From positions 771,965 to 835,964 of the forward strand of contig NZ_FMVC01000001.1 of NCBI RefSeq assembly GCF_900101855.1: a stretch of DNA of 64,000 nt, in the 5' to 3' direction. Below the pieces are notes generated by a model, which had not been told where the DNA came from, searched no databases, and saw only the letters and a program-made list of their open reading frames with translations. The DNA is from Flavobacterium anhuiense (lineage in GTDB: Bacteria > Bacteroidota > Bacteroidia > Flavobacteriales > Flavobacteriaceae). Below are positions 1 to 64,000 of the stretch, in pieces (within the stretch, counting starts at the first letter, position 1; each line of letters starts with the position of its first letter). The translations under genes and the position numbers were made by a program.

Positions 1-526
1 CAAAAACTTTGTGTATACTAGTTTTCAGGAATTAGCAACTTATGTTTCGCATAATAGAGTAGCGCAAATGGCTAAGAAATTTGGCGATAACAAGTTGTCT
101 AAAATGTGCAAAATGATTGCAGGAGACGAAATGCGTCACCACCACGCCTATAGCGAATTTGTAACTAGAATTTTCCAAGTAGATCCGAGCGAAATGATGC
201 TGGCTTTTCAATACATGATGAAGCAGAAAATCGTTATGCCGGCTCATTTTTTAAGAGAATCTGGTCAAAAAATCAGTAGTGCTTTCGAACAGTTTTCTGA
301 TTCAGCTCAGCGTATTGGTGTTTATACTGCAAATGATTATGTTGAAATCATGCAGAAATTGATCAACAAATGGGAAATCGATAAAATTACCAATTTGTCT
401 GATGAAGCAGAAAAAGCACGAGACTTCTTAATGAAATTGCCAGCGCGTATGGCAAAAATCTCAGAGAGAATCGTAATCCCAAAAGAATCGCATATCTTTA
501 AATGGGTTGAACCAGCGAGACTTTAA
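1..526 (+). CDS. Acyl-ACP desaturase, C-terminal part (cut by the window edge)
   Basis: The reading frame is already open at base 2, so the GTG at 11 is not a real start and the gene begins outside the window. The visible 174 or so residues look like the C-terminal half of the plant-type fatty acid (stearoyl-ACP) desaturase family. These soluble ferritin-like diiron enzymes put a cis double bond into acyl chains bound to acyl carrier protein. The second iron-binding helix shows as DEMRHH, and just upstream the stretch ELATYVSHNR matches the helix before it in the family. The first EExxH motif lies outside the window. The gene ends just before a hairpin terminator. The family call is recognition of motif and context, not a database hit. 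Confidence 0.8.
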   Translation, partial: KNFVYTSFQELATYVSHNRVAQMAKKFGDNKLSKMCKMIAGDEMRHHHAYSEFVTRIFQVDPSEMMLAFQYMMKQKIVMPAHFLRESGQKISSAFEQFSDSAQRIGVYTANDYVEIMQKLINKWEIDKITNLSDEAEKARDFLMKLPARMAKISERIVIPKESHIFKWVEPARL

Positions 527-623
527 ATTTTAGATTTTAGAATGTAGATTTCAGATTTCAGATTGGAATTTGGAATTTTTAGATTGAAATTTAAAAAGCA
601 ACATTGTTGCTTTAAAACATATT

Positions 624-669
624 TGTTGATTGTTGGAGATTTAAAATCTTCGGCAATCAACATTTTTTA
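624..669 (+). terminator. Rho-independent terminator after the desaturase
   Basis: The arms TGTTGATTG (624-632) and CAATCAACA (654-662) pair around a loop that itself has an AGATTT/AAATCT pairing, and a T run follows. A smaller palindrome, AAAGCAACATTGTTGCTTT, lies just upstream at about 595-613. The site separates the desaturase from the HD-domain gene at 690. Confidence 0.6.
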
Positions 670-689
670 TAAAACGTAAAAACCTCTTT

Positions 690-1343
690 ATGAGTGACTC
701 AGCATTAATTATTAAAACTATTGCTTTTGTAAAAGAAAAACTAAACAATGCCGAAGGCGGTCATGATTGGTTTCATATCGAGCGTGTTTACAAAAACGCG
801 TTGCTGATTGCAAAAGAGACAGAATGTGATCTTACGATTGTAGAATTGGGCGCTTTATTGCACGATATAGCCGATAGTAAATTTCATAACGGAGATGAAA
901 CTATTGGGCCAAAAACAGCAAGAGCGTTTTTAGAAGCCGAAAATGTTTCTGAGGATATAATTGTCCATGTTGTCAAGATCATTGAAAATATCTCTTATAA
1001 AGGCGGAAATTTTGAAAAGAAATTCTCTTCTGTCGAATTAGATGTTGTTCAAGATGCCGATCGTCTCGATGCGATTGGTGCAATTGGTGTTGCAAGAGCT
1101 TTTAATTATGGCGGATTTAAGAACCGAGCTTTATACAATCCAGAAATTGCTCCTGTAACCAATATGACAAAAGAGGAGTATAAAAAGAACAACGCTCCAA
1201 CTATTAATCATTTCTACGAAAAGCTCTTACTTTTAAAGGATAAAATGAACACAGCAAAAGGAAAAGAAATCGCTGCTGAAAGACATCGTTTCATGGAAAC
1301 TTTTCTTGCTCAATTTTATGCAGAATGGGAAGGAGTGAAATAA
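690..1343 (+). CDS. HD-domain phosphohydrolase
   Basis: This is a 217-residue soluble protein of the HD superfamily. Metal ligands can be read in order: H25 with D26 in GHDWFH, the defining H58-D59 pair in LLHDIAD, and D122 or D124 in DADRLDAIG. The HDW...H and DADRLDAIGAIG patterns match the YedJ/YpgQ-type subgroup of predicted nucleotide or pyrophosphate hydrolases. The length of about 215-220 residues fits that subgroup. The substrate cannot be told from sequence. It is a single transcription unit, with a terminator upstream (624-669) and another just downstream (1371-1396). The ATG start follows an A/T-rich leader with no Shine-Dalgarno sequence, as is usual in Bacteroidota. Confidence 0.85.
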   Translation: MSDSALIIKTIAFVKEKLNNAEGGHDWFHIERVYKNALLIAKETECDLTIVELGALLHDIADSKFHNGDETIGPKTARAFLEAENVSEDIIVHVVKIIENISYKGGNFEKKFSSVELDVVQDADRLDAIGAIGVARAFNYGGFKNRALYNPEIAPVTNMTKEEYKKNNAPTINHFYEKLLLLKDKMNTAKGKEIAAERHRFMETFLAQFYAEWEGVK

Positions 1344-1709
1344 ATTTCATTTAGATATAAAAAAGAAAAACGGCTCTAATCTAGAGCCGTTTTTTATTTG
1401 GTGATGATTTCTTTACAGATGTTTATACGGATTTATAATCTCGATTTTAAGAGACACATAATTATAAAAGCGCATAAAAATCCAATTGAAAACCACAATA
1501 ACTTCGTGATGCTATTATTTCTAACCATTTCCCTTTTTTCAAACCTTGTCATTTTGAATGAATTTTATACATTTCAAAAGTAATTTTCTAGAGGGTAATG
1601 ATTATACCAAGAAAAGTCTTTAAACCGTTATAATAAGACAATTTTTCTTTAGTATCAGTCGTCTTCCGTTCTAGTCATAAGTCTTTCTTATAGCTTCTTT
1701 CATCTTTTC
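1344..1709. other. Intergenic stretch between convergent genes
   Basis: Apart from the terminator at 1371-1396 I see no gene here. A 61-codon open frame at 1398-1583 begins inside the terminator tail and codes for a low-complexity Ile/Phe/Asn-rich peptide, so I take it as chance. The rest is A/T-rich with no clear repeat. Confidence 0.6.
1371..1396 (+). terminator. Rho-independent terminator after the HD-domain gene
   Basis: CGGCTCTA (1371-1378) pairs with TAGAGCCG (1382-1389) across a three-base loop. A-rich sequence precedes it and TTTTTTATTT follows. Confidence 0.85.
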
Positions 1710-2636
1710 TTATTTAACTTTCTGAACAAATTTTTGAATGGTATTCTTAAACTCTTTATTCTGTTCGTAATACAAAATATGCCCACCGTTAATAATCTTA
1801 ACTTCTTGATTTGGAAATTTAAACAAACGATAATGCTCAGGGCCAATATTGTTGTCTTTTGTTCCTGAGATTATAAGCGTTGGAACTTTGATAGAAGCAG
1901 TTCCTTTTGTAAAATCATTAAAATACAGAGGGCCACTTAATGCATTTTGTGCAAATGAAGAGTTCCTTTTTTCGCTATTATCAATACTGTCCAGTTTTTC
2001 AACATTTGCTCTATTGTCAGACAGCATTTTATACTCTAGATCTGCTTTTTTAGTTTCCTGTTTAGCTTCAAAAAAAGTGTTTAATATGGAATCTTTGCCT
2101 TGTACAGGGAAATCTTTTCCTAAAGTTTTGCCCATGAAAGCAATTTGATTGAGAAGCGAATCGTTGATATCAAGTGTAGCATTCAGCAGAATTAAACCTT
2201 TTACATGTTGAGGATATTTTTCAGCATATTTAGTGGCTAAAATTCCTCCGAAAGAATGTCCAATTACAAATATCTTATCCGTTTTAAGGTGAGTTCGAAT
2301 TTCTTCGATGTCATCAATCATTCTGTCCATGCTGTAATTATTGTCTGCAGGAGATCCAGATCTACCGCATCCTCTTTGGTCATAATAACACATGGTTAGT
2401 TTGTCTTCAAGAACATTTCCGCCAAATTCTTCAAAAGATTTGCTCCATGCACCAGGGCCTCCGTGTACAAAAATACAGACTTCGCCTTTTCCATTGACTT
2501 TCAAAAACAAAGGAACTCCATCTGAAGTGGTAAACGTAATGTTGGGATTTTGCGTTATCTCTGTTTTTGTTTGACCAATTACACTCTGTGAGAAACAAAG
2601 AAACAGAATGAAAAGTAAATGGATTTTTGGGTTCAT
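1710..2636 (-). CDS. Exported alpha/beta hydrolase, proline-iminopeptidase-like (S33)
   Basis: This 308-residue alpha/beta-hydrolase has an N-terminal signal peptide (hydrophobic residues 5-20, then GQ), so it should act in the periplasm or on the cell surface. The oxyanion motif HGGPG is at 58-62, the DQRGCGRS block at 86-93, and the nucleophile elbow GHSFGG at 126-131 gives the catalytic Ser128. The acid is probably in the SGTKD stretch and the catalytic His in GGHILYYEQ near the C terminus. HGGPG plus DQRGxGxS is the hallmark of the prolyl aminopeptidase (MEROPS S33) branch, although relatives also act on esters or lactones, so the substrate is open. It stands alone: the upstream neighbour is a tiny membrane protein and the gene convergent to it is the HD-domain gene. 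Confidence 0.8.
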   Translation of the reverse strand: MNPKIHLLFILFLCFSQSVIGQTKTEITQNPNITFTTSDGVPLFLKVNGKGEVCIFVHGGPGAWSKSFEEFGGNVLEDKLTMCYYDQRGCGRSGSPADNNYSMDRMIDDIEEIRTHLKTDKIFVIGHSFGGILATKYAEKYPQHVKGLILLNATLDINDSLLNQIAFMGKTLGKDFPVQGKDSILNTFFEAKQETKKADLEYKMLSDNRANVEKLDSIDNSEKRNSSFAQNALSGPLYFNDFTKGTASIKVPTLIISGTKDNNIGPEHYRLFKFPNQEVKIINGGHILYYEQNKEFKNTIQKFVQKVK

Positions 2637-2697
2637 TGGAAGTCTTTTTTTGCTGTTTTAATAGGATAAAAGTATAATTAAAACAGCAGAGAAAAAA

Positions 2698-2820
2698 CTA
2701 ATGATTGGTTTTCATTATGAAATAAGTAATGATTGTCGCGCAGAAAAAACCTATCGCGAACCACAGTAATCGAGCCACTCTATTATCTCGTACTATTTCC
2801 ATTCTATCTTCTGGTGTCAT
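2698..2820 (-). CDS. Small single-span membrane protein, 40 residues
   Basis: A short frame begins ATGACACCAGAAGATAG and codes for 40 residues. It has a charged N-terminal third (MTPEDRMEIVRDNRVARL), one hydrophobic helix of about 18 residues, and a short KTNH tail. The composition, charged cytosolic part then one membrane span with a positive residue at the boundary, is typical of real small membrane proteins and unlike a chance A/T-rich frame. I do not recognise a family. It lies upstream of the alpha/beta hydrolase on the same strand with a gap of about 60 bases, so the two may be cotranscribed. On its other side are the small FeoB-associated gene and a terminator. Confidence 0.5.
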   Translation of the reverse strand: MTPEDRMEIVRDNRVARLLWFAIGFFCATIITYFIMKTNH

Positions 2821-2923
2821 CTTAAATAAAATTTAGGAAGCAAAAATAGTTTTAGAAAATATACTAAAAAAGGTGATTTTGGTTTTTAAAATAACAGAAT
2901 AAGACATTTTTTTATCATAAAAA

Positions 2924-2960
2924 AAAGCTTCAAATAGAAATTAAATCTATTTGAAGCTTT
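2924..2960 (-). terminator. Terminator of the feoAB operon
   Basis: The arms AAAGCTTCAAATAGA (2924-2938) and TCTATTTGAAGCTTT (2946-2960) pair perfectly around a short A/T loop. On the minus strand the hairpin is followed by a T run, placing it at the end of the feoA-feoB-small gene operon. Confidence 0.85.
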
Positions 2961-2986
2961 TAGTTTTAGTATCTTAGAACCTAAAA

Positions 2987-3112
2987 TTAAGAACAACCAC
3001 AATCGGTTCCACCTCCGCAGTCTTTTTTCTTTTTCGATTTAAAGAAGAACTTTTTGATCAAAAAAGCAACTGCAAATCCTAATATGGCAAAGGCTATTAT
3101 TTCTTGAAACAT
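2987..3112 (-). CDS. FeoB-associated Cys-rich membrane protein, 41 residues
   Basis: This small protein starts with ATG at 3112, only 6 bases after the feoB stop. It has one membrane helix (residues about 4-19), a Lys/Phe-rich boundary (LIKKFFFKSKKKK) and a Cys/Gly tail, DCGGGTDCGCS, with three cysteines. This is the layout of the small 'FeoB-associated Cys-rich membrane protein' family found beside feoB in many Bacteroidota and Firmicutes. Its role in ferrous iron uptake is not settled; in other bacteria the third Feo partner (FeoC) is a different, winged-helix protein. Cysteines near the membrane could receive or shield Fe(II) leaving FeoB, which is inference. The terminator follows 27 bases downstream. 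Confidence 0.8.
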   Translation of the reverse strand: MFQEIIAFAILGFAVAFLIKKFFFKSKKKKDCGGGTDCGCS

Positions 3113-3118
3113 AACTTT

Positions 3119-5218
3119 TTATTTTAGAAGTTGATACGCAATTAATGCGGTAAAATAAGCGAGACCGCTCATGAAGACTAGCTGCATTGCTGGCCATTTC
3201 CATGAATTGGTTTCTTTTTTGGTAATTGCCAATGTACTCGCACATTGCATGGCAAAAGCATAAAACAGCAGTAAAGAGATTCCAGTTGCAAAGTCAAATA
3301 CTTTTTCTCCCGTATCTGGACGAACTTCTGCCTGCATTTTGCTTTTTATAGTAGATTCGTTATCTGTATCTCCAACACTATAAATGGTTGCTAATGTTCC
3401 AACGAAAACTTCACGTGCTGCAAACGAACTGATTAACGCAATTCCTATTTTCCAGTCGTAACCCAAAGGCTGAATTACCGGTTCAATTGCTCTTCCCATT
3501 AAACCGATATAAGAGTTCTCTAATTTTTGAGAATTAACTTCATTTTCAAATTGCGTTTCATCCAAAGTTGTGTTGGCAAACCTTTCTTTAACTATATTTT
3601 CAGCTTCATTAAATTCTTTTCCTGGCCCATAAGAAGCCAAGAACCATAAAATGACTGATATTGCTAAGATGATTTTACCTGCACCAAGAACAAATGCTTT
3701 TGTTTTTTCTACCACATTAATTCCGACATTTTTGAAAAGCGGCATTTTATAACTTGGCATTTCAACAACAAAATAGGTTTTTGATTCCAGTTTTAAAACC
3801 TTATTTAAAATGTAAGCTGATAAAATGGCCATAAAGAATCCTAATACATAAAGGGACATCAGAGTTAATCCTTGAAGATTTAGCACTCCAAAAACTCTTT
3901 TGCTCGGAATGACCAATGATATAATAATCGCATAAACAGGCAATCTTGCCGAACAAGTCGTGAATGGCGTTACCAAAATAGTGATTAATCGTTCTTTCCA
4001 GTTTTCGATATTTCTTGTAGCCATAATTGCTGGAATCGCGCAAGCAGTTCCCGAAATTAAGGGCACAACACTTTTTCCAGAAAGTCCGAATCGGCGCATG
4101 ATTTTATCCATCAAGAAAACCACACGGCTCATATAACCGCTTTCCTCCAAAATGGAAATAAACAAAAACAAGAAAGCAATCTGCGGAATGAAAATGATAA
4201 CTCCTCCAATACCCGGAATAATTCCCTGAGAAAGCAAATCGGTCAAAATGCCGCTTGGAAGTTCTGCCGCAACCCAGCTGCTCAAAGAGGCAAAAGTGCT
4301 GTCAATGAAATCCATCGGAATAGTGGACCAGCTGAATATGGATTGGAAAATCAAAAATAAAATGGCAAAGAAAATAACGTAACCAAAAACTTTATGAGTT
4401 AAGACACGATCCAATTTGGCACGAACATCTTTAGCCATCGAAGCGTCAATCTTTAAACCTTCTTTTAAAACATCATTGATAAACTGATATCTTTTTATGG
4501 TTTCTTTCTGTTGCAAGCGCTTTAATTCTGAATGCGATTTTGTAAAAGTGCTTCGAATTTCATTTCGTTCTAAATTCAAAAAATTGACATCCTGAGTAAT
4601 TACAAGCCATAATTTGTACAATAATTGATTTGGAAAAGCATGTTGCAACTTTTTGAAATATTCTTCATCAATTACAGAAGCATTCAAACAAGGTTCGTGC
4701 GGGATAGTTTTATAAGAAACAATCAGTTCTTTTAATTCTTCAATTCCTAAACCTTTGCGCGAACTAACTAAAGCAATTTTTGTTTTTAATTTTTCTTCTA
4801 AATATGGAATATCCAAAGAAATACCTTTGCGCTCCATACGATCCGACATATTGATGACCAAAATCGTCGGAATTTCAAGATCTTTTATCTGAGTGTAAAT
4901 CAGTAAATTTCTTTTTAAATTTTCAACGTCAGTTACAACAACAGCAACGTCTGGATATAGCTTGTCATTTTTATTTAGCAAAAGTTCAATAACAACGCTT
5001 TCGTCCATCGAACTGGCGTTCAAGCTGTACGTTCCCGGTAAATCTAGAATATTGGCTTTTATGTTATTAGGCAGCTTGCAAAAGCCCATTTTTTTCTCAA
5101 CCGTAATTCCAGGATAATTTCCAACTTGTTGGTTAAGACCAGTTAATTGATTAAAAACAGAGGTTTTTCCGGTATTTGGATTTCCGATAAGGGCAACATT
5201 GATATTCTGAACACTCAT
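3119..5218 (-). CDS. feoB: Ferrous iron transporter B
   Basis: This 699-residue inner-membrane protein brings Fe(II) into the cytoplasm. The N-terminal GTPase domain shows the P-loop GNPNTGKTS (12-20), the DLPGTYS G3 motif and the NMSD G4 motif. A helical linker follows, then a membrane part with two Gate-like regions (for example ISGTACAIPAIMATRNIENWKE and the matching SSFAAREVFVGTLA). In FeoB proteins the conserved cysteine in SGTACA lies in the membrane core. The length is normal. The start codon overlaps the last base of the feoA stop, so the two are translationally coupled, and a small Cys-rich gene follows after 6 bases. Confidence 0.96.
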   Translation of the reverse strand: MSVQNINVALIGNPNTGKTSVFNQLTGLNQQVGNYPGITVEKKMGFCKLPNNIKANILDLPGTYSLNASSMDESVVIELLLNKNDKLYPDVAVVVTDVENLKRNLLIYTQIKDLEIPTILVINMSDRMERKGISLDIPYLEEKLKTKIALVSSRKGLGIEELKELIVSYKTIPHEPCLNASVIDEEYFKKLQHAFPNQLLYKLWLVITQDVNFLNLERNEIRSTFTKSHSELKRLQQKETIKRYQFINDVLKEGLKIDASMAKDVRAKLDRVLTHKVFGYVIFFAILFLIFQSIFSWSTIPMDFIDSTFASLSSWVAAELPSGILTDLLSQGIIPGIGGVIIFIPQIAFLFLFISILEESGYMSRVVFLMDKIMRRFGLSGKSVVPLISGTACAIPAIMATRNIENWKERLITILVTPFTTCSARLPVYAIIISLVIPSKRVFGVLNLQGLTLMSLYVLGFFMAILSAYILNKVLKLESKTYFVVEMPSYKMPLFKNVGINVVEKTKAFVLGAGKIILAISVILWFLASYGPGKEFNEAENIVKERFANTTLDETQFENEVNSQKLENSYIGLMGRAIEPVIQPLGYDWKIGIALISSFAAREVFVGTLATIYSVGDTDNESTIKSKMQAEVRPDTGEKVFDFATGISLLLFYAFAMQCASTLAITKKETNSWKWPAMQLVFMSGLAYFTALIAYQLLK

Positions 5219-5457
5219 TACAAATTGGTTTTGATAAGTTCAACTTCAATTTCACGAGCGGTTTCAATTCGGATTGCAACATGAGAGCCGTTAATATCTA
5301 AATATAACGGATCACCAAAAGGAGCCACCTGCAACAATTCAACTAAACTGCCAGGAAGACAACCCATTTCTAATAATTTAAGTGGAATAAGATCGATATC
5401 AAAATCTTTGATAATGGCTTTTTCGCCTTTTTTCAGAGTGTGTATTGTATTTTGCAA
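5218..5457 (-). CDS. feoA: Ferrous iron transport protein A
   Basis: This 79-residue SH3-like protein is encoded directly upstream of feoB; its TAA shares one base with the feoB ATG. The sequence fits the FeoA fold: LKKGEKAIIKDFD, LLEMGCLPGSLVELLQVAPFGDPLYLDINGSHVAIR (the conserved L..MG..PG..v......gdP......g..iaiR pattern), and EIEVE at the end. FeoA is a small cytoplasmic partner of FeoB. A TAnnTTTG promoter with two exact direct repeats lies just upstream (5462-5511). Confidence 0.93.
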   Translation of the reverse strand: MQNTIHTLKKGEKAIIKDFDIDLIPLKLLEMGCLPGSLVELLQVAPFGDPLYLDINGSHVAIRIETAREIEVELIKTNL

Positions 5458-5461
5458 GCTT

Positions 5462-5511
5462 ATTTAGATTGAATTTAGATTGCAAAAGTAGGCAATTATT
5501 CTTTATTTCAA
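5462..5511 (-). promoter_or_regulatory. feoAB promoter with a tandem 10-bp direct repeat
   Basis: Reading the minus strand, TTG (5509-5511) stands 18 bases before TACTTTTG (5483-5490), which matches the Bacteroidota TTG/TAnnTTTG promoter. The start of transcription should be near 5476. Two exact copies of ATTTAGATTG (plus strand 5462-5471 and 5473-5482) lie 11 bases apart, about one helix turn, right over that start point. This is where a repressor would bind. Similar TTTAGATT strings occur in unrelated spacers here, so the operator reading is tentative. Confidence 0.45.
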
Positions 5512-5560
5512 GGTATTTAACACTTCCACAAATGCTAAATGTTTCTAAAAATAAGGGTTT

Positions 5561-6226
5561 TTACTCTTGAGAGAGGAATTCGATATCTTCTAAAAGACGT
5601 TTTATGTCTTCTTTATTGGTTCCGTCATAAAAACCTCTAACGCGGCGCTTTTGATCGACCAAAACAAAATTCTCCGTATGCACCATATCATAAAGCTGAT
5701 CTGGTCTTCCCATTTTTACAGCCAAATACGATTTTCTGGCCATCTTGTAGATTTCTTTTTTATCGCCTGTAACCAGATTCCATTTGCTGTCTACAACACC
5801 ATATTTAATAGCGTAAGCTTTTAAAACAGAAACGCTATCTACTTCAGGAAAAACGGTATGCGATAGCAGCATCACTTTTGGATTGTTTAAAACTGCTTTT
5901 TGAACATCAACTAAATTGGTTGACATTTTCGGGCAGATTGATCCGCAGGTTGTAAAGAAGAAATCGGCAACGTAAATTTTTCCTTCATAATTTTTCTGGG
6001 TAATAGTATCGCCATTCTGATTGATGAAAGAAAAATCGGCAATTGTGTGGTATTTGCTTTTATACTGAATCGTACTGTCAACCAATTCAGGATTTATATC
6101 AGCTGGATTATAAATCGGAAGTGTCTTTTTTGGTTTTAATGCAGAATAAAACAAAGATATCGTAACCACCGAAAATACTATTAAAACAATAAAGAATTTG
6201 CGGTATTTGTATAAAAGCGATTTCAT
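5561..6226 (-). CDS. SCO1/SenC family copper chaperone or thiol protein
   Basis: I start this at the ATG at 6226 (221 residues); an in-frame TTG at 6244 would add only six residues. One N-terminal membrane helix (about residues 9-26) anchors a periplasmic thioredoxin-fold domain. The SCO signature is complete: TTCGSICPKM gives the CxxxC pair, and the later His is in MVHTENFVLVD. SCO proteins deliver copper to, or reduce the thiols of, the CuA site of cytochrome c oxidase. It lies 100 bases upstream of feoA on the same strand. Since feoA has its own promoter-like site, I doubt a shared operon. Confidence 0.9.
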   Translation of the reverse strand: MKSLLYKYRKFFIVLIVFSVVTISLFYSALKPKKTLPIYNPADINPELVDSTIQYKSKYHTIADFSFINQNGDTITQKNYEGKIYVADFFFTTCGSICPKMSTNLVDVQKAVLNNPKVMLLSHTVFPEVDSVSVLKAYAIKYGVVDSKWNLVTGDKKEIYKMARKSYLAVKMGRPDQLYDMVHTENFVLVDQKRRVRGFYDGTNKEDIKRLLEDIEFLSQE

Positions 6227-6421
6227 AAAAATAATTTGGCGCAAAAATACAAAAAGCAGATTCTAAAAACTTTACTGAATTATTTTTTTAACAGGCTTTT
6301 GTAACTTTTGACATCAAATTGCAGACTAATAAAATTTGTATAATAGTTCTGATTTGTGAAATTTATTTTTATAAATGGATTTCCTGTTTGAATTTTAACA
6401 CAATTTTAGAAATAATAACAA

Positions 6422-6429
6422 TATGTTTG
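6422..6429 (+). promoter_or_regulatory. TAnnTTTG box upstream of the M13 peptidase
   Basis: TATGTTTG at 6422-6429 matches the Bacteroidota -7 element and would place the transcript start about 20 bases before the ATG at 6456. No clear TTG is seen at the expected distance upstream, so this is a weak call. Confidence 0.35.
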
Positions 6430-6455
6430 TATTTTCCATTAAACTATAAACTTTT

Positions 6456-8510
6456 ATGAAAAAACAATTAGCCAAACCTGTGTTTGGTGTTATATCTGCA
6501 ATGTTTGCCATAACTGCAGCTCAAGCACAAGCGCCAAAAGAACCAGGTATTAATGTATCATATATGGATACGAAAATCAGCCCAAGTCAAGATTTTTTTA
6601 AATACGTAAATGGAGCTTGGCTCGAAAAAACAGAAATTCCAAGCGATCGCGCTACTTGGGGAAGTTTTAATGAACTGATTAAAAGAACAGACAAGGATGT
6701 GATGGAGGTTTTAAAAGAAGCTTCAAAAAACCCGAAGTATAAGTCTAATACAGATCAGGGCAAAGCAGTTAATTTATTTAACACCTATTTAGATTCTATC
6801 GGAAGAAATAAGAAGGGAATCGAACCTTTAAAACCATATCTGAAAAAAATTGATGCCATTAAAAACATTGCTGACGTTCAGAAATATTTGGTTGAAATGG
6901 AAAAAGAAGGAAATGCGGGCTTTTTCGGAATTTACATTGGTGCTGATGATAAAGACAGTTCTAAAAACTCTGTAAATTTAGGACCAAGCCAATTAGGACT
7001 TCCAGATAAAGATTATTATACTTCTGAGGATAAAGATTCGAAAGAAAAGCGTGCAAAATATGAATTGCATGTTGCCAGAATGCTTCAGTTTATTGGAGAA
7101 TCTCCAGAAAAAGCAAAACAAAGTGCTGCTGAGGTTCTAGCTCTTGAAACAGAATTGTCAAAACCAAGGTTAAACAGAGTTGAAAGAAGAGACAGCCGTT
7201 TGCAATACAACCCAATGACAATTGCTGAACTTCAAAAATTAACTCCAGCTATCAAATGGAACGAATATTTTGCAGGTTTAGGAATTACTAAACTAGAAAC
7301 TGTAATTGTTTCTGAGCCTAAATACATGACAGCTTTAGAAACTGTTTTCAAAGAAAATAAAGTGGCACAATGGAAAGAATACCTAAAATGGGACTTGATC
7401 AACGGCGCTGCAGGCAAGCTTACAACAGAAATTGACAATGCCAATTTCGATTTTTACAGCAAAACATTAAGAGGCGCAATAAAACAGCTTCCGGCTGAGG
7501 AAAGAGCGCTTAATGTGGTTAACGGAAATGTTGGTGAAGCTCTTGGAAAACTTTATGTAGAAAAAGTTTTTCCAGCTGAAGCTAAAACCAAAGCGATTGA
7601 TATGATTCATAATGTTATTACAGCTTACCAAAATCGTATTAATAATTTGAGCTGGATGTCTAAAGACACTAAAGCAAAAGCTATTGAAAAGCTGAACAAA
7701 ATCACGATTAAAGTGGGATATCCTGATAAATGGAAAGATTATTCGGCTTTAGAAATTAAAAGCATTGCAGAAGGAGGAAGCTATTTTGAAAATACTAAAA
7801 ACTTAGCGCAATGGAGATTTAAGAAAAGCATAGATAAATTGTCTAAACCGGTTGATAAAACAGAATGGCATATGTCTCCGCAAACAGTAAATGCGTATTA
7901 TAATCCATCTTATAACGAAATTGTATTCCCAGCAGCTATCTTACAGCCCCCGTTTTACAATTACCAAGCCGACGAAGCAGTTAACTATGGTGGAATTGGC
8001 GCTGTAATCGGACACGAGATTTCTCACGGATTTGATGATTCTGGAGCGCGTTACAATGCCGAAGGAAATTTAGTAGATTGGTGGACAGAAGATGATTTAA
8101 AACAATTTACAGCTTTAGGAAATGATTTAGCAAATCAATACAGTGCTCTTGAGCCATTGCCAGGAGTTCATGTTGATGGTCATTTTACGTTAGGTGAAAA
8201 TATTGGAGATTTAGGCGGAATCAACGCGGCATTTGACGGTCTGCAATTGTATTTAAAACAACATGGAAATCCAGGTTTAATTGACGGATTTACACCAGAA
8301 CAGCGTTTCTTTATTTCTTGGGCTACCGTTTGGAGAACTAAATCAAGAGACGAAGCGATCAAAAACCAAGTTAAAACAGATCCGCACTCTCCTGGAATGT
8401 ACAGAGCGTATGTGCCGATTCAGAATGTTGATGCTTTTTACAAAGCGTTTGATATTAAGAAAGGTGATAAAATGTACGTTGAACCAGAAAAACGAGTTAA
8501 AATCTGGTAA
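6456..8510 (+). CDS. M13 family zinc metallopeptidase (neprilysin/PepO-like)
   Basis: This 684-residue exported peptidase has a signal peptide (residues 1 to about 25, ending AQAQA). The zinc site is intact: HEISH (H520, E521, H524) in VIGHEISHGFDD, with the third ligand Glu in GENIGDLGG. The substrate-binding NAYYNP motif lies upstream, and the family-typical C-terminal block (PHSP..YR....NVDAFYKAF) and final W are present. M13 enzymes cut peptides of up to a few kDa; in Bacteroidota they are probably periplasmic or surface oligopeptidases. It is a single transcription unit with its own terminator. The N-terminal DFFKYVNGAWLE motif is also typical of the family. Confidence 0.95.
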   Translation: MKKQLAKPVFGVISAMFAITAAQAQAPKEPGINVSYMDTKISPSQDFFKYVNGAWLEKTEIPSDRATWGSFNELIKRTDKDVMEVLKEASKNPKYKSNTDQGKAVNLFNTYLDSIGRNKKGIEPLKPYLKKIDAIKNIADVQKYLVEMEKEGNAGFFGIYIGADDKDSSKNSVNLGPSQLGLPDKDYYTSEDKDSKEKRAKYELHVARMLQFIGESPEKAKQSAAEVLALETELSKPRLNRVERRDSRLQYNPMTIAELQKLTPAIKWNEYFAGLGITKLETVIVSEPKYMTALETVFKENKVAQWKEYLKWDLINGAAGKLTTEIDNANFDFYSKTLRGAIKQLPAEERALNVVNGNVGEALGKLYVEKVFPAEAKTKAIDMIHNVITAYQNRINNLSWMSKDTKAKAIEKLNKITIKVGYPDKWKDYSALEIKSIAEGGSYFENTKNLAQWRFKKSIDKLSKPVDKTEWHMSPQTVNAYYNPSYNEIVFPAAILQPPFYNYQADEAVNYGGIGAVIGHEISHGFDDSGARYNAEGNLVDWWTEDDLKQFTALGNDLANQYSALEPLPGVHVDGHFTLGENIGDLGGINAAFDGLQLYLKQHGNPGLIDGFTPEQRFFISWATVWRTKSRDEAIKNQVKTDPHSPGMYRAYVPIQNVDAFYKAFDIKKGDKMYVEPEKRVKIW

Positions 8511-8531
8511 TCGAATGATATTATATCAAAA

Positions 8532-8560
8532 AAAGCTGTCTCAAAAGGACAGCTTTTTTT
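8532..8560 (+). terminator. Terminator after the M13 peptidase
   Basis: AAAGCTGTC (8532-8540) pairs with GACAGCTTT (8548-8556) around a seven-base loop and is followed by a T run. Confidence 0.85.
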
Positions 8561-8586
8561 ATTTTAAGGGATTTTTATAAAAGTTA

Positions 8587-8760
8587 CGGTAAATATCCCA
8601 GCGGGGTAAAATATTTATAGAATTTCAATAAGAAAAAAACGAAAAAAGCTCCAGCGGAGCGACATGTATTAGATTAAAAAAAACATGTCGCTCCGCTGGA
8701 GCTTTATATCATAAATATTTTTTTGCTATAAATATTTCGCTTCTCCGAAGCTTGCAACAA
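8587..8760. repeat. Nested palindrome cluster (paired REP-like hairpins)
   Basis: A near-perfect inverted repeat with 23-base arms (8645-8667 and 8683-8705) has a small hairpin inside each arm (CTCC-AGC-GGAG and GCTCC-GCT-GGAGC). It is enclosed by a second inverted pair, AAATATTTATAG (8609-8620) and CTATAAATATTT (8726-8737). Beside those lie more small hairpins (CCC-AGC-GGGG at about 8597 and GCTTC-TCC-GAAGC at about 8739). Two head-to-head hairpins in a spacer is the build of BIME-type repeats mobilised by Y1 (RAYT) transposases. A Y1 transposase gene is present in this window at 48167. It lies between the convergent M13 peptidase and cytochrome genes. Confidence 0.7.
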
Positions 8761-8792
8761 AATGAGTTTTCAAAAAGTGAATTTCTTTTGTT

Positions 8793-9191
8793 TTATTTCA
8801 ATTGACTATAGATGTAAGTTTCAATTGCTTTTAATTCCTCGTCGGACATTTCTTTTGTTATGGCAAAATTGGTTTTCATAACCTCAAACTGACTCGGGTC
8901 AACAATTGGTTCTGCATTTCCTTTAAGGAAAGTAACAATATCGCCTTTTTGATCTTTATAAATTTTGGCAATTTCCTTAATGCTCGGTCCAACTACTTTT
9001 TGATCTGGCTGATGACAAGCAAAACAATTTCCAGCTCCTTCAAAAAGTTGTTTTCCTAGCTCTTCTGGACTTTTAGCTTTCGCCGATTCTCCTTCAGAAA
9101 CAGATTCGGTTGTTGCGTTTGTTGGCTCAGAAGTTTCTTTTTTGCAAGAAGCAAATGCTAAAACGGCAGCTAAAAATAAAACCTTTTTCAT
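8793..9191 (-). CDS. Cytochrome c lipoprotein (class I, c551/c552-like)
   Basis: This 132-residue protein has a lipoprotein signal (lipobox ending FASC, C16) followed by a Ser/Thr/Glu-rich linker (residues 20-40) and one cytochrome c domain. The heme-binding motif is C56-F-A-C59-H60. The axial Met is probably in the FEVMKTNF segment. The domain (about 85 residues) ends with the usual C-terminal helix, MSDEELKAIETYIYSQLK. It should sit on the periplasmic face as a small electron carrier. The start lies one base after the hemB stop, so it is cotranscribed with a heme-biosynthesis gene, which makes sense for a heme protein. Confidence 0.9.
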   Translation of the reverse strand: MKKVLFLAAVLAFASCKKETSEPTNATTESVSEGESAKAKSPEELGKQLFEGAGNCFACHQPDQKVVGPSIKEIAKIYKDQKGDIVTFLKGNAEPIVDPSQFEVMKTNFAITKEMSDEELKAIETYIYSQLK

Positions 9192-9192
9192 C

Positions 9193-10188
9193 TTATTTCT
9201 TTAATAGTATTGCAGCTTCTTTTGCGAAGTAAGTCGAAATAAGATTAGCGCCTGAACGTTTGATACACATTAATTGTTCCATCATAATTTTATCGTGATC
9301 AAGCCATCCTCTTTCAGATGCAGCTTTAATCATAGCATATTCTCCAGAAACCTGATAAACGGTTACGGGAACATGAACTGTATTTTTTATTTCGCGAACA
9401 ATATCCAAATAAGCAATTCCTGGTTTTACCATAACCATATCTGCACCTTCTTCTACGTCTGATAAAGCTTCTTTAATGGCTTCGATGCGGTTGGCATAAT
9501 CCATTTGGTATGTTTTTTTGTCTTTTGGAACCACAACATCAGCTTCTTTTGGAGCAGAATCTAAAGCATCTCTAAACGGACCGTAAAAAGCCGAAGCATA
9601 TTTTGCTGAATAACTCATGATTCCAACATTCTGAAATCCTGCAGCATCTAAACCTTCGCGAAGGCGTAAAACGCGTCCGTCCATCATGTCGCTTGGCGCA
9701 ACAAAATCGGCACCAGCTTGTGCGTGTGAAACAGCCATTTTTACTAAAGCATCGACTGTGCTGTCGTTTTCTACATCACCATTTGTTATAATTCCGTCAT
9801 GACCGTAGATAGAATATGGGTCTAAAGCCACATCTGGCATAACGATCATTTCTGGACAAGCCGCTTTTATGGCACGAATAGCCTGCTGCATTAATCCGTC
9901 AGGATTCCAAGCTTCTTTACCAGTATTATCTTTTAGATTCTCGCTAACTTTTACATAAATGTTAACGGCGCGAATCCCTAAATCATAAAGTTCTTTTACT
10001 TCTTCAACTGTTAAATCTATAGATCTTCTGAAAATTCCCGGCATTGAAGGAATTTCGACTTTTACATTTTCTCCTTCAGCAATAAACATTGGAAACATAA
10101 AATCCGATGGACTTAAACTGGTTTCGCGTACTAAAGAACGAATCGATTCATTTACTCTTAATCTTCTGCCTCTTTGTAATGGGAACAT
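9193..10188 (-). CDS. hemB: Delta-aminolevulinic acid dehydratase (porphobilinogen synthase)
   Basis: This 331-residue cytoplasmic enzyme condenses two 5-aminolevulinate molecules to porphobilinogen. The two active-site lysines are visible in SYSAKYASAFYGPFRDA and MVKPGIAYLD. The metal-site segment reads MPDVALDPYSIYGHDG: the cysteines of the zinc-dependent class (DVCLCEYTSHGHCG) are replaced by A, D and D, which marks the magnesium-type site. It starts an operon with the cytochrome c lipoprotein. A TAnnTTTG-like box on the minus strand (TAACTTTG, 10320-10327) lies about 130 bases upstream, but no partner TTG is visible. Confidence 0.96.
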   Translation of the reverse strand: MFPLQRGRRLRVNESIRSLVRETSLSPSDFMFPMFIAEGENVKVEIPSMPGIFRRSIDLTVEEVKELYDLGIRAVNIYVKVSENLKDNTGKEAWNPDGLMQQAIRAIKAACPEMIVMPDVALDPYSIYGHDGIITNGDVENDSTVDALVKMAVSHAQAGADFVAPSDMMDGRVLRLREGLDAAGFQNVGIMSYSAKYASAFYGPFRDALDSAPKEADVVVPKDKKTYQMDYANRIEAIKEALSDVEEGADMVMVKPGIAYLDIVREIKNTVHVPVTVYQVSGEYAMIKAASERGWLDHDKIMMEQLMCIKRSGANLISTYFAKEAAILLKK

Positions 10189-10451
10189 ATAAATTTAGAT
10201 TTTTAGATTTTAGATTTCAGATTTTAACCTGAATTTGAAAACAGATTGATAAATCCTTATTCTAAAATTGAAGTTGTTTTTTATTTTTTTGAAGTTTACC
10301 TCACTTTTGATAAGTGGCGCAAAGTTAAAGAAAAAGGAACAGAATAAGGAGTTTAGCTTGCTTTAGAATCCGTTAATATTATCTAAAAATTTTGATTTTA
10401 TTGTTTGAACTAAAGCATGGTTATTCAGAATATTCCATCTAAATTTGTAAA

Positions 10452-11084
10452 ATGAAGAAAATTCTCGCTTTATTTTGCTGTTTGCTCTTAACAAGCTGTT
10501 TTGAGATTACAGAAAGAATCAAACATCACGATGATCAAAGTGGTGAATATACGCTGATGATCGACTTTTCAAAATCTTGGTTCAAAACCAAATCTGCCAT
10601 TTGGCTAGAAGAAGTTGATGGCGTAAAAATTCCAAACGAACAAGAAATTACACAGAAACTTGAAGATTTTAAGTCGAAAGCTGTAAAAATTGACGGAATT
10701 TCGAATGTAACTACCAAAACGGATTTTCAGAATTACGTCTTCATTATCAAACTCAATTATGCGAATCTGAAAGCATTAAATGCTGTTGTAAATACGATAA
10801 ACAATCAGCGCGACCAGATTCACTTTAGCGGAAGCGGCAAAACTTTCGAAAGAATTGCATCATATCCAGTTCCCGAAAAAGTGGTTAACGACCCGAAGAA
10901 AAAGAAAGATCTAGAAGAAGCAAGCATTATTTCTATTTACACTTTTGATAAAGATATTGTGGCTGTAGATAATGCAAACAGCAAAATTTCAAAAAATAAA
11001 AAAACGGTTTTTTTAAAACAAAGTATGTACAGCGTATTTAAGAAATCGACCTTAATGAACAATACTATCCAATTAACGCCTTAA
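10452..11084 (+). CDS. Lipoprotein of unknown function
   Basis: This 210-residue protein begins with a clear lipoprotein signal (MKKILALFCCLLLTSCFE; lipid-bearing Cys16). The mature part is mixed alpha/beta with many Lys, Asp and Ile residues and no motif I recognise. It includes a long amphipathic stretch around residues 60-80 (KLEDFKSKAVKIDGISNV). It is followed after 5 bases by a second exported protein on the same strand, so the two very likely form an operon and may work together in the cell envelope. It is divergent from hemB. Confidence 0.75.
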   Translation: MKKILALFCCLLLTSCFEITERIKHHDDQSGEYTLMIDFSKSWFKTKSAIWLEEVDGVKIPNEQEITQKLEDFKSKAVKIDGISNVTTKTDFQNYVFIIKLNYANLKALNAVVNTINNQRDQIHFSGSGKTFERIASYPVPEKVVNDPKKKKDLEEASIISIYTFDKDIVAVDNANSKISKNKKTVFLKQSMYSVFKKSTLMNNTIQLTP

Positions 11085-11089
11085 TTTTT

Positions 11090-12964
11090 ATGAAGCAATT
11101 TTATACTCTAATTTTTCTATTTGTCGCGTATTTTACTTTTGGACAAGCCAGTCCAGACAAATACGACTATTTTGTACAGTTTAACGGAAATCAGCTTTCT
11201 AAAAAAGTCAGTATAAACGAAGTACTGAATCATCCGATATTGACGAAATACATTAGCAAAAAACCTGATTTTGATCTTCGCCAATATACTTCGATCATTC
11301 AATTAGATCAAAAAATTACCATTCATGGGAATTTTTTAGATAGCGTTCCGTTTTATCAGGTTACGATTCCGATAAAAAACAAAGAAGCAGTAACACAATA
11401 TCTGATTGAAAAGCAAGGTGCAAATGGAAAAAATAGTACAATTGAAGAATTTGGAAAATATGCTGTTTTTACACCAAGTGGCGTTAAAAGATCATTTGTA
11501 TGGAATGACAATTATTTGGTCGTGTTCGAATTAACAAAAAGACTTCCTACTAAGTTTTATGATTCTCCTGGAGGACCTCCAATTTTAAACGATCCGATTG
11601 TGGCAACAGAAACTTATGAAGAAACTGCAGTAGAGGCACCGCAAGTGTATGACGTTCCACAAGCGCCAAATCCGCCAAAAATAGCAGAACCTTCTGTAAT
11701 GCGTGATGAACCTATGGTAGCTGATGTTCCAGCTGGATCAGCAGAAACAGCTGAACAAGATTATTTATACGATGGAAATCCGTATGAAGAATATACCGCA
11801 GAGCAGGCAGAATTTGATAAAAAACTAGCAGAACAGCAAAGAGAAATTATAAAAGGTTTATTTGAAAATGGTTTTACTGCGCCAAGTTTTTCGAAAATTA
11901 ATGCTTCGGCAGATATTTCGTCTTGGGTAAATTATGGCGGATTCATGTCGAGTTTTTATTCGTTGTATAATTATCCTTTGGCACTATTTGGAGGTTATGA
12001 TAAATACTTGCCAATGCAGAAGAACTTTGGAAATTTTATAAAAGGCATCAATTTGGATTTTTATTTTGATAATGATAATACCCGAATTGAAGAAGTAGTT
12101 GAATATGCTGCGGAGATTGCCAGTGTTGTAAGTAAAATAAGCGATAGAAAAATCAACAAAAATATCTTTAATTATTTCCCTTCGGAAAAACCTTTAGGTT
12201 ACGTTTCGTATCACGCCAATACAAAAGCGGCACTTGAAAATTTCCCATCGTTAATGACTGAATTATTTCAAAATCCAAAATTTGCTAAAGAAGATATTAC
12301 ACTCATCACAGATCTGATTTCGACAATCGTTGATGAAGAAGCCACAGCAAAGCTTTTTGATGGCGATTTGAGCGCTTTTTTATACGATACGAAAGAAGTT
12401 GAGGTTATGACCAAAAAGTATGATTATGATGAAAATTATGAAGAAAAAATAACCGAAGAAAAAGTCAAAAAAGATATTCCGCTGTTTTCTGTGATTTTTA
12501 CGTCAACTCATCCGACTTTCGGGGATAAATTATTGCAATTGGGCGTTCGCAAAAAAGTGCTAGTTCCAAATGGAAATTCTTACATAATTGCAGGCACACA
12601 AGAGTATGGTGATATTTTTATAGTGAAAGAGAAAGACGTAGTAATTGTTGCCAATACAAGAGATTATTTTGGTACAGGAAAAGGTTCTTTTGCTAAAGAG
12701 GCAAAGAAAGATTTGAGTAAAAACTATATTTCTGGAAAGCTGGATATTGCACAAACTGTGAAAACATTTGGTAAGAAAGCAAAAGATTCAGAATTGGATC
12801 GAATGACTAAAATTTCATCCCAATTTTCGGATGTATCGATAGAATCACCTAAAAAGTTAATTGACAATAAACTGAAATTCGTTTTTAAACTAAACTCTTT
12901 TAAGTCTGATAAAAACATCATTTTGCAGACTTTAGATTTAGCCGAAGAAATGACTTCGAAATAA
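11090..12964 (+). CDS. Large exported protein of unknown function
   Basis: This 624-residue protein has a signal peptide (about residues 1-19, ending FGQA) and no lipobox. A central segment (about residues 165-250) is rich in Pro, Glu, Ala and Val with repeated EAP/EPxVAD-like strings and probably forms a disordered linker between two folded parts. The C-terminal part contains blocks such as LFSVIFTSTHPTFGDKLLQLGV and YIIAGTQEYGDIFIVKEKDVVIVANTRDYF. I considered the DUF4836 family of Bacteroidota exported proteins because of the layout, but cannot confirm it. It is the second gene of a two-gene operon with the lipoprotein at 10452 and ends at a terminator. Confidence 0.75.
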   Translation: MKQFYTLIFLFVAYFTFGQASPDKYDYFVQFNGNQLSKKVSINEVLNHPILTKYISKKPDFDLRQYTSIIQLDQKITIHGNFLDSVPFYQVTIPIKNKEAVTQYLIEKQGANGKNSTIEEFGKYAVFTPSGVKRSFVWNDNYLVVFELTKRLPTKFYDSPGGPPILNDPIVATETYEETAVEAPQVYDVPQAPNPPKIAEPSVMRDEPMVADVPAGSAETAEQDYLYDGNPYEEYTAEQAEFDKKLAEQQREIIKGLFENGFTAPSFSKINASADISSWVNYGGFMSSFYSLYNYPLALFGGYDKYLPMQKNFGNFIKGINLDFYFDNDNTRIEEVVEYAAEIASVVSKISDRKINKNIFNYFPSEKPLGYVSYHANTKAALENFPSLMTELFQNPKFAKEDITLITDLISTIVDEEATAKLFDGDLSAFLYDTKEVEVMTKKYDYDENYEEKITEEKVKKDIPLFSVIFTSTHPTFGDKLLQLGVRKKVLVPNGNSYIIAGTQEYGDIFIVKEKDVVIVANTRDYFGTGKGSFAKEAKKDLSKNYISGKLDIAQTVKTFGKKAKDSELDRMTKISSQFSDVSIESPKKLIDNKLKFVFKLNSFKSDKNIILQTLDLAEEMTSK

Positions 12965-12972
12965 TTGAAAAG

Positions 12973-13008
12973 AAAAATCCCTGAACAAGAACGTCTCAGG
13001 GATTTTTT
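12973..13008 (+). terminator. Terminator after the two-gene exported-protein operon
   Basis: AAAAATCCCTGA pairs with TCAGGGATTTTT around an 11-base loop, followed by more T. Confidence 0.85.
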
Positions 13009-13020
13009 TATTTAAAAATA

Positions 13021-13095
13021 ATTCATTCCGTAGGAATGTTTCGTCGGTAGAAAAAATTGACGGTACCATTTATTTACGTTTCGTAGGAACGTTTG
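13021..13095. repeat. Pair of CGTAGGAA-type hairpin repeats
   Basis: Two related units stand in the same orientation: CATTCCGTAGGAATGTTT (about 13024-13041), a 6-bp hairpin with loop GTA, and ACGTTTCGTAGGAACGTTT (about 13077-13095). They share the core CGTAGGAA and the following TTT. They fill the space between a terminator and the aldolase gene and look like one class of small dispersed hairpin elements. Confidence 0.5.
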
Positions 13096-13109
13096 GTTAT
13101 TTCAGTTTG

Positions 13110-14006
13110 CTAAGTAATTGAAGCCTGATAAATGCCTTTGATAGTTTCTTGTAATTCAGCATTAAAATCTTCATCAGATTGACCAGCGGTAAGTCCCTCA
13201 GACAATGCTCTTGAAAAACTAGCAATCAGTCCATGGTTTTGAGAAAGTTTTTGATTTGCTTCTTCGCGAGAATAACCGCCAGAAAGGGCTACGACACGAA
13301 CCACATGCGGATCTGAAATAAGTTCACGGTAAAAATCGTTGACAGTCGGAATCGAAAGTTTCAGCATTACTTTTATATCTTTATCCAATAGATTCAGCTG
13401 TTTTTGAATTTCTTCTTTCAGAATCTGCTCCGATTTTTCTTTATCAGGACTGTAAATGTCAACTTCAGGTTCTATAATTGGAATTAATCCTTTATTGAAA
13501 ATTTGTTTTCCTAGTTCGAATTGCTGGGCAACAACATCACGTATTCCTTGAGAATTGGCTTCTTTAATTACAGAACGCATTTTAGTTCCAAAAATGTTTC
13601 GTTCTACAGCACGATCTAGCAATTCGTCTAAACCAGAAATGGGTTTCATTAATTGTACGCCATTTGCAAGATCTGCAAGCCCTTTATCTACTTTCAGAAA
13701 AGGAATAATATGTTTTTTCTCCCATAAATAATCAGCTGTCCATTGTCCGTCGATTTTACGGTCCATTGTATTTTCAAACAAAATAGCACCGAGAATATAT
13801 TGGCTGTCAAAAGCTGGACTTTTAATAATTCTAGTTCTCATTTCATGTACAAGAGTGTACATTTCTTCGTCATTTGAATATTGATTTTCTTGTACACCAT
13901 ATTGTGCCAATGCTTTTGGTGTGCTTCCGCCGCTTTGGTCTAAGGCGGCGATAAATCCTTTGCCAGAATGCATGAGATTTAATTGTTCCTGGTTCACATT
14001 TGCCAT
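13110..14006 (-). CDS. fda: Class I fructose-1,6-bisphosphate aldolase
   Basis: This 298-residue cytoplasmic enzyme cleaves fructose-1,6-bisphosphate to dihydroxyacetone phosphate and glyceraldehyde 3-phosphate by a Schiff-base mechanism. The N-terminal [19 protein letters not shown] block and the later segments [19 protein letters not shown] (with the probable Schiff-base lysine) and [14 protein letters not shown] closely follow the Staphylococcus Fda type of single-domain class I aldolase. Length is typical (about 296). It stands alone on the minus strand, between a repeat pair and an unknown exported protein. No cofactor metal motif of class II enzymes is present. Confidence 0.93.
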
Positions 14007-14094
14007 AATAATGAATTTTAGTTTTTTATAAATCCATGTAATTTAAGCAATTTTTGGAACTTATTGATTATGAGATTAGAGAATTCTCAAAGGC

Positions 14095-15024
14095 CTATCT
14101 TTCATTAACCTTATCGTAAACTTCTTTTATTTTTTTTGGAGGATCAAATCGGTAACCAACAGAGAGCTTTACAGTAGCGATATTATCATTTAACCTTGGA
14201 TCGACTTTATCGTCTTGCGCAAAACTAATTGTGTTGAGACTCGCAAAACCAAAGAAACGATCATTATTATAGGCCAGTTTTAAATTGAAATCGGCTTGGT
14301 ACAAAGCTGAGGTATCGCCATCAATATCATTTATTCCAGCACCCAAAGCAAGTCCAGCTCCAATTAGAACCCGATTGCTGATTACAAAATTGTAAAAATA
14401 GGAAGGAGCCAATGTAAATACATAGATATCGCTATGAGATGAGTCTGGAGTATTTAAATCAAGATTGGTATAATAGAAAGAAAAAGACGGGATGAAACTG
14501 CCAGAACTTTTCGTCTGCCATTCGTTTTGGCTTACTAACGTTTTAAAAGAGAATTTATCATTGAAAACATAAGAGGTCGATCCGCCAATTTTTGTAGTGC
14601 GCATATTAGGCAACTGAGCCGTAATGTTATCATCGCTAATGTAAAATCCTTTTTGGTTGATAAAAGTAAACGACTGCATCCATTTTTTTAAGTAAAAACG
14701 GGTATTGAAATTAAAGTGCTTAGAATGGGAATCGCCTTTATTCTGACTTAGGAATTTGGGTGCAAAACCAAAACCAATGTCTATAATTTTATAGTTTAGG
14801 TTGAAGCCAATCTGTTCTCTACGATTCGGAATTAGATTAACGTATATTTTTGGATCTGTATTGTCTGAAGCAATCTGAAAACTATTGGAAGTGTCTAAAT
14901 AATAAACGCTGGCAGTAATTTTATCATGGTATGATTTGAAATAGGGATTTCGCAATGAGTCATTTTGGGCGAAACATTCAAAAATGCTGATAAAGAATGT
15001 GGCGTAAATTAGTGCTAAACGCAT
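14095..15024 (-). CDS. Exported beta-strand-rich protein, possibly DUF4421
   Basis: This 309-residue protein has a signal peptide (about residues 1-19, ending CFAQ). The body is made of alternating hydrophobic and polar strands with many aromatics (for example IGFNLNYKIIDIGFGFAPKF, FLKKWMQSFTFINQKGFYI and IATVKLSVGYRFDPPKKI), the texture of an outer-membrane beta-barrel. The N-terminal pattern, a DKITASVYY strand followed by NLIPNRREQIGFNLNYK, resembles DUF4421 proteins of Bacteroidota; I am only moderately sure of this. Function unknown. It is alone on the minus strand, 143 bases before hemF. Confidence 0.65.
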   Translation of the reverse strand: MRLALIYATFFISIFECFAQNDSLRNPYFKSYHDKITASVYYLDTSNSFQIASDNTDPKIYVNLIPNRREQIGFNLNYKIIDIGFGFAPKFLSQNKGDSHSKHFNFNTRFYLKKWMQSFTFINQKGFYISDDNITAQLPNMRTTKIGGSTSYVFNDKFSFKTLVSQNEWQTKSSGSFIPSFSFYYTNLDLNTPDSSHSDIYVFTLAPSYFYNFVISNRVLIGAGLALGAGINDIDGDTSALYQADFNLKLAYNNDRFFGFASLNTISFAQDDKVDPRLNDNIATVKLSVGYRFDPPKKIKEVYDKVNER

Positions 15025-15167
15025 AGAAACATAGTTTTAGATAATTTGAAAAGACGTTTAATTTAAATAATCCACACATCTAGCTATGTGAAAAAATACA
15101 ATTTTCTAAAATCACCTCTAAGATAGGTCTTTAAATCTATGTTTCTATGTGTTAATTAAATTTTAGG

Positions 15168-16073
15168 TTACGAAATCCACTCGCGCGGATTTGCCAACAC
15201 ATTGATCAATTTCTCTTCTTCGCTTCCTGTTTCTGGATGATGATCGTAAACCCATTGTACATGCGGAGGCAAACTCATTAAAATACTCTCGATTCTTCCA
15301 TTGGTTTTTAATCCGAATAAAGTGCCTTTATCATGAACCAAATTGAATTCAACATAACGGCCACGACGAATTTCTTGCCAGGTTCTTTGTTCAGGAGTAT
15401 AAGAAAGTTTTTTTCTTCTTTCTACAATTGGCACATAAGCTTCAAGGAAACTATTTCCCACTTCGGTTACGAAATCGTACCAGTTTTCCATTGACATTTG
15501 CTCATTTGCTTTGCAATAATCAAAAAACAAACCGCCAAGTCCACGTGCTTCATTTCTATGCGCATTCCAGAAATAGGCATCGCATTGTTTTTTATATTTC
15601 GGATAAAATTCTGGATTGTGTTTATCGCAAGCCGTTTTACAAGTTTGGTGAAAGTGTTTTGCATCTTCTTCAAACAAATAGTAGGGTGTTAAATCCTGTC
15701 CGCCACCAAACCATTGTTCGATTATTTTTCCAGATTCGTCATACATTTCAAAATAACGCCAGTTTGCGTGAACCGTTGGTGTCATTGGGTTTTTTGGATG
15801 TAAAACCAAACTTAATCCGCACGCAAAAAAATCGGCTTCGCCAACGTTGAACATTTTTTGCATTGTTTCCGGAAGTTTTCCATGAACTGCCGAAATGTTT
15901 ACACCGCCTTTTTCGAAAACCGCACCGTTTTCAATAACACGTGTTCTTCCGCCACCACCTTCTGGACGTTTCCATAGATCTTCACGGAATTTTGTCGTTC
16001 CGTCAACAGCTTCTAATCCAGCGCAGATTTGGTCTTGTAAATTTTGTATGTAGGCGTAAAATTTATCTTTCAT
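15168..16073 (-). CDS. hemF: Oxygen-dependent coproporphyrinogen III oxidase
   Basis: This 301-residue enzyme uses O2 to convert the two propionates of rings A and B of coproporphyrinogen III to vinyl groups. Family blocks seen in order are: RPEGGGGRTRVIENGAVFEKGGVN, HPKNPMTPTVHANWRYFE (with the conserved His), WFGGGQDLTPYYLFEEDAKHFH, RGLGGLFFDYCK, EFNLVHDKGTLFGLKTNGRIESILMSLPP and the C-terminal W at the dimer surface. It is the last gene of a run hemE - 125-aa protein - GNAT - hemF, and its ATG overlaps the GNAT stop (ATGA). Confidence 0.97.
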   Translation of the reverse strand: MKDKFYAYIQNLQDQICAGLEAVDGTTKFREDLWKRPEGGGGRTRVIENGAVFEKGGVNISAVHGKLPETMQKMFNVGEADFFACGLSLVLHPKNPMTPTVHANWRYFEMYDESGKIIEQWFGGGQDLTPYYLFEEDAKHFHQTCKTACDKHNPEFYPKYKKQCDAYFWNAHRNEARGLGGLFFDYCKANEQMSMENWYDFVTEVGNSFLEAYVPIVERRKKLSYTPEQRTWQEIRRGRYVEFNLVHDKGTLFGLKTNGRIESILMSLPPHVQWVYDHHPETGSEEEKLINVLANPREWIS

Positions 16074-16615
16074 GATTTAATATATTCTGATTTAAGTAGT
16101 CCGAAGTAAACGGAGTTTTGCAAAGTGCCGTCGCCGTTTCTAAATTCATCCCTTAAAATTCCTTCTTGTTTAAAATTGTGTTTTAATGCAATTCTCTGAC
16201 TTGCAAGATTAATTTCTGATGTACAGATGAAAACTTTATTCATTTTTAATTCATTGAAACAGAAGTCGAGTGCATCAGAAACCATTTTGGATGTAATTCC
16301 TTTTCCTTGGTAATCTTCGTCAATAAAATAACCTAATTCGCATTTTGAAATGTGGTAATCAATTGTTTTTACACATAAATAACCAATTAGATTAGTTGTT
16401 TTTATATCGCGAGCGAAGAAATAATATCCTTCACCATTTCTTTCTTTGTCTTTATTAACTGATATAAAATTTTGTGTTTTTTCTAGCGAATCAGAATTAG
16501 CCAGGGTTACAGGGAAAGTTTTTGCAATGTGATTTTTATTCTTATCAATCAGTTTATAAAATTCTTCAGGAAGAATATCTTCAATTCGGTCTGTTTTCCA
16601 ATCTGTAAAACTCAT
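16070..16615 (-). CDS. GNAT N-acetyltransferase (RimJ/RimL type)
   Basis: This 181-residue protein has the GNAT fold: a beta strand with GYYFFARDIKTTNLIGYLCV, the acetyl-CoA loop in YFIDEDYQGKGITSKMVSDAL (Q/R-x-x-G-x-G/A form: QGKGIT), and the late ASQRIALKHNFKQEGILRDEFRNG block typical of RimJ/RimL-like enzymes that acetylate protein N termini or amino groups. The actual substrate is unknown. It is embedded between hemE and hemF and overlaps the hemF start by four bases, and the upstream gene ends two bases before it. The link to heme synthesis may be only genomic. Confidence 0.85.
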   Translation of the reverse strand: MSFTDWKTDRIEDILPEEFYKLIDKNKNHIAKTFPVTLANSDSLEKTQNFISVNKDKERNGEGYYFFARDIKTTNLIGYLCVKTIDYHISKCELGYFIDEDYQGKGITSKMVSDALDFCFNELKMNKVFICTSEINLASQRIALKHNFKQEGILRDEFRNGDGTLQNSVYFGLLKSEYIKS

Positions 16616-16617
16616 TG

Positions 16618-16995
16618 CTATTTGTTTTTTAAAGAAGCGATTTTAGCATTAATTCCAAACGAAAAAACTTTGCTTTCTGCCTGAATATATTGATAAATAG
16701 CTAAAGCTTTGTCAGTGAAATTATAATTTTCTTTTTTAGAGAATTCTATTAAAATATCCCCGAATTGCTCTAAATGTTCCCAATCAAAATGAAGACGTAT
16801 TAATAATGTAATCAGATCTTCATTTGTTTGACTGGATAAAGTTTCGAGGTTTAGCCCAATTTCTTTTAACTGATCTTCAATGTTAGCTTTTTCCAAATTG
16901 TTTAAAGGATAAGGAACATAAACAAGAGTTCGTAACGTTTTAAGAACGTTATCAATTCTGATTTTCTCTTCATCTCTTAAACCTTTGTTGAGCAT
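16618..16995 (-). CDS. Small helical protein of unknown function
   Basis: This 125-residue, apparently all-helical soluble protein has no signal and no motif I recognise. It contains acidic stretches and pairs such as LIRLHFDWEHLEQFGDILIEFS. It lies directly upstream of the GNAT gene (gap of two bases) and downstream of hemE, with an inverted repeat between it and hemE. The tight spacing with GNAT and hemF argues that it is a real, cotranscribed gene. Confidence 0.7.
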   Translation of the reverse strand: MLNKGLRDEEKIRIDNVLKTLRTLVYVPYPLNNLEKANIEDQLKEIGLNLETLSSQTNEDLITLLIRLHFDWEHLEQFGDILIEFSKKENYNFTDKALAIYQYIQAESKVFSFGINAKIASLKNK

Positions 16996-17010
16996 GGTTT
17001 TAAGTTGTTG

Positions 17011-17072
17011 GTTGTTGGTTTTTGGTTGATAGTTTGGAACGTTCCATCAACCATCAACCAAAAACCATCAAC
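17011..17072. repeat. Inverted repeat between hemE and the small helical gene
   Basis: GTTGTTGGTTTTTGGTTGAT (17011-17030) and ATCAACCAAAAACCATCAAC (17053-17072) pair with one mismatch across a 22-base loop. It lies between two genes on the same strand. It could weaken read-through from hemE into the downstream genes. Confidence 0.6.
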
Positions 17073-17076
17073 TAAA

Positions 17077-18102
17077 TTAATTTCCGTATTCCTTAACCGC
17101 GTCAATAAACGCTTTTGCGTGATCTACAGGGATATTTGGTAAAATTCCGTGACCTAAATTTACAATGTATTTATCTTTTCCGAACTCGTCGATCATTTCA
17201 TGAACCATTTTTTTGATAGTCGGAATTGGAGAAAGTAATCTTGATGGATCGAAGTTTCCTTGCAAAGTAATGTTTCCGCCAGACAAATAACGAGCATTTC
17301 TTGCCGTACAAGTCCAGTCAACTCCTAATGCAGAAGCTTTACTTTTACCCATTTCGGCAAGAGCGAACCAACAACCTTTTCCGAAAACGATTACCGGAGT
17401 AATATCTGCTAAAGCATCAACAATCTGGTTGATATATTTCCATGAAAATTCCTGATAATCAACAGGAGAAAGCATTCCTCCCCAAGAATCAAAAATCTGA
17501 ACGGCATTTACACCCGATTTTACTTTTTCTTTTAAGTATAAAATAGTTGTATCGGTAATTTTTTGTAATAAAGTATGCGCAGCAACTGGGTTTGAAAAAC
17601 AGAATCCTTTTGCAGCATCAAAACTTTTAGAACCTTTTCCTTCAACAGCATAGCAGAAAATAGTCCAAGGCGAACCTGCGAAACCAATTAATGGCACTTC
17701 GTCGTTCAGCATTTCTTTAGTCAATTTTACAGCGTCAAAAACATATCCTAAAGTTTCATTTACATCTGGAACAAAAACCTGATTTACTTGTTCCATTGTA
17801 CGAATTGGATTTGGAATAATCGGACCCAAATTATCTTTCAATTCAACATGAATTCCCATTGCGCGTGGCACTACCAAAATATCCGAAAATAAAATAGCAG
17901 CATCTGGAGCAATTCGACGAATTGGCTGCACTGTAATTTCAGCAGCTAATTCAGGAGTTTCGCAACGTGTAAAAAAGTCATATTTATCACGAAGTTCTCT
18001 AAATTCTGGCAGATATCTTCCTGCTTGACGCATCATCCATACTGGTGGGCGTTGAACTGTTTCTCCTTTTAATGCTCTTAAAAATAGGTCGTTTTTTAAC
18101 AT
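17077..18102 (-). CDS. hemE: Uroporphyrinogen decarboxylase
   Basis: I start this at the ATG at 18102, giving 341 residues, the usual length. An in-frame TTG at 18138 would add twelve residues made from a repeat-like spacer and is unlikely. HemE removes the four acetate carboxyls of uroporphyrinogen III. The N-terminal signature [15 protein letters not shown] is intact, as are the catalytic Asp region ([14 protein letters not shown]), [27 protein letters not shown] and the C-terminal [19 protein letters not shown]. It is the third gene of hemC-hemD-hemE, 49 bases after hemD. Confidence 0.97.
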
Positions 18103-18151
18103 GTTTTTTATTTTAGGTGCAAAGTCGCAAAGTGACAAAGTTGCAAAGTTT

Positions 18152-18817
18152 TTATTTGTATTCGTGAATTACATCTTCGATCACGTCCTCGATTGTTGGC
18201 TGATCTGCGATGATAATATTTTTAGTGATTTTTGATAAAGCTTCTGCAGTCGTATCACCGATGCAGAAACAGATTTGCTTATTTATTGTATTGTGTTTCA
18301 GATAACTTTTAACTCCAGACGGACTAAAAAACAAAATCGCTTCAGGATTTGCTTTTATTTTCTGAGGTTGAAGCGTTGTTTCGTAAACCTGAATTTCATT
18401 GAATTTAATTCCGTTTTCTTTTAAAGCTTCTGGCAAAGTGTCTCTTCTTAAATTGCCACTGAAAAAGGTATAACTCTCATTTCCGTAAATCAAAGTGATA
18501 ATTTCTGCTAAATCGGAAGCATAACCTGTGTAGGCAATAACATTAAAGCCGTTTTCTTCTAAAAGACTTTTGGTTTTTAGTCCAACGCAGTAAACATTTT
18601 TCTTTTTTAATTCTTCAGATTTTGGATTTGATAAAACGCTGTGAACGGCGTTTTGGCTTGTAAAAATAAGGCTCTCGTTGAGGTCTTTTAATTCGAAAGG
18701 TTTGTTTTCGGTTTTGATGAAATCGGCTTCGACTAACTCGACGCCATATTTCATGAGCTCTTGTTTATAAAGAGGAGATAATATTTTAGTAGATAGTATC
18801 TGAATTGTATTTGCCAT
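18152..18817 (-). CDS. hemD: Uroporphyrinogen-III synthase
   Basis: This 221-residue two-domain protein is in the position expected of HemD. It closes and inverts ring D of hydroxymethylbilane. HemD is poorly conserved in sequence, but the typical landmarks are visible: [13 protein letters not shown] (the FTSxNAV motif), [37 protein letters not shown] with the VYET stretch after it, and [13 protein letters not shown] ... [12 protein letters not shown]. Its ATG overlaps the hemC stop by one base (TAATG), so the two are coupled. Confidence 0.92.
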
Positions 18818-19740
18818 TATTTCTTTAGAGATTCTTTGATTTGTTGCATTAATTCCGTTCCTCCATTATTCAAAATCTCCTGAGCTGAATTGAAACCTAG
18901 TTTTTTCCATTCTGAAATATCTACCGTTTTGTCGATTTCAATTTTCTGTTTTCCATCAATAGAAAGTAAAACACCTTGAAAATGTAGTGTATCTTCATCT
19001 TCATTATATTTTACTAACGCCCCAATTGGCGCAGTACACCCGCCTTCAAGTGTTCTTAAAAACTGACGTTCGATATGAGTACAGATTTCAGTTTCTATGT
19101 CATTTAATTGCGATAGCGCATCCAATGTATAATTGTCATTTTCCATTGCCACAACTAGCATTGCGCCTTGAGCTGGCGCCGGAATCATCCAATCTAGATT
19201 GATGTAATTTTCAGGTTTTAAGTTGATGCGCTCCAAACCTGCAGCGGCAAAGACAGCTCCATCCCAATTATTATCTTGTAGTTTTTGCATGCGCGTATTC
19301 ACGTTCCCGCGTAAATCAACTACTGTATGATTTGGATACTTATTGAACCATTGTGCCTGACGACGTAAACTTCCAGTCGCAATAGTACTTGGATTTGCAA
19401 AATCAGGATTTCCTTTATGAACTAAAATATCTAAGACATTGGCTCTTGGCAAAACTGCTCCCTGAACAATTCCTTTAGGCAAAGCCGTCGGGACATCTTT
19501 CATAGAATGCACTGCAATGTCAATATCGCCATTGATCATGGCAATGTCTAAGGTTTTAGTGAAAATTCCAGTGATTCCTAATTCGTAAAGTGGCTTATCA
19601 AGAATAATATCTCCCTGAGATTTTACCGCAACAATTGAGGTTTTATAACCTAAATCGTTTAGTTTTTTTTCTACAGTGTGCGCTTGCCAAAGTGCTAATT
19701 CGCTGTCACGCGTTCCTATTCTGATTGTTTTTTCTGCCAT
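18817..19740 (-). CDS. hemC: Hydroxymethylbilane synthase (porphobilinogen deaminase)
   Basis: This 307-residue enzyme links four porphobilinogens on a covalent dipyrromethane cofactor. Conserved blocks are IRIGTRDSELALWQAHTVE, the active-site AVHSMKDVPTALP (with the catalytic Asp), ATGSLRRQAQW, VDLRGNVNTRMQKL and the cofactor cysteine in LEGGCTAPIGA. It starts the hemC-hemD-hemE run, 121 bases downstream of hemA on the same strand. Confidence 0.97.
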   Translation of the reverse strand: MAEKTIRIGTRDSELALWQAHTVEKKLNDLGYKTSIVAVKSQGDIILDKPLYELGITGIFTKTLDIAMINGDIDIAVHSMKDVPTALPKGIVQGAVLPRANVLDILVHKGNPDFANPSTIATGSLRRQAQWFNKYPNHTVVDLRGNVNTRMQKLQDNNWDGAVFAAAGLERINLKPENYINLDWMIPAPAQGAMLVVAMENDNYTLDALSQLNDIETEICTHIERQFLRTLEGGCTAPIGALVKYNEDEDTLHFQGVLLSIDGKQKIEIDKTVDISEWKKLGFNSAQEILNNGGTELMQQIKESLKK

Positions 19741-19861
19741 GTTTTGTTTTTTGAACCATATAAGTTATATAAGACAATTTAAGCAGTTTGAACTTAAAGA
19801 CAACAATTAAGAGTTGCAATTAAATGAGCTTATATTAGCTTATAAGGTTTAAAATTTTGTT

Positions 19862-21112
19862 TTAAGATGCTTTTATTTTGAAGACTTTTTCGATCCATTC
19901 GATGCTTTCATCGACCATGGTGTCGTCGTCTTTTAAATGATTTGCAAAATGAGTAGTGATTTTCTGAATGATTCTATTACTGATGATTTCGGCTTGCGCC
20001 TCATTAAAATCTGCGATTTTTTTGCTTTGAAAATCCAATTCAGAAACTTTAATCGCATTTAATTTTTCTTTTAATGCATTAATTGTTGGAGCAAATTTTC
20101 TTCCTTTCATCCAAGTAACAAATTCTTCTTTGATTTCTTCGATGATCGCTTCAGCCGCCGGAATGTGTAATTTTCTGTTTTCTAGAGTTTCATCTGTCAA
20201 TTGAGACAAATAATCCATATGGATCAAAGTAACGCCTTCTAATTCTTCTACGTTTTCATTCACGTTTTTTGGAATAGACAAATCCAAAATCAATAAAGGT
20301 TTTTTAAGATTCAGAATGGCTTTGTCAACCGTTGGATTTTGAGCGCCTGTTGCAACAACGACAACATCGGCTTTTTGAAGTTCTAAATGTAACTCAGAGT
20401 AATCTTTAACAATCAAATTTAATTTTCCTGCTAATTTCTCTGCTTTATCTTTCGTTCTGTTAATTAAAGTGATGTGCTCATTTTTAGTATGTTTTACTAA
20501 ATTCTCGCAAGTATTTCTTCCAATTTTTCCAGTTCCGAAAAGTAAAATGTTTTTATTGCTGATATCTTCAACATTCTTTAAAATATATTGTACAGAAGCA
20601 AAAGATACGGAAGTAGCGCCAGAGCTAATTTCTGTTTCGGTTTTAATTCTTTTACTCGCCTGAATAACTGCATTAACCAGCCTTTCCATAAAAGCATTAG
20701 CCAATCCCATTGATTTTGAATGCGTAAAACTGGTTTTTATTTGTGATATAATTTCAAAATCGCCTAAAATCTGGCTGTCTAAACCAGTTCCAACACGAAA
20801 GATATGATTAATCGCTTCTTGATTTTTATAAACGAAACCTACTTTTTGAAAAGCATCAACAGAACCATTGCTGTTGTCGCAGATAAGTTTTATTAATTGA
20901 AATGGATGTTCAGCAAAACCGTAGATTTCGGTTCTGTTGCAAGTTGAAGTAACTATTAAACTTTCTATTCCTTCGTTTTTAGCTTGTTCCAGCAATCGCG
21001 TCTTTGCAACGGAATCCAAACTAAATTGACCTCTAACCTCAGCATCAGCTTTTTTATAACTCAGACCAACTGAGTAAAAATAAAGGTGTTTCGGTACGTT
21101 ATTGTTTTCCAT
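19862..21112 (-). CDS. hemA: Glutamyl-tRNA reductase
   Basis: I start at the ATG at 21112 (416 residues); an in-frame TTG at 21139 gives a nine-residue extension unlike the family. This enzyme reduces Glu-tRNA(Glu) to glutamate-1-semialdehyde, the first committed step of the C5 heme route. The nucleophilic Cys is in VTSTCNRTEIYG. The block GLDSQILGDFEIISQIK and the NADPH fold with GTGKIGRNTCENL are also clear. The C-terminal dimerisation domain is present. HemL, the next enzyme, is not in the window. The gene is first in the minus-strand heme run. Confidence 0.97.
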   Translation of the reverse strand: MENNNVPKHLYFYSVGLSYKKADAEVRGQFSLDSVAKTRLLEQAKNEGIESLIVTSTCNRTEIYGFAEHPFQLIKLICDNSNGSVDAFQKVGFVYKNQEAINHIFRVGTGLDSQILGDFEIISQIKTSFTHSKSMGLANAFMERLVNAVIQASKRIKTETEISSGATSVSFASVQYILKNVEDISNKNILLFGTGKIGRNTCENLVKHTKNEHITLINRTKDKAEKLAGKLNLIVKDYSELHLELQKADVVVVATGAQNPTVDKAILNLKKPLLILDLSIPKNVNENVEELEGVTLIHMDYLSQLTDETLENRKLHIPAAEAIIEEIKEEFVTWMKGRKFAPTINALKEKLNAIKVSELDFQSKKIADFNEAQAEIISNRIIQKITTHFANHLKDDDTMVDESIEWIEKVFKIKAS

Positions 21113-21469
21113 AAATTCACTTTCATAAAAGTGCAACAAAATTATTACTATACCATCGATAAAAATAACGCTAAAAGTACTTTTTATGTCGCTGTATGTT
21201 TTTTTGATTCTAAACTTGTCTTTTTATTTAGAAATCAGCACTTTTATAGCAAAATCAAGTCGTTTGAAATGTTTTGTTTAGAGTCATTCTAAATAAATGT
21301 AGGCAAATGGATAAAATTTGCTTGAAAAAAAATATCGCTAAGGGTTCAAAAACTGATGCACGAATTTTTTCAAATTCTTGACGATCTGAATGGCGTTATT
21401 TTCGTAGTAAAATAGGATTGAATAAAAAGCGCTATATTAAATTTAACATAGCGCTTTTTGGGAAGGAAA
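21113..21469. other. Intergenic stretch upstream of hemA
   Basis: This 357-base spacer holds the hemA leader on its left and the terminator of the globin-like gene at 21424-21459 on its right. Reading the minus strand, TAATTTTG (21137-21144) matches TAnnTTTG and would be a possible hemA -7 box about 25 bases before the ATG, but no TTG lies 17-23 bases upstream of it. A 68-codon plus-strand frame across hemA's 5' end is not coding in texture. Confidence 0.4.
21424..21459. terminator. Terminator after the globin-like lipoprotein gene
   Basis: AAAAAGCGCTAT (21424-21435) pairs perfectly with ATAGCGCTTTTT (21448-21459) across a 12-base A/T loop. A or T runs on both sides make it usable in either direction; it most likely serves the minus-strand gene at 21470. 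Confidence 0.85.
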
Positions 21470-22057
21470 TTATTTTTGAACAATTGGAGTTCTTAATGAC
21501 TCCAAAACAGCTACGATGTCTGTATAAAGTTCTGTATTAGAAGCAACTCCGTTTGCATTTGCCGCAGCACCAACATAGCCTACAAACTTTGTATAATCTG
21601 CATTGCTAGATTTAGTTCCCATTCTAGGGTTTCTTGCAGGATCGTGTGCAGCCGACATGCTTAAACCTGAATAAGTATTTACAGTATTTTTTCCTCCTGT
21701 ATTAAAAGAGAAGAAATCAGTAAGATTATCCGATAACTTAGCAATATTGGTAGCTTGTGTGCTTCCTGTTTCTGCCAGAAGAGGAGCAAAATGAGCCTGT
21801 AAATTACCTGAAGCATTAGACTGGATATCTGCTACAATTAATCCTATGGTAGAATTTACAACTTTACGAAAGCTTAAACGCCCCTTTTCGATCATCTGCC
21901 CTGAATTATCTGGATCAGAAACCATAACAGAACCTCCTAATCTCTCATAGATAGTTGGTTTTTCTGCGGGAGTTTTATCATCGTCGTTGCTGCAGGAAGT
22001 TAATGAGGCCAATGCAATAATTAATGCGCCAAGTGTAATTTTAGAAAAATTTCTCAT
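21470..22057 (-). CDS. Lipoprotein with a truncated-hemoglobin-like domain
   Basis: This 195-residue protein has a lipoprotein signal (lipobox LTSC, then a Ser/Asn/Asp linker). The mature part follows the group I truncated globin layout: the YERLGG opening motif, a helix with FRKVVNSTIGLIVAD, LQAHFAPLL, then LSDNLTDFFSFNTGGKN (compare the globin FL....GGP) and YSGLSMSAAHD, where the His of AAHD is at the place of the heme-binding proximal His. A Gly/Ala-rich insertion precedes the last helix. If it binds heme, it would do so outside the cytoplasm, which is unusual for these globins. It is followed by its own terminator and preceded by a small membrane-anchored protein, close to hemA. Family call by motif only. 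Confidence 0.65.
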   Translation of the reverse strand: MRNFSKITLGALIIALASLTSCSNDDDKTPAEKPTIYERLGGSVMVSDPDNSGQMIEKGRLSFRKVVNSTIGLIVADIQSNASGNLQAHFAPLLAETGSTQATNIAKLSDNLTDFFSFNTGGKNTVNTYSGLSMSAAHDPARNPRMGTKSSNADYTKFVGYVGAAANANGVASNTELYTDIVAVLESLRTPIVQK

Positions 22058-22073
22058 AATAAATATTTAAAGG

Positions 22074-22508
22074 TTAATTAAAAAATTGATTAATTTTTTT
22101 TGACAATTTGTAGCTGTAGCTATTTTGATCTACGGGACAAATTTCCTTGTTTGCTAAGCCAGCAGGCAAAATGTAACGTTGGGCATCGTAATTTCCTTTG
22201 CTCATTAATTCGTCATATACTTTTTTTGAATTAGTAATTTTATTGTTGTGAAAGTATACCACTACATTTCTTTTTACGATAATCGAGTCAGAGGTTAATC
22301 CTTTTATGGATCTTAAATCTGCGCAAATCTTTTTCGCGTAGGCAGGATCTATGTTTTCTTTAAAATCAATTCTGCTTACCTGAAGATTTGGACTTTCGTA
22401 AACGGCTGGTTTTGCTGTAATAATGTGGAAGATTAAAATGGCAAAAAACAACACGCCTGTTATTGCAACTGCCCAAAGTCCCTTTTTTACTATTTTATTA
22501 ATTTTCAT
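22074..22508 (-). CDS. Membrane-anchored small alpha/beta protein
   Basis: This 144-residue protein has one N-terminal membrane helix (about residues 11-31) and an outward-facing domain of about 110 residues. The order VSRIDFKENIDP - helix - IVKRNVVVYFHN - helix (KKVYDELMSKGNYDAQRYIL) is the beta-alpha-beta-beta-alpha pattern of the heavy-metal-associated (HMA) fold, but the CxxC metal site is absent. Its two cysteines (CADLRS and ICPVD) are far apart. It lies 16 bases upstream of the globin-like lipoprotein on the same strand, so they are almost certainly cotranscribed. The function is unknown. Confidence 0.7.
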   Translation of the reverse strand: MKINKIVKKGLWAVAITGVLFFAILIFHIITAKPAVYESPNLQVSRIDFKENIDPAYAKKICADLRSIKGLTSDSIIVKRNVVVYFHNNKITNSKKVYDELMSKGNYDAQRYILPAGLANKEICPVDQNSYSYKLSKKINQFFN

Positions 22509-22866
22509 AAAAGCTCTTATTTATTTGTTGATTTAGTTTTTTAAGAATCATTTACGGGAGGTTTTTATAATTGGTTTTATCAAACAGTAACAAATCTTCA
22601 ATTTAGAACAGTTATAAATACTGTAAGAAATAATTTATGTTTAGTTTTAATAAGAAGTAAGTTGAAAATCAGTAAATTACCATTTTAAAAACCAAATTTC
22701 GATGTTGGGAGCCTGTGAAGAAAATTGAACACAAAATGAAGGAAAAGACTTTGAAAGAATAAAGAAATTATAAATTTGGAAGCAAGTAAACGATAAACCC
22801 ATCAAAAAGATTTAATTTTGGAAACGCAAATTATCGTTTCAGTAAAATCATGAATAAGTAATCAAA
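22509..22866. other. Divergent intergenic region upstream of the AraC gene
   Basis: This 358-base A/T-rich spacer separates the globin-like operon (minus) from the AraC regulator (plus). It contains one good TTTG/TAnnTTTG promoter match (22750-22778) and a second TAnnTTTG (TAATTTTG at 22813-22820) without a partner. I see no open frame of note and no clear inverted repeat. Confidence 0.45.
22750..22778 (+). promoter_or_regulatory. Predicted promoter of the AraC-type regulator
   Basis: TTTG (22750-22753), a spacer of 17 bases and TAAATTTG (22771-22778) match the Bacteroidota promoter. The leader to the ATG at 22867 would be about 80 bases. Confidence 0.4.
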
Positions 22867-23733
22867 ATGGAGGAAGAAATAAAAATTGAAGATGACTTTA
22901 CGCTAATTAGGTTTCAGAACGATAGTTCAGAGCCTTTTTATGCGCAACATGAAATAGGTACGGGACTCATTCAGTTTCACTTCGGAATAAAAGGAAATGC
23001 TAAATTCTTATTCAATCAAGGCAATTATGCTTTGGAACTAAAAGAAGAAAAATCACTTCTTTTGTACAATCCTCAGAAAGAATTACCGCTGAATTTAGAA
23101 TTGGCTCCAAATTCTTGGGTGATTTCGGTAATTGTTTCCATCAAGAAATTTCATGCCTTATTTTCTGCCGAAGCCGATTATATTACGTTTTTAAGTCCAG
23201 ATAATAAGGATAAAAAATATTATAACGAAGGAAATATCAGTCCGTCGATGGCGATAGTTTTGAGTCAGCTGTTTCATTACAATCTTCATCCGTCCATAAA
23301 AAACCTTTATTATAAAGGAAAAGGATACGAGTTGCTGAGTTTGTATTTCAACAGAACTGAAGATCCAAATGCAGAACAATGTCCGTTTTTGATTGATGAA
23401 GAAAACGTTCTGAAAATCCGAAAAGCCAAAGAAATCGTAATTGCTAATATGGCAGAGCCACCAGGGTTACAAGAATTGGCTGACGAAATTGGTCTGAATT
23501 TGAAAAAACTAAAAATGGGTTTCAAACAAATTTACGGCGATACGGTTTATGGTTTTCTTTTTGATTACAAAATGGATTTCGCTAGAAAACTTTTAGATAG
23601 CGGTTCTTATAACGTAAATGAAGTTGGATTGAAAATTGGTTACAGCACTGGAAGCCACTTTATTGCCGCATTTAAAAAGAAATTCGGAACAACACCAAAA
23701 AAATATTTGATGTCGATTAATGCGAATGTTTAA
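22867..23733 (+). CDS. AraC family transcriptional regulator
   Basis: This 288-residue protein has an N-terminal sensing part (residues 1 to about 180) and a C-terminal AraC-type double helix-turn-helix (about 195-285). The first helix-turn-helix is in LQELADEIGLNLKKLKMGFKQIYGDTVYGFLFDYKMDFARKLL, and the second carries the signature VNEVGLKIGYSTGSHFIAAFKKKFGTTPKKYL. It lies between the hemA-side genes and hemH, a position that suggests control of heme genes by heme, a porphyrin or another small molecule. That is inference from context. It is separated from hemH by 183 bases. Confidence 0.9.
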   Translation: MEEEIKIEDDFTLIRFQNDSSEPFYAQHEIGTGLIQFHFGIKGNAKFLFNQGNYALELKEEKSLLLYNPQKELPLNLELAPNSWVISVIVSIKKFHALFSAEADYITFLSPDNKDKKYYNEGNISPSMAIVLSQLFHYNLHPSIKNLYYKGKGYELLSLYFNRTEDPNAEQCPFLIDEENVLKIRKAKEIVIANMAEPPGLQELADEIGLNLKKLKMGFKQIYGDTVYGFLFDYKMDFARKLLDSGSYNVNEVGLKIGYSTGSHFIAAFKKKFGTTPKKYLMSINANV

Positions 23734-23863
23734 ACACGAATTTCACGAATTAGCACAAATTAAAATCTGATATATCTCCCGAATCTGCGAGAGAAATTGA
23801 TTTTAGATATTCTACAATAATTAAAAAGTAATAAATATCATATTTCGAATAAAGTACAGCGTT

Positions 23864-23871
23864 TACTTTTG
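23864..23871 (+). promoter_or_regulatory. TAnnTTTG box upstream of hemH
   Basis: TACTTTTG at 23864-23871 would place the start of transcription about 40 bases before the hemH ATG. No TTG is seen at the expected upstream distance. Confidence 0.3.
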
Positions 23872-23916
23872 CTGAAATTTTAAAAACAAATAAAAGCTTA
23901 AAAGCAAAAAAACATA

Positions 23917-24930
23917 ATGAAAGGCGTATTATTAGTAAACTTAGGATCTCCAGACAGTCCAACTCCAAAAGATGTAAAACCGTACTTAGATGAATTTTTA
24001 ATGGATAAATATGTGATTGATGTTCCGTATTTATTAAGAGCATTATTAGTTCGCGGGATTATTTTAAGAAAAAGGCCAGAAGAATCGGCGCATGCTTATT
24101 CAAAAATCTGGTGGGAAGAAGGATCTCCATTGGTGGTTCTTTCAGAAAGAATGCAGCAAAAAGTACAGCCTTTAGTAAATGTCCCGGTGTCGCTTGCAAT
24201 GCGTTACGGAAGTATGACAATCGAAAAAGGACTTCAAGAATTGAGTGATAAAGGAGTGACAGATGTACTGCTTTTTCCATTATATCCGCAATATGCAATG
24301 GCTTCAACTTTGACTATTTTGGTTAAAGCAGAAGAAATTCGCAAGAAGAAATTCTCTCATATGAAATTCACTGATGTTCCGGCATTTTACAACAAACCAG
24401 ACTACATCAAAAACTTAGCAGATTCTATTCAGAAACATTTAGTTGGATTTGAATACGATCATTTATTGTTTTCATATCACGGAATCCCAGAGCGCCACAT
24501 TCGTAAAACCGATGTGACAAAATCTCATTGTAAAATTGACGGTTCATGCTGTAACACTCCATCGCCGGCACATGAATTCTGTTATCGTCACCAATGTTAT
24601 GAAACTACAAGACAAGTCGTTAAGTTATTAGGTCTTCCAGAAGATAAATACAGTTTAACTTTCCAATCTCGTTTAGCTGGCGATAAATGGTTAGAACCTT
24701 ACACAGATGTTGAAATCGATAACATGCCAGCAAAAGGAATCAAGAAATTAGCAGTTGTAACACCAGCTTTCGTTTCAGATTGTTTAGAAACTTTAGAGGA
24801 AATCGCCATGCGTGCCAAAGAAGATTTTGAAGCAAATGGAGGAGAAGAATTCTTAGCAATTCCATGTTTAAATGATGACGAGGAATGGTGCCAGACGGTT
24901 GCTAACTGGATTAATGATTGGGCTAAATAA
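23917..24930 (+). CDS. hemH: Ferrochelatase
   Basis: This 337-residue enzyme inserts Fe(II) into protoporphyrin IX, the last step of heme synthesis. The N-terminal VLLVNLGSPDSPTPKDVKPYLDEFLMD block, the catalytic His in LFSYHGIPERH, and the Glu-rich metal region VVTPAFVSDCLETLEEI are all present. Several cysteines (CKIDGSCCNTPS and CYRHQCY) recall the [2Fe-2S]-binding ferrochelatases, but the spacing should be compared with characterised enzymes before claiming a cluster. It starts a plus-strand run with a lipoprotein (7-base gap) and hemJ. Confidence 0.97.
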   Translation: MKGVLLVNLGSPDSPTPKDVKPYLDEFLMDKYVIDVPYLLRALLVRGIILRKRPEESAHAYSKIWWEEGSPLVVLSERMQQKVQPLVNVPVSLAMRYGSMTIEKGLQELSDKGVTDVLLFPLYPQYAMASTLTILVKAEEIRKKKFSHMKFTDVPAFYNKPDYIKNLADSIQKHLVGFEYDHLLFSYHGIPERHIRKTDVTKSHCKIDGSCCNTPSPAHEFCYRHQCYETTRQVVKLLGLPEDKYSLTFQSRLAGDKWLEPYTDVEIDNMPAKGIKKLAVVTPAFVSDCLETLEEIAMRAKEDFEANGGEEFLAIPCLNDDEEWCQTVANWINDWAK

Positions 24931-24937
24931 ATATTAA

Positions 24938-25504
24938 ATGAATAAATTAAAAAGTATTTTCGTTATATTTTTTGTTTTGATAACGTTTGCAAGTTGTAAA
25001 AAAAGCAACTCTGTCGTAGATTTTTACGATAAAACATTCAATTGGCAGATTTCTGTTCCCAATGATTATGAAAAAGTAAATTTAAAGGAGAAAGCAAATA
25101 TTAAAGGAGATACGGCCTTAGCGAAAAAGAAACATTCAATTGTGGTTTTTAAGAAAGATGAAGCCAATTATTTTTCTGTAAATTATAATGATTTTTTTGG
25201 AAATGATGTTCGATCACTTGATCTGAATATGAAATTAAAAGATTTTCTTCTTTTAAAGGATATTGGTAAAATTTATCCAAAAGGCAAAATGGGAGATTAC
25301 TCAGTAAGTACTGAAAATATTTCAGGCTTACCATTTAGAAAAGCTAAAATAGAGATCACTGAGGAAGGAAAAAAAATAGTAACGCTAGTGATTTTTTCTC
25401 GAGGTTTTAATGATAAGATCTTTGTCAATTCGATTGTTTATGAAGATGAAGATGATGGTAAAGAAATGATTGATCTTTTTAAAAAATCTACATTTAAAAA
25501 ATAA
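24938..25504 (+). CDS. Lipoprotein of unknown function between hemH and hemJ
   Basis: This 188-residue protein has a lipobox ending FASC (C21). The mature domain, beginning with a DKTFNWQISVPNDYEKVN strand, has the look of small PsbP-like or DUF lipoproteins that open with an 'F..p.ygfsi.iP.nw' motif (here FNWQISVPNDYEKV). I cannot name the family with confidence. Its stop codon is directly followed by the hemJ ATG with no gap, so all three genes form one unit. The placement between two heme enzymes makes a membrane-side role possible but unproven. Confidence 0.75.
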   Translation: MNKLKSIFVIFFVLITFASCKKSNSVVDFYDKTFNWQISVPNDYEKVNLKEKANIKGDTALAKKKHSIVVFKKDEANYFSVNYNDFFGNDVRSLDLNMKLKDFLLLKDIGKIYPKGKMGDYSVSTENISGLPFRKAKIEITEEGKKIVTLVIFSRGFNDKIFVNSIVYEDEDDGKEMIDLFKKSTFKK

Positions 25505-26053
25505 ATGGAATACTACAATTACTTAAAATCACTGCATCTTATTTTTGTAATAACCTGGTTTGCGGGTTTGTTTTATATTGTGCGTTTGTTTGTGTACCAA
25601 ATTGAAGCTAGTGAAAAACCATCTCCTGAAAAAGAGATTCTGCAGGCGCAATACAAAATTATGGCCTATCGTTTGTGGTACATTATTACATGGCCGTCGG
25701 CAGTTTTGGCGAGTATCTTTGCTTTTTGGATGCTGTTTTTTACAAATGCAGGACACGTTTGGCTTATACAATCTTGGATGCACGTAAAATTATGTTTCGT
25801 TTTCCTTTTATATTTATATCACGGAAAATGTCATCAGATTTTTAAACAATTACAAAGAGATGAGGTAAAATATTCCAATAATTTTATGCGTTTGTGGAAT
25901 GAAGGCGCTACGATTATTCTATTTGCAGTTGTGTTTTTAGTAGTTTTAAAAAGTGCCATCAACTGGATTTTCGGCGTAATCGGAATTATTTTATTCTCGG
26001 TTTTAATTATGCTGGGGTTCAGGTTTTATAAAAGAATTAGAGAAAAGAAATAG
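25505..26053 (+). CDS. hemJ: Protoporphyrinogen IX oxidase, HemJ type
   Basis: This 182-residue integral membrane protein has four or five membrane helices. The HemJ landmarks are clear: LHLIFVITWFAGLFYIVRLFVYQIEA near the N terminus (with the conserved His), YRLWYIITWPSAVLASIFAFWMLF, WMHVKLCFVFLLYLYHGKCHQIFKQL, and the late RLWNEGATIILFAVVFLVVLKS. HemJ oxidises protoporphyrinogen IX to protoporphyrin IX in bacteria lacking HemG and HemY. The position directly after hemH and the lipoprotein fits this. CopD-type proteins look similar, but the motifs match HemJ. Confidence 0.92.
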   Translation: MEYYNYLKSLHLIFVITWFAGLFYIVRLFVYQIEASEKPSPEKEILQAQYKIMAYRLWYIITWPSAVLASIFAFWMLFFTNAGHVWLIQSWMHVKLCFVFLLYLYHGKCHQIFKQLQRDEVKYSNNFMRLWNEGATIILFAVVFLVVLKSAINWIFGVIGIILFSVLIMLGFRFYKRIREKK

Positions 26054-26057
26054 TTTT

Positions 26058-26110
26058 CAGTCTCAGTGACAGTTTTCAGTTTTGCTGAGACTGAGACTGA
26101 GACTAAGACT
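26058..26110. repeat. Inverted repeat and GAGACT tandem repeat after hemJ
   Basis: CAGTCTCAG (26058-26066) pairs with CTGAGACTG (26085-26093). From 26087 to 26110 the hexamer GAGACT is repeated four times, the last copy being AAGACT. The repeat reads as RLRL in the frame of the next gene but lies before its likely ATG. Confidence 0.65.
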
Positions 26111-26123
26111 GAATACTAAAAAA

Positions 26124-27593
26124 ATGCTAAACTTCAAAATGTCAATGCTTTCGCTTCGTACCAGGATATTCCTGTCGATGATTGTATTGATTGTTGTAGC
26201 ATCTTTTTTATTGGCTTCGATTTCGATTATTCAATTTAAGACTGAAGCCAAAGAATACCATCAGGAACGTTTAGAACGAAAAGAAAATGCGGTAAAAGAG
26301 CACATCAATTATGTGCTTGCAACTACTACTTATCCGCTCAAAACCCAGAATTTAGATTTAATCTTTAAAGATAAAATCCATGAACTGGCTCAGATTCACA
26401 AAATTGAAATCAATATTTATAGTCTTGACGGAAAATTACTAAAATCTTCGAAGGAATCTTTCGCTGTTGATAAAGCGCCACCACCAATTCCGGAATATAT
26501 TTTGAAATTAGTTCGCTCTTCGATTGAAAAGCGATTTGTAGATATCAAAACGATTGACGGAGTTAAAAACAGGTCTTCGTACAGTTTAATTAAAGACGAA
26601 AAATTCAAACCGCTCGGAATTTTAAATCTTCCGTATTTGGAAGACGACGGTTATTATGATAACGAATTGAATACTTTCTTGATTCGTTTGAGTCAGGTGT
26701 ATTCTTTTATGCTGATTGTGGCTTTTGCTTTGGCTTATTTTCTTTCAACGTATATCACAAAATCATTAAAAACGATTTCCGATCGTTTGGAAGAAACCAA
26801 TCTAGATCAGAAAAACGAAAAAATTGTTCTGGAAGCCAACAGTAAAGAAGTTAATTTCTTGATCAAAGCTTATAACGGAATGGTGGATAAACTAGAGAAA
26901 AGTGCCATCAAACTGGCGCAAAGCGAACGTGAAGAAGCTTGGCGCGAAATGGCAAAACAAGTGGCACACGAAATCAAAAATCCGCTTACGCCGATGCGTT
27001 TGACCGTTCAGAGTTTCCAGCGAAAATTTGATCCTTCCGCGCCTGACGTAAAACAAAAAATGAATGATTACTCCGAAACTTTAATTCAGCAGATAGATAC
27101 TATGACAGCTGTGGCTTCGGCATTTTCTAACTTTGCTTCGATGCCTGCTCAGCAAAATGAAACTTTGAATGTGGTTGAGGTTGTCGAATTGGCTTTAGAT
27201 ATTTTTAACGAAGATTATATTTCTTTTGAAAAAGAAGAAGAAGAAATCATTTCTAAAATGGATCGTACACAGTTGATTCGTGTCATTACCAATTTGGTTA
27301 AAAATGCAACACAGGCCTTTCCAGAAAGTCAGTTTCAGAAATCAATTGTCGTATCTGTAAAGAGAAGAGAGAACAATGTTGAAATCGCAGTAAAAGACAA
27401 CGGAATTGGAATCCAGAAACAAGATATAGGAAGAATTTTCGAACCCAAATTCACAACCAAAACCAGTGGTATGGGACTGGGACTCGGAATTATCAAAAAC
27501 ATTATCGAAAATTACAAAGGAACAATTACCTTTGAATCAACTTACGGAAAAGGAACTACGTTTACAGTTTCTCTACCTATCACCAACTCATAA
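26124..27593 (+). CDS. Sensor histidine kinase (NtrY-like)
   Basis: I start at the ATG at 26124 (489 residues); the longer frame from 26082 includes a GAGACT tandem repeat and is unlikely. Two membrane helices (about residues 13-35 and 190-215) bracket a periplasmic sensor of about 150 residues. A HAMP-like linker follows (SLKTISDRLEETNLDQK). The kinase core has the H box VAHEIKNPLTPMRL with the phosphorylated His, an N box (LVKNATQAF), DNGIGIQ and GMGLGLGI. The HEIKNPLTPMRL form is typical of NtrY-type kinases. No response regulator gene is adjacent, so it is an orphan here. The enoyl-CoA hydratase gene follows 11 bases downstream. Confidence 0.9.
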   Translation: MLNFKMSMLSLRTRIFLSMIVLIVVASFLLASISIIQFKTEAKEYHQERLERKENAVKEHINYVLATTTYPLKTQNLDLIFKDKIHELAQIHKIEINIYSLDGKLLKSSKESFAVDKAPPPIPEYILKLVRSSIEKRFVDIKTIDGVKNRSSYSLIKDEKFKPLGILNLPYLEDDGYYDNELNTFLIRLSQVYSFMLIVAFALAYFLSTYITKSLKTISDRLEETNLDQKNEKIVLEANSKEVNFLIKAYNGMVDKLEKSAIKLAQSEREEAWREMAKQVAHEIKNPLTPMRLTVQSFQRKFDPSAPDVKQKMNDYSETLIQQIDTMTAVASAFSNFASMPAQQNETLNVVEVVELALDIFNEDYISFEKEEEEIISKMDRTQLIRVITNLVKNATQAFPESQFQKSIVVSVKRRENNVEIAVKDNGIGIQKQDIGRIFEPKFTTKTSGMGLGLGIIKNIIENYKGTITFESTYGKGTTFTVSLPITNS

Positions 27594-27604
27594 AATATAG
27601 CGTC

Positions 27605-28387
27605 ATGAATTACGAAAATATCTTAATTTCAATCCAAGAAAAAGTTGCTACAATTACAATTAACAGACCTACAAAATTGAATGCCTTAAATAAAGCAACA
27701 ATTAGTGATCTGAGTAATGCCATTCAAGCATTAGCTAAAAATGATGATGTTCGTGTTGTTGTTTTAACCGGAAGCGGAGAAAAAGCTTTTGTAGCTGGTG
27801 CAGATATTTCGGAATTCGCCAATTATACTGTCGTCGAAGGCGCACAATTAGCAGCTGAAGGTCAGGAATCTTTATTTGACTTTATTGAAAATCTAAAAAA
27901 ACCGGTAATTGCTGCCGTGAATGGTTTTGCTCTTGGCGGCGGACTAGAATTGGCAATGGCTTGTCATTTTAGAATTGCTTCTGATAATGCAAAAATGGGA
28001 CTTCCAGAAGTTACTTTAGGATTGATTCCAGGTTACGGAGGAACGCAACGTTTACCACAATTAATTGGAAAAGGCCGTGCAATGGAATTGATTATGACTG
28101 CCGCAATGATTACTGCTGAACAAGCAAAAGATTATGGTTTAGTAAATCACGTTGTGCCTCAAGAAGAGCTTTTGTCATTTACGAATGTAATTGCTCAGAA
28201 GATCATTAAAAATGCTCCATTTGCTATTGGAAAAGCGATAAAAGCGATCAATGCTAATTTTAAAGATGGCAAAAATGGTTTTGATACTGAAATAAAATCA
28301 TTTGGAGAATGTTTCGGAACTCAAGATTTCAAAGAAGGAACAACAGCATTCTTAGAAAAACGTAAAGCTGAATTTACAGGAAAATAG
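27605..28387 (+). CDS. Enoyl-CoA hydratase/isomerase (crotonase family)
   Basis: This 260-residue enzyme adds water to trans-2-enoyl-CoA in beta-oxidation or a related CoA-ester pathway. The oxyanion-hole blocks AFVAGADISEF and NGFALGGGLELAMACHFRIA are intact. The two acid residues used by true hydratases are present: Glu in GGGLELAMA and Glu in GLPEVTLGLIPGYGGTQRL. The YGLVNHVV block and the C-terminal helix are typical. The gene sits 11 bases after the orphan kinase and could be in its operon. A spacer with strong palindromes follows. Confidence 0.93.
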   Translation: MNYENILISIQEKVATITINRPTKLNALNKATISDLSNAIQALAKNDDVRVVVLTGSGEKAFVAGADISEFANYTVVEGAQLAAEGQESLFDFIENLKKPVIAAVNGFALGGGLELAMACHFRIASDNAKMGLPEVTLGLIPGYGGTQRLPQLIGKGRAMELIMTAAMITAEQAKDYGLVNHVVPQEELLSFTNVIAQKIIKNAPFAIGKAIKAINANFKDGKNGFDTEIKSFGECFGTQDFKEGTTAFLEKRKAEFTGK

Positions 28388-28394
28388 TTTTTTC

Positions 28395-28545
28395 TTAACC
28401 GCAAAGTTCGCAAGGGATTACGCAAAGCACACAAAGAAAATAAAAAAACTTAGCTCCCGATAGCTATCGGGATTGCGTAAATCTTCGCGACCTTTGCGGT
28501 TAAAAGACAAAGATTGTAAAAACTTAGTCCCGATAGCTATCGGGA
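28395..28545. repeat. Spacer made of nested and duplicated palindromes
   Basis: An outer inverted pair, TTAACCGCAAAG (28395-28406) and CTTTGCGGTTAA (28492-28503), encloses an 18-bp perfect palindrome TCCCGATAGCTATCGGGA (28455-28472). A second identical copy of that palindrome lies at 28528-28545. These spacers look like composite small repeats, and no promoter is evident inside. Confidence 0.8.
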
Positions 28546-28579
28546 TAGCATCTCAGAACCTTAGAAACTTAAAAAAAAA

Positions 28580-28978
28580 ATGTACGAACCAATATTTGCC
28601 CTTTTTTGTGAACGAGTTAAGGAAAGCATCCGATCTGGAACTTTCGCTAAATTGACTTTAGCCAAAACCATGGGCGATACAGAACTTAAAAACGTCTATT
28701 TCAGATTGGTTCTCAACGAAGATAATACATTCTCAATTTCGTTGACTTTTCGATACAAAACAGAAGAAATCGAGAGTATTCATTCTTTAGATGAAGCTTT
28801 GTTAATTTTAGGTTCACACATCAAAAATCCTTTTCTCACAGCACTTTTGTTTACAACAAATGATGATGTTACTTTCAAAGTAAATAAAAAGAACGCAGGA
28901 AGTATTATCGAGCAAGCGCCGACTTTTAAAAATGCTTCGCCAGTTATGTTGGAAATGATTGAAAAGGGGATTGTTTAA
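28580..28978 (+). CDS. Conserved small cytoplasmic protein, unknown function
   Basis: This 132-residue soluble protein has no signal. Its sequence opens MYEPIFALFCERVKESIRSGTFAKLTLAKTMG and continues with beta strands such as NVYFRLVLNEDNTFSISLTFRYKTEEI. The texture is that of a real, conserved protein. I do not recognise a named family. It is the only gene between the crotonase and the convergent small membrane protein at 29074. Confidence 0.7.
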   Translation: MYEPIFALFCERVKESIRSGTFAKLTLAKTMGDTELKNVYFRLVLNEDNTFSISLTFRYKTEEIESIHSLDEALLILGSHIKNPFLTALLFTTNDDVTFKVNKKNAGSIIEQAPTFKNASPVMLEMIEKGIV

Positions 28979-29073
28979 ATAATTTTTTTAGTTAATCTTT
29001 GAAGTAAAGAAAATCATTGATGCGTTTTTAGAAAAAAAAATGGTTTTTGGTTTCTAAGAATTTATTCTAAAAT

Positions 29074-29403
29074 TTAACCCTCAATTTTTTGTTTGTTTTG
29101 TCGTTTTAAATTTTCAATTTGGCATTCAATATCAAATATTTCATTATTGATTTTTTGGAAATGCATATAACAACCTGCTGGGACTGCAAACAGAAAAATT
29201 AAAGCAAACAGTAAAACAGAATTGTGATAGCCCATTCTATCAGCTAGCATTCCCTTTCTTAGAGGAATATATGGGCCAACAAAAGGTGTAATAATTCCAA
29301 CGACAATTAATCTCCAAATTTTCCACTTTTCTTTTGGGAGTTTTTTTAATTGTGCTTCAAGATTTTTTATTTCCTTTTCTGAATTGATTTCAAAATCATC
29401 CAT
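29074..29403 (-). CDS. Small membrane protein with two helices and coiled ends
   Basis: This 109-residue protein has a charged helical N terminus (EINSEKEIKNLEAQLKKLPKEKW), two membrane helices (about residues 30-50 and 63-83), and a C-terminal charged helix (NNEIFDIECQIENLKRQNKQKIEG) with coiled-coil texture. I recognise no family. It lies 29 bases after the mntR stop on the same strand, so it might be the distal gene of that unit, though a promoter of its own is possible. Confidence 0.65.
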   Translation of the reverse strand: MDDFEINSEKEIKNLEAQLKKLPKEKWKIWRLIVVGIITPFVGPYIPLRKGMLADRMGYHNSVLLFALIFLFAVPAGCYMHFQKINNEIFDIECQIENLKRQNKQKIEG

Positions 29404-29432
29404 ATTTGTTCAGTTTTACTTTTTAGAATGAC

Positions 29433-30086
29433 TTAAACCAACTTTACAAACAAATTAGAAGCAATTTTGTTTGAAATAGACAATTCTCTATCATTCACTT
29501 TAATTTTAACTGACAAATCGAAAGATTCTTTAGAAAGGAATTCAATTTTAGAACCCAAAGCAATTCCTTGTTTATCGAGATATTTCAAAAACTCCGATGA
29601 AGTGTCTTTTACACCAACACAAATCCCAATTTGATTTTCTTCTAGTTCAGATAAAAGCTGTTTTTCGATTTTAATAATTCGTCCGTTTGCATCGGGAATC
29701 GGGTCGCCATGAGGATCTTCCGTAGGATTTCCAAGAAAATCATCCAAACGATTAATCAGTTGTTCCGATTTAATATGTTCTAATTGTTCTGCAATATCGT
29801 GCACTTCATCCCAGCTGAAATTCAATTTTTCAACCAAGAATACTTCCCATAAACGATGTTTTCTCACAATCATTTTGGCAGCCAGTTTTCCATTTTCAGT
29901 CAAAGAAACTCCTTGATATTTTTTATAATTCACCAAATCTTTCTCTGCCAGTTTTTTAAGCATATCGGTTACAGAGGAAGCTTTCGTTTCCATAATTTCT
30001 GCAATTGCATTCGTGCTGACTTCTGTTTCTAATGCAGCAGTCAGATGATAGATTGATTTAAGGTAGTTTTCTTCTGAAAAAGTCAT
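29433..30086 (-). CDS. mntR: DtxR/MntR family metal-dependent regulator
   Basis: I start at the ATG at 30086 (217 residues); the longer frame adds spacer-derived residues. The N-terminal winged helix (EENYLKSIYHLTA, ETKASSVTDMLKKLAEKDLVNYKKYQGVSLTENGKLAA) is followed by the metal-binding and dimerisation domain (RKHRLWEVFLVEKLNFSWDEVHDIAEQLEHIKSEQLINRLDDFLG with His, Glu and Asp ligands) and an SH3-like C-terminal domain. This is the DtxR/MntR/IdeR type. It lies next to an NRAMP manganese transporter on the same strand, which favours manganese sensing over iron. The NRAMP gene ends 89 bases upstream. Confidence 0.88.
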   Translation of the reverse strand: MTFSEENYLKSIYHLTAALETEVSTNAIAEIMETKASSVTDMLKKLAEKDLVNYKKYQGVSLTENGKLAAKMIVRKHRLWEVFLVEKLNFSWDEVHDIAEQLEHIKSEQLINRLDDFLGNPTEDPHGDPIPDANGRIIKIEKQLLSELEENQIGICVGVKDTSSEFLKYLDKQGIALGSKIEFLSKESFDLSVKIKVNDRELSISNKIASNLFVKLV

Positions 30087-30100
30087 TTTTTTTCTTTTTG

Positions 30101-30171
30101 AGTAACAAAGAGACAAAGTTGCAAAGGGACAAAGCTAAAAACTTTGTTACTTTGTCACTCTGAAACTTTGC
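30101..30171. repeat. Inverted repeat between mntH and mntR
   Basis: The stretch AGTAACAAAGAGACAAAG followed by TTGCAAAG (30101-30126) is largely complementary to CTTTGTTACTTTGTCACTCTG with AAACTTTGC (30142-30171). Neighbouring genes are on the same strand, so this may limit read-through from mntH into mntR. It belongs to a family of CAAAG-rich spacers in this genome. Confidence 0.6.
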
Positions 30172-30175
30172 ATCT

Positions 30176-32044
30176 TCATTTAACAATCAACAAAGGTATC
30201 GAAATTTTATGTCTCAATTTATCTACTGTTGTACCGAAAAGTATATCTTTTAGTCCAGTGTGGCCGTGGGTTCCCATAACGAGAATGTCGAATTGTCCAT
30301 CGTTTATGATTTTCGGAATTATTTTGTCTGGTTTTCCAAAACCAAGTTCTGTTTTGATCTTGAATCCTTTTTCTGAAAGCATGTCTTTGTATTTCAGCAA
30401 TAATTTCTCATCGATCGTAGTTTCGTAATCATGTATATGCACTCCATACATTAACGCACCGACCGTTTCTACGATGTGAATGAGGGTATATTCCGTGTCA
30501 ATGCCACCCAATTCGAAGGCTTTATTCAGCGCCGCTTCGTCGGCACTTGAAAAATCTACAGAGACAGCAATGTTTTTTATGCTCTTGCTTTCTCTTGGCG
30601 AAAACTTCAGTTTTAGGTTATGAGGCGAATGATTTATAGCTTTTGATTTGAATTTGGCAATAAATGGTTTGAAAACGATGTATAACAATAAAGCTAAGAA
30701 TCCGAAAGCTAGCGGCACAACCGTAAACCAAAGCACCATTGGATGATTTGAGCTGGCTAGCCAAGAAGTGATTTCGTCATAAACCAATTTGGCATTTAGA
30801 GAAACAATTATGGAGGCAATAATCCAAGAAACGACCTGAGTGGTTCTCGAAATATGAAAACCTTTCATTTTAGATTTGTCACTCACAAAGTGAATCAGCG
30901 GAATAATGGCAAATCCTAATTGTAAACTCAAAATAACCTGACTTAGAATTAGCAATTTCCCCGTTACGCTTTCGCCATAAATTAAAATTACGATTACAGC
31001 GGGAATAATGGCAATCAAACGGGTTATAATTCTACGAACCCAAGGCTGAATTCTGAAATGAAGGTAACCTTCCATTACAATCTGCCCGGCAAGTGTTCCT
31101 GTTACCGTTGAACTTTGGCCCGCAGCGATTAAGGCGACAGCAAATAAGATCGGTGCCCATTTCGTTCCTAAAAGCGGTTCTAGAAATTGGTGCGCATCTT
31201 GAATTTCAGCAACTTCAAACATCCCATTTTTATGGAAAGTAGCGGCGGCAAGAATTAAAATGGCGGCATTTACGAAGAAAGCTAGATTTAAAGCAATCGT
31301 CGAATCGATTAAATTGTATTTTAAAGCTTGTTTGATTCCAGCAGGCGTTCTATCAAATTTTCTGGTCTGTACTAAAGACGAATGCAAATACAAATTGTGA
31401 GGCATTACAGTTGCTCCGATAATTCCGATTGCGATATATAAAGCTGCAGAGTTTGGAATCGAAGGAATAAGCCCAGCTAAAACTTTGTGCACTTCAGGTT
31501 CTGCAAAAATCATTTCGAAAATAAAAGAGAACCCAATTATCGCCACTAAAGCAATAATGAAGGCTTCCATCTTACGAATTCCTTTATTGATCAGGAAAAG
31601 CAGTAAAAAGGTATCTAAAACGGTAATTAGAACAGCTTCGAGTAACGGAATTCCGAAAAGCAGATTAATTCCGATTGCCATTCCGAGAACTTCTGCCAAA
31701 TCGCAGGCTGCAATGGCAATTTCGGCTAAGAAATATAAAATGTAGTTGATGTATTTGGAATAGGTTTCTCGAGAGGCCTGCGCAAGATCGCGCTGTGTTA
31801 CGATTCCGAGGCGCGCGCTTAAACTTTGCAAAAGCAAAGCCATTAAGTTGCTCATCAATAAAACCCAGACTAAAGTGTATCCGAATTGACTTCCGCCGGC
31901 AATATCGGTTGCCCAGTTTCCTGGATCCATGTAGCCAACGCTTACCAAATAAGCTGGGCCTAGAAAGGCTAAAATTTTTCTAAAACCCTTTTTTTTATTT
32001 TGTGTAGAAACTGATTCGTGGACTTCTTCTAAAGATTTGGTCAT
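30176..32044 (-). CDS. mntH: NRAMP manganese transporter fused to a universal stress domain
   Basis: This 622-residue protein has two parts. Residues 1 to about 450 form an NRAMP transporter with about 11 membrane helices: the TM1 metal site DPGNW (D40-P41-G42-N43-W44), the TM6 motif MPHNLYLHSS, and SSTVTGTLAGQIVMEG. Residues about 490-622 are a universal stress protein (UspA) domain, from KNIAVSVDFSSADEAALNKAF to the nucleotide-binding MGTHGHTGLKDILFGTTVDKL. Ordinary MntH proteins are about 410-450 residues, so the extra domain is the special feature. It should import Mn(II), and the Usp part may sense nucleotide or stress. A TAnnTTTG promoter and a palindrome lie upstream. Confidence 0.92.
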   Translation of the reverse strand: MTKSLEEVHESVSTQNKKKGFRKILAFLGPAYLVSVGYMDPGNWATDIAGGSQFGYTLVWVLLMSNLMALLLQSLSARLGIVTQRDLAQASRETYSKYINYILYFLAEIAIAACDLAEVLGMAIGINLLFGIPLLEAVLITVLDTFLLLFLINKGIRKMEAFIIALVAIIGFSFIFEMIFAEPEVHKVLAGLIPSIPNSAALYIAIGIIGATVMPHNLYLHSSLVQTRKFDRTPAGIKQALKYNLIDSTIALNLAFFVNAAILILAAATFHKNGMFEVAEIQDAHQFLEPLLGTKWAPILFAVALIAAGQSSTVTGTLAGQIVMEGYLHFRIQPWVRRIITRLIAIIPAVIVILIYGESVTGKLLILSQVILSLQLGFAIIPLIHFVSDKSKMKGFHISRTTQVVSWIIASIIVSLNAKLVYDEITSWLASSNHPMVLWFTVVPLAFGFLALLLYIVFKPFIAKFKSKAINHSPHNLKLKFSPRESKSIKNIAVSVDFSSADEAALNKAFELGGIDTEYTLIHIVETVGALMYGVHIHDYETTIDEKLLLKYKDMLSEKGFKIKTELGFGKPDKIIPKIINDGQFDILVMGTHGHTGLKDILFGTTVDKLRHKISIPLLIVK

Positions 32045-32063
32045 TGTAAAAGTATTGTTTTCA

Positions 32064-32096
32064 CAAATATAGAGAAAAATTATATTCGCGAAACAA
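32064..32096 (-). promoter_or_regulatory. Predicted mntH promoter
   Basis: Reading the minus strand, TTG (32094-32096), 22 bases and TATATTTG (32064-32071) match the Bacteroidota promoter. The transcript would start near 32057, about a dozen bases before the mntH ATG. Confidence 0.5.
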
Positions 32097-32100
32097 TATT

Positions 32101-32116
32101 TTTAGACGAGTCTAAA
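32101..32116. promoter_or_regulatory. Candidate MntR operator upstream of mntH
   Basis: TTTAGAC (32101-32107) and GTCTAAA (32110-32116) are perfect inverted half-sites with two bases between them. The element is about 50 bases upstream of the predicted mntH start, next to its -33 region. Short palindromes of this build are what DtxR/MntR dimers bind. It also lies 3 bases after the fur stop codon. Confidence 0.45.
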
Positions 32117-32118
32117 AC

Positions 32119-32511
32119 TTAAATGTTAGAATTTAAACAATTCGGGCATAATCCTGACAATGTAAAGTTGATTTCGTTGACTTTGTAATTGTGCGGCATA
32201 ATGTAACTCGGTTTTACATTTTCAAGACAAGTGATCTCATGACAATTCTCACAGCTAAAATGCGCATGATTATGAATGTGTACGCGCTGATGCGAATGAT
32301 TGCATTTGGCATACTTTACTGTTCCATCTAGATTTGAAATTTTATGAATAACATCTTCATTAATCAAACGATCCAAAATTCTATAAATGGTAACGCGATC
32401 GCACAAATCATTTAATTGTTTGTGAATTTCGGTGTGCGAAAGAGCCGTTTTAGATTTCTCAAACACCTCTAAAACAGCCATTTTTGCTGCGGTATTACGT
32501 GTGGTTTTCAT
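32119..32511 (-). CDS. Fur family metalloregulator, Zur-like
   Basis: This 130-residue repressor has an N-terminal winged helix (ALSHTEIHKQLNDLCDRVTIYRILDRLINEDVIHKI) and a C-terminal dimer and metal domain. Two CxxC pairs (C87/C90 and C122/C125) form the structural zinc site, and the run HSHQRVHIHNHAHF gives the sensory His ligands. The multiple His and Cys are in keeping with Zur, but Fur and PerR cannot be excluded by sequence alone. It is divergent from a MerC-domain gene, and the spacer between them holds two related palindromes. Confidence 0.85.
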   Translation of the reverse strand: MKTTRNTAAKMAVLEVFEKSKTALSHTEIHKQLNDLCDRVTIYRILDRLINEDVIHKISNLDGTVKYAKCNHSHQRVHIHNHAHFSCENCHEITCLENVKPSYIMPHNYKVNEINFTLSGLCPNCLNSNI

Positions 32512-32535
32512 TTTTTATGAAGTTAAAAATTAAAC

Positions 32536-32585
32536 GCAACAATGTTGCAATTGATAAAATTGTATATATTTGCAACAAAATTGCA
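32536..32585 (+). promoter_or_regulatory. merC-side promoter bracketed by two Fur-type operators
   Basis: TTG (32545-32547), 17 bases and TATATTTG (32565-32572) form a promoter for the plus-strand genes. The perfect palindrome GCAACAATGTTGC (32536-32548) overlaps the upstream box. TGCAACAAAATTGCA (32571-32585), a second inverted repeat sharing GCAACAA, overlaps the -7 box and the probable start point. Binding at either would block RNA polymerase. The Fur-family gene next door is the obvious candidate regulator. Confidence 0.55.
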
Positions 32586-32604
32586 TTAAGCAAATGTACA
32601 CGAA

Positions 32605-32958
32605 ATGAAGAAAATAAGCACATCCTTTTACGATATTTTAGGAATTTCTAGCGCAACCATCTGTCTGGTTCATTGTTTGATTTTTCCTCTTTTAACGATT
32701 CTGCCTTTAGGACTGAGTCACAACCCTTTTATAGATTTACTATTTGCCTCGATTGGTTTATTTGCAATTCTCAAAATTATAAAAAAATCGTCTCTTTTGG
32801 TATCGTCTATTTTAGTTGTTTCAATGGCGCTTATATGGATTAGTGTTTTGACAGAACTTTTATTAGACATCCATCTCGATTTGATTTATTTCGGAGGAAT
32901 CGGAATGATTATCGGGCATTTGATCAACTACAAATTACATAGAAATCAAAATCATTAA
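32605..32958 (+). CDS. MerC-domain membrane protein
   Basis: This 117-residue protein has four membrane helices and the MerC hallmark ATICLVHCLIFPLL in the first helix, where the Cys lies three residues before HC. MerC proteins are best known as mercury transporters, but the chromosomal version in Bacteroidota sits with Fur-family regulators rather than mer genes. It probably handles an essential metal (inference). No merA or merR is present. It starts a plus-strand run with a thioredoxin-reductase-like gene 10 bases downstream, and ends with KLHRNQNH. Confidence 0.85.
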   Translation: MKKISTSFYDILGISSATICLVHCLIFPLLTILPLGLSHNPFIDLLFASIGLFAILKIIKKSSLLVSSILVVSMALIWISVLTELLLDIHLDLIYFGGIGMIIGHLINYKLHRNQNH

Positions 32959-32968
32959 AAATAGAAAT

Positions 32969-33874
32969 ATGGAACAGAAGCATTTTGAAGTGATTATCAT
33001 TGGAGGCAGCTACAGCGGATTGTCTGCAGCAATGAGCTTAGGACGTTCTTTACGTCAGGTTTTAGTCATTGACAGCGGTCTGCCTTGTAACAGGCAAACA
33101 CCGCACTCGCATAATTTTATTACACAAGATGGCGAAAAGCCAGCGGTTATTTCGGCGAAAGCCAAATTGCAAGTAGACATTTATAAAACAGTTCAATTTT
33201 ATAACGGACTTGCGGTAAAAGCACTTAAAACAGAAAGTGGTTTCGAAATTGAAACGGAATCAGGAGTTGTTTTTACTTCAAGGAAAGTTTTGTTTGCCAC
33301 CGGAGTTAAAGACTTGCTACCAGAAATTGAAGGTTTTGCTGCCTGCTGGGGGATTTCGGTTTTGCATTGTCCATATTGTCATGGCTATGAAGTTAAAAAT
33401 GAAAAAACGGCCATTATAGCCAATGGTGAAATGGGCTATGAATATGCAAAACTGATTTCCAATTGGACAAAGGACTTGAGATTATGCACCAACGGAAAAT
33501 CGGAATTAACTTTAGAACAAACACAAACGCTTAAAAATCATGGTGTTTTGATTCTAGAAGATGAAATAGATTCTTTTGATCATAAGGATGGATATATTAA
33601 AAATATCATTTTTAAGAACGGAGAAAAAGTTGAGGTAAAAGCAATTTACGCAAGACCGCCCTTTGAACAACATTGTTCAATTCCTGAAACTTTGGGATGT
33701 GATAGTAACGAACAAGGATTGCTGAAAGTAGATGCGATGCAGAAAACAAATATTCCAGGCGTTTTCGCAAGTGGCGATTGTACAACTCCAATGCGATCTG
33801 TGGCGATTGCTGTTTCTACTGGTTCTTTCGCTGGAGCGGTAATTAATAAAGAACTTATTGACGAAGATTTTTAG
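32969..33874 (+). CDS. NAD(P)/FAD-dependent oxidoreductase, thioredoxin-reductase-like
   Basis: This 301-residue flavoprotein has an N-terminal FAD motif (VIIIGGSYSGLSAAMSLGRS) and the redox pair C134-P-Y-C137 in HCPYCHGYEV, the place of the CATC motif in thioredoxin reductases. The C-terminal FAD block GVFASGDCTTPMRSVAIAVSTGSFAGAVI is intact. The NADPH-binding region is shorter and less canonical than in TrxB (IIANGEMGYEYAKL rather than GGGDSA). Such TrxR-like proteins often work on small disulfides. It is 10 bases after the MerC gene and upstream of the TonB receptor and an exported thioredoxin. Confidence 0.9.
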   Translation: MEQKHFEVIIIGGSYSGLSAAMSLGRSLRQVLVIDSGLPCNRQTPHSHNFITQDGEKPAVISAKAKLQVDIYKTVQFYNGLAVKALKTESGFEIETESGVVFTSRKVLFATGVKDLLPEIEGFAACWGISVLHCPYCHGYEVKNEKTAIIANGEMGYEYAKLISNWTKDLRLCTNGKSELTLEQTQTLKNHGVLILEDEIDSFDHKDGYIKNIIFKNGEKVEVKAIYARPPFEQHCSIPETLGCDSNEQGLLKVDAMQKTNIPGVFASGDCTTPMRSVAIAVSTGSFAGAVINKELIDEDF

Positions 33875-34002
33875 TTAATAGAAAGAGCGGTTAAACCATT
33901 TAAGTTATATAAGTTCATTTAGCACAAACTTAAACTTAAATGGTTTTAAAAAAATATAACATCTAGAATTCAATCAGTTTGAAAAATTTTGATTTAGAAT
34001 AA

Positions 34003-34031
34003 TTGTTTGTCAAATTTAATTTTTAGTTTTG
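34003..34031 (+). promoter_or_regulatory. Predicted promoter of the TonB receptor gene
   Basis: TTG (34003-34005), an 18-base spacer and TAGTTTTG (34024-34031) match the Bacteroidota promoter well. The start would be near 34038, about 15 bases before the ATG at 34053. Confidence 0.5.
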
Positions 34032-34052
34032 TCTAAATTTAATTTTAAAAGA

Positions 34053-36305
34053 ATGAAATATTTATTTTTGACAATATTAATACTTTCAGCTATAAGCCTA
34101 CACTCCCAAAATATCTCAGGAAAAGTGGAATCATCAATTCCTGTAGGTCAGGAAATTAATGTTAGTTTATTAAATACAAACTTTAAAACCCAAACCGATT
34201 CTCTAGGATTTTATAAACTAGAAAATATTCCGAAAGGGAACTATAAAATAAATGTAACCTCGACGGGATTCAAACCAGTAACTCAAAGAATTTCTGTTTT
34301 AGAAAATGAAAATTTGAATCTTGATTTTGAATTAGAAGAAGATCAGAATGAATTGAACGAAGTGGTAGTTTCTGGAACCTTAAAACCTGTAAAACGATTA
34401 GAAAGCGCCGTTCCGGTTGAGGTTTATTCGCCAGTTTTCTTCAAGAAAAATCCAACGCCAAGTATTTATGATGCACTTCAGAATATAAATGGAGTTCGTC
34501 CGCAGCTCAATTGTGGTGTTTGTAATACGGGAGATATTCACATAAATGGTCTCGAAGGGCCGTATACTTTAGTAATGATTGACGGAATGCCGATTGTGAG
34601 CAGTCTTTCTACTGTTTATGGCTTGTCTGGAATTCCGAATTCTCTGGTAGAACGAATCGAAATTGTAAAAGGTCCGGCTTCGTCTCTTTACGGAAGTGAA
34701 GCGGTTGGAGGTTTAATCAATATCATTACTAAAAACCCGACTAATGCACCCGTTTTTTCTGCCGATTATTTTACGACTTCTTATTTTGAAAGTAATCTTG
34801 ATTTGGGAATGAAGTTCAATGTTGGGAAAAAAGCAATTTCTCTTATCGGAATTAATTATTTCAATTACGATCAAGTTATTGATAAGGATCACGACAATTT
34901 TACAGATGTTACGCTTTCTGAACGAATTTCGCTTTTTAATAAATGGAGTTTTCGACGAAACCATAATCGCCTTTTTACGATCGCTGCACGCGGAATGTAT
35001 GAAGATCGTTGGGGTGGAGATATTCGTTGGGAGAAAAAATATCGTGGCGGAGATGAAATTTATGGTGAAAGCATTTATACCAAAAGAGCTGAGTTGATTG
35101 GAAGTTATCAATTGCCTTTTGAAGAAAAACTAATGTTTTCTTTTTCTGGAAATGTGCATTATCAAGACAGCCGTTATGGTACGACATCTTATATTGCCAA
35201 TCAGAAAATTGGATTTTTACAGCTGACTTGGGATAAAAAAATTGGACGTAACGATTTGCTGGCGGGAATTGCAAACCGATACACATACTATGACGATAAT
35301 ACGCCTGCAACAAAAGAGGCTGAAAACACTTGGCTTCCTGGTATTTTTGTTCAGGACGAAATTACATTTTCTCCAAAAAGCCAAGTTTTGCTAGGAATGC
35401 GCTATGATTACAATTCTATTCATGGATCTATTTTCACACCGCGATTTGCGTACAGGTTTAAGGCAAACGAAAACACGATTATTAGATTAAATGCCGGAAC
35501 TGGATTTAGAGTTGTGAATTTGTTTACCGAAGATCACGCGGCGTTAACAGGTTCAAGAGATGTTATTATTAAAAACGATTTGAAACCAGAACAATCTCTA
35601 AATGTGAATTTGAATTATATTCAGAAAATTAATTTCGGAAACGGGACCTTTATGGGAATCGAAACCACAGCTTTCTATACAAGATTCAGCAATAAGATCA
35701 TTTCAGATTATGAGACCAACCCAAACGAAATTATCTACGACAATATTGATGGTTACGCTTTAAGTCAAGGAATCAGTACAAATATCGATCTTAATTTTCC
35801 GTCGGGATTAAAATTTATTGTCGGAGCAACGGTTTTGGATAATAAAAACGTCGAAAATGGAATTTCTGAAAGACCTTATCTAACTGAGAATTTTACGGGA
35901 ACATGGAGCATTTCGTATAAAATTCAGCCTTGGAATTTATCAATGGATTACACAGGAAATGTTTATAGTCCGATGAAATTGCCTCTGCTTAGCGAGACCG
36001 ATCCGAGAAGTCCTAATTCTCCTTGGTATAGCATTCAGAATATTCAGTTTACGTATTCGGGATGGAAAGATTTTGAAGTTTATGGCGGAATCAAAAATCT
36101 GCTGAACTTTACTCCGAAGCAAAATAATCCGTTTTTGATTTCGAGAACTAATGATCCTTTTGATAAAAATGTGCAATATGATTCTAATGGAAAAGTTCTA
36201 GTTACGCCTGATAATCCGTACGGTTTGACATTTGACACGACTTATGTTTATGGACAAAACCAAACTATTCGAGGATTTTTGGGATTACGATATACTTTTA
36301 GGTAA
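34053..36305 (+). CDS. TonB-dependent outer-membrane receptor
   Basis: I start at the ATG at 34053 (750 residues), because the signal peptide MKYLFLTILILSAISLHSQ begins there. A carboxypeptidase-regulatory-like domain follows (about residues 20-95). Then come the plug (about 105-230) and a long beta-barrel ending LRYTFR. The plug holds NCGVCNTGDIHINGLEGPYTLVMIDGMPIVSS, with a Cys-Gly-Val-Cys pair before the usual plug motif. This is odd, since most siderophore receptors lack cysteines there. With the Fur-type regulator and MerC upstream, a metal or metal-complex substrate is likely (inference). Confidence 0.92.
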   Translation: MKYLFLTILILSAISLHSQNISGKVESSIPVGQEINVSLLNTNFKTQTDSLGFYKLENIPKGNYKINVTSTGFKPVTQRISVLENENLNLDFELEEDQNELNEVVVSGTLKPVKRLESAVPVEVYSPVFFKKNPTPSIYDALQNINGVRPQLNCGVCNTGDIHINGLEGPYTLVMIDGMPIVSSLSTVYGLSGIPNSLVERIEIVKGPASSLYGSEAVGGLINIITKNPTNAPVFSADYFTTSYFESNLDLGMKFNVGKKAISLIGINYFNYDQVIDKDHDNFTDVTLSERISLFNKWSFRRNHNRLFTIAARGMYEDRWGGDIRWEKKYRGGDEIYGESIYTKRAELIGSYQLPFEEKLMFSFSGNVHYQDSRYGTTSYIANQKIGFLQLTWDKKIGRNDLLAGIANRYTYYDDNTPATKEAENTWLPGIFVQDEITFSPKSQVLLGMRYDYNSIHGSIFTPRFAYRFKANENTIIRLNAGTGFRVVNLFTEDHAALTGSRDVIIKNDLKPEQSLNVNLNYIQKINFGNGTFMGIETTAFYTRFSNKIISDYETNPNEIIYDNIDGYALSQGISTNIDLNFPSGLKFIVGATVLDNKNVENGISERPYLTENFTGTWSISYKIQPWNLSMDYTGNVYSPMKLPLLSETDPRSPNSPWYSIQNIQFTYSGWKDFEVYGGIKNLLNFTPKQNNPFLISRTNDPFDKNVQYDSNGKVLVTPDNPYGLTFDTTYVYGQNQTIRGFLGLRYTFR

Positions 36306-36320
36306 TTTTAATAGCGATTA

Positions 36321-36463
36321 TTAGCCACGAATTCACGAATTATTTTATTGAGATTCAACCAAATAAAATTACACGAATTTATCAAAATTAATTTGTGTAA
36401 TTTTTCTTTCTGTTGTTTTGCATTACAGATAATTTTTGAAATAATTCGTGAATTCGTGGCTAA
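36321..36463. repeat. Long inverted repeat with an inner inverted repeat
   Basis: Arms of 25 bases, 36321-36345 (starting TTAGCCACGAATTCACG) and 36439-36463 (ending GTGGCTAA), are perfectly complementary. Inside lies a second pair AAATTACAC / GTGTAATTT (about 36364-36372 and 36393-36401). The element fills the spacer between the TonB receptor and the thioredoxin gene. The same CACGAATTTCACGAATT motif appears after the AraC gene (about 23738-23754). Confidence 0.7.
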
Positions 36464-36476
36464 AAAACAAAAAAAA

Positions 36477-36941
36477 ATGAAAAAGCTAGTTCTACTTATT
36501 TTCTTCTTCGGAATAACTTCAACAGGATTCTGCCAATTAAAAAGTAGCACTTTTGAAGAAGTAGACAGCTTACAGCAAATCCAAAAACGGAAAACCATTG
36601 TTTTCATCCATACCGATTGGTGTCAGTTTTGCCAACGAATGAAAGCCACAACTTTTAAAAATCAAGAAATTATAGAAAAACTAAACTCCGATTTTTATTT
36701 TATTGATTTTAATGCAGAGGAAAAAAGAGATATTAAATTCAATAATCACACTTTCAAATACCTGCCTTCAGGGAATAATGTTGGAGTTCATGAACTGGCA
36801 TTGCAGCTGGGAACAATTAATAATCAAATTGCCTATCCGACTTTGTGCGTTTTGAATGAGAAAAACGAAATTATTTTTCAGTATAATATTTATTTGAGCA
36901 CAAAAGAGTTTAAAATTCTTTTGGAAAAATTGGAAAAATAA
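36477..36941 (+). CDS. Exported thioredoxin-fold protein
   Basis: I use the ATG at 36477 (154 residues), because the signal peptide MKKLVLLIFFFGITSTGFCQ begins there; a longer frame back to 36348 runs through an inverted repeat. The mature protein is a thioredoxin-like fold with W48-C49-Q-F-C52 in HTDWCQFCQRMKATTF, and the cis-Pro loop in IAYPTLCVLN. This form resembles thiol proteins of the DUF255/thioredoxin_7 type that act in the periplasm. It follows the TonB receptor and a TrxR-like protein, so all could be part of a redox-linked metal system (inference). Confidence 0.85.
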   Translation: MKKLVLLIFFFGITSTGFCQLKSSTFEEVDSLQQIQKRKTIVFIHTDWCQFCQRMKATTFKNQEIIEKLNSDFYFIDFNAEEKRDIKFNNHTFKYLPSGNNVGVHELALQLGTINNQIAYPTLCVLNEKNEIIFQYNIYLSTKEFKILLEKLEK

Positions 36942-36959
36942 ATTTTCTTATTTTTGAAA

Positions 36960-38135
36960 ATGAACTCTTCACAAATTCCACATTTCGATTACATTTTTAC
37001 AGGAACTGGACTCGCATCCTTGATGACGATTTATAAAATGATTTTGTCTGGGAAGTTCTCTGATAAATCCATTTTATTATTAGATCAAGATGTGAAGAAA
37101 ATCAATGATAGAACTTGGTGTTTTTGGGAAAAGGAGGAAAGTATTTGGAATTCGGTGGTTTCAAAAAAATGGGATTTAGCATTTTTTGCCAATGAAAATT
37201 TCAGACGCGATTTGGATCTAAAACCATATTCGTATAATAAAATCAACGGTTTAGATTTTTATAATTTCGTTTTCGGAGCTATTTTAAATCAGTCTAACAT
37301 TACTTTTTTAAACGAAAAAGTAACTGATATCAACGAACTTGAAACCCACGTTTTTGTTGGAACAGAACAAAACCGATACACTTGTCAGTATCTTTTCAAT
37401 AGTATTTATACTAAGGCTTTCGCCGAAAGGCAAAATAAATATCCTGTTCTACAGCAGCATTTTGTGGGTTGGTTTGTGAAAACGAAAGAAGAAGTTTTTA
37501 ATCCCGAAGAAGTAACTTTCATGGATTTTTCGGTTGAGCAAAAAGGAAATACAAGATTTATGTATGTTCTGCCAACTTCAAAAACAGAGGCTTTGGTTGA
37601 ATATACTTTGTTTTCGGAAAAATTGCTTCCTAAAGAAGAGTACGAAAATGAAATTCAAATTTATCTGAAGAAACTCGGCGCAAGCCAATATCAAATTCTC
37701 GAAAAAGAGGAGGGAAGCATTCCAATGACCTGTTATCCTTTTTGGGAAAGAAATACCAAACGTGTTTTGAATATTGGCACGGCAGGAGGCTGGACAAAAG
37801 CGAGTACGGGTTATACGTTTAAGAGTTCTGACAAAAAATCATCAGCCTTAGTTGAGTTTATTCAGCAAAAAGATTTCCAAATGAAAGACTTTCATAAAAA
37901 ATCTAAGTTTTGGTTTTATGATTTACTGCTTTTAGATATTCTCTATAGAAAAAATGAATTGGGAAGTTCTATCTTTTCTTCTTTGTTTAAAAAAGGAAAT
38001 CCTGAATTGATTTTCAAATTTTTAGATGAAGAAACGACTTTTTCTGAAGATGTTAAAGTTATTTTAAAGTGTCCCAAAATTCCATTTATTAAAGCGTTAT
38101 TTAGAGTGATTTTTCTTTCAAATAAATCTAACTAA
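36960..38135 (+). CDS. crtY: Lycopene cyclase, CrtY type
   Basis: I start at the ATG at 36960 (391 residues). The sequence shows an N-terminal dinucleotide-binding loop (YIFTGTGLASLMTIYKMI), the CrtY signature NDRTWCFWEKEE, and the later motifs FMDFSV, FMYVLPTSKTEALVEYTLFS and GTAGGWTKASTGYTFKSSDKK. CrtY cyclises the ends of lycopene to beta-rings, giving beta-carotene as the precursor of zeaxanthin-type flavobacterial pigments. No crtB, crtI or crtZ is nearby in the window; elsewhere in Flavobacterium they usually form another cluster. It lies 18 bases after the thioredoxin gene. Confidence 0.85.
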   Translation: MNSSQIPHFDYIFTGTGLASLMTIYKMILSGKFSDKSILLLDQDVKKINDRTWCFWEKEESIWNSVVSKKWDLAFFANENFRRDLDLKPYSYNKINGLDFYNFVFGAILNQSNITFLNEKVTDINELETHVFVGTEQNRYTCQYLFNSIYTKAFAERQNKYPVLQQHFVGWFVKTKEEVFNPEEVTFMDFSVEQKGNTRFMYVLPTSKTEALVEYTLFSEKLLPKEEYENEIQIYLKKLGASQYQILEKEEGSIPMTCYPFWERNTKRVLNIGTAGGWTKASTGYTFKSSDKKSSALVEFIQQKDFQMKDFHKKSKFWFYDLLLLDILYRKNELGSSIFSSLFKKGNPELIFKFLDEETTFSEDVKVILKCPKIPFIKALFRVIFLSNKSN

Positions 38136-38146
38136 AAACGTAACAA

Positions 38147-38941
38147 TTGAAAAACATTACTCTATTATTTAGTTTCTTTTTTACTCTTTTATCTTTTTCG
38201 CAAGTTTCTTTTGATAAAGCTCAGGACGCAATTTTGAAAGAATCTGTAACCGATTGTGCGGAAAAACATGACTACAATATTGAAATGGCCAAATGGCAGG
38301 CATGCCTTGACGAAGGTTTAAAAAAAGACAGCACAATTGCTCAACTCTGGCAGTTAAAAGCCATGCCGTATTTTAAATGTAAAAAATACGAAGTTGGAAT
38401 GCTTTATTTGGATAAAGCAGTTCTGTACAATAAACAGGAATGGCTCCCGTATCGAGGGTTTATAAAATGTATTTTTGCCAAAACATATAAAAGTGCCATA
38501 ACAGATTTTGAAGAATGCATTAAATTGTATGGAAACAGCTATGTTATGGATCATACATATCGTTTTTACATTGGACTATGCTACTTGCAATTAAATGAAT
38601 ACGAAAAAGCAGAAAAGCTTTTTGATGATTATGTGAATGACATTTACAAAAATAGAAATCAATTAGAACATCCTACGGCATATTTTTATCAAGGAATTGC
38701 AAAGTATGAACTTCAAAAGTTAGATGAGGCTATTGTAATTTTTGACAAAGCATTAAAAATATATCCTCAATTTTCAGATGTAAAATATTATAAAGCAATC
38801 TGTTGGTATAAAAAAGGTAAACCAAAAGAGGAAATAATGGCTTTGATTGAAGAGGGAAAACAAGATGCTAAAAAAGGATTTTCAGTTAATGAAGACAATA
38901 CAGTTTATGAAACTTATCCGTATCAAAAGAAATTAAGATAA
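38147..38941 (+). CDS. Exported TPR protein with a TTG start
   Basis: This 264-residue protein has a signal peptide (MKNITLLFSFFFTLLSFSQ) that begins at a TTG codon; the in-frame TAA at 38141 rules out an earlier start, and no ATG lies in the signal. The body is tetratricopeptide repeats: AQLWQLKAMPYFKCKKYEVGMLYLDKAVLYN, and more clearly YRFYIGLCYLQLNEYEKAEKLFDDYV and AYFYQGIAKYELQKLDEAIVIFDKALKIYP. TPR proteins bind partners, so the role is in protein interaction in the periplasm or at the surface. It follows crtY by 11 bases. Confidence 0.8.
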   Translation: MKNITLLFSFFFTLLSFSQVSFDKAQDAILKESVTDCAEKHDYNIEMAKWQACLDEGLKKDSTIAQLWQLKAMPYFKCKKYEVGMLYLDKAVLYNKQEWLPYRGFIKCIFAKTYKSAITDFEECIKLYGNSYVMDHTYRFYIGLCYLQLNEYEKAEKLFDDYVNDIYKNRNQLEHPTAYFYQGIAKYELQKLDEAIVIFDKALKIYPQFSDVKYYKAICWYKKGKPKEEIMALIEEGKQDAKKGFSVNEDNTVYETYPYQKKLR

Positions 38942-39001
38942 TAACAATCAAACTATAACAAAACTTTATACTTCTTAGTAACTAGTTGCGAGTAAACTTT
39001 G

Positions 39002-39009
39002 TAACTTTG
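39002..39009 (+). promoter_or_regulatory. TAnnTTTG box upstream of the bacilliredoxin gene
   Basis: TAACTTTG at 39002-39009 fits the -7 element. A TTG (38986-38988) lies only 13 bases upstream, shorter than the usual 17-23. The transcript would begin about 28 bases before the ATG at 39044. Confidence 0.35.
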
Positions 39010-39043
39010 CAGTTCAAAAAGTACAATTTAAAAAAACAAGAAT

Positions 39044-39454
39044 ATGTATCCACTAGAAATGGTAAAACCAATGGAAGCTGAATTGACAGCTGCTGGTTTT
39101 CAAGATTTACATAGTGCTGAAGCTGTTGAGAATGCTATCAAAGCTGAAGGTACCACTTTAGTTGTTGTAAACTCTGTTTGCGGGTGCGCTGCAAGAAATG
39201 CACGTCCAGGAGCAAAAATGAGTTTGGAAGGAGCTAAAAAACCAGATCATTTAATTACTGTTTTTGCAGGTGTTGACAAAGAAGCTGTTGATGCTGCAAG
39301 ACAACATATGTTCCCATTTCCTCCATCTTCGCCATCTATGGCTTTGTTTAAAAACGGAGAATTGGTTCACATGTTAGAGCGTCACCACATCGAAGGACGC
39401 CCAGCTGAATTAATTGCTGAGAATTTGCAAGATGCGTTTAACGAGTTTTGTTAA
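39044..39454 (+). CDS. BrxA/BrxB family bacilliredoxin (YphP-like)
   Basis: This 136-residue protein carries the CGC redox motif in [21 protein letters not shown], the signature of the BrxA/BrxB (YphP/YqiW) family, along with [29 protein letters not shown]. These proteins remove bacillithiol from mixed disulfides on proteins. Bacillithiol is known in some Bacteroidota, so the gene suggests that thiol here, although no bsh genes are in view. It stands alone, with a terminator downstream. Confidence 0.92.
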
Positions 39455-39458
39455 TTTT

Positions 39459-39613
39459 AAAGATACTAAGTTGCTAAGGTTCTGAGATACTAAGTTTAGG
39501 ATTGAAGCGATAAAGATTTAAAAACAAAAAGCACTATGAAAATAGTGCTTTTTGTTTTTATATATGTTTAGTTCAAAAAACTTAGAACCTTAGCAACTTA
39601 GAATCTCAGTACC
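39459..39613. repeat. Nested inverted repeat around a terminator
   Basis: An outer repeat (about 39459-39497, with ACTAAGTTGCTAAGGTTCT) is complementary to about 39578-39613 (with AGAACCTTAGCAACTTAGA). It encloses the strong hairpin at 39521-39558. The convergent genes on either side end here. Confidence 0.65.
39521..39558. terminator. Bidirectional terminator between brx and the efflux operon
   Basis: AAAACAAAAAGCACTAT pairs with ATAGTGCTTTTTGTTTT across a four-base loop. A and T runs on each side allow it to serve both the plus-strand bacilliredoxin gene and the minus-strand efflux operon. Confidence 0.85.
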
Positions 39614-40981
39614 TTATAAATTCCATCCCCCGCCAAGCGCTTTGTATAACTCAATCATGGAACTTAATTGTCTTTCAGATAATTGTGCTAAGCTTAATTG
39701 TGCGTTAAAAAGATTGGTTTCTACATCTAAAACTTCTAAGTAAGAAACGTAACCGCTGTCATATCTTTCGTGAGATAGTTTGTAGTTTATTAAAGCGGCC
39801 TGAACCTGTCTGTTGCGTGCTTTCCATTCTTCTTGATAAGTTCTGACATTTTGTATGGATTGTTCTACTTCTGAAACAGCATCGATATACGTTTTCTGAT
39901 AAAGGAATTTGTATTGTTCTGCCTGTTGTCTGTTTATCTCAACTCTTCTTTTGTTTTTTCCGAAAGCGAATATTGGTCCAGCAATTCCTCCAGAAGCATT
40001 TTGCAAATACGAGCTTCCTAGAAACAGATTGCTCAAATCGGCGCTGGCGAATCCGGCAATTGCAGCTAGATTGATAGACGGAAATCGCATTGCCTGAGCT
40101 ACGCCAATTCTTTCATTGGCAGCCGCATATCTTAATTCGGCAGCTTTTACGTCGGGTCTATTTTCTAATAATGCAGACGGAATTGACAACGGGATTTTAC
40201 TGACAATCTGCAACTCAGTATTGCTTTTCCCTCTCGGAATTTCAGTAGGAAGCTGCCCTGTAAGCAGTGCAATGGCATTTTCCTGATACGTTATCTGTCT
40301 TTCAATGTTAGGAATTGCTGCTTCGGCAATGGCAACCTGCTGTTCAATCTGCACTTTGTCAACTTCAGAGATATAGCCTTTCGCAAATCTTTCGCTTATA
40401 ATTTCATAATATTTTTGTCTTGTTTCAAGCGTATGCTTTGTTATTTCCAGCTGATCATCAAAGTTTCGCATCTGAAAATAGGCTATTGCAATATTGGCAA
40501 CGATATCGGACAATACTACTTTACGAGCTTCTTCTGTGGCTAGAAGTTCATTTTTGACAGCATTATTTTCATGGCGAAATTTTCCCCAGAAGTCAAGTTC
40601 CCAAGACATAGTTGCGCCAGCAGTTGATGGAGTAATGTATTTCTCGTTGCTGTTTATAGTAGCTCCATACTGAAAAGACGGAAATAAATCGGCTTTGGTA
40701 TAACCTAATTGGGCACGAAACTGCTCAATTCTTGAAACCGCAATTTTTAGATCATAGTTATTCTCAAGACCTTTTTGAATAAGACCTTTTAAGACATCAT
40801 CATTAAACAGATCGAACCATTTTAAATTGGTTACGGAAGCGAGACTGTCTAAATTTCTTTCGTTTCTATAAGAATCTGATTTTAACTGCTCAGGTTTTTT
40901 ATATTTTGGACCAACCATACATCCCACCGGAAATAAGGAAAGAACCAATACAATAACGATTATTTTATATTTCTTACTCAT
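39614..40981 (-). CDS. TolC-like outer-membrane lipoprotein of an RND efflux pump
   Basis: This 455-residue protein is the outer channel of a tripartite pump. The lipobox VGC at residue 21 and the following MVGPKYKKPE match the OprM/NodT family. The pattern of two repeated helical halves is typical, with blocks such as NYDLKIAVSRIEQFRAQLGYTKADLFPSFQYG near the N terminus, ENRPDVKAAELRYAAANERIGVAQAMRFPSINL in the middle and YDSGYVSYLEVLDVETNLFNAQLSLAQLSERQLSSMIELYKALGGGW at the end. It overlaps the pump gene by eight bases and is the last gene of the operon. Confidence 0.95.
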   Translation of the reverse strand: MSKKYKIIVIVLVLSLFPVGCMVGPKYKKPEQLKSDSYRNERNLDSLASVTNLKWFDLFNDDVLKGLIQKGLENNYDLKIAVSRIEQFRAQLGYTKADLFPSFQYGATINSNEKYITPSTAGATMSWELDFWGKFRHENNAVKNELLATEEARKVVLSDIVANIAIAYFQMRNFDDQLEITKHTLETRQKYYEIISERFAKGYISEVDKVQIEQQVAIAEAAIPNIERQITYQENAIALLTGQLPTEIPRGKSNTELQIVSKIPLSIPSALLENRPDVKAAELRYAAANERIGVAQAMRFPSINLAAIAGFASADLSNLFLGSSYLQNASGGIAGPIFAFGKNKRRVEINRQQAEQYKFLYQKTYIDAVSEVEQSIQNVRTYQEEWKARNRQVQAALINYKLSHERYDSGYVSYLEVLDVETNLFNAQLSLAQLSERQLSSMIELYKALGGGWNL

Positions 40982-43900
40982 GGTCTGTAGTATTTGATTC
41001 TACATTGTTTTCTCCTGTTGCGATTGTTTCTTCTTTCTTGTGTCCAATTTTTTCAATCATAACAAATAGACCCGGTACAATTAATACACCTAAAACGGTG
41101 GCGATCAACATGCCGCTAAATACAGCCATTCCCATTACAATACGGGCTTGAGAACCTGCACCTGTAGCAGTCAATAACGGAACAACTCCAAGAATGAATG
41201 CAAAAGCGGTCATCAGAATCGGGCGAAAACGAAGTCTTGCCGCGTACATTGCCGATTCGTAAAGGGGTTTTCCTTTTTCATATTCTTCTTTGGCAAACTC
41301 AACTATAAGAATGGCATTTTTCGCTACCAATCCGATAAGTAAAACAAGTCCGATTTGCGCAAAAACGTTATTGACATAAGCGTCACTTCCAAATCTTGCT
41401 AAAAGAAGCCCTAAAAATGCTCCAAATACTGCAAAAGGAGCTCCAAGAAGTACACTAAATGGCAACTTCCAGCTTTCGTATTGCGCAGCTAAGATTAAGA
41501 ACACGAAAACCAATGCCATAATAAACACTGATGATCCTCCAGGAGAATGTTTTTCTTGATACGATAAGTTAATATAATCGTAACTCATATCTGCAGGCAG
41601 AGTCTCTTTGGCCACTTCTTCCAATGCAGTTAAAGCTTGCGCACTACTATAACCGTCGTTTGGACTTCCTCCAATTTCAGCAGATCGGAATAAATTTAAA
41701 CGATTCGTAAAATCGGGCCCCGAAACTTTAGTTGCTGTAACCAATGTCGAAACTGGAAGCATATCGCCTTTATTGTTCTTTACATAAATCATGTTTAGAT
41801 CTTCGGGTTTAACACGATTGATAGCTTCTCCCTGTACGTAAACTTTATATTGACGCCCGAAACGGTTAAAGTCATTGACATAACTTCCTCCCAAAAATGC
41901 TCCAAGCGCCTCGGTGACTTTAGAAACGGGTATTCCCAATTTCATTGCCTTGTCGTTATCGATATCCAACTTAATTTGCGGTGTACCAGCATTAAAAGTG
42001 GTGTAAATTCGTTTTATTTCAGGACGCTGCTGTGCTGCGGCAATAAATTTTTGTGTTTGTTCTGCTAAATATTGCGGTGTATTACCTCCGCGGTCTTGCA
42101 GCATTAAGCTAAATCCAGCAGAAGCACCTAAACCTTGAATTGCGGGCGGACCAAATGAAAAACAGGTTGCCGTTGTAATTTGAGTGGCCAGTTTTTTATT
42201 GAATCGATCTACAAACTGTTTAGCCGTTTCAGCTCTTTCTTCCCAAGGTTTTAACGAAATGAAGATGAAAGCGTTATTTGGCTGATAAGAATTAGTAAGC
42301 ATACTAAATCCGTTTATCGTTGTATATGATAAAATTGATTTTTCTTCTTTAAGGAAGCTGTCTACTTTTTTCGATATTTCATCGGTACGCTGTAAAGATG
42401 ACGCAGGAGGCAAAGCAATATTTACTAAAACATAACCTTGATCTTCCTCGGGAATAAATCCTAGCGGAATTTTTTTGCCTAAAAGAACAATCGAAGCAAG
42501 TATCACGGCTAGTAAAACAATAATTCGCATTGCTTTTTTAGCAAAAAAGGTTGCTCCGCCAATATATTTTCCTGTAACATTTTCGAAAACTCTATTAAAC
42601 CAAGAAAAGAATTTAGCAAGCCATCCTTTTTGCTGGTCAAGAGGTTTTGTCGGTTTTAAAAGCATGGCACAGAGTGCGGGACTTAAAGATAAAGCACTAA
42701 ATGCTGAAAAGGCAACCGAGACGGCAATGGTTATGGCAAATTGCTGATAAAAGCGCCCCGTAATTCCAGGTGTCATCGCTACTGGGATAAAAACGGCACA
42801 CAAAATCAATGCAATCGCAATTACTGGTCCAGAAACTTCTTTCATAGCTTGAATAGTAGCCTCTCTAGGGTTTTTTCCATGTTCGATATGATGTATTACG
42901 GCTTCTACAACCACAATCGCATCATCGACTACGATACCAATCGCCAATACTAATCCTAAAAGCGAAAGGGTATTAATCGAAAATCCTAACATTGGGAAAA
43001 CCGCAATGGTACCAATCAGCGAAACAGGAACTGTAATTAATGGAATTAAAGTAGCGCGCCAGTTTTGCAGGAATATAAATACCACTAGAATAACCAATAT
43101 AATAGCTTCAAAAAGAGTATGAACAATATCATCAACCCCAGCGGTAATGGCCAGTGTAGTATCTAAGGATTCTTGGTATACAACGTCTTGCGGAAATCTT
43201 TCAGACAATTGCTTCATAGTGGATTTTGCAGTTTCTGCCACATCAAGCGCATTACTTCCAGGCATTTGGTATAAAGCTACAACGGCACTTGGAGAGCTGT
43301 TTCTTCTGGCTGTTGAACTGTAATTTTCAGTTCCTAATTCGATGCGGGCAATATCGCCCAATAAAACTTGTGCTCCATCTTCTTTGCTTCGAACTACGAT
43401 ATTTCCAAATTCTTTTTCAGTAACCAATCGGTCTTGAAGTGTTACACCGTATGTAAATTCAGTATTAGGAGGTGCTGGTTCAGCCCCAAATTTTCCTCCT
43501 GGACTAATCATGTTTTGTGCATTCAGTGCATTTTTGACATCTTCAACAGTCACGCCGAGCTTACTCATCATATCTGCCTTTAACCAAATACGCATGGAGT
43601 AATCGCTTCCTCCAAAGAGAGCAACTTCTCCAACTCCTTTTATACGAGCCAGCTGGTCAACGACATTTATACTGGCGTAGTTATTTAAAAACTTGGCGTC
43701 ATATTTTGGATTGTTAGACGTAATGGTAAACAACATCATCGGGAATGATAGGGACTTTTTTACTACGACTCCCTGTTGTTTAACACTAGAAGGCATAAAT
43801 GGAGCGGACTGGTTTTGTCTGTTTTGCGTAAGCATATTGGCATTATCCAGATTAGTTCCCACATCGAAAGTAACTTCAATAGTACAAGCACCATCAGAAG

Positions 43901-44147
43901 TGTTGATCGATTTCATATACAGCATATTTTCAACACCATTTACTTTTTGCTCAATAGGAGTTGCCACTGCCTGTTCCACATTCAGCGCATTTGCTCCAGT
44001 AAAAGAGGTGGTAATTTTTACAACAGGCGGGTTAATATCCGGATATTGCGAAATAGGTGTTTTTTGTAATGCCAGTAATCCAAGTATCACAATAATAATA
44101 CTAATTACAATGGCAACAATCGGTCTTCGAACGAAAAATTCTCCCAT
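40974..44147 (-). CDS. RND efflux transporter, HAE1 family
   Basis: This 1057-residue inner-membrane pump has 12 membrane helices and two large periplasmic loops, like AcrB. Visible family features are the N-terminal FFVRRPIVAIVISIIIVILGLLALQKTPISQYP, the TM4 proton-relay segment VLAIGIVVDDAIVVVEAV with the Asp-Asp pair, the TM5 start SGPVIAIALILCAVFIPV, and in the second half QIGLVLLIGLVAKNAILIVEFAKE and RFRPILMTAFAFILGVVPL. It works with the adaptor and outer channel encoded in the same operon. The HAE1 type exports drugs or hydrophobic compounds rather than metals. The adaptor gene is 18 bases upstream. Confidence 0.97.
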   Translation of the reverse strand: MGEFFVRRPIVAIVISIIIVILGLLALQKTPISQYPDINPPVVKITTSFTGANALNVEQAVATPIEQKVNGVENMLYMKSINTSDGACTIEVTFDVGTNLDNANMLTQNRQNQSAPFMPSSVKQQGVVVKKSLSFPMMLFTITSNNPKYDAKFLNNYASINVVDQLARIKGVGEVALFGGSDYSMRIWLKADMMSKLGVTVEDVKNALNAQNMISPGGKFGAEPAPPNTEFTYGVTLQDRLVTEKEFGNIVVRSKEDGAQVLLGDIARIELGTENYSSTARRNSSPSAVVALYQMPGSNALDVAETAKSTMKQLSERFPQDVVYQESLDTTLAITAGVDDIVHTLFEAIILVILVVFIFLQNWRATLIPLITVPVSLIGTIAVFPMLGFSINTLSLLGLVLAIGIVVDDAIVVVEAVIHHIEHGKNPREATIQAMKEVSGPVIAIALILCAVFIPVAMTPGITGRFYQQFAITIAVSVAFSAFSALSLSPALCAMLLKPTKPLDQQKGWLAKFFSWFNRVFENVTGKYIGGATFFAKKAMRIIVLLAVILASIVLLGKKIPLGFIPEEDQGYVLVNIALPPASSLQRTDEISKKVDSFLKEEKSILSYTTINGFSMLTNSYQPNNAFIFISLKPWEERAETAKQFVDRFNKKLATQITTATCFSFGPPAIQGLGASAGFSLMLQDRGGNTPQYLAEQTQKFIAAAQQRPEIKRIYTTFNAGTPQIKLDIDNDKAMKLGIPVSKVTEALGAFLGGSYVNDFNRFGRQYKVYVQGEAINRVKPEDLNMIYVKNNKGDMLPVSTLVTATKVSGPDFTNRLNLFRSAEIGGSPNDGYSSAQALTALEEVAKETLPADMSYDYINLSYQEKHSPGGSSVFIMALVFVFLILAAQYESWKLPFSVLLGAPFAVFGAFLGLLLARFGSDAYVNNVFAQIGLVLLIGLVAKNAILIVEFAKEEYEKGKPLYESAMYAARLRFRPILMTAFAFILGVVPLLTATGAGSQARIVMGMAVFSGMLIATVLGVLIVPGLFVMIEKIGHKKEETIATGENNVESNTTDHE

Positions 44148-44165
44148 AATAATATGTGATTTAGA

Positions 44166-45311
44166 TTACTTTGCAGCTACGGTTTCTGGATCGCCCAATT
44201 GCCATTGAACGTTTTTTGGAGTAATAACACTTCCATTCTTTAATAAAGAAGTACCTCCCATGGCTATCTTATCGCCTGGTTTTAACCCTTCTTCAATAAT
44301 GTATCCATTTTTAACGGCTGGACCAGGTTTAACAATCTGCATCTGAACTTTATTATCATTACCGACTACATAAACTTGGTAGATTCCTTGGACTTCGATA
44401 ACAGCACGCTGCGGAATTACGATTGCTTCCTTACGAATGTCTGTAAGAAGCGCGACTTTTACATATTGTCCAGGACGAAGCAATTTATCTGGATTAGGAA
44501 ACGTTGCTTCAAATGTGATTGCTCCAGTAGAAGGATCAATCTGTCTGTCGGCAAAACTTACTTTTCCTGTTTCTGGATAAGTAGAACCGTCAGATAATTT
44601 TATAGTTACAGTTGCTCCCGAGCCTTTTAAGGCCGAATTAGGTTTGTTGAACTCTCTAAAAAGACGCAGAAATTCTTGTTCGCTAATAGTAAATCGTACC
44701 CTTACATCTCCTAAGTCTGAAATAGTATTTAGAATAGACATTGCACCAGGTCTTACATAATCGCCTACGCGAACTTTGGAAATGCCAATTAATCCTGAAA
44801 TTGGAGCTAAAATTTGACAATAGCCTAATTCGATCTTAGCATTTTGTACCGAAGCGTCTGAAGCTTTTATTTGAGCTAATGAAGCATTATACGCCGCTTT
44901 TGCCGAGACCAGTTCGCGTTGGCTGACAGCATTCATCTTTGCTAAAGGCGTTATCATATCTAAATCTGATTTTGTTTTAGATAAACGCGCCTGTGATTCT
45001 GCTGCAACTCCCTGAGCTTCGTTCAATTTAGCTTTGTAAGGTAAAGGGTCAATTGTGTAAAGCACTTGTCCTTTTTTAACAAAACTTCCTTCTTTGAAGT
45101 TCATACTTTCGATAATACCATCAACTCGCGGGTTAATTTGTATATCTGATTGACCAAAAGTCTGCCCCGTATATTCAGATTCTAATTTTACATCTTGCTG
45201 TAAAACAGAAGTGACTGAAATTTCTAATGGTTTTGGACTTGGGGGTGTCTCTTTTTTGCAAGAAAAAATAAAAAGACTAAGTAAAATTGCTGAGGAGTAG
45301 ATTTTGTTCAT
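44166..45311 (-). CDS. RND efflux periplasmic adaptor (membrane fusion protein)
   Basis: This 381-residue lipoprotein (lipobox FSC, C17) links the pump to the outer channel. The family parts are there: the lipoyl-like domain (INPRVDGIIESMNFKEGSFVKKGQVLYTIDPLPYKAKL ... CQILAPISGLIGISKVRVGDYVRPG), a helical hairpin (AQGVAAESQARLSKTKSDLDMITPLAKMNAVSQRELVSAKAAYNASLAQIKASDASVQNAKIEL), the beta-barrel and the membrane-proximal part. It is first in a three-gene operon. The upstream spacer is 259 bases of A/T-rich DNA, with no regulator gene next to it. Confidence 0.95.
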   Translation of the reverse strand: MNKIYSSAILLSLFIFSCKKETPPSPKPLEISVTSVLQQDVKLESEYTGQTFGQSDIQINPRVDGIIESMNFKEGSFVKKGQVLYTIDPLPYKAKLNEAQGVAAESQARLSKTKSDLDMITPLAKMNAVSQRELVSAKAAYNASLAQIKASDASVQNAKIELGYCQILAPISGLIGISKVRVGDYVRPGAMSILNTISDLGDVRVRFTISEQEFLRLFREFNKPNSALKGSGATVTIKLSDGSTYPETGKVSFADRQIDPSTGAITFEATFPNPDKLLRPGQYVKVALLTDIRKEAIVIPQRAVIEVQGIYQVYVVGNDNKVQMQIVKPGPAVKNGYIIEEGLKPGDKIAMGGTSLLKNGSVITPKNVQWQLGDPETVAAK

Positions 45312-45570
45312 TGTTAAATTCTTTTAGATAAAATTCATTAAACACAACTAATTAAAAACCAGTAAACTGCATTAGCTAAGTTAGTGTTTTTTTGGTTAAA
45401 TGGATAAATATTGTGTGAATTTTGTTAATTTTAGTTAAAATTTTATTTATCTGATTTTCAGTTAATAATGTTCAAACGGATAAAATGCAACATAATATCG
45501 ATAAACTGCATTTTTGTAGGAATAATTTATTTTATGTATTAGTAAAAATAATTCAAAAACTTTTGTAATT

Positions 45571-46533
45571 ATGTCAAAAAATAACAAGAAAAAACATAAA
45601 AAAACCGATGGAGATGACAATGATTTAAAAAAAATAACAAAAAAGGAATTATTGCATCGAGCTAAAAAATTTTCTGACCAATATTGTGTTGGCGACGATA
45701 AAGATTTTACATTAAAAGATAAACCGACATCTTATTCTGGAGATGAAGACAAAGCATTGATTCAGAAAACACTAAAAATGGGAGTTAAGGCTCTCGCCGC
45801 CATGCAAGATATTTTGTATGCGCAGGATAAATGGTCGGTTCTTATCATCTTTCAAGCTATGGACGCCGCTGGGAAAGATGGTGCAATCAAACATGTGATG
45901 TCGGGCATAAATCCGCAGGGCTGTCAAGTTTCTTCTTTTAAAGGACCAAGTTCAGAAGAATTAGATCATGATTATTTATGGCGCTGTCAAAAACATTTGC
46001 CAGAAAGAGGCCGAATAGGAATCTTTAACCGCTCTTATTATGAAGAAGTTCTTGTAGTTCGCGTTCATGAACAGATATTAAGAGGGCAAAAAATCCCTGA
46101 AAAACTGATTACCAAAGATATTTGGGAAAACCGTTTTGAGGATATTCGAAATTTCGAAAAATATCTTACTAGGAACGGAACCATTGTCATTAAATTTTTT
46201 CTAAATGTTTCTAAAGAAGAACAAAAAAGAAGATTTATAGAAAGGGTTGACAATCCTGATAAAAATTGGAAATTTAGTGCAGCTGATGCCAAAGAGCGCG
46301 GTTATTGGGACGAATATATGCATGCTTATGAAGAATTAATCAGAAATACATCAACCAAGAAATCACCTTGGTATGTTATTCCCGCGGACAATAAAGCGTA
46401 TGCCCGAATTGCAATTGCTTCTGCAATTATTCATGCTTTAGACGAAATGGATTTAGAATATCCTAAAGTAAGTCCCGAAAAAATAGCAGAATTGAATGAG
46501 GTAAAAAAAGCATTGTTAGAAGAAAAAGAGTAA
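45571..46533 (+). CDS. Polyphosphate kinase 2 family protein
   Basis: This 320-residue enzyme belongs to the PPK2 family, which moves phosphate between polyphosphate and nucleotides. The Walker A-like loop is in FQAMDAAGKDGAIKHVMSGINPQG, followed by FKGPSSEELDHDYLWRCQKHLPERGRIGIFNRSYYEEVLVVRVH (with the conserved Arg and Asn) and IRNFEKYLTRNGTIVIKFFLNVSKEEQKRRF. The Lys-rich N terminus (NKKKHKKTDGDD) is probably disordered. Whether it makes GTP or ATP, or works on nucleoside mono- or diphosphates, cannot be told by sequence alone. It stands alone on the plus strand. Confidence 0.93.
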   Translation: MSKNNKKKHKKTDGDDNDLKKITKKELLHRAKKFSDQYCVGDDKDFTLKDKPTSYSGDEDKALIQKTLKMGVKALAAMQDILYAQDKWSVLIIFQAMDAAGKDGAIKHVMSGINPQGCQVSSFKGPSSEELDHDYLWRCQKHLPERGRIGIFNRSYYEEVLVVRVHEQILRGQKIPEKLITKDIWENRFEDIRNFEKYLTRNGTIVIKFFLNVSKEEQKRRFIERVDNPDKNWKFSAADAKERGYWDEYMHAYEELIRNTSTKKSPWYVIPADNKAYARIAIASAIIHALDEMDLEYPKVSPEKIAELNEVKKALLEEKE

Positions 46534-46784
46534 CCTTTTACAGCTATAAAGATTGATTTCGGCGTTTTTGTTTAAGTAAATAATATTTGGTACAACGTTC
46601 TGCAAAGAACACCAATCGGATTGATATAGGTTGTAAAATCAATTTATAAGGAGCCAAAAGATGTTAAAAAAATCAGATAATTGGTGCAAGAACATTTTTA
46701 ATCTCAAAATAAACTCTAAATTTGCCGCAGATTTTAAGGAAAATCTAAAAAAAAATATATTCTTAACTTAAAACTGTTTATAGC

Positions 46785-48143
46785 ATGCAACTGTATAACA
46801 CTTTAAGCGCAGAAGAGAGAGCCATCATGATCGATGATGCGGGTAAACAACGTCTTACGTTGTCTTTCTATGCGTATGCCAAAATTCAAGATCCACAAAA
46901 ATTTCGTAACGATTTATTCATTGCCTGGAACGCACTAGATGCATTGGGGAGAATTTACGTTGCCCATGAAGGAATTAATGCTCAGATGAGTGTTCCTGCA
47001 GAAAATTTTGAAGCTTTTAGAGAAACGCTTGAAGCTTACGATTTCATGAAAGGCATACGATTGAATGTTGCCGTAGAACAAGACGATCACTCCTTTTTAA
47101 AATTGACCATAAAAGTGCGTCATAAAATCGTTGCTGACGGTTTAAATGATGATACTTTTGATGTTACTAATATTGGTGTTCACTTAAAAGCCAAAGAATT
47201 TAACGAAATCCTTGATGATCCAAACACAATTGTGGTTGATTTTAGAAATCACTACGAAAGTGAAGTGGGACATTTTAAAGGTGCTATTACGCCAGATGTG
47301 GAAACTTTCAGAGAGAGTTTACCTATTATCAACGAACAGCTTAAAGATTACAAAGAAGATAAAAATCTTGTAATGTACTGCACAGGTGGTATTCGTTGTG
47401 AAAAAGCGAGTGCTTATTTCAAACGCCAAGGCTTCAAAAACGTTTATCAGTTAGAAGGCGGTATTATTAATTACGCTAAACAATTGAAAGAAGAAGGTTT
47501 AGAAAGCAAATTCATAGGTAAAAACTTCGTATTTGATAATCGTCTGGGCGAAAGAATTACTGATGATATTATTTCGCAATGCCACCAATGCGGAAAACCT
47601 TGCGATAATCACACCAACTGTGAAAACGACGGATGTCATTTATTGTTTATTCAATGTGACGAATGTAAAGCCGCAATGGAAAACTGCTGCTCTACAGAAT
47701 GTTTAGAGATTATTCACATGCCTTTAGTTGACCAAGTTCGTTTGAGAACTGGAAAACAAGTTGGAAATAAAGTGTTCAGAAAAGGAAAATCTGAAAATCT
47801 GAAATTCAAACATTCGGGTGACTTGCCAGAAACAGCTTTGGCGACAGCGCAAAAGCAGGCCGATATTCGTCAGAAAATAAAAGTGAAGAAAGTACTTCTT
47901 GGAAAAGCAGAACATTATTATGTAAAAGCTCAAGTTGGGCAATTTACAGTAGAAAATCACGAATTAAATAGCGGTGACAAAATCCTTATTTCAGGTCCGA
48001 CTACAGGCGATCAGGAATTGGTTTTAGATAAAATCATCGTAAACGGTGCAGAAACTCAATCTGCTAAAATTGGTGATAAGGTTACTTTTGAGGTTCCATT
48101 TCGTATCCGTTTGTCAGATAAATTGTATAAAATTGTAAATTAG
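46785..48143 (+). CDS. trhO: tRNA uridine(34) hydroxylase with an added C-terminal domain
   Basis: This 452-residue protein has the TrhO (YceA) plan: an N-terminal ferredoxin-like part (LSFYAYAKIQDPQKFRNDLFIAWNALDALGRIYVAHEGINAQMSV), a rhodanese domain (about 130-230) with the active loop C199-TGGIR-C205, and a Cys-rich region (CHQCGKPCDNHTNC ... CDECKAAMENCCSTEC). TrhO is known to form 5-hydroxyuridine at tRNA position 34 using O2. Beyond the family's usual 310-350 residues, a domain of about 84 residues (369-452) is added, ending FRIRLSDKLYKIVN. It is about half identical, by eye, to the C terminus of the U32 protein encoded at 48900. Confidence 0.92.
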   Translation: MQLYNTLSAEERAIMIDDAGKQRLTLSFYAYAKIQDPQKFRNDLFIAWNALDALGRIYVAHEGINAQMSVPAENFEAFRETLEAYDFMKGIRLNVAVEQDDHSFLKLTIKVRHKIVADGLNDDTFDVTNIGVHLKAKEFNEILDDPNTIVVDFRNHYESEVGHFKGAITPDVETFRESLPIINEQLKDYKEDKNLVMYCTGGIRCEKASAYFKRQGFKNVYQLEGGIINYAKQLKEEGLESKFIGKNFVFDNRLGERITDDIISQCHQCGKPCDNHTNCENDGCHLLFIQCDECKAAMENCCSTECLEIIHMPLVDQVRLRTGKQVGNKVFRKGKSENLKFKHSGDLPETALATAQKQADIRQKIKVKKVLLGKAEHYYVKAQVGQFTVENHELNSGDKILISGPTTGDQELVLDKIIVNGAETQSAKIGDKVTFEVPFRIRLSDKLYKIVN

Positions 48144-48166
48144 CGGTTTTTTAATGCTACTTTACA

Positions 48167-48598
48167 ATGTCACATTCTTTTGCTAAATTATGGATTCATG
48201 CCATTTGGTCTACCAAAAACCGTAAGGAATTAATTGACTTTTCAATTGAAAAAAAGGTATACGATTATATTCACAATGAGTTAATTGAATTGGGTTGTCC
48301 TGTTAGAATCATAAACGGAATGCCTGATCATGTACATATTTTATTTTTATTGAATCCCCAAAAATCTATTTCGGATGTAATTCGTCAAGCGAAAGGAGTT
48401 TCATCTCATTGTATAAATGGAGAAAATTTAATTCTTGAAAAATTCGCATGGCAAAAGGGCTATGCGGCTTTTGCTGTAAGCGAGTCTCAGCTTGATCTTG
48501 TTTTTAATTACATTAAAAAACAAAAGCAGTATCACCTCAATAAGGATGGACAGCAGGAATTTGATGAATTTGTAAAACTGCATGGGTTTGAAAATTAA
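48167..48598 (+). CDS. Y1 (HUH) transposase, RAYT or IS200-like
   Basis: This 143-residue protein has the HUH pair H55-V-H57 in GMPDHVHILFLL and the catalytic Tyr in FNYIKKQKQYH (Y115, with Q119 as in YxxxQ of IS200-type TnpA). Such enzymes cut and join single-stranded DNA at hairpins. A paired palindrome lies right after the gene (48635-48726), while only 23 bases separate it from trhO, so the left-end hairpin of a complete IS200 is not seen. That favours a REP-associated tyrosine transposase (RAYT), although the short length is closer to IS200 TnpA. It appears intact. It sits between trhO and trhP. Confidence 0.85.
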   Translation: MSHSFAKLWIHAIWSTKNRKELIDFSIEKKVYDYIHNELIELGCPVRIINGMPDHVHILFLLNPQKSISDVIRQAKGVSSHCINGENLILEKFAWQKGYAAFAVSESQLDLVFNYIKKQKQYHLNKDGQQEFDEFVKLHGFEN

Positions 48599-48899
48599 AT
48601 CGATTTCAAGACATAAAAGATATCACAATATAGAATATAGCCCACGGTTTCAACCGTGGGAAACGTATTGTTGCGTAACGTTAAGGATGCCCATTGTGTT
48701 CCCACGGTTGAAACCGTGGGCTATATTTGATAAAGATTGAGTTACAATTATGGACATGGCAAATGATTTATCATTGGGCTACTGCAAATAAATTTTTAAA
48801 ATATAGACTATGATATAAATCATAGAAATCAATTTATACCCACATTATTTTTGTCAATTTTTAGATAACTAGATTCTAGAAACATATCATAGTAATAAA
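48599..48899. other. Spacer between the Y1 transposase and trhP
   Basis: This 301-base spacer holds the paired REP palindrome at 48635-48726. Further on, TATTTTTG at 48846-48853 matches TAnnTTTG about 47 bases before the trhP ATG, but no TTG lies at the right distance upstream. I see no further open frame. Confidence 0.5.
48635..48726. repeat. BIME-like pair of REP hairpins next to the Y1 transposase
   Basis: Each unit is a hairpin of two 9-base arms: CCCACGGTTTCAACCGTGGG (48641-48660) and CCCACGGTTGAAACCGTGGG (48701-48720). The two units, with flanks ATATAG and CTATAT, are in inverted orientation around 38 bases. The outer inverted repeat thus has 28-base arms (48635-48662 and 48699-48726). 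Paired inverted hairpins beside a Y1 transposase are the usual layout of REP/BIME elements. Confidence 0.8.
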
Positions 48900-50141
48900 A
48901 TGACAACAAATAATAAAATCGAACTCATGTCTCCGGCAGGAGATTTTGAATCGCTTCAGGCTGCTTTAGATAATGGCTGTGATTCCGTATATTTTGGAGT
49001 TGAACAGCTTAATATGCGTGCAAGATCAACAGTTAATTTTACGATTGATGATTTAAAAGAAATTGCCAATCGATGTGAAGCCAAAAGCGTCCGAAGCTAC
49101 CTTACTTTAAACACTATTATTTACGATCACGATTTATCAGTCGTAAAAACATTATTGACAAAAGCCAAAGAAGCCAATATTACAGCGGTCATTGCATCAG
49201 ATCAAGCTGTAATTGCGATGGCAAGATCGATTGGAATGGAAGTTCATATTTCAACACAATTGAATATAACGAATATTGAAACCATAAAATTCTACAGTTT
49301 GTTTGCCGATACAATGGTTTTAAGTCGTGAATTGAGTTTGCGTCAAGTAAAGAATATCACAGATCAAATAGAGAAAGAGCAGATAAAGGGCCCGAACGGA
49401 AATTTAGTAGAAATCGAAATTTTTGGTCACGGAGCTTTGTGTATGGCCGTTTCGGGAAAATGTTATTTGAGTTTGCACTCGCATAATTCCTCTGCAAATC
49501 GTGGCGCGTGCAAACAAAACTGCCGAAAAAAATATACGGTTATTGATCAGGAAACAGGTTTCGAAATCGAATTGGATAACGAATATATGATGTCGCCAAA
49601 AGATTTGTGTACGATTGATTTCTTAGATCAGGTGATCGATTCTGGAGTGAAGGTTTTAAAAATAGAAGGACGAGGCCGTGCGCCAGAGTATGTGGCAACA
49701 GTAACCAAAACGTATCGTGAAGCAATTGATGCGTATTACAATGGAACTTTCTCAAAAGAAAAAACCACTGAATGGATAAAAGCTTTAGAAACAGTTTACA
49801 ACCGTGGATTTTGGTCAGGTTATTATTTAGGTCAGGAATTAGGCGAATGGAGCGATATTCCAGGATCGGCAGCAACACAAAAGAAGGTTTATGTGGGTAG
49901 GGGATTGCATTATTTTCCGAAAGCTGAAATCGGTCAATTTAAGATTGAAGCGTATGATATTAAAATCGGAGATAAAATCTTAGTCACAGGGCCAAGCACA
50001 GGAGCTCAGGAAATGATTATTAATGAAATGTTTGTAAATGATGCTCCGGGAGAAAAAGCCACAAAAGGAGATTACTGCAGTTTCAAACTTCCGTTTAGAA
50101 TCAGAATGTCGGACAAATTATATAAAATTGTTGAGGCGTAA
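48900..50141 (+). CDS. trhP: U32 family peptidase-like tRNA hydroxylation protein
   Basis: This 413-residue protein has the U32 peptidase signature in EIFGHGALCMAVSGKCYLSLHS. Four cysteines (C181, C188, C204, C208) in that region and in NRGACKQNCRKKY could hold an iron-sulfur cluster. YegQ/TrhP of this family is known to be needed for O2-independent, prephenate-dependent formation of 5-hydroxyuridine at tRNA position 34. The C-terminal domain (about 329-413), opening KVYVGRGLHYFPKAEIGQF and ending FRIRMSDKLYKIVEA, is the U32 C-terminal domain and is mirrored in trhO two genes upstream. A ferredoxin gene overlaps its stop. The assignment rests on family and context. Confidence 0.85.
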   Translation: MTTNNKIELMSPAGDFESLQAALDNGCDSVYFGVEQLNMRARSTVNFTIDDLKEIANRCEAKSVRSYLTLNTIIYDHDLSVVKTLLTKAKEANITAVIASDQAVIAMARSIGMEVHISTQLNITNIETIKFYSLFADTMVLSRELSLRQVKNITDQIEKEQIKGPNGNLVEIEIFGHGALCMAVSGKCYLSLHSHNSSANRGACKQNCRKKYTVIDQETGFEIELDNEYMMSPKDLCTIDFLDQVIDSGVKVLKIEGRGRAPEYVATVTKTYREAIDAYYNGTFSKEKTTEWIKALETVYNRGFWSGYYLGQELGEWSDIPGSAATQKKVYVGRGLHYFPKAEIGQFKIEAYDIKIGDKILVTGPSTGAQEMIINEMFVNDAPGEKATKGDYCSFKLPFRIRMSDKLYKIVEA

Positions 50142-50371
50142 TGGTTATTGTAACTTTACAAAGAGATAAATGCATTGGCTGTAACTATTGCGTTGAAATG
50201 GATCCAGTTCATTTTCAAATGTCAAAAAAAGACGGGAAATCGGTTCTCATCCATTCGCAAAATGCAAAAGGATTTTTTACTTTAAAATCTCCTAATCATG
50301 CCATTGTAGAAAGCTGTGAATTGGCGGCAAAAGCTTGTCCGGTGAAGATTATTACGGTTAAAGAGACTTGA
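50141..50371 (+). CDS. Single-cluster 4Fe-4S ferredoxin
   Basis: This 76-residue ferredoxin has the ligands C11-IG-C14-NY-C17 near the N terminus and C66-P in AAKACPVKI at the end, giving one [4Fe-4S] cluster. C59 (VESCELAA) is an extra Cys. The second half, LKSPNHAIVESCELAAKACPVKIITV, is typical of the single-cluster ferredoxins. Its start overlaps the trhP stop by one base (TAATG), so it is translationally coupled and probably supplies electrons to, or is matured with, the U32 protein (inference). Confidence 0.93.
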   Translation: MVIVTLQRDKCIGCNYCVEMDPVHFQMSKKDGKSVLIHSQNAKGFFTLKSPNHAIVESCELAAKACPVKIITVKET

Positions 50372-50390
50372 GAAATATGTTTTAAAGCAT

Positions 50391-50422
50391 ACCCTCTATT
50401 TGTAGTAATACAAAAGGGTTTT
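50391..50422. terminator. Convergent terminator after the ferredoxin gene
   Basis: ACCCTCTATTTGTA pairs imperfectly with TACAAAAGGGT (a bulge in the stem), followed by a T run at 50419-50422. It lies between the ferredoxin (plus) and the lipoprotein at 50424 (minus). Confidence 0.5.
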
Positions 50423-50423
50423 A

Positions 50424-51176
50424 TTATTCATCGTAAAGATGCAGTTCATCAAAATCTTTGATTTCAGATAGTTTTAGGAGTTTGGTTCGGGCAATTTTAG
50501 TTTCCGTTTTTTCAAAAATTTCGTCACCATCATATGTGTTTTCGTTGACGTTCTGGTTTACAATCTTTTTTCTGGTCAGGAAATTGATACTAGTTTCGGT
50601 AAGAATAACTGGTCCATGATTGCTGCTGGCATCATAACCTATAAGTTCGAAATCTGAGTTTTGATACCTGAAAGTATATTTCCAATAACCATATCTTCCA
50701 TGAGCATAGTCCACATATAATTTGTCATTTTTTACTTCAATATAAAGTTCGGGTGCGTAATAAACACCGCCATCCTCATTTTCGGAAGAAAAACAGTCGT
50801 AGTTTTTAACGGCTAATTCATAACCGCCATTTTTGTTTAATAATGCTATAATTCCTCTGCGATTTCGGTCTAATTCACCGCGATATTCGTCTGTAACTAT
50901 TTTGCTTTTATCTGTCCCTTTAATAATCAAGATGCAATCTTCCAGTCCATCTTTATTAAAATCGCCTTTAATTGTATCAAAAGGAACATAGTTTTTAGGT
51001 ATAAAATCTGAAATATCTTTTTTGATATCGATGGCAGATTCTTCCACTTCTGGAATTTCTTTTAATTCAGTGACTTCTGTATTTGATTCTTTGACTACAG
51101 TTTTAGAATCTTTACAGCTGATGATTGTAAACAACAGAAAAACTGTTGCCGTAATGTATAAGTAATTTTTTATCAT
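50424..51176 (-). CDS. Lipoprotein of unknown function with an FG-GAP-like calcium loop
   Basis: This 250-residue lipoprotein has the lipobox ISC (C21). The mature part, after a Glu/Lys-rich linker (about 25-60), contains IKGDFNKDGLEDCILIIKG, which has the DxNxDGxxD form of the calcium-binding loop of FG-GAP/VCBS repeats. The rest is beta-rich (YAPELYIEVKNDKLYVDYAHGRYGYWKYTFRY). I recognise no named family. It is the first of several minus-strand genes ahead of the convergent ferredoxin, and 101 bases separate it from the next gene. Confidence 0.75.
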   Translation of the reverse strand: MIKNYLYITATVFLLFTIISCKDSKTVVKESNTEVTELKEIPEVEESAIDIKKDISDFIPKNYVPFDTIKGDFNKDGLEDCILIIKGTDKSKIVTDEYRGELDRNRRGIIALLNKNGGYELAVKNYDCFSSENEDGGVYYAPELYIEVKNDKLYVDYAHGRYGYWKYTFRYQNSDFELIGYDASSNHGPVILTETSINFLTRKKIVNQNVNENTYDGDEIFEKTETKIARTKLLKLSEIKDFDELHLYDE

Positions 51177-51277
51177 CTTTTGTTGTTTGGGATTTTAGCT
51201 TTATAATTCATCAAGAAATAATATCTAATGTTTTCTTGTTATTATTTCTTGATGAGTTTAAGTTTTACCTGAAAATA

Positions 51278-51820
51278 TTAAATTCCAATTTTAGCATTTA
51301 TATTATGCTTGTCGACATACGCTTGCGCCACATTCATCAATTTAGTAAACTTCGTATCTATATCTTTTTGAGTTGAAGCATCAAAATCTGCAATTGCTTT
51401 TTCAATTTGTTGGGGAGAAGCTTTTTCATCTTTCAGTTTGGCAATTGGCAAATAGCCTTCTTTTTGTTTCGCAATTGCATAAATAAATAAATCTTTTGAT
51501 GCTTGAAGAAGTTCTTTATTGTCTTCATCTTCTGGTATGTCCTGAATATTTTTTAATCGAGTTTCTAAATTTGTTATATCATATTTAAAAGAATCGTAAT
51601 AAGTTGAAGGAACCATCTTTTTTTGATTTTCATCATAAACTTGTGCTTCAGATTGCAGTTTTTCACTGATTTCTTTGCTTCCAAAACGAGACAATAAGTT
51701 CGAATTTAAAGCAGCAATTTCAAATGTTTTTTCTGGTGAAAGGTTGGTGCATGAGGTAGAAACTAAGCTTCCGGCAATTAATACTAAAAATAGGGTTGTG
51801 GCATTTAAGATTTTTTTCAT
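51278..51820 (-). CDS. Lipoprotein of unknown function next to ankyrin genes
   Basis: This 180-residue protein has a lipobox ending STSC (C24). The mature part is mostly helical with many charged residues (for example FGSKEISEKLQSEAQVYDENQKKM and KQKEGYLPIAKLKDEKASPQQIEKAIADFDASTQKDIDTKFTKLMNVAQAYVDKHNI). I do not recognise a family. It follows the ankyrin gene at 51838 after 17 bases on the same strand, so the lipoprotein and the two ankyrin proteins are likely one unit. Confidence 0.75.
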   Translation of the reverse strand: MKKILNATTLFLVLIAGSLVSTSCTNLSPEKTFEIAALNSNLLSRFGSKEISEKLQSEAQVYDENQKKMVPSTYYDSFKYDITNLETRLKNIQDIPEDEDNKELLQASKDLFIYAIAKQKEGYLPIAKLKDEKASPQQIEKAIADFDASTQKDIDTKFTKLMNVAQAYVDKHNINAKIGI

Positions 51821-51837
51821 TTTGTGTTTATTTATAT

Positions 51838-53190
51838 TTATCCTTTTAAAATTTTACTTTTCTCAGCATCAAATTCTTCTGATGTTAAAATTCCGGCGTC
51901 TAGAAGTTCTTTCAAATCTAATAATGCTTTTTTCTTAGCTTCCATCGAATTTGAAGCTTCGGCTTTTGGCGCTTCGGGTTGTTGTGGGGTATTGATTGGA
52001 TTTACAACAGTTTCTGACGGAGCATATTTCAAAATCAGTTCTGTAATTTCATTAAAGCCTTTTACATTCGAATAATCTATCGCTTTTTGTTCTTTTACAT
52101 TTACGATTGACGCATCGGCTTTGTTATCTAATAAATATTTTACAACATCTTTCTTTCCGTTTGCAGCGCTATAATGAAGTGGCGTATTTCTAGATTCATC
52201 TTGAATATTGATGTTTGCTCCAGCTTCGATAAGCAATTTAACCATGCTTAAGTTTCCTTTTTTGGTTGCTACATGCAGCAGACTTTCTCCACCATAATTG
52301 TATGAACTGGTTAAAGTAAAACTCGATTCGTTTGAAATATTTGTGGCACTTACAATCCAATCCAAATAATCATTCATTGAAGAAGTGTCGCTAGCGACTG
52401 GTTTACTGTAATTCACATCAACTCCGTTTTCTAGAAACAAAGCCACGATTTCCTTTTGATTATTTGCGCAAGCGTACCAAATAGGAGAATGTCCAGTATT
52501 GCTTGAAGTAAATACATCTGCACCTCTTTCAATCAATAATTTAGCTAGCATTCTGTTTGTTTCATAACAAGCAATTAAAAGTGCATTTTCACCAGAATGA
52601 TTGGCGTGGTTGATATCAGCGCCATTATCCAGAAGCAAAGTCACCATCGGAATCGATTTAGTATAACAAGCATAAATAAGAGGCGTATTTCCCTGTTTAT
52701 CCGTAGCGTTAATATCTGCACCATTGTCTAAAAGCAATTGAATAATTTCTCTATTTAATTTTGCCGAAGCCAATAATAGCGGAGTTTCTCCATTGTTATT
52801 CAATAAATTAACATCGACTCCTGCTTGAAGCAACTTTGTTGCAATTTCAATTTGAGCCGTCTGAACCACTAAATGTAGCAGACTATTTCCGTATTTATCA
52901 TTCTTCGTGATTTCTGCTCCGTTTTCTAAAAGATGCAGCGCCGTTTGTTTTTGTTTTTGAAGACAGGCAAAATACAAAGGCGTTTCTCCCTGATGATCTT
53001 CGTAGTTAATATCGGCACCTTCCTCGATTAGAATTTTCACGATGTCGAGATAACCGCGGTGTGCGGCATAATGAAGAGCTGTTCTACCTTGTTCGTCGGT
53101 ATATTTTACATCTACTTCTTTATTTTGAAGCAATAATTCGGCTATTTTTCGGTTACCGTTTTCGCAGGCAACTATAAATGACATTGACAT
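51838..53190 (-). CDS. Ankyrin-repeat protein with a SHOCT tail
   Basis: This 450-residue protein has no signal peptide. It carries about eight to ten ankyrin repeats (for example GRTALHYAAHRGYLDIVKILIEEGADINYEDHQGETPLYFAC, NTPLIYACYTKSIPMVTLLLDNGADINHANHSGENALLIAC and NTPLHYSAANGKKDVVKYLLDNKADASI). The C-terminal end, KKKALLDLKELLDAGILTSEEFDAEKSKILKG, is the SHOCT short helical motif common at the end of bacterial proteins. An Ala/Pro-rich linker joins the two. It probably binds partner proteins in the cytoplasm. A second ankyrin gene lies 29 bases upstream and the lipoprotein at 51278 follows. Confidence 0.88.
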   Translation of the reverse strand: MSMSFIVACENGNRKIAELLLQNKEVDVKYTDEQGRTALHYAAHRGYLDIVKILIEEGADINYEDHQGETPLYFACLQKQKQTALHLLENGAEITKNDKYGNSLLHLVVQTAQIEIATKLLQAGVDVNLLNNNGETPLLLASAKLNREIIQLLLDNGADINATDKQGNTPLIYACYTKSIPMVTLLLDNGADINHANHSGENALLIACYETNRMLAKLLIERGADVFTSSNTGHSPIWYACANNQKEIVALFLENGVDVNYSKPVASDTSSMNDYLDWIVSATNISNESSFTLTSSYNYGGESLLHVATKKGNLSMVKLLIEAGANINIQDESRNTPLHYSAANGKKDVVKYLLDNKADASIVNVKEQKAIDYSNVKGFNEITELILKYAPSETVVNPINTPQQPEAPKAEASNSMEAKKKALLDLKELLDAGILTSEEFDAEKSKILKG

Positions 53191-53219
53191 GTTTGGGTAA
53201 TTTTAAGTAAATGATCGTT

Positions 53220-54401
53220 TTATTGTTTCATTAAAAGTTCAACTGTTTTAATCTTCAGGTTGTCTTCAGAAGCTAGCATCAAGGCAGTTTCGTCTTTATC
53301 GTTTGTAATCGAAATGTCAGCTCCTTGATCTAATAAAAGTTTTACTTTTCTATAAGTTTCTTTTGCCATTTCTGCATCGTAATTAACATTAAAGGCGCAA
53401 ACTTTATGCAAAATGGTGTTTCCTTGATTGTCTTGTTCGTTAACGTCAACAGATCCGCTGTCGAGTATTGATTTTAAAATACCCGATTTTTTCTCAACAA
53501 TATAATCTATACCCGATTTTGGATTTCCGTAATATTCAGCGCAGTGATTTAAATCTGCTCCATCTGATAGTAATCTTTGTAATGAATTCAGATCGTATTC
53601 AGAATCAGACATCATCCGAATAAACTCTGTGAGTAAAGTTTTTCCATTTTTATTGATGCTATTAAAATTGGCTGATGATGATTCTGCCAAAAGTTCGTAC
53701 ATCGGAAAAGAAAACTGTTCAGCTGCAGCATAATAAAAAGCACTATTTTCCTGATTGTCAGTCTCAGTAGGATCTGCTCCATTTTCTAATAAAAATGGAA
53801 GAAGTTCTTTTCTGTTTCTTTTAACGGCGCAGATTAACGGCGTTGTGCCCACAATATTTTTTTCGTTAATGTCAATGCCATTTTCTAAAAGTATAGATAT
53901 ATATTCTTTTACTTTTTCAGGATCTAGACCATAAGTATTCAAAATCGTGTAGATAAAATTTTCTCCTGCATTGTTCTTATACTGAGTGTTAGCTCCAAAA
54001 TCATCAACTAAAACTTTAACTATTTTGGGTGAAGCTCCTTTTTCAAGAAAGTAGCCTAGAAGAGTTTTGTCGCTTATTTCGTCGTTAATATTATCCATTT
54101 TCGACATCAATTCCTTAAAAAAAGCAATCGAAGCGTCATCGTCTTTTAAATACAAAGTCAATGGTTTGAAAATAGATTGATCAAAACTGTCTAATTCGTA
54201 AATATCGGTTTCAATAAATCCGGCTTTTATTAGTTTTTCAATGAAGTCAATTTCTTTGGCATCTATAATTTTGGCTACAATCTGAGAAAAATTGTTTTTC
54301 AGATATTGTTCGTTAAATTTTTCTCCGTTATTTAGACATTCTCTGGCCTCGTCAAATTTTCCCTGAAAAAGGAAATTTTCAATCTGGTTTTGTGTTTGCA
54401 T
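53220..54401 (-). CDS. Ankyrin-repeat protein
   Basis: This 393-residue protein has no signal. The ankyrin repeats are clear in the second half (LPFLLENGADPTETDNQENSAFYYAAAEQF, NGKTLLTEFIRMMSD, LQRLLSDGADLN, LLDQGADISITNDKDETALMLASEDN) and looser in the first. It is first of a run of two ankyrin genes and a lipoprotein on the minus strand. Tandem ankyrin genes may arise by duplication, but the two proteins have different lengths and only the second has a SHOCT tail. Confidence 0.85.
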   Translation of the reverse strand: MQTQNQIENFLFQGKFDEARECLNNGEKFNEQYLKNNFSQIVAKIIDAKEIDFIEKLIKAGFIETDIYELDSFDQSIFKPLTLYLKDDDASIAFFKELMSKMDNINDEISDKTLLGYFLEKGASPKIVKVLVDDFGANTQYKNNAGENFIYTILNTYGLDPEKVKEYISILLENGIDINEKNIVGTTPLICAVKRNRKELLPFLLENGADPTETDNQENSAFYYAAAEQFSFPMYELLAESSSANFNSINKNGKTLLTEFIRMMSDSEYDLNSLQRLLSDGADLNHCAEYYGNPKSGIDYIVEKKSGILKSILDSGSVDVNEQDNQGNTILHKVCAFNVNYDAEMAKETYRKVKLLLDQGADISITNDKDETALMLASEDNLKIKTVELLMKQ

Positions 54402-54753
54402 TCTGATCGATTTTTAAAAATGAAAATTAAGATTTGAATCTGCCGAAAATAGGGCTTTCTCAAATCATGCTGTAAGATAAAACATAAAAATGGGAAATAT
54501 ATTTCAGGATAAAAAGTTAAAAATTTGTTTTAAGTCATAAAACGGACAGAAAAGGGTTTTTGAGAAAAATATTTTTAAAAAATAGAAAGTAGAAAAGCTA
54601 ATTTGGGAATATTTTGCGTACAAAAAAACACGTTTTTTTATTTAACAGCGCTTTAGTTTTTATCCATAAAAAGCAAAATAAAAAAAATACTATCTTTACC
54701 GATCAAACGTTTATGAACTTAAGCTGCATTTTGGCAGCACTACATATATAATT
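54402..54753. other. Divergent intergenic region before ricT
   Basis: This 352-base A/T-rich spacer separates the ankyrin run (minus) from ricT (plus). It holds TATCTTTA at 54691-54698, one base off the TAnnTTTG box and 56 bases before the ricT ATG, and a small hairpin GCTGC/GCAGC (54723-54738) in the probable leader. I see no other gene. A 74-codon minus frame at 54711-54935 lies mainly over ricT and does not look coding. Confidence 0.45.
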
Positions 54754-56139
54754 ATGGCATGTACAAGTTGTTCAACCTCAGACGGTGGCGCACCAAAAGG
54801 TTGTAAAAATAATGGGACTTGCGGCACCGATAGCTGCAACAAATTGACGGTTTTTGACTGGCTTTCTAACATGAGTCCGTCTAATGGAGAGGCGATTTTT
54901 GATTGTGTTGAGGTTCGTTTTAAGAACGGACGCAAGGAATTTTTTAGAAATTCAGAGAAATTAACTTTAAGTATTGGCGATATTGTAGCAACTGTTGCTT
55001 CGCCAGGACATGATATTGGAATTGTGACTCTTACAGGAGAATTGGTAAAGATTCAAATGAAGAAAAAAGGGGTGAATTACGAAAGTAACGACGTTCCGAA
55101 AATTTACAGAAAAGCATCTCAAAAAGATATCGATATCTGGTCTGTTGCCCGAGATCGCGAAGAACCAATGAAAGTTCGTGCGCGTGAATTGGCGATTCAG
55201 CATAAATTGGAAATGAAAATTTCGGATATCGAATTTCAAGGAGACGGATCAAAAGCGACTTTTTACTATACAGCAAATGATCGTGTCGATTTTAGAATGC
55301 TGATTAAAGATTTTGCTAAAGAATTCAGCACCAGAGTAGAAATGAAACAAGTGGGTTTTCGTCAGGAAGCGGCGCGTTTAGGCGGAGTTGGTTCTTGCGG
55401 ACGTGAGCTTTGCTGTTCGACTTGGTTAACAGATTTCAGAAGCGTGAATACTTCTGCAGCGCGTTATCAGCAGTTATCATTGAATCCGCAGAAATTAGCG
55501 GGACAATGCGGAAAGCTGAAATGCTGTCTAAACTATGAGTTAGACACTTATATGGACGCTTTAAAAGATTTTCCTGATTACGATACCAAATTGATTACCG
55601 AAAAAGGTGATGCAGTTTGTCAAAAACAGGATATTTTTAAAGGATTAATGTGGTTTGCTTATACCAACAACTTTGCAAACTGGCACGTTTTGAAAATTGA
55701 TCAGGTTAAAGAAATTATTGCTGAAAACAAGCTGAAGAATAAAGTTTCTTCTTTAGAAGATTTTGCTATTGAGGTTACTTCAGAACCAGAAAAAGACTTC
55801 AATAACGCAATGGGACAAGAGAGCTTGACTCGTTTTGACCAGCCAAAAAGAAAGAAAAAACCAAATCGCAAGCGTAAACAAAATGCAGAGGCGGCTGGTG
55901 TTGCAGCTCCAGCAAAACCACAGCAGGAAAAAAATGCGAATAACGCTAAGCCAGCAGGAAATAATAATCCGAATAATGGAAGCGCTAATGGCAATGGAAA
56001 TAAGCCAAACAATCCAAACAAGAATAAGAAGAAGCATAATTCGAATAAAAACAATCCGAATAAGCAGAATTCTAATGAAAATAAACCTGCTGAACCTAGA
56101 AAACCAATAACGAATACTAAAAATGAGAATAAAAAATAG
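54754..56139 (+). CDS. ricT: RicT/PSP1-domain protein with a long Asn/Lys tail
   Basis: This 461-residue protein has a Cys-rich N terminus (MACTSCSTSDGGAPKGCKNNGTCGTDSC), a PSP1 C-terminal-type core (about 30-300), and the double-Cys motifs GSCGRELCCSTWL and GQCGKLKCCLNYELD. In B. subtilis RicT (YaaT) belongs to a Fe-S-containing complex that modulates RNase Y-dependent RNA processing; whether Bacteroidota share this role is unknown. Residues about 370-461 are a disordered tail rich in Asn, Lys, Pro and Ala. It ends in an overlap of 17 bases with gldH, a linkage typical of Flavobacterium. Confidence 0.9.
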   Translation: MACTSCSTSDGGAPKGCKNNGTCGTDSCNKLTVFDWLSNMSPSNGEAIFDCVEVRFKNGRKEFFRNSEKLTLSIGDIVATVASPGHDIGIVTLTGELVKIQMKKKGVNYESNDVPKIYRKASQKDIDIWSVARDREEPMKVRARELAIQHKLEMKISDIEFQGDGSKATFYYTANDRVDFRMLIKDFAKEFSTRVEMKQVGFRQEAARLGGVGSCGRELCCSTWLTDFRSVNTSAARYQQLSLNPQKLAGQCGKLKCCLNYELDTYMDALKDFPDYDTKLITEKGDAVCQKQDIFKGLMWFAYTNNFANWHVLKIDQVKEIIAENKLKNKVSSLEDFAIEVTSEPEKDFNNAMGQESLTRFDQPKRKKKPNRKRKQNAEAAGVAAPAKPQQEKNANNAKPAGNNNPNNGSANGNGNKPNNPNKNKKKHNSNKNNPNKQNSNENKPAEPRKPITNTKNENKK

Positions 56140-56602
56140 CGGAATTCTTCTGTTGGCAGCGATACTTCTTTTTTCTTGCGACAAAAAAAGAGTATTCGAT
56201 GAGTATAAATCTGTTGGAAGTGCTTGGCATAAAGACAGTATTATAACCTTTGATCTGCCGGTTTTAGATTCTACAAAAAGATACAATGCTTTTGTAAACA
56301 TACGAGATAACAACAATTATCCGTTTAATAATTTGTTTTTGATTGTTTCGATGGAAATGCCAAACGGATTTACAAAAGTGGATACTTTGGAATACCAAAT
56401 GGCTGAGCCGGACGGAACATTATTAGGAAACGGATTTTCAGATATAAAAGAAAGTAAACTGTATTACAAAGAAGATGTAAAGTTTAGAGGAAAATACAAA
56501 GTTCACATCAAACAAGCCGTTAGACAATCAGGTAAAATTCCTGGTGTTGAAGCTTTACAAGGAATTACAGACGTTGGTTTTAGAATAGAACAAAAAGATT
56601 AG
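56123..56602 (+). CDS. gldH: Gliding motility lipoprotein GldH
   Basis: This 159-residue lipoprotein has a lipobox ending FSC (C19). The mature sequence starts DKKRVFDEYKSVGSAWHKDSIITFDLPVLDSTKRYNAFVNIRDNNNYPFNNLFLIVSMEMPNG and matches the GldH family, including the LFLIVSMEMPNG block and FRGKYKVHIKQAVR near the end. GldH is required for gliding and chitin use in Flavobacterium johnsoniae. The start overlaps the end of ricT, and the PBP1A gene begins 9 bases downstream. This fixes the organism as a gliding-type Bacteroidota. Confidence 0.9.
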   Translation: MRIKNSGILLLAAILLFSCDKKRVFDEYKSVGSAWHKDSIITFDLPVLDSTKRYNAFVNIRDNNNYPFNNLFLIVSMEMPNGFTKVDTLEYQMAEPDGTLLGNGFSDIKESKLYYKEDVKFRGKYKVHIKQAVRQSGKIPGVEALQGITDVGFRIEQKD

Positions 56603-56611
56603 AAAATAGTT

Positions 56612-58912
56612 ATGGCTGCTAAAAAAAACAATCAATCTAACAAGGATATTAATTATTACAAAAAGAAATTCTGGAGGGTTTTTGCATACTCCCTTTTAGG
56701 AGTTTTGGCCTTCTTTTTATTTGCCTCTTGGGGTTTATTTGGATCTATGCCTTCGTTTGAAGATTTAGAAAATCCAGATTCAAACCTTGCTACTGAAATT
56801 ATCTCTTCTGACGGCGTAGTGTTAGGTAAATATTTTAAAACCAATAGATCTCAGCTTAAATATTCTGATTTGCCTAAAAATTTAGTTGAAGCGCTTGTTG
56901 CTACCGAAGATGCACGTTTCTACGAGCATTCAGGAATTGACGGACGTGGAACTTTGAGAGCCGTTTTTAGTTTAGGAACAAACGGAGGAGCGAGTACCTT
57001 AACACAACAGCTTGCAAAACAATTATTTCATGGTGAAGGTTCTAAGTTTTTGCCTTTCAGGATTGTACAAAAAATAAAGGAATGGATTATCGCTATTCGT
57101 CTAGAAAGACAATATACAAAGAATGAAATTCTGGCAATGTACTGCAACGTTTATGACTTCGGAAATTATTCTGTTGGAGTAAGTTCTGCAGCGCAAACTT
57201 ATTTTTCTAAAGATCCAAAAGATTTGACCATAGACGAATCGGCTATTTTGGTTGGAATGTTCAAAAACTCAGGTCTTTATAATCCAGTTCGTAATCCACA
57301 AGGAGTAAAAAACCGTCGTAATGTGGTTTTATCTCAAATGGCAAAAGCAAAAATGATTTCAGAAGCTGAAAAAGAAAGACTTCAAGCATTGCCAATTACG
57401 TTGAAATTTAAATTGGAAAGCCACCGTGAAGGTATAGCGACTTATTTTAGAGAATATCTTCGTGATTACATGAAGAAATGGGTTGCAGAAAATAAAAAGC
57501 CAGACGGATCTGATTACGACATTTACAAAGATGGTCTTAAAATTTACACGACGATAGATTCTAGAATGCAAACTTATGCTGAAGAAGCGGTTGCTGCTCA
57601 CATGCAAAACCTTCAACAACAGTTTTTTATTGATCAAAAAAACAATAAAAACGCTCCTTTCGTAAATATTACACAAGCTGAAACAGACAGAATCATGATG
57701 CAGGCGATGAAGAATTCTGTTCGCTGGGCTCAGATGAAAGAAATGGACAAAAGCGAAGATGATATCATTGCTTCATTCAAAGTAAAAACAAAAATGCGTG
57801 TCTTTACTTGGAAAGGAGAAAGAGATACTGTAATGACTCCATTAGATTCTATCCGTTACTACAAGCACTTTCTGCAATCTGGTTTAATGTCAATGGAACC
57901 TCAAACTGGAGCAATTAAAGCTTGGGTTGGTGGAATTAACTACAAATATTTCCAATACGATCACGTAGGACAGGGGGCAAGACAAGTAGGTTCTACTTTC
58001 AAGCCTTTCGTTTATGCAACGGCAATCGAAGAACTGAATATGTCTCCTTGCGATTCAATTCTTGACGGACCATTTATGATTCATAAAGGACGTCACCACG
58101 TAACAGAAGATTGGGAGCCAAGAAACTCTGATTACAGATACAGAGGAATGGTAACTTTAAAACAAGCTTTGGCAGCTTCTATCAATACAGTTTCAGCTAA
58201 ATTAATTGACAGAACAAGCCCAGAAGCTGTTGTAGAATTGACTAAAAAATTAGGAGTTAAAACAGAAATTCCAGTTCAGCCTTCAATTGCACTAGGTGCA
58301 GTTGATATTACAGTTGAAGATATGGTTGCAGCGTATAGCACATTTGCTAACCAAGGAGTGTATGTAAAACCACAGTTTTTAAGCAGAATTGAGAACAAAA
58401 GTGGTGAGGTTATCTACGAGCCAATTCCAGAGTCTCATGACGTTTTAAATAAAGATATTGCTTTTGCAGTAATTAAATTGCTTCAAGGGGTAACAGAAAG
58501 TGGTTCTGGTGTACGTTTGCGTACACAAGGCGGAGGAAGCGGAGATAACCGTTGGACAGGTTACCCATATATGTTTACAAACCCTATTGCAGGTAAAACA
58601 GGGACAACGCAAAATCAATCTGATGGATGGTTTATGGGAATGGTCCCTAACTTAGTAACTGGAGTTTGGGTTGGATGTGAAGATCGTTCAGCGCGTTTCA
58701 AAAGTTTGACTTACGGACAAGGAGCTACAGCAGCTTTACCAGTTTGGGGTTATTTCATGAAAAAGTGTTATGCCGATAAAAATCTTCAGATTTCAAAATC
58801 TGAATTTGAGCGTCCAGCAAACCTCTCTATCAAAGTAGATTGCTATCAAAGACCAGCTGTAGTAAAAGATACTACACAAACGGAACAAAATACTGATGAA
58901 TTTGAATTGTAA
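56612..58912 (+). CDS. Penicillin-binding protein 1A (bifunctional class A)
   Basis: This 766-residue protein builds and crosslinks peptidoglycan. One membrane helix (about residues 24-46) is followed by the GT51 glycosyltransferase domain with EDARFYEHSGIDGRG, GASTLTQQLAKQLF and RKNEILAMYCN-like (KNEILAMYCNVYDFG) blocks. The transpeptidase domain carries SxxK in GSTFKPFVYATAIE, the SxN motif in SINTVSAKL, and KTGT in GKTGTTQNQSDGWFMG. Length is typical of PBP1A. It follows gldH by 9 bases and ends at a terminator; in Flavobacterium the ricT-gldH-PBP1A order is common. Confidence 0.96.
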   Translation: MAAKKNNQSNKDINYYKKKFWRVFAYSLLGVLAFFLFASWGLFGSMPSFEDLENPDSNLATEIISSDGVVLGKYFKTNRSQLKYSDLPKNLVEALVATEDARFYEHSGIDGRGTLRAVFSLGTNGGASTLTQQLAKQLFHGEGSKFLPFRIVQKIKEWIIAIRLERQYTKNEILAMYCNVYDFGNYSVGVSSAAQTYFSKDPKDLTIDESAILVGMFKNSGLYNPVRNPQGVKNRRNVVLSQMAKAKMISEAEKERLQALPITLKFKLESHREGIATYFREYLRDYMKKWVAENKKPDGSDYDIYKDGLKIYTTIDSRMQTYAEEAVAAHMQNLQQQFFIDQKNNKNAPFVNITQAETDRIMMQAMKNSVRWAQMKEMDKSEDDIIASFKVKTKMRVFTWKGERDTVMTPLDSIRYYKHFLQSGLMSMEPQTGAIKAWVGGINYKYFQYDHVGQGARQVGSTFKPFVYATAIEELNMSPCDSILDGPFMIHKGRHHVTEDWEPRNSDYRYRGMVTLKQALAASINTVSAKLIDRTSPEAVVELTKKLGVKTEIPVQPSIALGAVDITVEDMVAAYSTFANQGVYVKPQFLSRIENKSGEVIYEPIPESHDVLNKDIAFAVIKLLQGVTESGSGVRLRTQGGGSGDNRWTGYPYMFTNPIAGKTGTTQNQSDGWFMGMVPNLVTGVWVGCEDRSARFKSLTYGQGATAALPVWGYFMKKCYADKNLQISKSEFERPANLSIKVDCYQRPAVVKDTTQTEQNTDEFEL

Positions 58913-58946
58913 CATTGTTGCAATAAAATGCATCTAATTATATTTC

Positions 58947-58989
58947 AATCCCTTTACGATTCTTTTAGAAGATTAGTAAAGGGATTTTT
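58947..58989 (+). terminator. Terminator after the PBP1A gene
   Basis: AATCCCTTTAC (58947-58957) pairs with GTAAAGGGATT (58976-58986) around an 18-base loop, with a T run after it. Confidence 0.85.
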
Positions 58990-59077
58990 ATTTCGGTTTT
59001 ATTTTTACGAAATCGTTATAATTTAATCTAAAAATCTTATTTTTATCAAAAATATTCAGCAATAAAGATAGTTTGTT

Positions 59078-59779
59078 ATGATAACAAAAAAAGTAAATAG
59101 CGTTCAGGAAGCTATTGAAGGAATTAAAGACGGCATGACCATCATGTTTGGTGGTTTCGGATTGTGCGGTATTCCTGAAAATACAATTGCAGCATTAGTC
59201 AATACATCAATTTCAGATTTAACTTGTATTTCTAATAATGCTGGAGTTGATGACTTTGGTTTGGGATTACTATTGCAAAAAAAGCAGATCAAAAAAATGA
59301 TTTCTTCTTATGTGGGAGAAAATGCCGAGTTCGAACGTCAGATGCTTTCTGGAGAATTAGAAGTTGAATTAACTCCACAAGGAACTCTTGCAGAACGCTG
59401 TCGTGCAGCTCAGGCAGGAATTCCGGCATTCTTTACACCAGCTGGTTACGGAACGGAAGTAGCAGAGGGAAAGGAAGCACGTGAATTCAACGGAAAAATG
59501 CACATCATGGAAGAAGCTTTCAAAGCCGATTTTGCCATTGTAAAAGCTTGGAAAGGCGACGAAGCTGGAAACCTTATTTTTAAAGGAACAGCAAGAAACT
59601 TTAATGCTTGTATGGCGGGCGCAGGAAAAATAACAATTGCTGAAGTGGAAGAATTGGTTCCGGTTGGTTCTTTAGATCCAAATCAGATTCATATTCCGGG
59701 AATTATGGTGCAGCGTATCTTTCAAGGAGAAAAGTTTGAAAAGAGAATTGAACAACGTACAGTAAGAACTAGAAATTAG
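59078..59779 (+). CDS. scoA: 3-oxoacid CoA-transferase subunit A
   Basis: This 233-residue subunit of a family I CoA transferase opens with [38 protein letters not shown] and holds [37 protein letters not shown] and [20 protein letters not shown]. With subunit B it moves CoA between succinyl-CoA and acetoacetate (SCOT) in ketone or amino acid use. The length is usual. It lies 86 bases before subunit B, with an inverted repeat between them. Confidence 0.95.
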
Positions 59780-59794
59780 ATAATGAGAAAATGT

Positions 59795-59841
59795 GATAAT
59801 TAGATAATTTAATACATCGTGTAAAGAATTATCTAATTATC
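59795..59841. repeat. Inverted repeat between scoA and scoB
   Basis: GATAATTAGATAATT (59795-59809) and AATTATCTAATTATC (59827-59841) are perfectly complementary with a 17-base loop. It lies between two genes that must be expressed at similar levels, so a strong terminator effect would be surprising; it may be a small repeat. Confidence 0.65.
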
Positions 59842-59865
59842 AAATTCTCTAATTGACACATTATT

Positions 59866-60522
59866 ATGGCACTTAGTAAAGAAGAGATAGCAAAACGAAT
59901 TGCAAAAGAGGTAAAAGACCGTTATTTCGTGAATCTTGGAATTGGAATTCCGACTTTGGTAGCGAATTATGTTCGAGAAGATATAGCGGTAGAATTTCAA
60001 AGTGAAAATGGCGTTCTCGGAATGGGACCTTTCCCTTTTGAAGGAGAAGAAGATGCCGATATTATCAATGCGGGAAAACAAACCATTACAACGCTTCCGG
60101 GTGCAAGTTTCTTTGATTCGGCGTTTAGTTTTGGAATGATTCGAAGCCAAAAAGTAGATTTAACTATTTTGGGAGCAATGGAGGTTTCTGAAAACGGAGA
60201 CATCGCAAACTGGAAAATTCCAGGCAAAATGGTTAAAGGAATGGGAGGCGCAATGGATTTGGTGGCTTCCGCCGAAAATATCATTGTAGCCATGATGCAT
60301 GTAAACAAAGCAGGAGAGTCAAAAATCTTAAAAAGATGTACTTTGCCATTAACGGGCGTAGGATGCGTTAAAAAGGTTGTTACTGAGCTTGCAGTTCTGG
60401 AAGTAACCGAAAAAGGTTTTAAGCTCTTAGAACGAGCGCCAGGCGTGTCAGTCGAACACATCATCGCCTCAACCGAAGCCGATTTGATTATTGAAGGGGA
60501 AATTCCTGAAATGTTAATTTAG
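59866..60522 (+). CDS. scoB: 3-oxoacid CoA-transferase subunit B
   Basis: This 218-residue subunit carries the catalytic Glu in FQSENGVLGMGPFPFEG. The N-terminal RIAKEVKDRYFVNLGIGIPTLVANYV and the segment GGAMDLVASAENIIVAMMHVNK are typical of the family. With subunit A it forms the active transferase. The gene ends at a spacer with a strong terminator. The substrate is best guessed as acetoacetate. Confidence 0.95.
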   Translation: MALSKEEIAKRIAKEVKDRYFVNLGIGIPTLVANYVREDIAVEFQSENGVLGMGPFPFEGEEDADIINAGKQTITTLPGASFFDSAFSFGMIRSQKVDLTILGAMEVSENGDIANWKIPGKMVKGMGGAMDLVASAENIIVAMMHVNKAGESKILKRCTLPLTGVGCVKKVVTELAVLEVTEKGFKLLERAPGVSVEHIIASTEADLIIEGEIPEMLI

Positions 60523-60529
60523 GAGAAAT

Positions 60530-60642
60530 TGCCGCAAAGGCACAAAGACTCGAAGTATTTTGTAAAAGAGAAAAACAAAAAAACCGCCCAATAAGGCGGT
60601 TTTTATCTTAAAAAAACTTTGTGACTTAGTGCCTTTGTGGCA
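60530..60642. repeat. CAAAG-type inverted repeat around the scoB terminator
   Basis: TGCCGCAAAGGCACAAAG (60530-60547) and CTTTGTGACTTAGTGCCTTTGTGGCA (60617-60642) form an outer inverted repeat with the hairpin at 60581-60602 inside. The right arm is nearly identical (24 of 26 bases, by eye) to the one at 63875-63900. Confidence 0.75.
60581..60606 (+). terminator. Terminator after scoB
   Basis: AAACCGCC (60581-60588) and GGCGGTTT (60595-60602) form a hairpin with a six-base loop and a T run after it. It can also serve the convergent minus-strand gene. Confidence 0.85.
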
Positions 60643-60649
60643 AAAAATA

Positions 60650-61177
60650 TTATAAGTTAAAAGAAGCCCCTAAACTAAAAGTAGCTTGATTATTCAAATG
60701 ATAAAAAGGATCATTGTTTGAACCGTATTTTGCAATTGGGAATCCGATTTCTGTGAAAACACCAAATCCGTCAGTAAAGAAATAACGACCGCCAACGTGT
60801 CCGCCGAAATTATGTAAGCCTAAGCTTAATCCAGGGTAAACGTCCAATTCTTTTACGCCAATTACACTAGATAAGTTAGCATTGATTCTTGCTTTTGCAT
60901 CAAAACGATCTGAAAAATCTGGTTCAGCATCATAATAAGCATTTGTGTTGCCGTGGTAGTAACCATTGAAGTTGTCAAATCCTAGGATATAGTTAGCAAC
61001 AAAACCAAAAGAGAAATTTTCTCCTAAACCAAAATCAACAGAACCTTGAATTCCAGAACCACCATCTTGTAAATTAGCTCCTACGTTTACTTTAATATCT
61101 CCCTTTCCTTTGAAAGCTTCTTGAGCATTAACAAATCCGAATGTCACTAAAAACAAAAGTGTAATAACCTTTTTCAT
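60650..61177 (-). CDS. Small outer-membrane-like protein (possibly DUF6646)
   Basis: This 175-residue protein has a signal peptide (MKKVITLLFLVTFGFVNAQEA). Strands with alternating residues (IKVNVGANLQDGGSGIQGSVDFGLGENFSFGFVANYILGF, LSLGLHNFGGHVGGRYFFTDGFGVFTEIGFPIAKY) and the C-terminal ATFSLGASFNL, ending on an aromatic-hydrophobic strand, suggest a small outer-membrane beta-barrel. The texture resembles DUF6646 proteins of flavobacteria, but I am not certain. It is alone on the minus strand, convergent with scoB. Confidence 0.75.
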   Translation of the reverse strand: MKKVITLLFLVTFGFVNAQEAFKGKGDIKVNVGANLQDGGSGIQGSVDFGLGENFSFGFVANYILGFDNFNGYYHGNTNAYYDAEPDFSDRFDAKARINANLSSVIGVKELDVYPGLSLGLHNFGGHVGGRYFFTDGFGVFTEIGFPIAKYGSNNDPFYHLNNQATFSLGASFNL

Positions 61178-61226
61178 AAAAATTTAATATTAATTATTTG
61201 GGCAGCAAATGTAACTTTTAAACAAA

Positions 61227-61961
61227 TTAATTCCTACCTTTTTCGTTAAAATAGAGTTCGTTTAATGGCTCACTTTGCCAGTACTCCTTGGTGTCGACAT
61301 CTAAAATTGTAAGCGGACCTCTAAATGCAGCGCCTGTATCTACGTTCCAGACACACGCTTTATTTACAGGAACCGTTTCGCCGATTCGGGTAACAGGTGT
61401 GTGGCCAATATAAACTTCCTTATAAACGGTAAATCTTTTGGGATAGTGTAGGTCGTCTTCTTTTAATTTAGGGTCTAATGAAAGAGCTGTTTCCCAAAGT
61501 GTTCTATCCCAATAAAATAGTTTTGAAAAATATTCCCATTTTACACCATTCAAATTGGTAAAGCCAGCATGAACAAACAAACGATTCTGATCATCAAGAT
61601 AATAATCCTGCAGATTTTCTAGAAATTCGATATGAGCTCTTTTTTTCTCTTCAGAAATTTTTGCGTAGCCTTCAACAGTAGCTTTTCCGCCATGTTTGTA
61701 CCACATTTCTTCATCAAAATCATCGTGTCTTTCTTCTAACCAGTCTAAAGCAAGCTGGTCATGGTTTCCTCTTATGCAGATGATATTTTGTTTGCTTTTT
61801 AAATCAATTAAATAGTCAATTACTTCAACAGACTGACTCCAGCCGTCAACATAATCGCCCAAAAAAATGAGAGTATCTTCAGTAGTAACTTTGGCTCTCT
61901 CGAGTACTTGTTCAAGTGCAAGTAATCCGCCATGAATGTCACCTATAACAAATGTTCGCAT
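61227..61961 (-). CDS. Metallophosphatase of the serine/threonine phosphatase type
   Basis: This 244-residue protein has the metal-binding motifs of the calcineurin-like (PPP) family: GDIHGG (D8, H10) near the N terminus, GDYVDGW and RGNHD further on. A late His is in YIGHTPV, and VWNVDTGAAFRGPLTILDV is typical of bacterial PrpA/ApaH-type proteins. It acts in the cytoplasm on phosphoproteins or on a dinucleoside polyphosphate; the substrate is not determined by sequence. It is alone on the minus strand and divergent from dinB. Confidence 0.92.
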   Translation of the reverse strand: MRTFVIGDIHGGLLALEQVLERAKVTTEDTLIFLGDYVDGWSQSVEVIDYLIDLKSKQNIICIRGNHDQLALDWLEERHDDFDEEMWYKHGGKATVEGYAKISEEKKRAHIEFLENLQDYYLDDQNRLFVHAGFTNLNGVKWEYFSKLFYWDRTLWETALSLDPKLKEDDLHYPKRFTVYKEVYIGHTPVTRIGETVPVNKACVWNVDTGAAFRGPLTILDVDTKEYWQSEPLNELYFNEKGRN

Positions 61962-62101
61962 TATTTAATTTTTCGAGTAAAAGAACAAAAATAGAAAGAA
62001 TAATTGGTTTGGGCTCATCGAATTCGCATTCTTTAAAAATTGATATGATTTATAACTACTTACAGCGTTTTTTTATTGTTTTTCCTTTTTAAATTTGCAA
62101 T

Positions 62102-63184
62102 ATGTCTGAAACACCAACATATCGTAAAATAATTCACATTGATATGGATGCCTTTTATGCATCGGTAGAGCAGATGGACAATCCAGAGTTAAGAGGAAAA
62201 CCCGTTGCGGTTGGCGGTTCAGAGAATCGCGGTGTGGTTTCTGCAGCTAGTTACGAAGCTAGAAAATTTGGAGTTCGGAGTGCTATCAGTGGAGTTTTAG
62301 CCAAAAAATATTGTCCAGAAATTATCTTCGTCAGACCAAGATTTGACCGCTATAAAGAGATTTCATCCAAAATTCATAAAATTTTTCATGAATACACTGA
62401 CCTAGTAGAACCTCTTTCGCTTGACGAAGCTTATTTAGATGTTACTAAAAACAAAAAAGGAAATCCGAGCGCAAGTCTTCTAGCACAGGAAATTAGAACC
62501 AGAATTTTTAATGAAGTCGGACTAACGGCATCAGCAGGTATTTCAGTCAATAAATTTGTGGCCAAAATTGCCAGCGATTATAACAAACCAAACGGACAAA
62601 AAACCGTAAACCCTGATGAAGTGGAAGCTTTTCTGGAAGATCTTCCGATCCGTAAATTTTATGGAGTTGGAAAAGTTACTACGGAAAAAATGTATCAACT
62701 CGGAATTTTTACGGGAACCGATTTGAAAAGCAAGTCTTTGGAGTTTTTAGAGAAACACTTCGGTAAATCTGGAGCTTTTTATTACCATGTTGTTCGAGGA
62801 ATTCATAACAGTGAAGTAAAATCTTCTCGAATTGCTAAATCTGTTGCGGCAGAGCATACTTTTGATGTGAATTTGTCTTCTGAAATTTTCATGATGGAAC
62901 AATTGGAACGAATTGCAAGTTCGTTAGAAAAGCGTCTAAAGAGGTATAATGTTTCAGGGAAAACCATTACGCTCAAAATTAAATACAGCGATTTCTCGCA
63001 ACAGACAAGAAGCAAGACTTTGCCTTATTTTATTTCTGATAAAAGTTTGATTATGGAAAATGTCGAAGAACTATTGTACCAGGAAAAAATGAAGGATTCT
63101 GTTAGATTGCTTGGAATTTCATTAAGTAATTTGAATACCGAAGTAAAAAAAGCAGTTGCGGTTCAATTAAAATTTACATTTTGA
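62102..63184 (+). CDS. dinB: DNA polymerase IV (Y family)
   Basis: This 360-residue translesion polymerase has the catalytic acidic residues in IIHIDMDAFYASVEQMDNPELRGKPVAVGG and LSLDEAYLDVT, the RKFGVRSAISG steric-gate region, and the thumb motif ASAGISVNKFVAKIASDYNKPNGQ. The C-terminal little-finger domain (about 240-355) is complete. It lacks an obvious C-terminal beta-clamp peptide as I read it. Whether it is damage-induced is not clear; no LexA-like box was seen. TAAATTTG (62090-62097) lies directly before the ATG but is too close to act as a promoter. Confidence 0.96.
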   Translation: MSETPTYRKIIHIDMDAFYASVEQMDNPELRGKPVAVGGSENRGVVSAASYEARKFGVRSAISGVLAKKYCPEIIFVRPRFDRYKEISSKIHKIFHEYTDLVEPLSLDEAYLDVTKNKKGNPSASLLAQEIRTRIFNEVGLTASAGISVNKFVAKIASDYNKPNGQKTVNPDEVEAFLEDLPIRKFYGVGKVTTEKMYQLGIFTGTDLKSKSLEFLEKHFGKSGAFYYHVVRGIHNSEVKSSRIAKSVAAEHTFDVNLSSEIFMMEQLERIASSLEKRLKRYNVSGKTITLKIKYSDFSQQTRSKTLPYFISDKSLIMENVEELLYQEKMKDSVRLLGISLSNLNTEVKKAVAVQLKFTF

Positions 63185-63286
63185 TAATGATTTTTAATCG
63201 TATATTAAGATTCATGTCTTTTTATAACAGGATTTTTCTTGTATCTTTGAGGAAAAAGATCTATTCATCTTCTGAATTGTTTTAAT

Positions 63287-63787
63287 ATGAAAAATAAAAA
63301 TTCTGATGATCTAGTGCAGCGAAATTCAGTTCCAATCTTATCTTGGGATTTTCATTATGAATATTTAAATGAGCTAAAAGCGTTAAGCAGTGATTTGGAG
63401 AGAGTCAGTAAGATTTCAGATGAATTTGTCTGGGATGAGAAAAAGCTCAATATTCAAGAGAGAATTAAACAAGAAGTTGTTTTGGTGACTGATCTAAATC
63501 TGAAAATAGTTTTCGCTTCTAGCGGCCTAAAAAGAATGACAGGTTACAAAGAGGAAGAAGTTTTAGGAAAGACGCCGAAGATGTTTCAAGGTCCAGCAAC
63601 TTCCCAAAAAGATTTAAAGGAGATCAGGGAAGCGGTTAAAAAACAGATTCCTTTTGCAAAAACGCTTGAAAATTATAGAAAAAATGGACAAACTTATAAA
63701 TGTAAAATTGATGCTTCGCCAGTTTATAACTTGAAAGGAGAAATATCACATTTTATAGCTTTTGAAAAACAAGATTTAAGCGCTTAA
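63287..63787 (+). CDS. Single PAS-domain protein, LOV-like without the cysteine
   Basis: This 166-residue protein has an N-terminal helical part (residues 1 to about 60) and one PAS domain. The domain reads VLVTDLNLKIVFASSGLKRMTGYKEEEVLGKTPKMFQGPATSQKDLKEIREAVKKQIPFAKTLENYRKNGQTYKCKIDASPVYNLKGEISHFIAF. This follows LOV photosensors (GRNCRFLQG...), but at the flavin-Cys position it has Pro (GKTPKMFQG), so the known photocycle could not happen. It has no output domain. TATCTTTG (63242-63249) lies about 40 bases before the ATG as a possible -7 box. Confidence 0.85.
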   Translation: MKNKNSDDLVQRNSVPILSWDFHYEYLNELKALSSDLERVSKISDEFVWDEKKLNIQERIKQEVVLVTDLNLKIVFASSGLKRMTGYKEEEVLGKTPKMFQGPATSQKDLKEIREAVKKQIPFAKTLENYRKNGQTYKCKIDASPVYNLKGEISHFIAFEKQDLSA

Positions 63788-63788
63788 T

Positions 63789-63900
63789 TGGCCACGAAGG
63801 CTCAAAGACGCAAAGATGTTTTGAAAAAGAAGAAAAAATAAAGCCACCAATAGGTGGCTTTTATTATAAAAAAACTTTGTGTCTTAGTGTCTTTGTGGCA
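63789..63900. repeat. CAAAG-type inverted repeat around the PAS-gene terminator
   Basis: TGGCCACGAAGGCTCAAAG with GACGCAAAG (from 63789) pairs with CTTTGTGTCTTAGTGTCTTTGTGGCA (63875-63900) with a few mismatches, around the terminator at 63840-63861. The same build is present at 60530-60642. Confidence 0.7.
63840..63865. terminator. Terminator between the PAS gene and fumarase
   Basis: AAAGCCACC (63840-63848) and GGTGGCTTT (63853-63861) pair around a four-base loop, with T-rich sequence after. It serves the plus-strand PAS gene and possibly the convergent fumarase gene. Confidence 0.8.
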
Positions 63901-63908
63901 GAACACTT

Positions 63909-64000
63909 TTACAAGTTTGCAAAGAAATCATTTCCTTTATCGTCTGTAATGATGAATGCAGGAAAATCTTTAACCGTGATTTTACGTACAGCTTCCATTC
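63909..64000 (-). CDS. Class I fumarate hydratase, C-terminal end (cut by the window edge)
   Basis: The last 30 codons of a minus-strand gene are present: it ends with TAA at 63909 and continues past base 64000. The residues [19 protein letters not shown] followed by [10 protein letters not shown] match the C terminus of Fe-S class I fumarases, where the E. coli FumA form is [27 protein letters not shown]. The enzyme would convert fumarate and malate in the citric acid cycle. The call depends on this short, distinctive tail only. Confidence 0.75.
   Translation of the reverse strand, partial: [29 protein letters not shown]

Follow-up and report, generated by a model that had tools for sequence, protein, structure and literature searches.

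A cysteine-plug TonB-dependent receptor of Flavobacterium anhuiense behind a predicted MntR operator: a candidate Bacteroidota variant of a manganese module, beside a probable zinc gene group

A TonB-dependent receptor with a CQNC motif in its plug, encoded with a periplasmic thioredoxin-fold protein beside mntR–mntH, was described in 2026 in Stenotrophomonas maltophilia (PMC13217887). In the excerpts of that article drawn on here, a reporter for the locus was active only under combined manganese and iron limitation, was abolished by 80 nM Mn2+ and was derepressed without mntR; manganese still partly lowered the locus in the absence of MntR, indicating an MntR-independent effect. As a possible role of the thioredoxin-fold protein, the authors propose a disulfide reductase of the CQNC motif. 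The paper names Lysobacterales, Sphingomonadales and Opitutales, and in its main text no word begins with 'Bacteroid'. A second receptor, MnoT of Burkholderia thailandensis, is a manganese-specific TonB-dependent transporter induced at low manganese (excerpts of PMC8602904). Our search of the open literature covered titles and abstract openings, with subscription journals largely outside it, and found there neither the module in Bacteroidota nor a Zur-regulated MerC. The parts of PMC11960050 covered contain 0 occurrences of MerC and MntR, and in those of PMC2770081 the three matches to 'MerC' are the author name Merchant.

Here we describe a locus in the window, a stretch of 64,000 nucleotides of the Flavobacterium anhuiense genome, which we interpret as two neighbouring metal regulons: a manganese module composed of mntH–mntR, a TonB-dependent receptor (TBDT) with a CxxC in its plug and an exported thioredoxin-fold protein (Trx), and a zinc group inserted into it. 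We give this interpretation a probability of roughly 0.78; it draws on the gene identities, operators, linkage and CxxC conservation observed in this work. The best reading of the receptor pair is that it would be a Bacteroidota variant of the manganese module described in another phylum. The original prediction had instead proposed one metal-acquisition system under a Fur-family regulator, comprising MerC, a TrxR-like enzyme, the receptor and the thioredoxin. The five genes of that proposal and their motifs NCGVCNTG, CPYC and WCQFC are present at the positions and on the strands predicted, as open reading frames, translations and Pfam all confirm, with every Pfam score above its curated cut-off (FUR, 29.6 bits; MerC, 43; Pyr_redox_2, 83; TonB barrel, 97; Plug, 75; Thioredoxin_2, 40). 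A general role of these genes in metal acquisition is likewise supported. Directly past the Fur-family gene, beyond the range considered originally, lie mntH and a DtxR-family mntR. The receptor gene is preceded by a 178-nt gap that contains an operator, and the thioredoxin gene by a 171-nt gap that contains an inverted repeat. A search of the window for structured RNAs and tRNAs gave none at threshold.

The receptor gene occupies positions 34053–36305 (+ strand, ATG at 34053), and Pfam, an AlphaFold2 model (pLDDT 85.5) and fold comparison agree on a plug and barrel. The fold of the model is that of Cir and BtuB (VIA-align Z 37.1, rmsd 2.9 over 541 residues). Among the matches listed, which may omit records very near the window, the closest named record is from F. 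anhuiense (97%). The original prediction had put the cysteine pair at the very start of the plug; the pair is indeed inside the plug, and its position is internal, NCGVCNTG being residues 153–160 of a Pfam plug that spans 117–220. The two cysteines, Cys154 and Cys157 (positions 34512–34523), are invariant in alignments of 29 and of 62 sequences, the latter including the window. CxxC is present in 75/76 receptors of a first set, the exception being a gene piece with a stop, and in 78/78 family members of a named set; in most rows of the 76-receptor set these are the sole cysteines past the first 30 residues. The window has CGVC and its relatives CNVC, CNIC or CSVC. A search of the genome (5.34 Mb) with a nucleotide pattern encoding CxxCxTGDI gave a single match, and the reversed control gave 0. 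Residues H369, D415, E493 and H495 are also conserved in the alignments. A profile alignment to Cir places the CxxC in a plug loop, at a point where the Cir sequence is different; this loop faces the ligand in other receptors and touches it in BtuB. The pairing of two plug cysteines with an exported thioredoxin is the most unusual part of the locus, and it is real and conserved.

Receptors related to this family bear on how far the motif alone can identify a metal. Sister receptors in Persicobacter, Bacteroides, Parabacteroides, Phocaeicola and Prevotella have CQNC or CQSC at the same plug position (8/8 loci), and relatives of mntR, mntH, ZIP or Trx were found in none of these eight stretches of 12–18 kb, which include gut Bacteroidales CQNC receptors. 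Thus a CxxC plug need not mean manganese. A small His-rich protein is encoded nearby at 3/8 of the sister loci. Plasmid receptors of Sphingomonas, Thiothrix, Sulfitobacter and Haliscomenobacter, examined as possible links to the Stenotrophomonas receptor, have no CxxC at this position.

The receptor is found in 39/120 Flavobacteriaceae genomes (one per genus), in 92/150 Flavobacterium genomes and in 70/296 sampled Bacteroidota genomes. Neighbourhoods were compared in three sets: 38 family loci; 40 genus loci (L069–L108), hand-chosen and enriched for merC, 37 of which have the receptor out of 92 receptor-bearing genomes; and 80 named loci from one scan, reduced to 78 family members by excluding L210 and L211 (25–26% identity, no CxxC). 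The three sets are not disjoint, L035 and L143 appearing to be one genome, and the counts are therefore not independent; neighbours were sought by single-sequence BLAST, which very diverged copies could escape. An mntR relative is encoded no more than 8 kb from the receptor in 37/38 family, 30/37 genus and 49/78 named loci and is its direct, divergent neighbour in 30, 10 and 39 of them, respectively; in 29/78 named loci, with flanks of 7 kb or less, none was found. A ZIP transporter (Pfam Zip; ZupT-like below cut-off) is near the receptor in 19 family, 10 genus and 17 named loci, and MntH in 1, 18 and 10. By the same single-sequence searches, fur, merC and trxR were found beside the receptor in 0/38 family loci. 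Neither a single unit under the Fur-family gene nor the inclusion of MerC and the 'TrxR' in the receptor system is supported; the receptor has instead its own MntR-type operator and its linkage to mntR.

This operator is a 16-bp palindrome of the form TTTAGN6CTAAA (TTTAGTTTTGTCTAAA, positions 34022–34037) that starts 31 bp before the receptor start codon, and a site of the same type (TTTAGACGAGTCTAAA, positions 32101–32116) precedes mntH. Scored as at least 11/14 matching positions within 250 nt upstream, the box is found before 115/150 receptor genes and 24/30 mntH genes, as compared to 34 of 823 other long open reading frames of the same loci; an earlier run had found it before 65 of 76 receptors, with base shuffles giving ~3.5%. 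At this score 35/150 receptor upstream regions have no box, and some more distant loci have a GTTAGN6CTAAC variant. The box also precedes merC (5/20), ZIP genes (9/46) and a lycopene cyclase gene (4/50), while feoA (0/31) and a bacilliredoxin gene (0/43) have none. It accompanies the receptor in 65/79 loci with an adjacent mntR and in 50/71 without one, and so does not simply belong to mntR. The count for mntR itself (73/117; 62/78 where divergent and adjacent, 11/39 otherwise) for the most part counts the receptor's site a second time, from the mntR side. Genome-wide, TTTAGN6CTAAA is not enriched (68 sites versus 67 in a reversed control), and a tighter pattern that misses the mntH site is rarer than its control (6 versus 15); besides the receptor site, the matches listed for the tighter pattern comprise four inside genes (L125, L127, L128 and L129) and a fifth, L126, where two convergent genes end. 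The case for a predicted MntR operator rests on position and conservation.

The presumed regulator and importer are encoded on the opposite strand. The mntR gene (positions 29433–30116, − strand, likely ATG at 30086) has Fe_dep_repress, Fe_dep_repr_C and FeoA domains, and its product is closest among solved structures to 5zr4, SloR and ScaR. The mntH gene (positions 30176–32044, − strand) encodes an Nramp Mn2+ importer (NCBIfam MntH, 601.6 bits; cut-off 430) with a C-terminal Usp domain (70 bits). A Glu occupies the ligand position that we take to be Glu99 of MntR and Cys102 of DtxR in 116/117 mntR homologues. At the Asp8 position the homologues have Asn (93), Asp (17) or His (7), the commonest of these, Asn, departing from the textbook MntR; the ligand Glu nevertheless favours manganese over iron for the regulator. 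With the operator, these features lead us to favour manganese, or manganese and iron, over zinc or copper as the metal of the receptor, and the zinc or copper cargo of the original prediction is not supported.

Could the same regulon serve a receptor for Fe2+, or for Fe2+ together with Mn2+, under a DtxR-type regulator that responds to low iron and low manganese? Thiols are unusual ligands for Mn2+ and suit Fe2+ better, and feoB lies near the receptor in 17/38 family and 19/37 genus loci. The dual requirement for manganese and iron limitation at the Stenotrophomonas locus, as given in the excerpts of PMC13217887, points the same way. On the other hand, feoA genes lack the box, the receptor shares its box with mntH, and the regulator is of the manganese type by its ligand residue and nearest structures. 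We therefore regard an iron cargo as improbable, if worth keeping in mind.

The group between mntH and the receptor has a different operator. The Fur-family gene (positions 32119–32511, − strand) and merC (positions 32605–32958, + strand; a MerC-family inner-membrane protein) diverge from a region in which the Zur-type box YGCAAYNNNRTTGCR occurs twice, as CGCAACAATGTTGCA (positions 32535–32549) and TGCAACAAAATTGCA (positions 32571–32585), both identified by pattern search and by box scoring in relatives. A Zur-type box precedes 20/20 fur and 18/20 merC genes but only 2/150 receptor genes (background, 1/823), and has no exact match in the gap before the receptor in the window (33875–34052); the znuD row of this scoring was not used, as its weak matches include the CxxC receptor itself. 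Of eight Zur-type sites genome-wide (control, four), four are inside genes, and the only other intergenic pair, with like spacing, precedes genes for a small His-rich protein, two lipoprotein-like proteins, a receptor and a further protein. That receptor is nearest in NCBIfam to heme-type receptors (135 bits) and ZnuD (125 bits), both below cut-off, and the further protein to AztD (87 bits, also below cut-off). Two FUR-family genes were found in the genome, the one beside merC and a canonical one. Since the paired operator is otherwise intergenic only before this ZnuD-like receptor operon, the Fur-family gene is most likely a Zur, as its domain and operator suggest; this bears out the Zur-like regulator of the original prediction, with an operator common to the Fur gene and the ZnuD-like/AztD-like operon.

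The proposal that MerC serves an essential metal and not detoxification also gains support from the Zur-type operator before merC and from the ZigA-type GTPase gene that follows merC in several relatives; one such GTPase reached 557 bits with the ZigA model, below its cut-off of 600. The only COG0523 candidates in the genome were two weak matches to PF02492 (28.8 and 24.9 bits). Mercury resistance was considered and rejected: the neighbours of merC are of the FUR and Pyr_redox_2 families, not merR or merA, and the MerA model scores 49 bits (cut-off 454). Of 150 Flavobacterium genomes, 36 have MerC, and in 32 of these 36 its gene is no more than 10 kb from that of the receptor, which suggests that the merC group was inserted between mntH and the receptor at the level of the genus.

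The gene that starts 10 nt after merC (positions 32969–33874, + strand) encodes an FAD dithiol oxidoreductase with CPYC. It had been called TrxR-like, but a classical thioredoxin reductase was considered and rejected: its nearest PDB relatives are 3fbs, DepH, 4ntd and GliT, ahead of classical thioredoxin reductase, for which the TRX_reduct score is 77.8 bits (equivalog cut-off 343). It shares with DepH, HlmI and GliT a CPYCHGYE region and whole-length similarity (phmmer E: DepH, 2e-49; 4ntd, which we take to be HlmI, 2e-43; GliT, 7e-40), but differs from them in that no natural-product genes were noticed beside it in the window. Orthologues occur at this locus in the genus, and near the receptor they were seen in Flavobacterium loci only. 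In L212, a relative that is the same genome as L099, the oxidoreductase gene and mntH diverge from either side of an MntR-type box. In the window, it probably rides in the zinc transcript behind merC.

The insertion raises the question of whether the two regulons are coupled in this Flavobacterium group, with read-through from the Zur promoter through merC and the oxidoreductase gene into the receptor, such that zinc starvation would also raise the manganese receptor. The genes share a strand across the 178-nt gap, merC directly precedes the receptor in L133 and L214, and the merC–receptor neighbourhood is kept in divergent Flavobacterium species. The MntR box, however, is kept before the receptor in 17/17 loci with merC, and we consider coupling rather unlikely.

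Downstream of the receptor, positions 36477–36941 (+ strand, ATG at 36477) encode an exported thioredoxin-fold protein with WCQFC (Thioredoxin_2). A profile search for relatives on the same strand within 1.5 kb of the receptor returned 2/38 family, 23/37 genus and 22/78 named loci, in total 47/153, a count that is slightly low given that the gene in L077 overlaps the receptor beyond the allowed limit. The recurrent pair of receptor and exported thioredoxin was thus correctly anticipated. All 47 relatives have WCxxC, and 31 of the 47 either overlap the receptor gene or follow it after at most 30 nt. The thioredoxin gene occurs whether or not fur, merC and trxR are there, and so belongs with the receptor. 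In 36/38 family loci it was not found next to the receptor, and the CxxC is intact there. It is plausible that the thioredoxin-fold protein reduces the plug cysteines, as proposed for Stenotrophomonas in PMC13217887.

These features can be assembled into a model of the manganese module. At low cytoplasmic Mn2+, MntR would leave the TTTAGN6CTAAA operators before mntH and the receptor; control by MntR and manganese of a receptor of such architecture is supported by the Stenotrophomonas experiments. Powered by TonB, the receptor would then take Mn2+, either as the free ion or in bound form, across the outer membrane; MntH, or a ZIP protein in many other species, would carry it across the inner one. 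The plug CxxC may help to bind the ion, or may be a redox-sensitive element that is kept in a working state by the thioredoxin-fold protein. The probable zinc group, with its divergent zur and merC behind a double Zur operator, lies between mntH and the receptor in part of Flavobacterium. The Mn2+ cargo and the roles of the cysteines, MerC and the oxidoreductase are what we infer here. A bolder version, which we hold tentatively and think doubtful, is that the CxxC is a thiol/disulfide gate, by which oxidative stress or the redox state outside switches the manganese receptor on or off and which the dedicated thioredoxin-fold protein resets. If so, a receptor family found across Bacteroidota would link the import of manganese through the outer membrane to defence against oxidants.

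Less likely than an iron cargo or read-through is that the ligand of the receptor is an organic molecule, either a cobalamin-like compound or a thiol metallophore, and that the CxxC forms a structural disulfide. The fold is closest to Cir and BtuB, the CxxC aligns to the plug loop that touches the ligand in BtuB, and an ABC ATPase (8/38 loci) or ABC-3 type permeases (6/38) are encoded a few kb downstream of the receptor. The MntR-type operator and the linkage to manganese transporters argue against this explanation, as does the one ABC-3 permease scanned as an example: its best NCBIfam match, SloB (below cut-off), makes it a metal-type permease, which points to a metal too. Finally, a single Zur-controlled zinc or copper system, in which the Cys-plug receptor and the thioredoxin would cooperate with MerC and the TrxR-like enzyme, is very unlikely: it accounts for the gene order and strand, the proximity of merC to the receptor within the genus and the Zur-type double box before merC, but not for a receptor with MntR boxes (115/150) in place of Zur boxes (2/150), the failure of single-sequence searches to find merC, fur and trxR near it in 38/38 family loci, its presence in 92 Flavobacterium genomes as compared to 36 for MerC, or the separate Zur-box ZnuD-like receptor in this genome.

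On the interpretation as two regulons, a receptor family that is widespread in Bacteroidota gains a probable metal and a probable regulator, and the module just reported from one proteobacterial group would have a much wider counterpart. For annotation, the zinc gene group can be told apart from the manganese receptor with which a reading of gene order would merge it. The role of two fixed plug cysteines in a manganese-controlled receptor also becomes a testable question.

How does the locus compare with the described systems? The neighbouring zinc group resembles ZnuD-type receptors and Zur regulons in having, in this genome or in relatives, a Fur-family regulator, a ZigA-type GTPase, an AztD-like protein and a ZnuD-like receptor around one operator; this likeness belongs to the zinc group, whereas the CxxC receptor has no Zur operator. 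With MnoT the receptor shares TonB dependence and, as proposed here, Mn2+ as cargo, but MnoT works with TseM, a manganese binder secreted by a T6SS, and the excerpts of PMC8602904 mention no thioredoxin partner. The comparison with the CQNC-type receptor module of Stenotrophomonas, as it appears in the excerpts of PMC13217887, is one of architecture, motif and box. The two differ in several respects: (i) the receptor has CGVC, or CNVCNTGD, in place of CQNC, the window receptor having no exact CQNC; (ii) the thioredoxin WCxxC has middle residues other than those of CAPC; (iii) the box is a 16-bp TTTAG-type site and not a 25-bp palindrome and (iv) ZIP replaces MntH in many species, and the thioredoxin is often absent. 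Bacteroidota receptors with CQNC do, however, have it at the same plug position as the CxxC of the present family. Like the Stenotrophomonas module, the Flavobacterium locus combines an MntR box before the receptor, adjacent mntR and mntH genes, a CxxC in the receptor plug and an exported thioredoxin-fold protein encoded downstream.

A second double operator of the Zur type, the box that is also paired between the fur and merC genes, is located with its associated genes in another stretch of the F. anhuiense genome (L121:8367–13664). Their products comprise a small protein rich in His, two lipoprotein-like proteins, and a receptor and a further protein that are ZnuD-like and AztD-like, respectively; the segment probably constitutes a zinc-uptake operon of this genome. 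AztD-like proteins are also included in the extended zinc groups of three Flavobacterium loci (L072:4806–6020, L097:5366–6574 and L099:9446–10660), and in L097 and L099 the extended group also contains a second receptor.

Within the window, the MntH protein (gene at 30176–32044) carries a universal stress protein domain fused at its C-terminus. The receptor and Trx genes are separated by an inverted repeat of 28 nt, the arms of which (36318–36345 and 36439–36466) are 96% complementary and spaced by 93 nt. Only 18 nt past the Trx stop codon, a lycopene cyclase gene begins (36960–38135); the receptor is accompanied by such a gene inside 8 kb in 11/38 family, 20/37 genus and 19/78 named loci. A further thiol–disulfide gene, encoding a bacilliredoxin of the BrxA/BrxB family (202 bits against a cut-off of 100), follows at 39044–39454, and many Flavobacterium loci have one a few kilobases 3′ of the receptor.

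In one Flavobacterium locus (L098), a stop codon interrupts the receptor gene. Genes for ABC-3 type permeases are found ~5 kb 3′ of the receptor in six of the 38 family loci (e.g. L042:3875–5080), and the single such permease scanned from these loci is of the metal type. In three stretches from gut Bacteroidales (L226, L227 and L230), a small His-rich protein 113–126 residues long is encoded ahead of the CQNC-type receptor.
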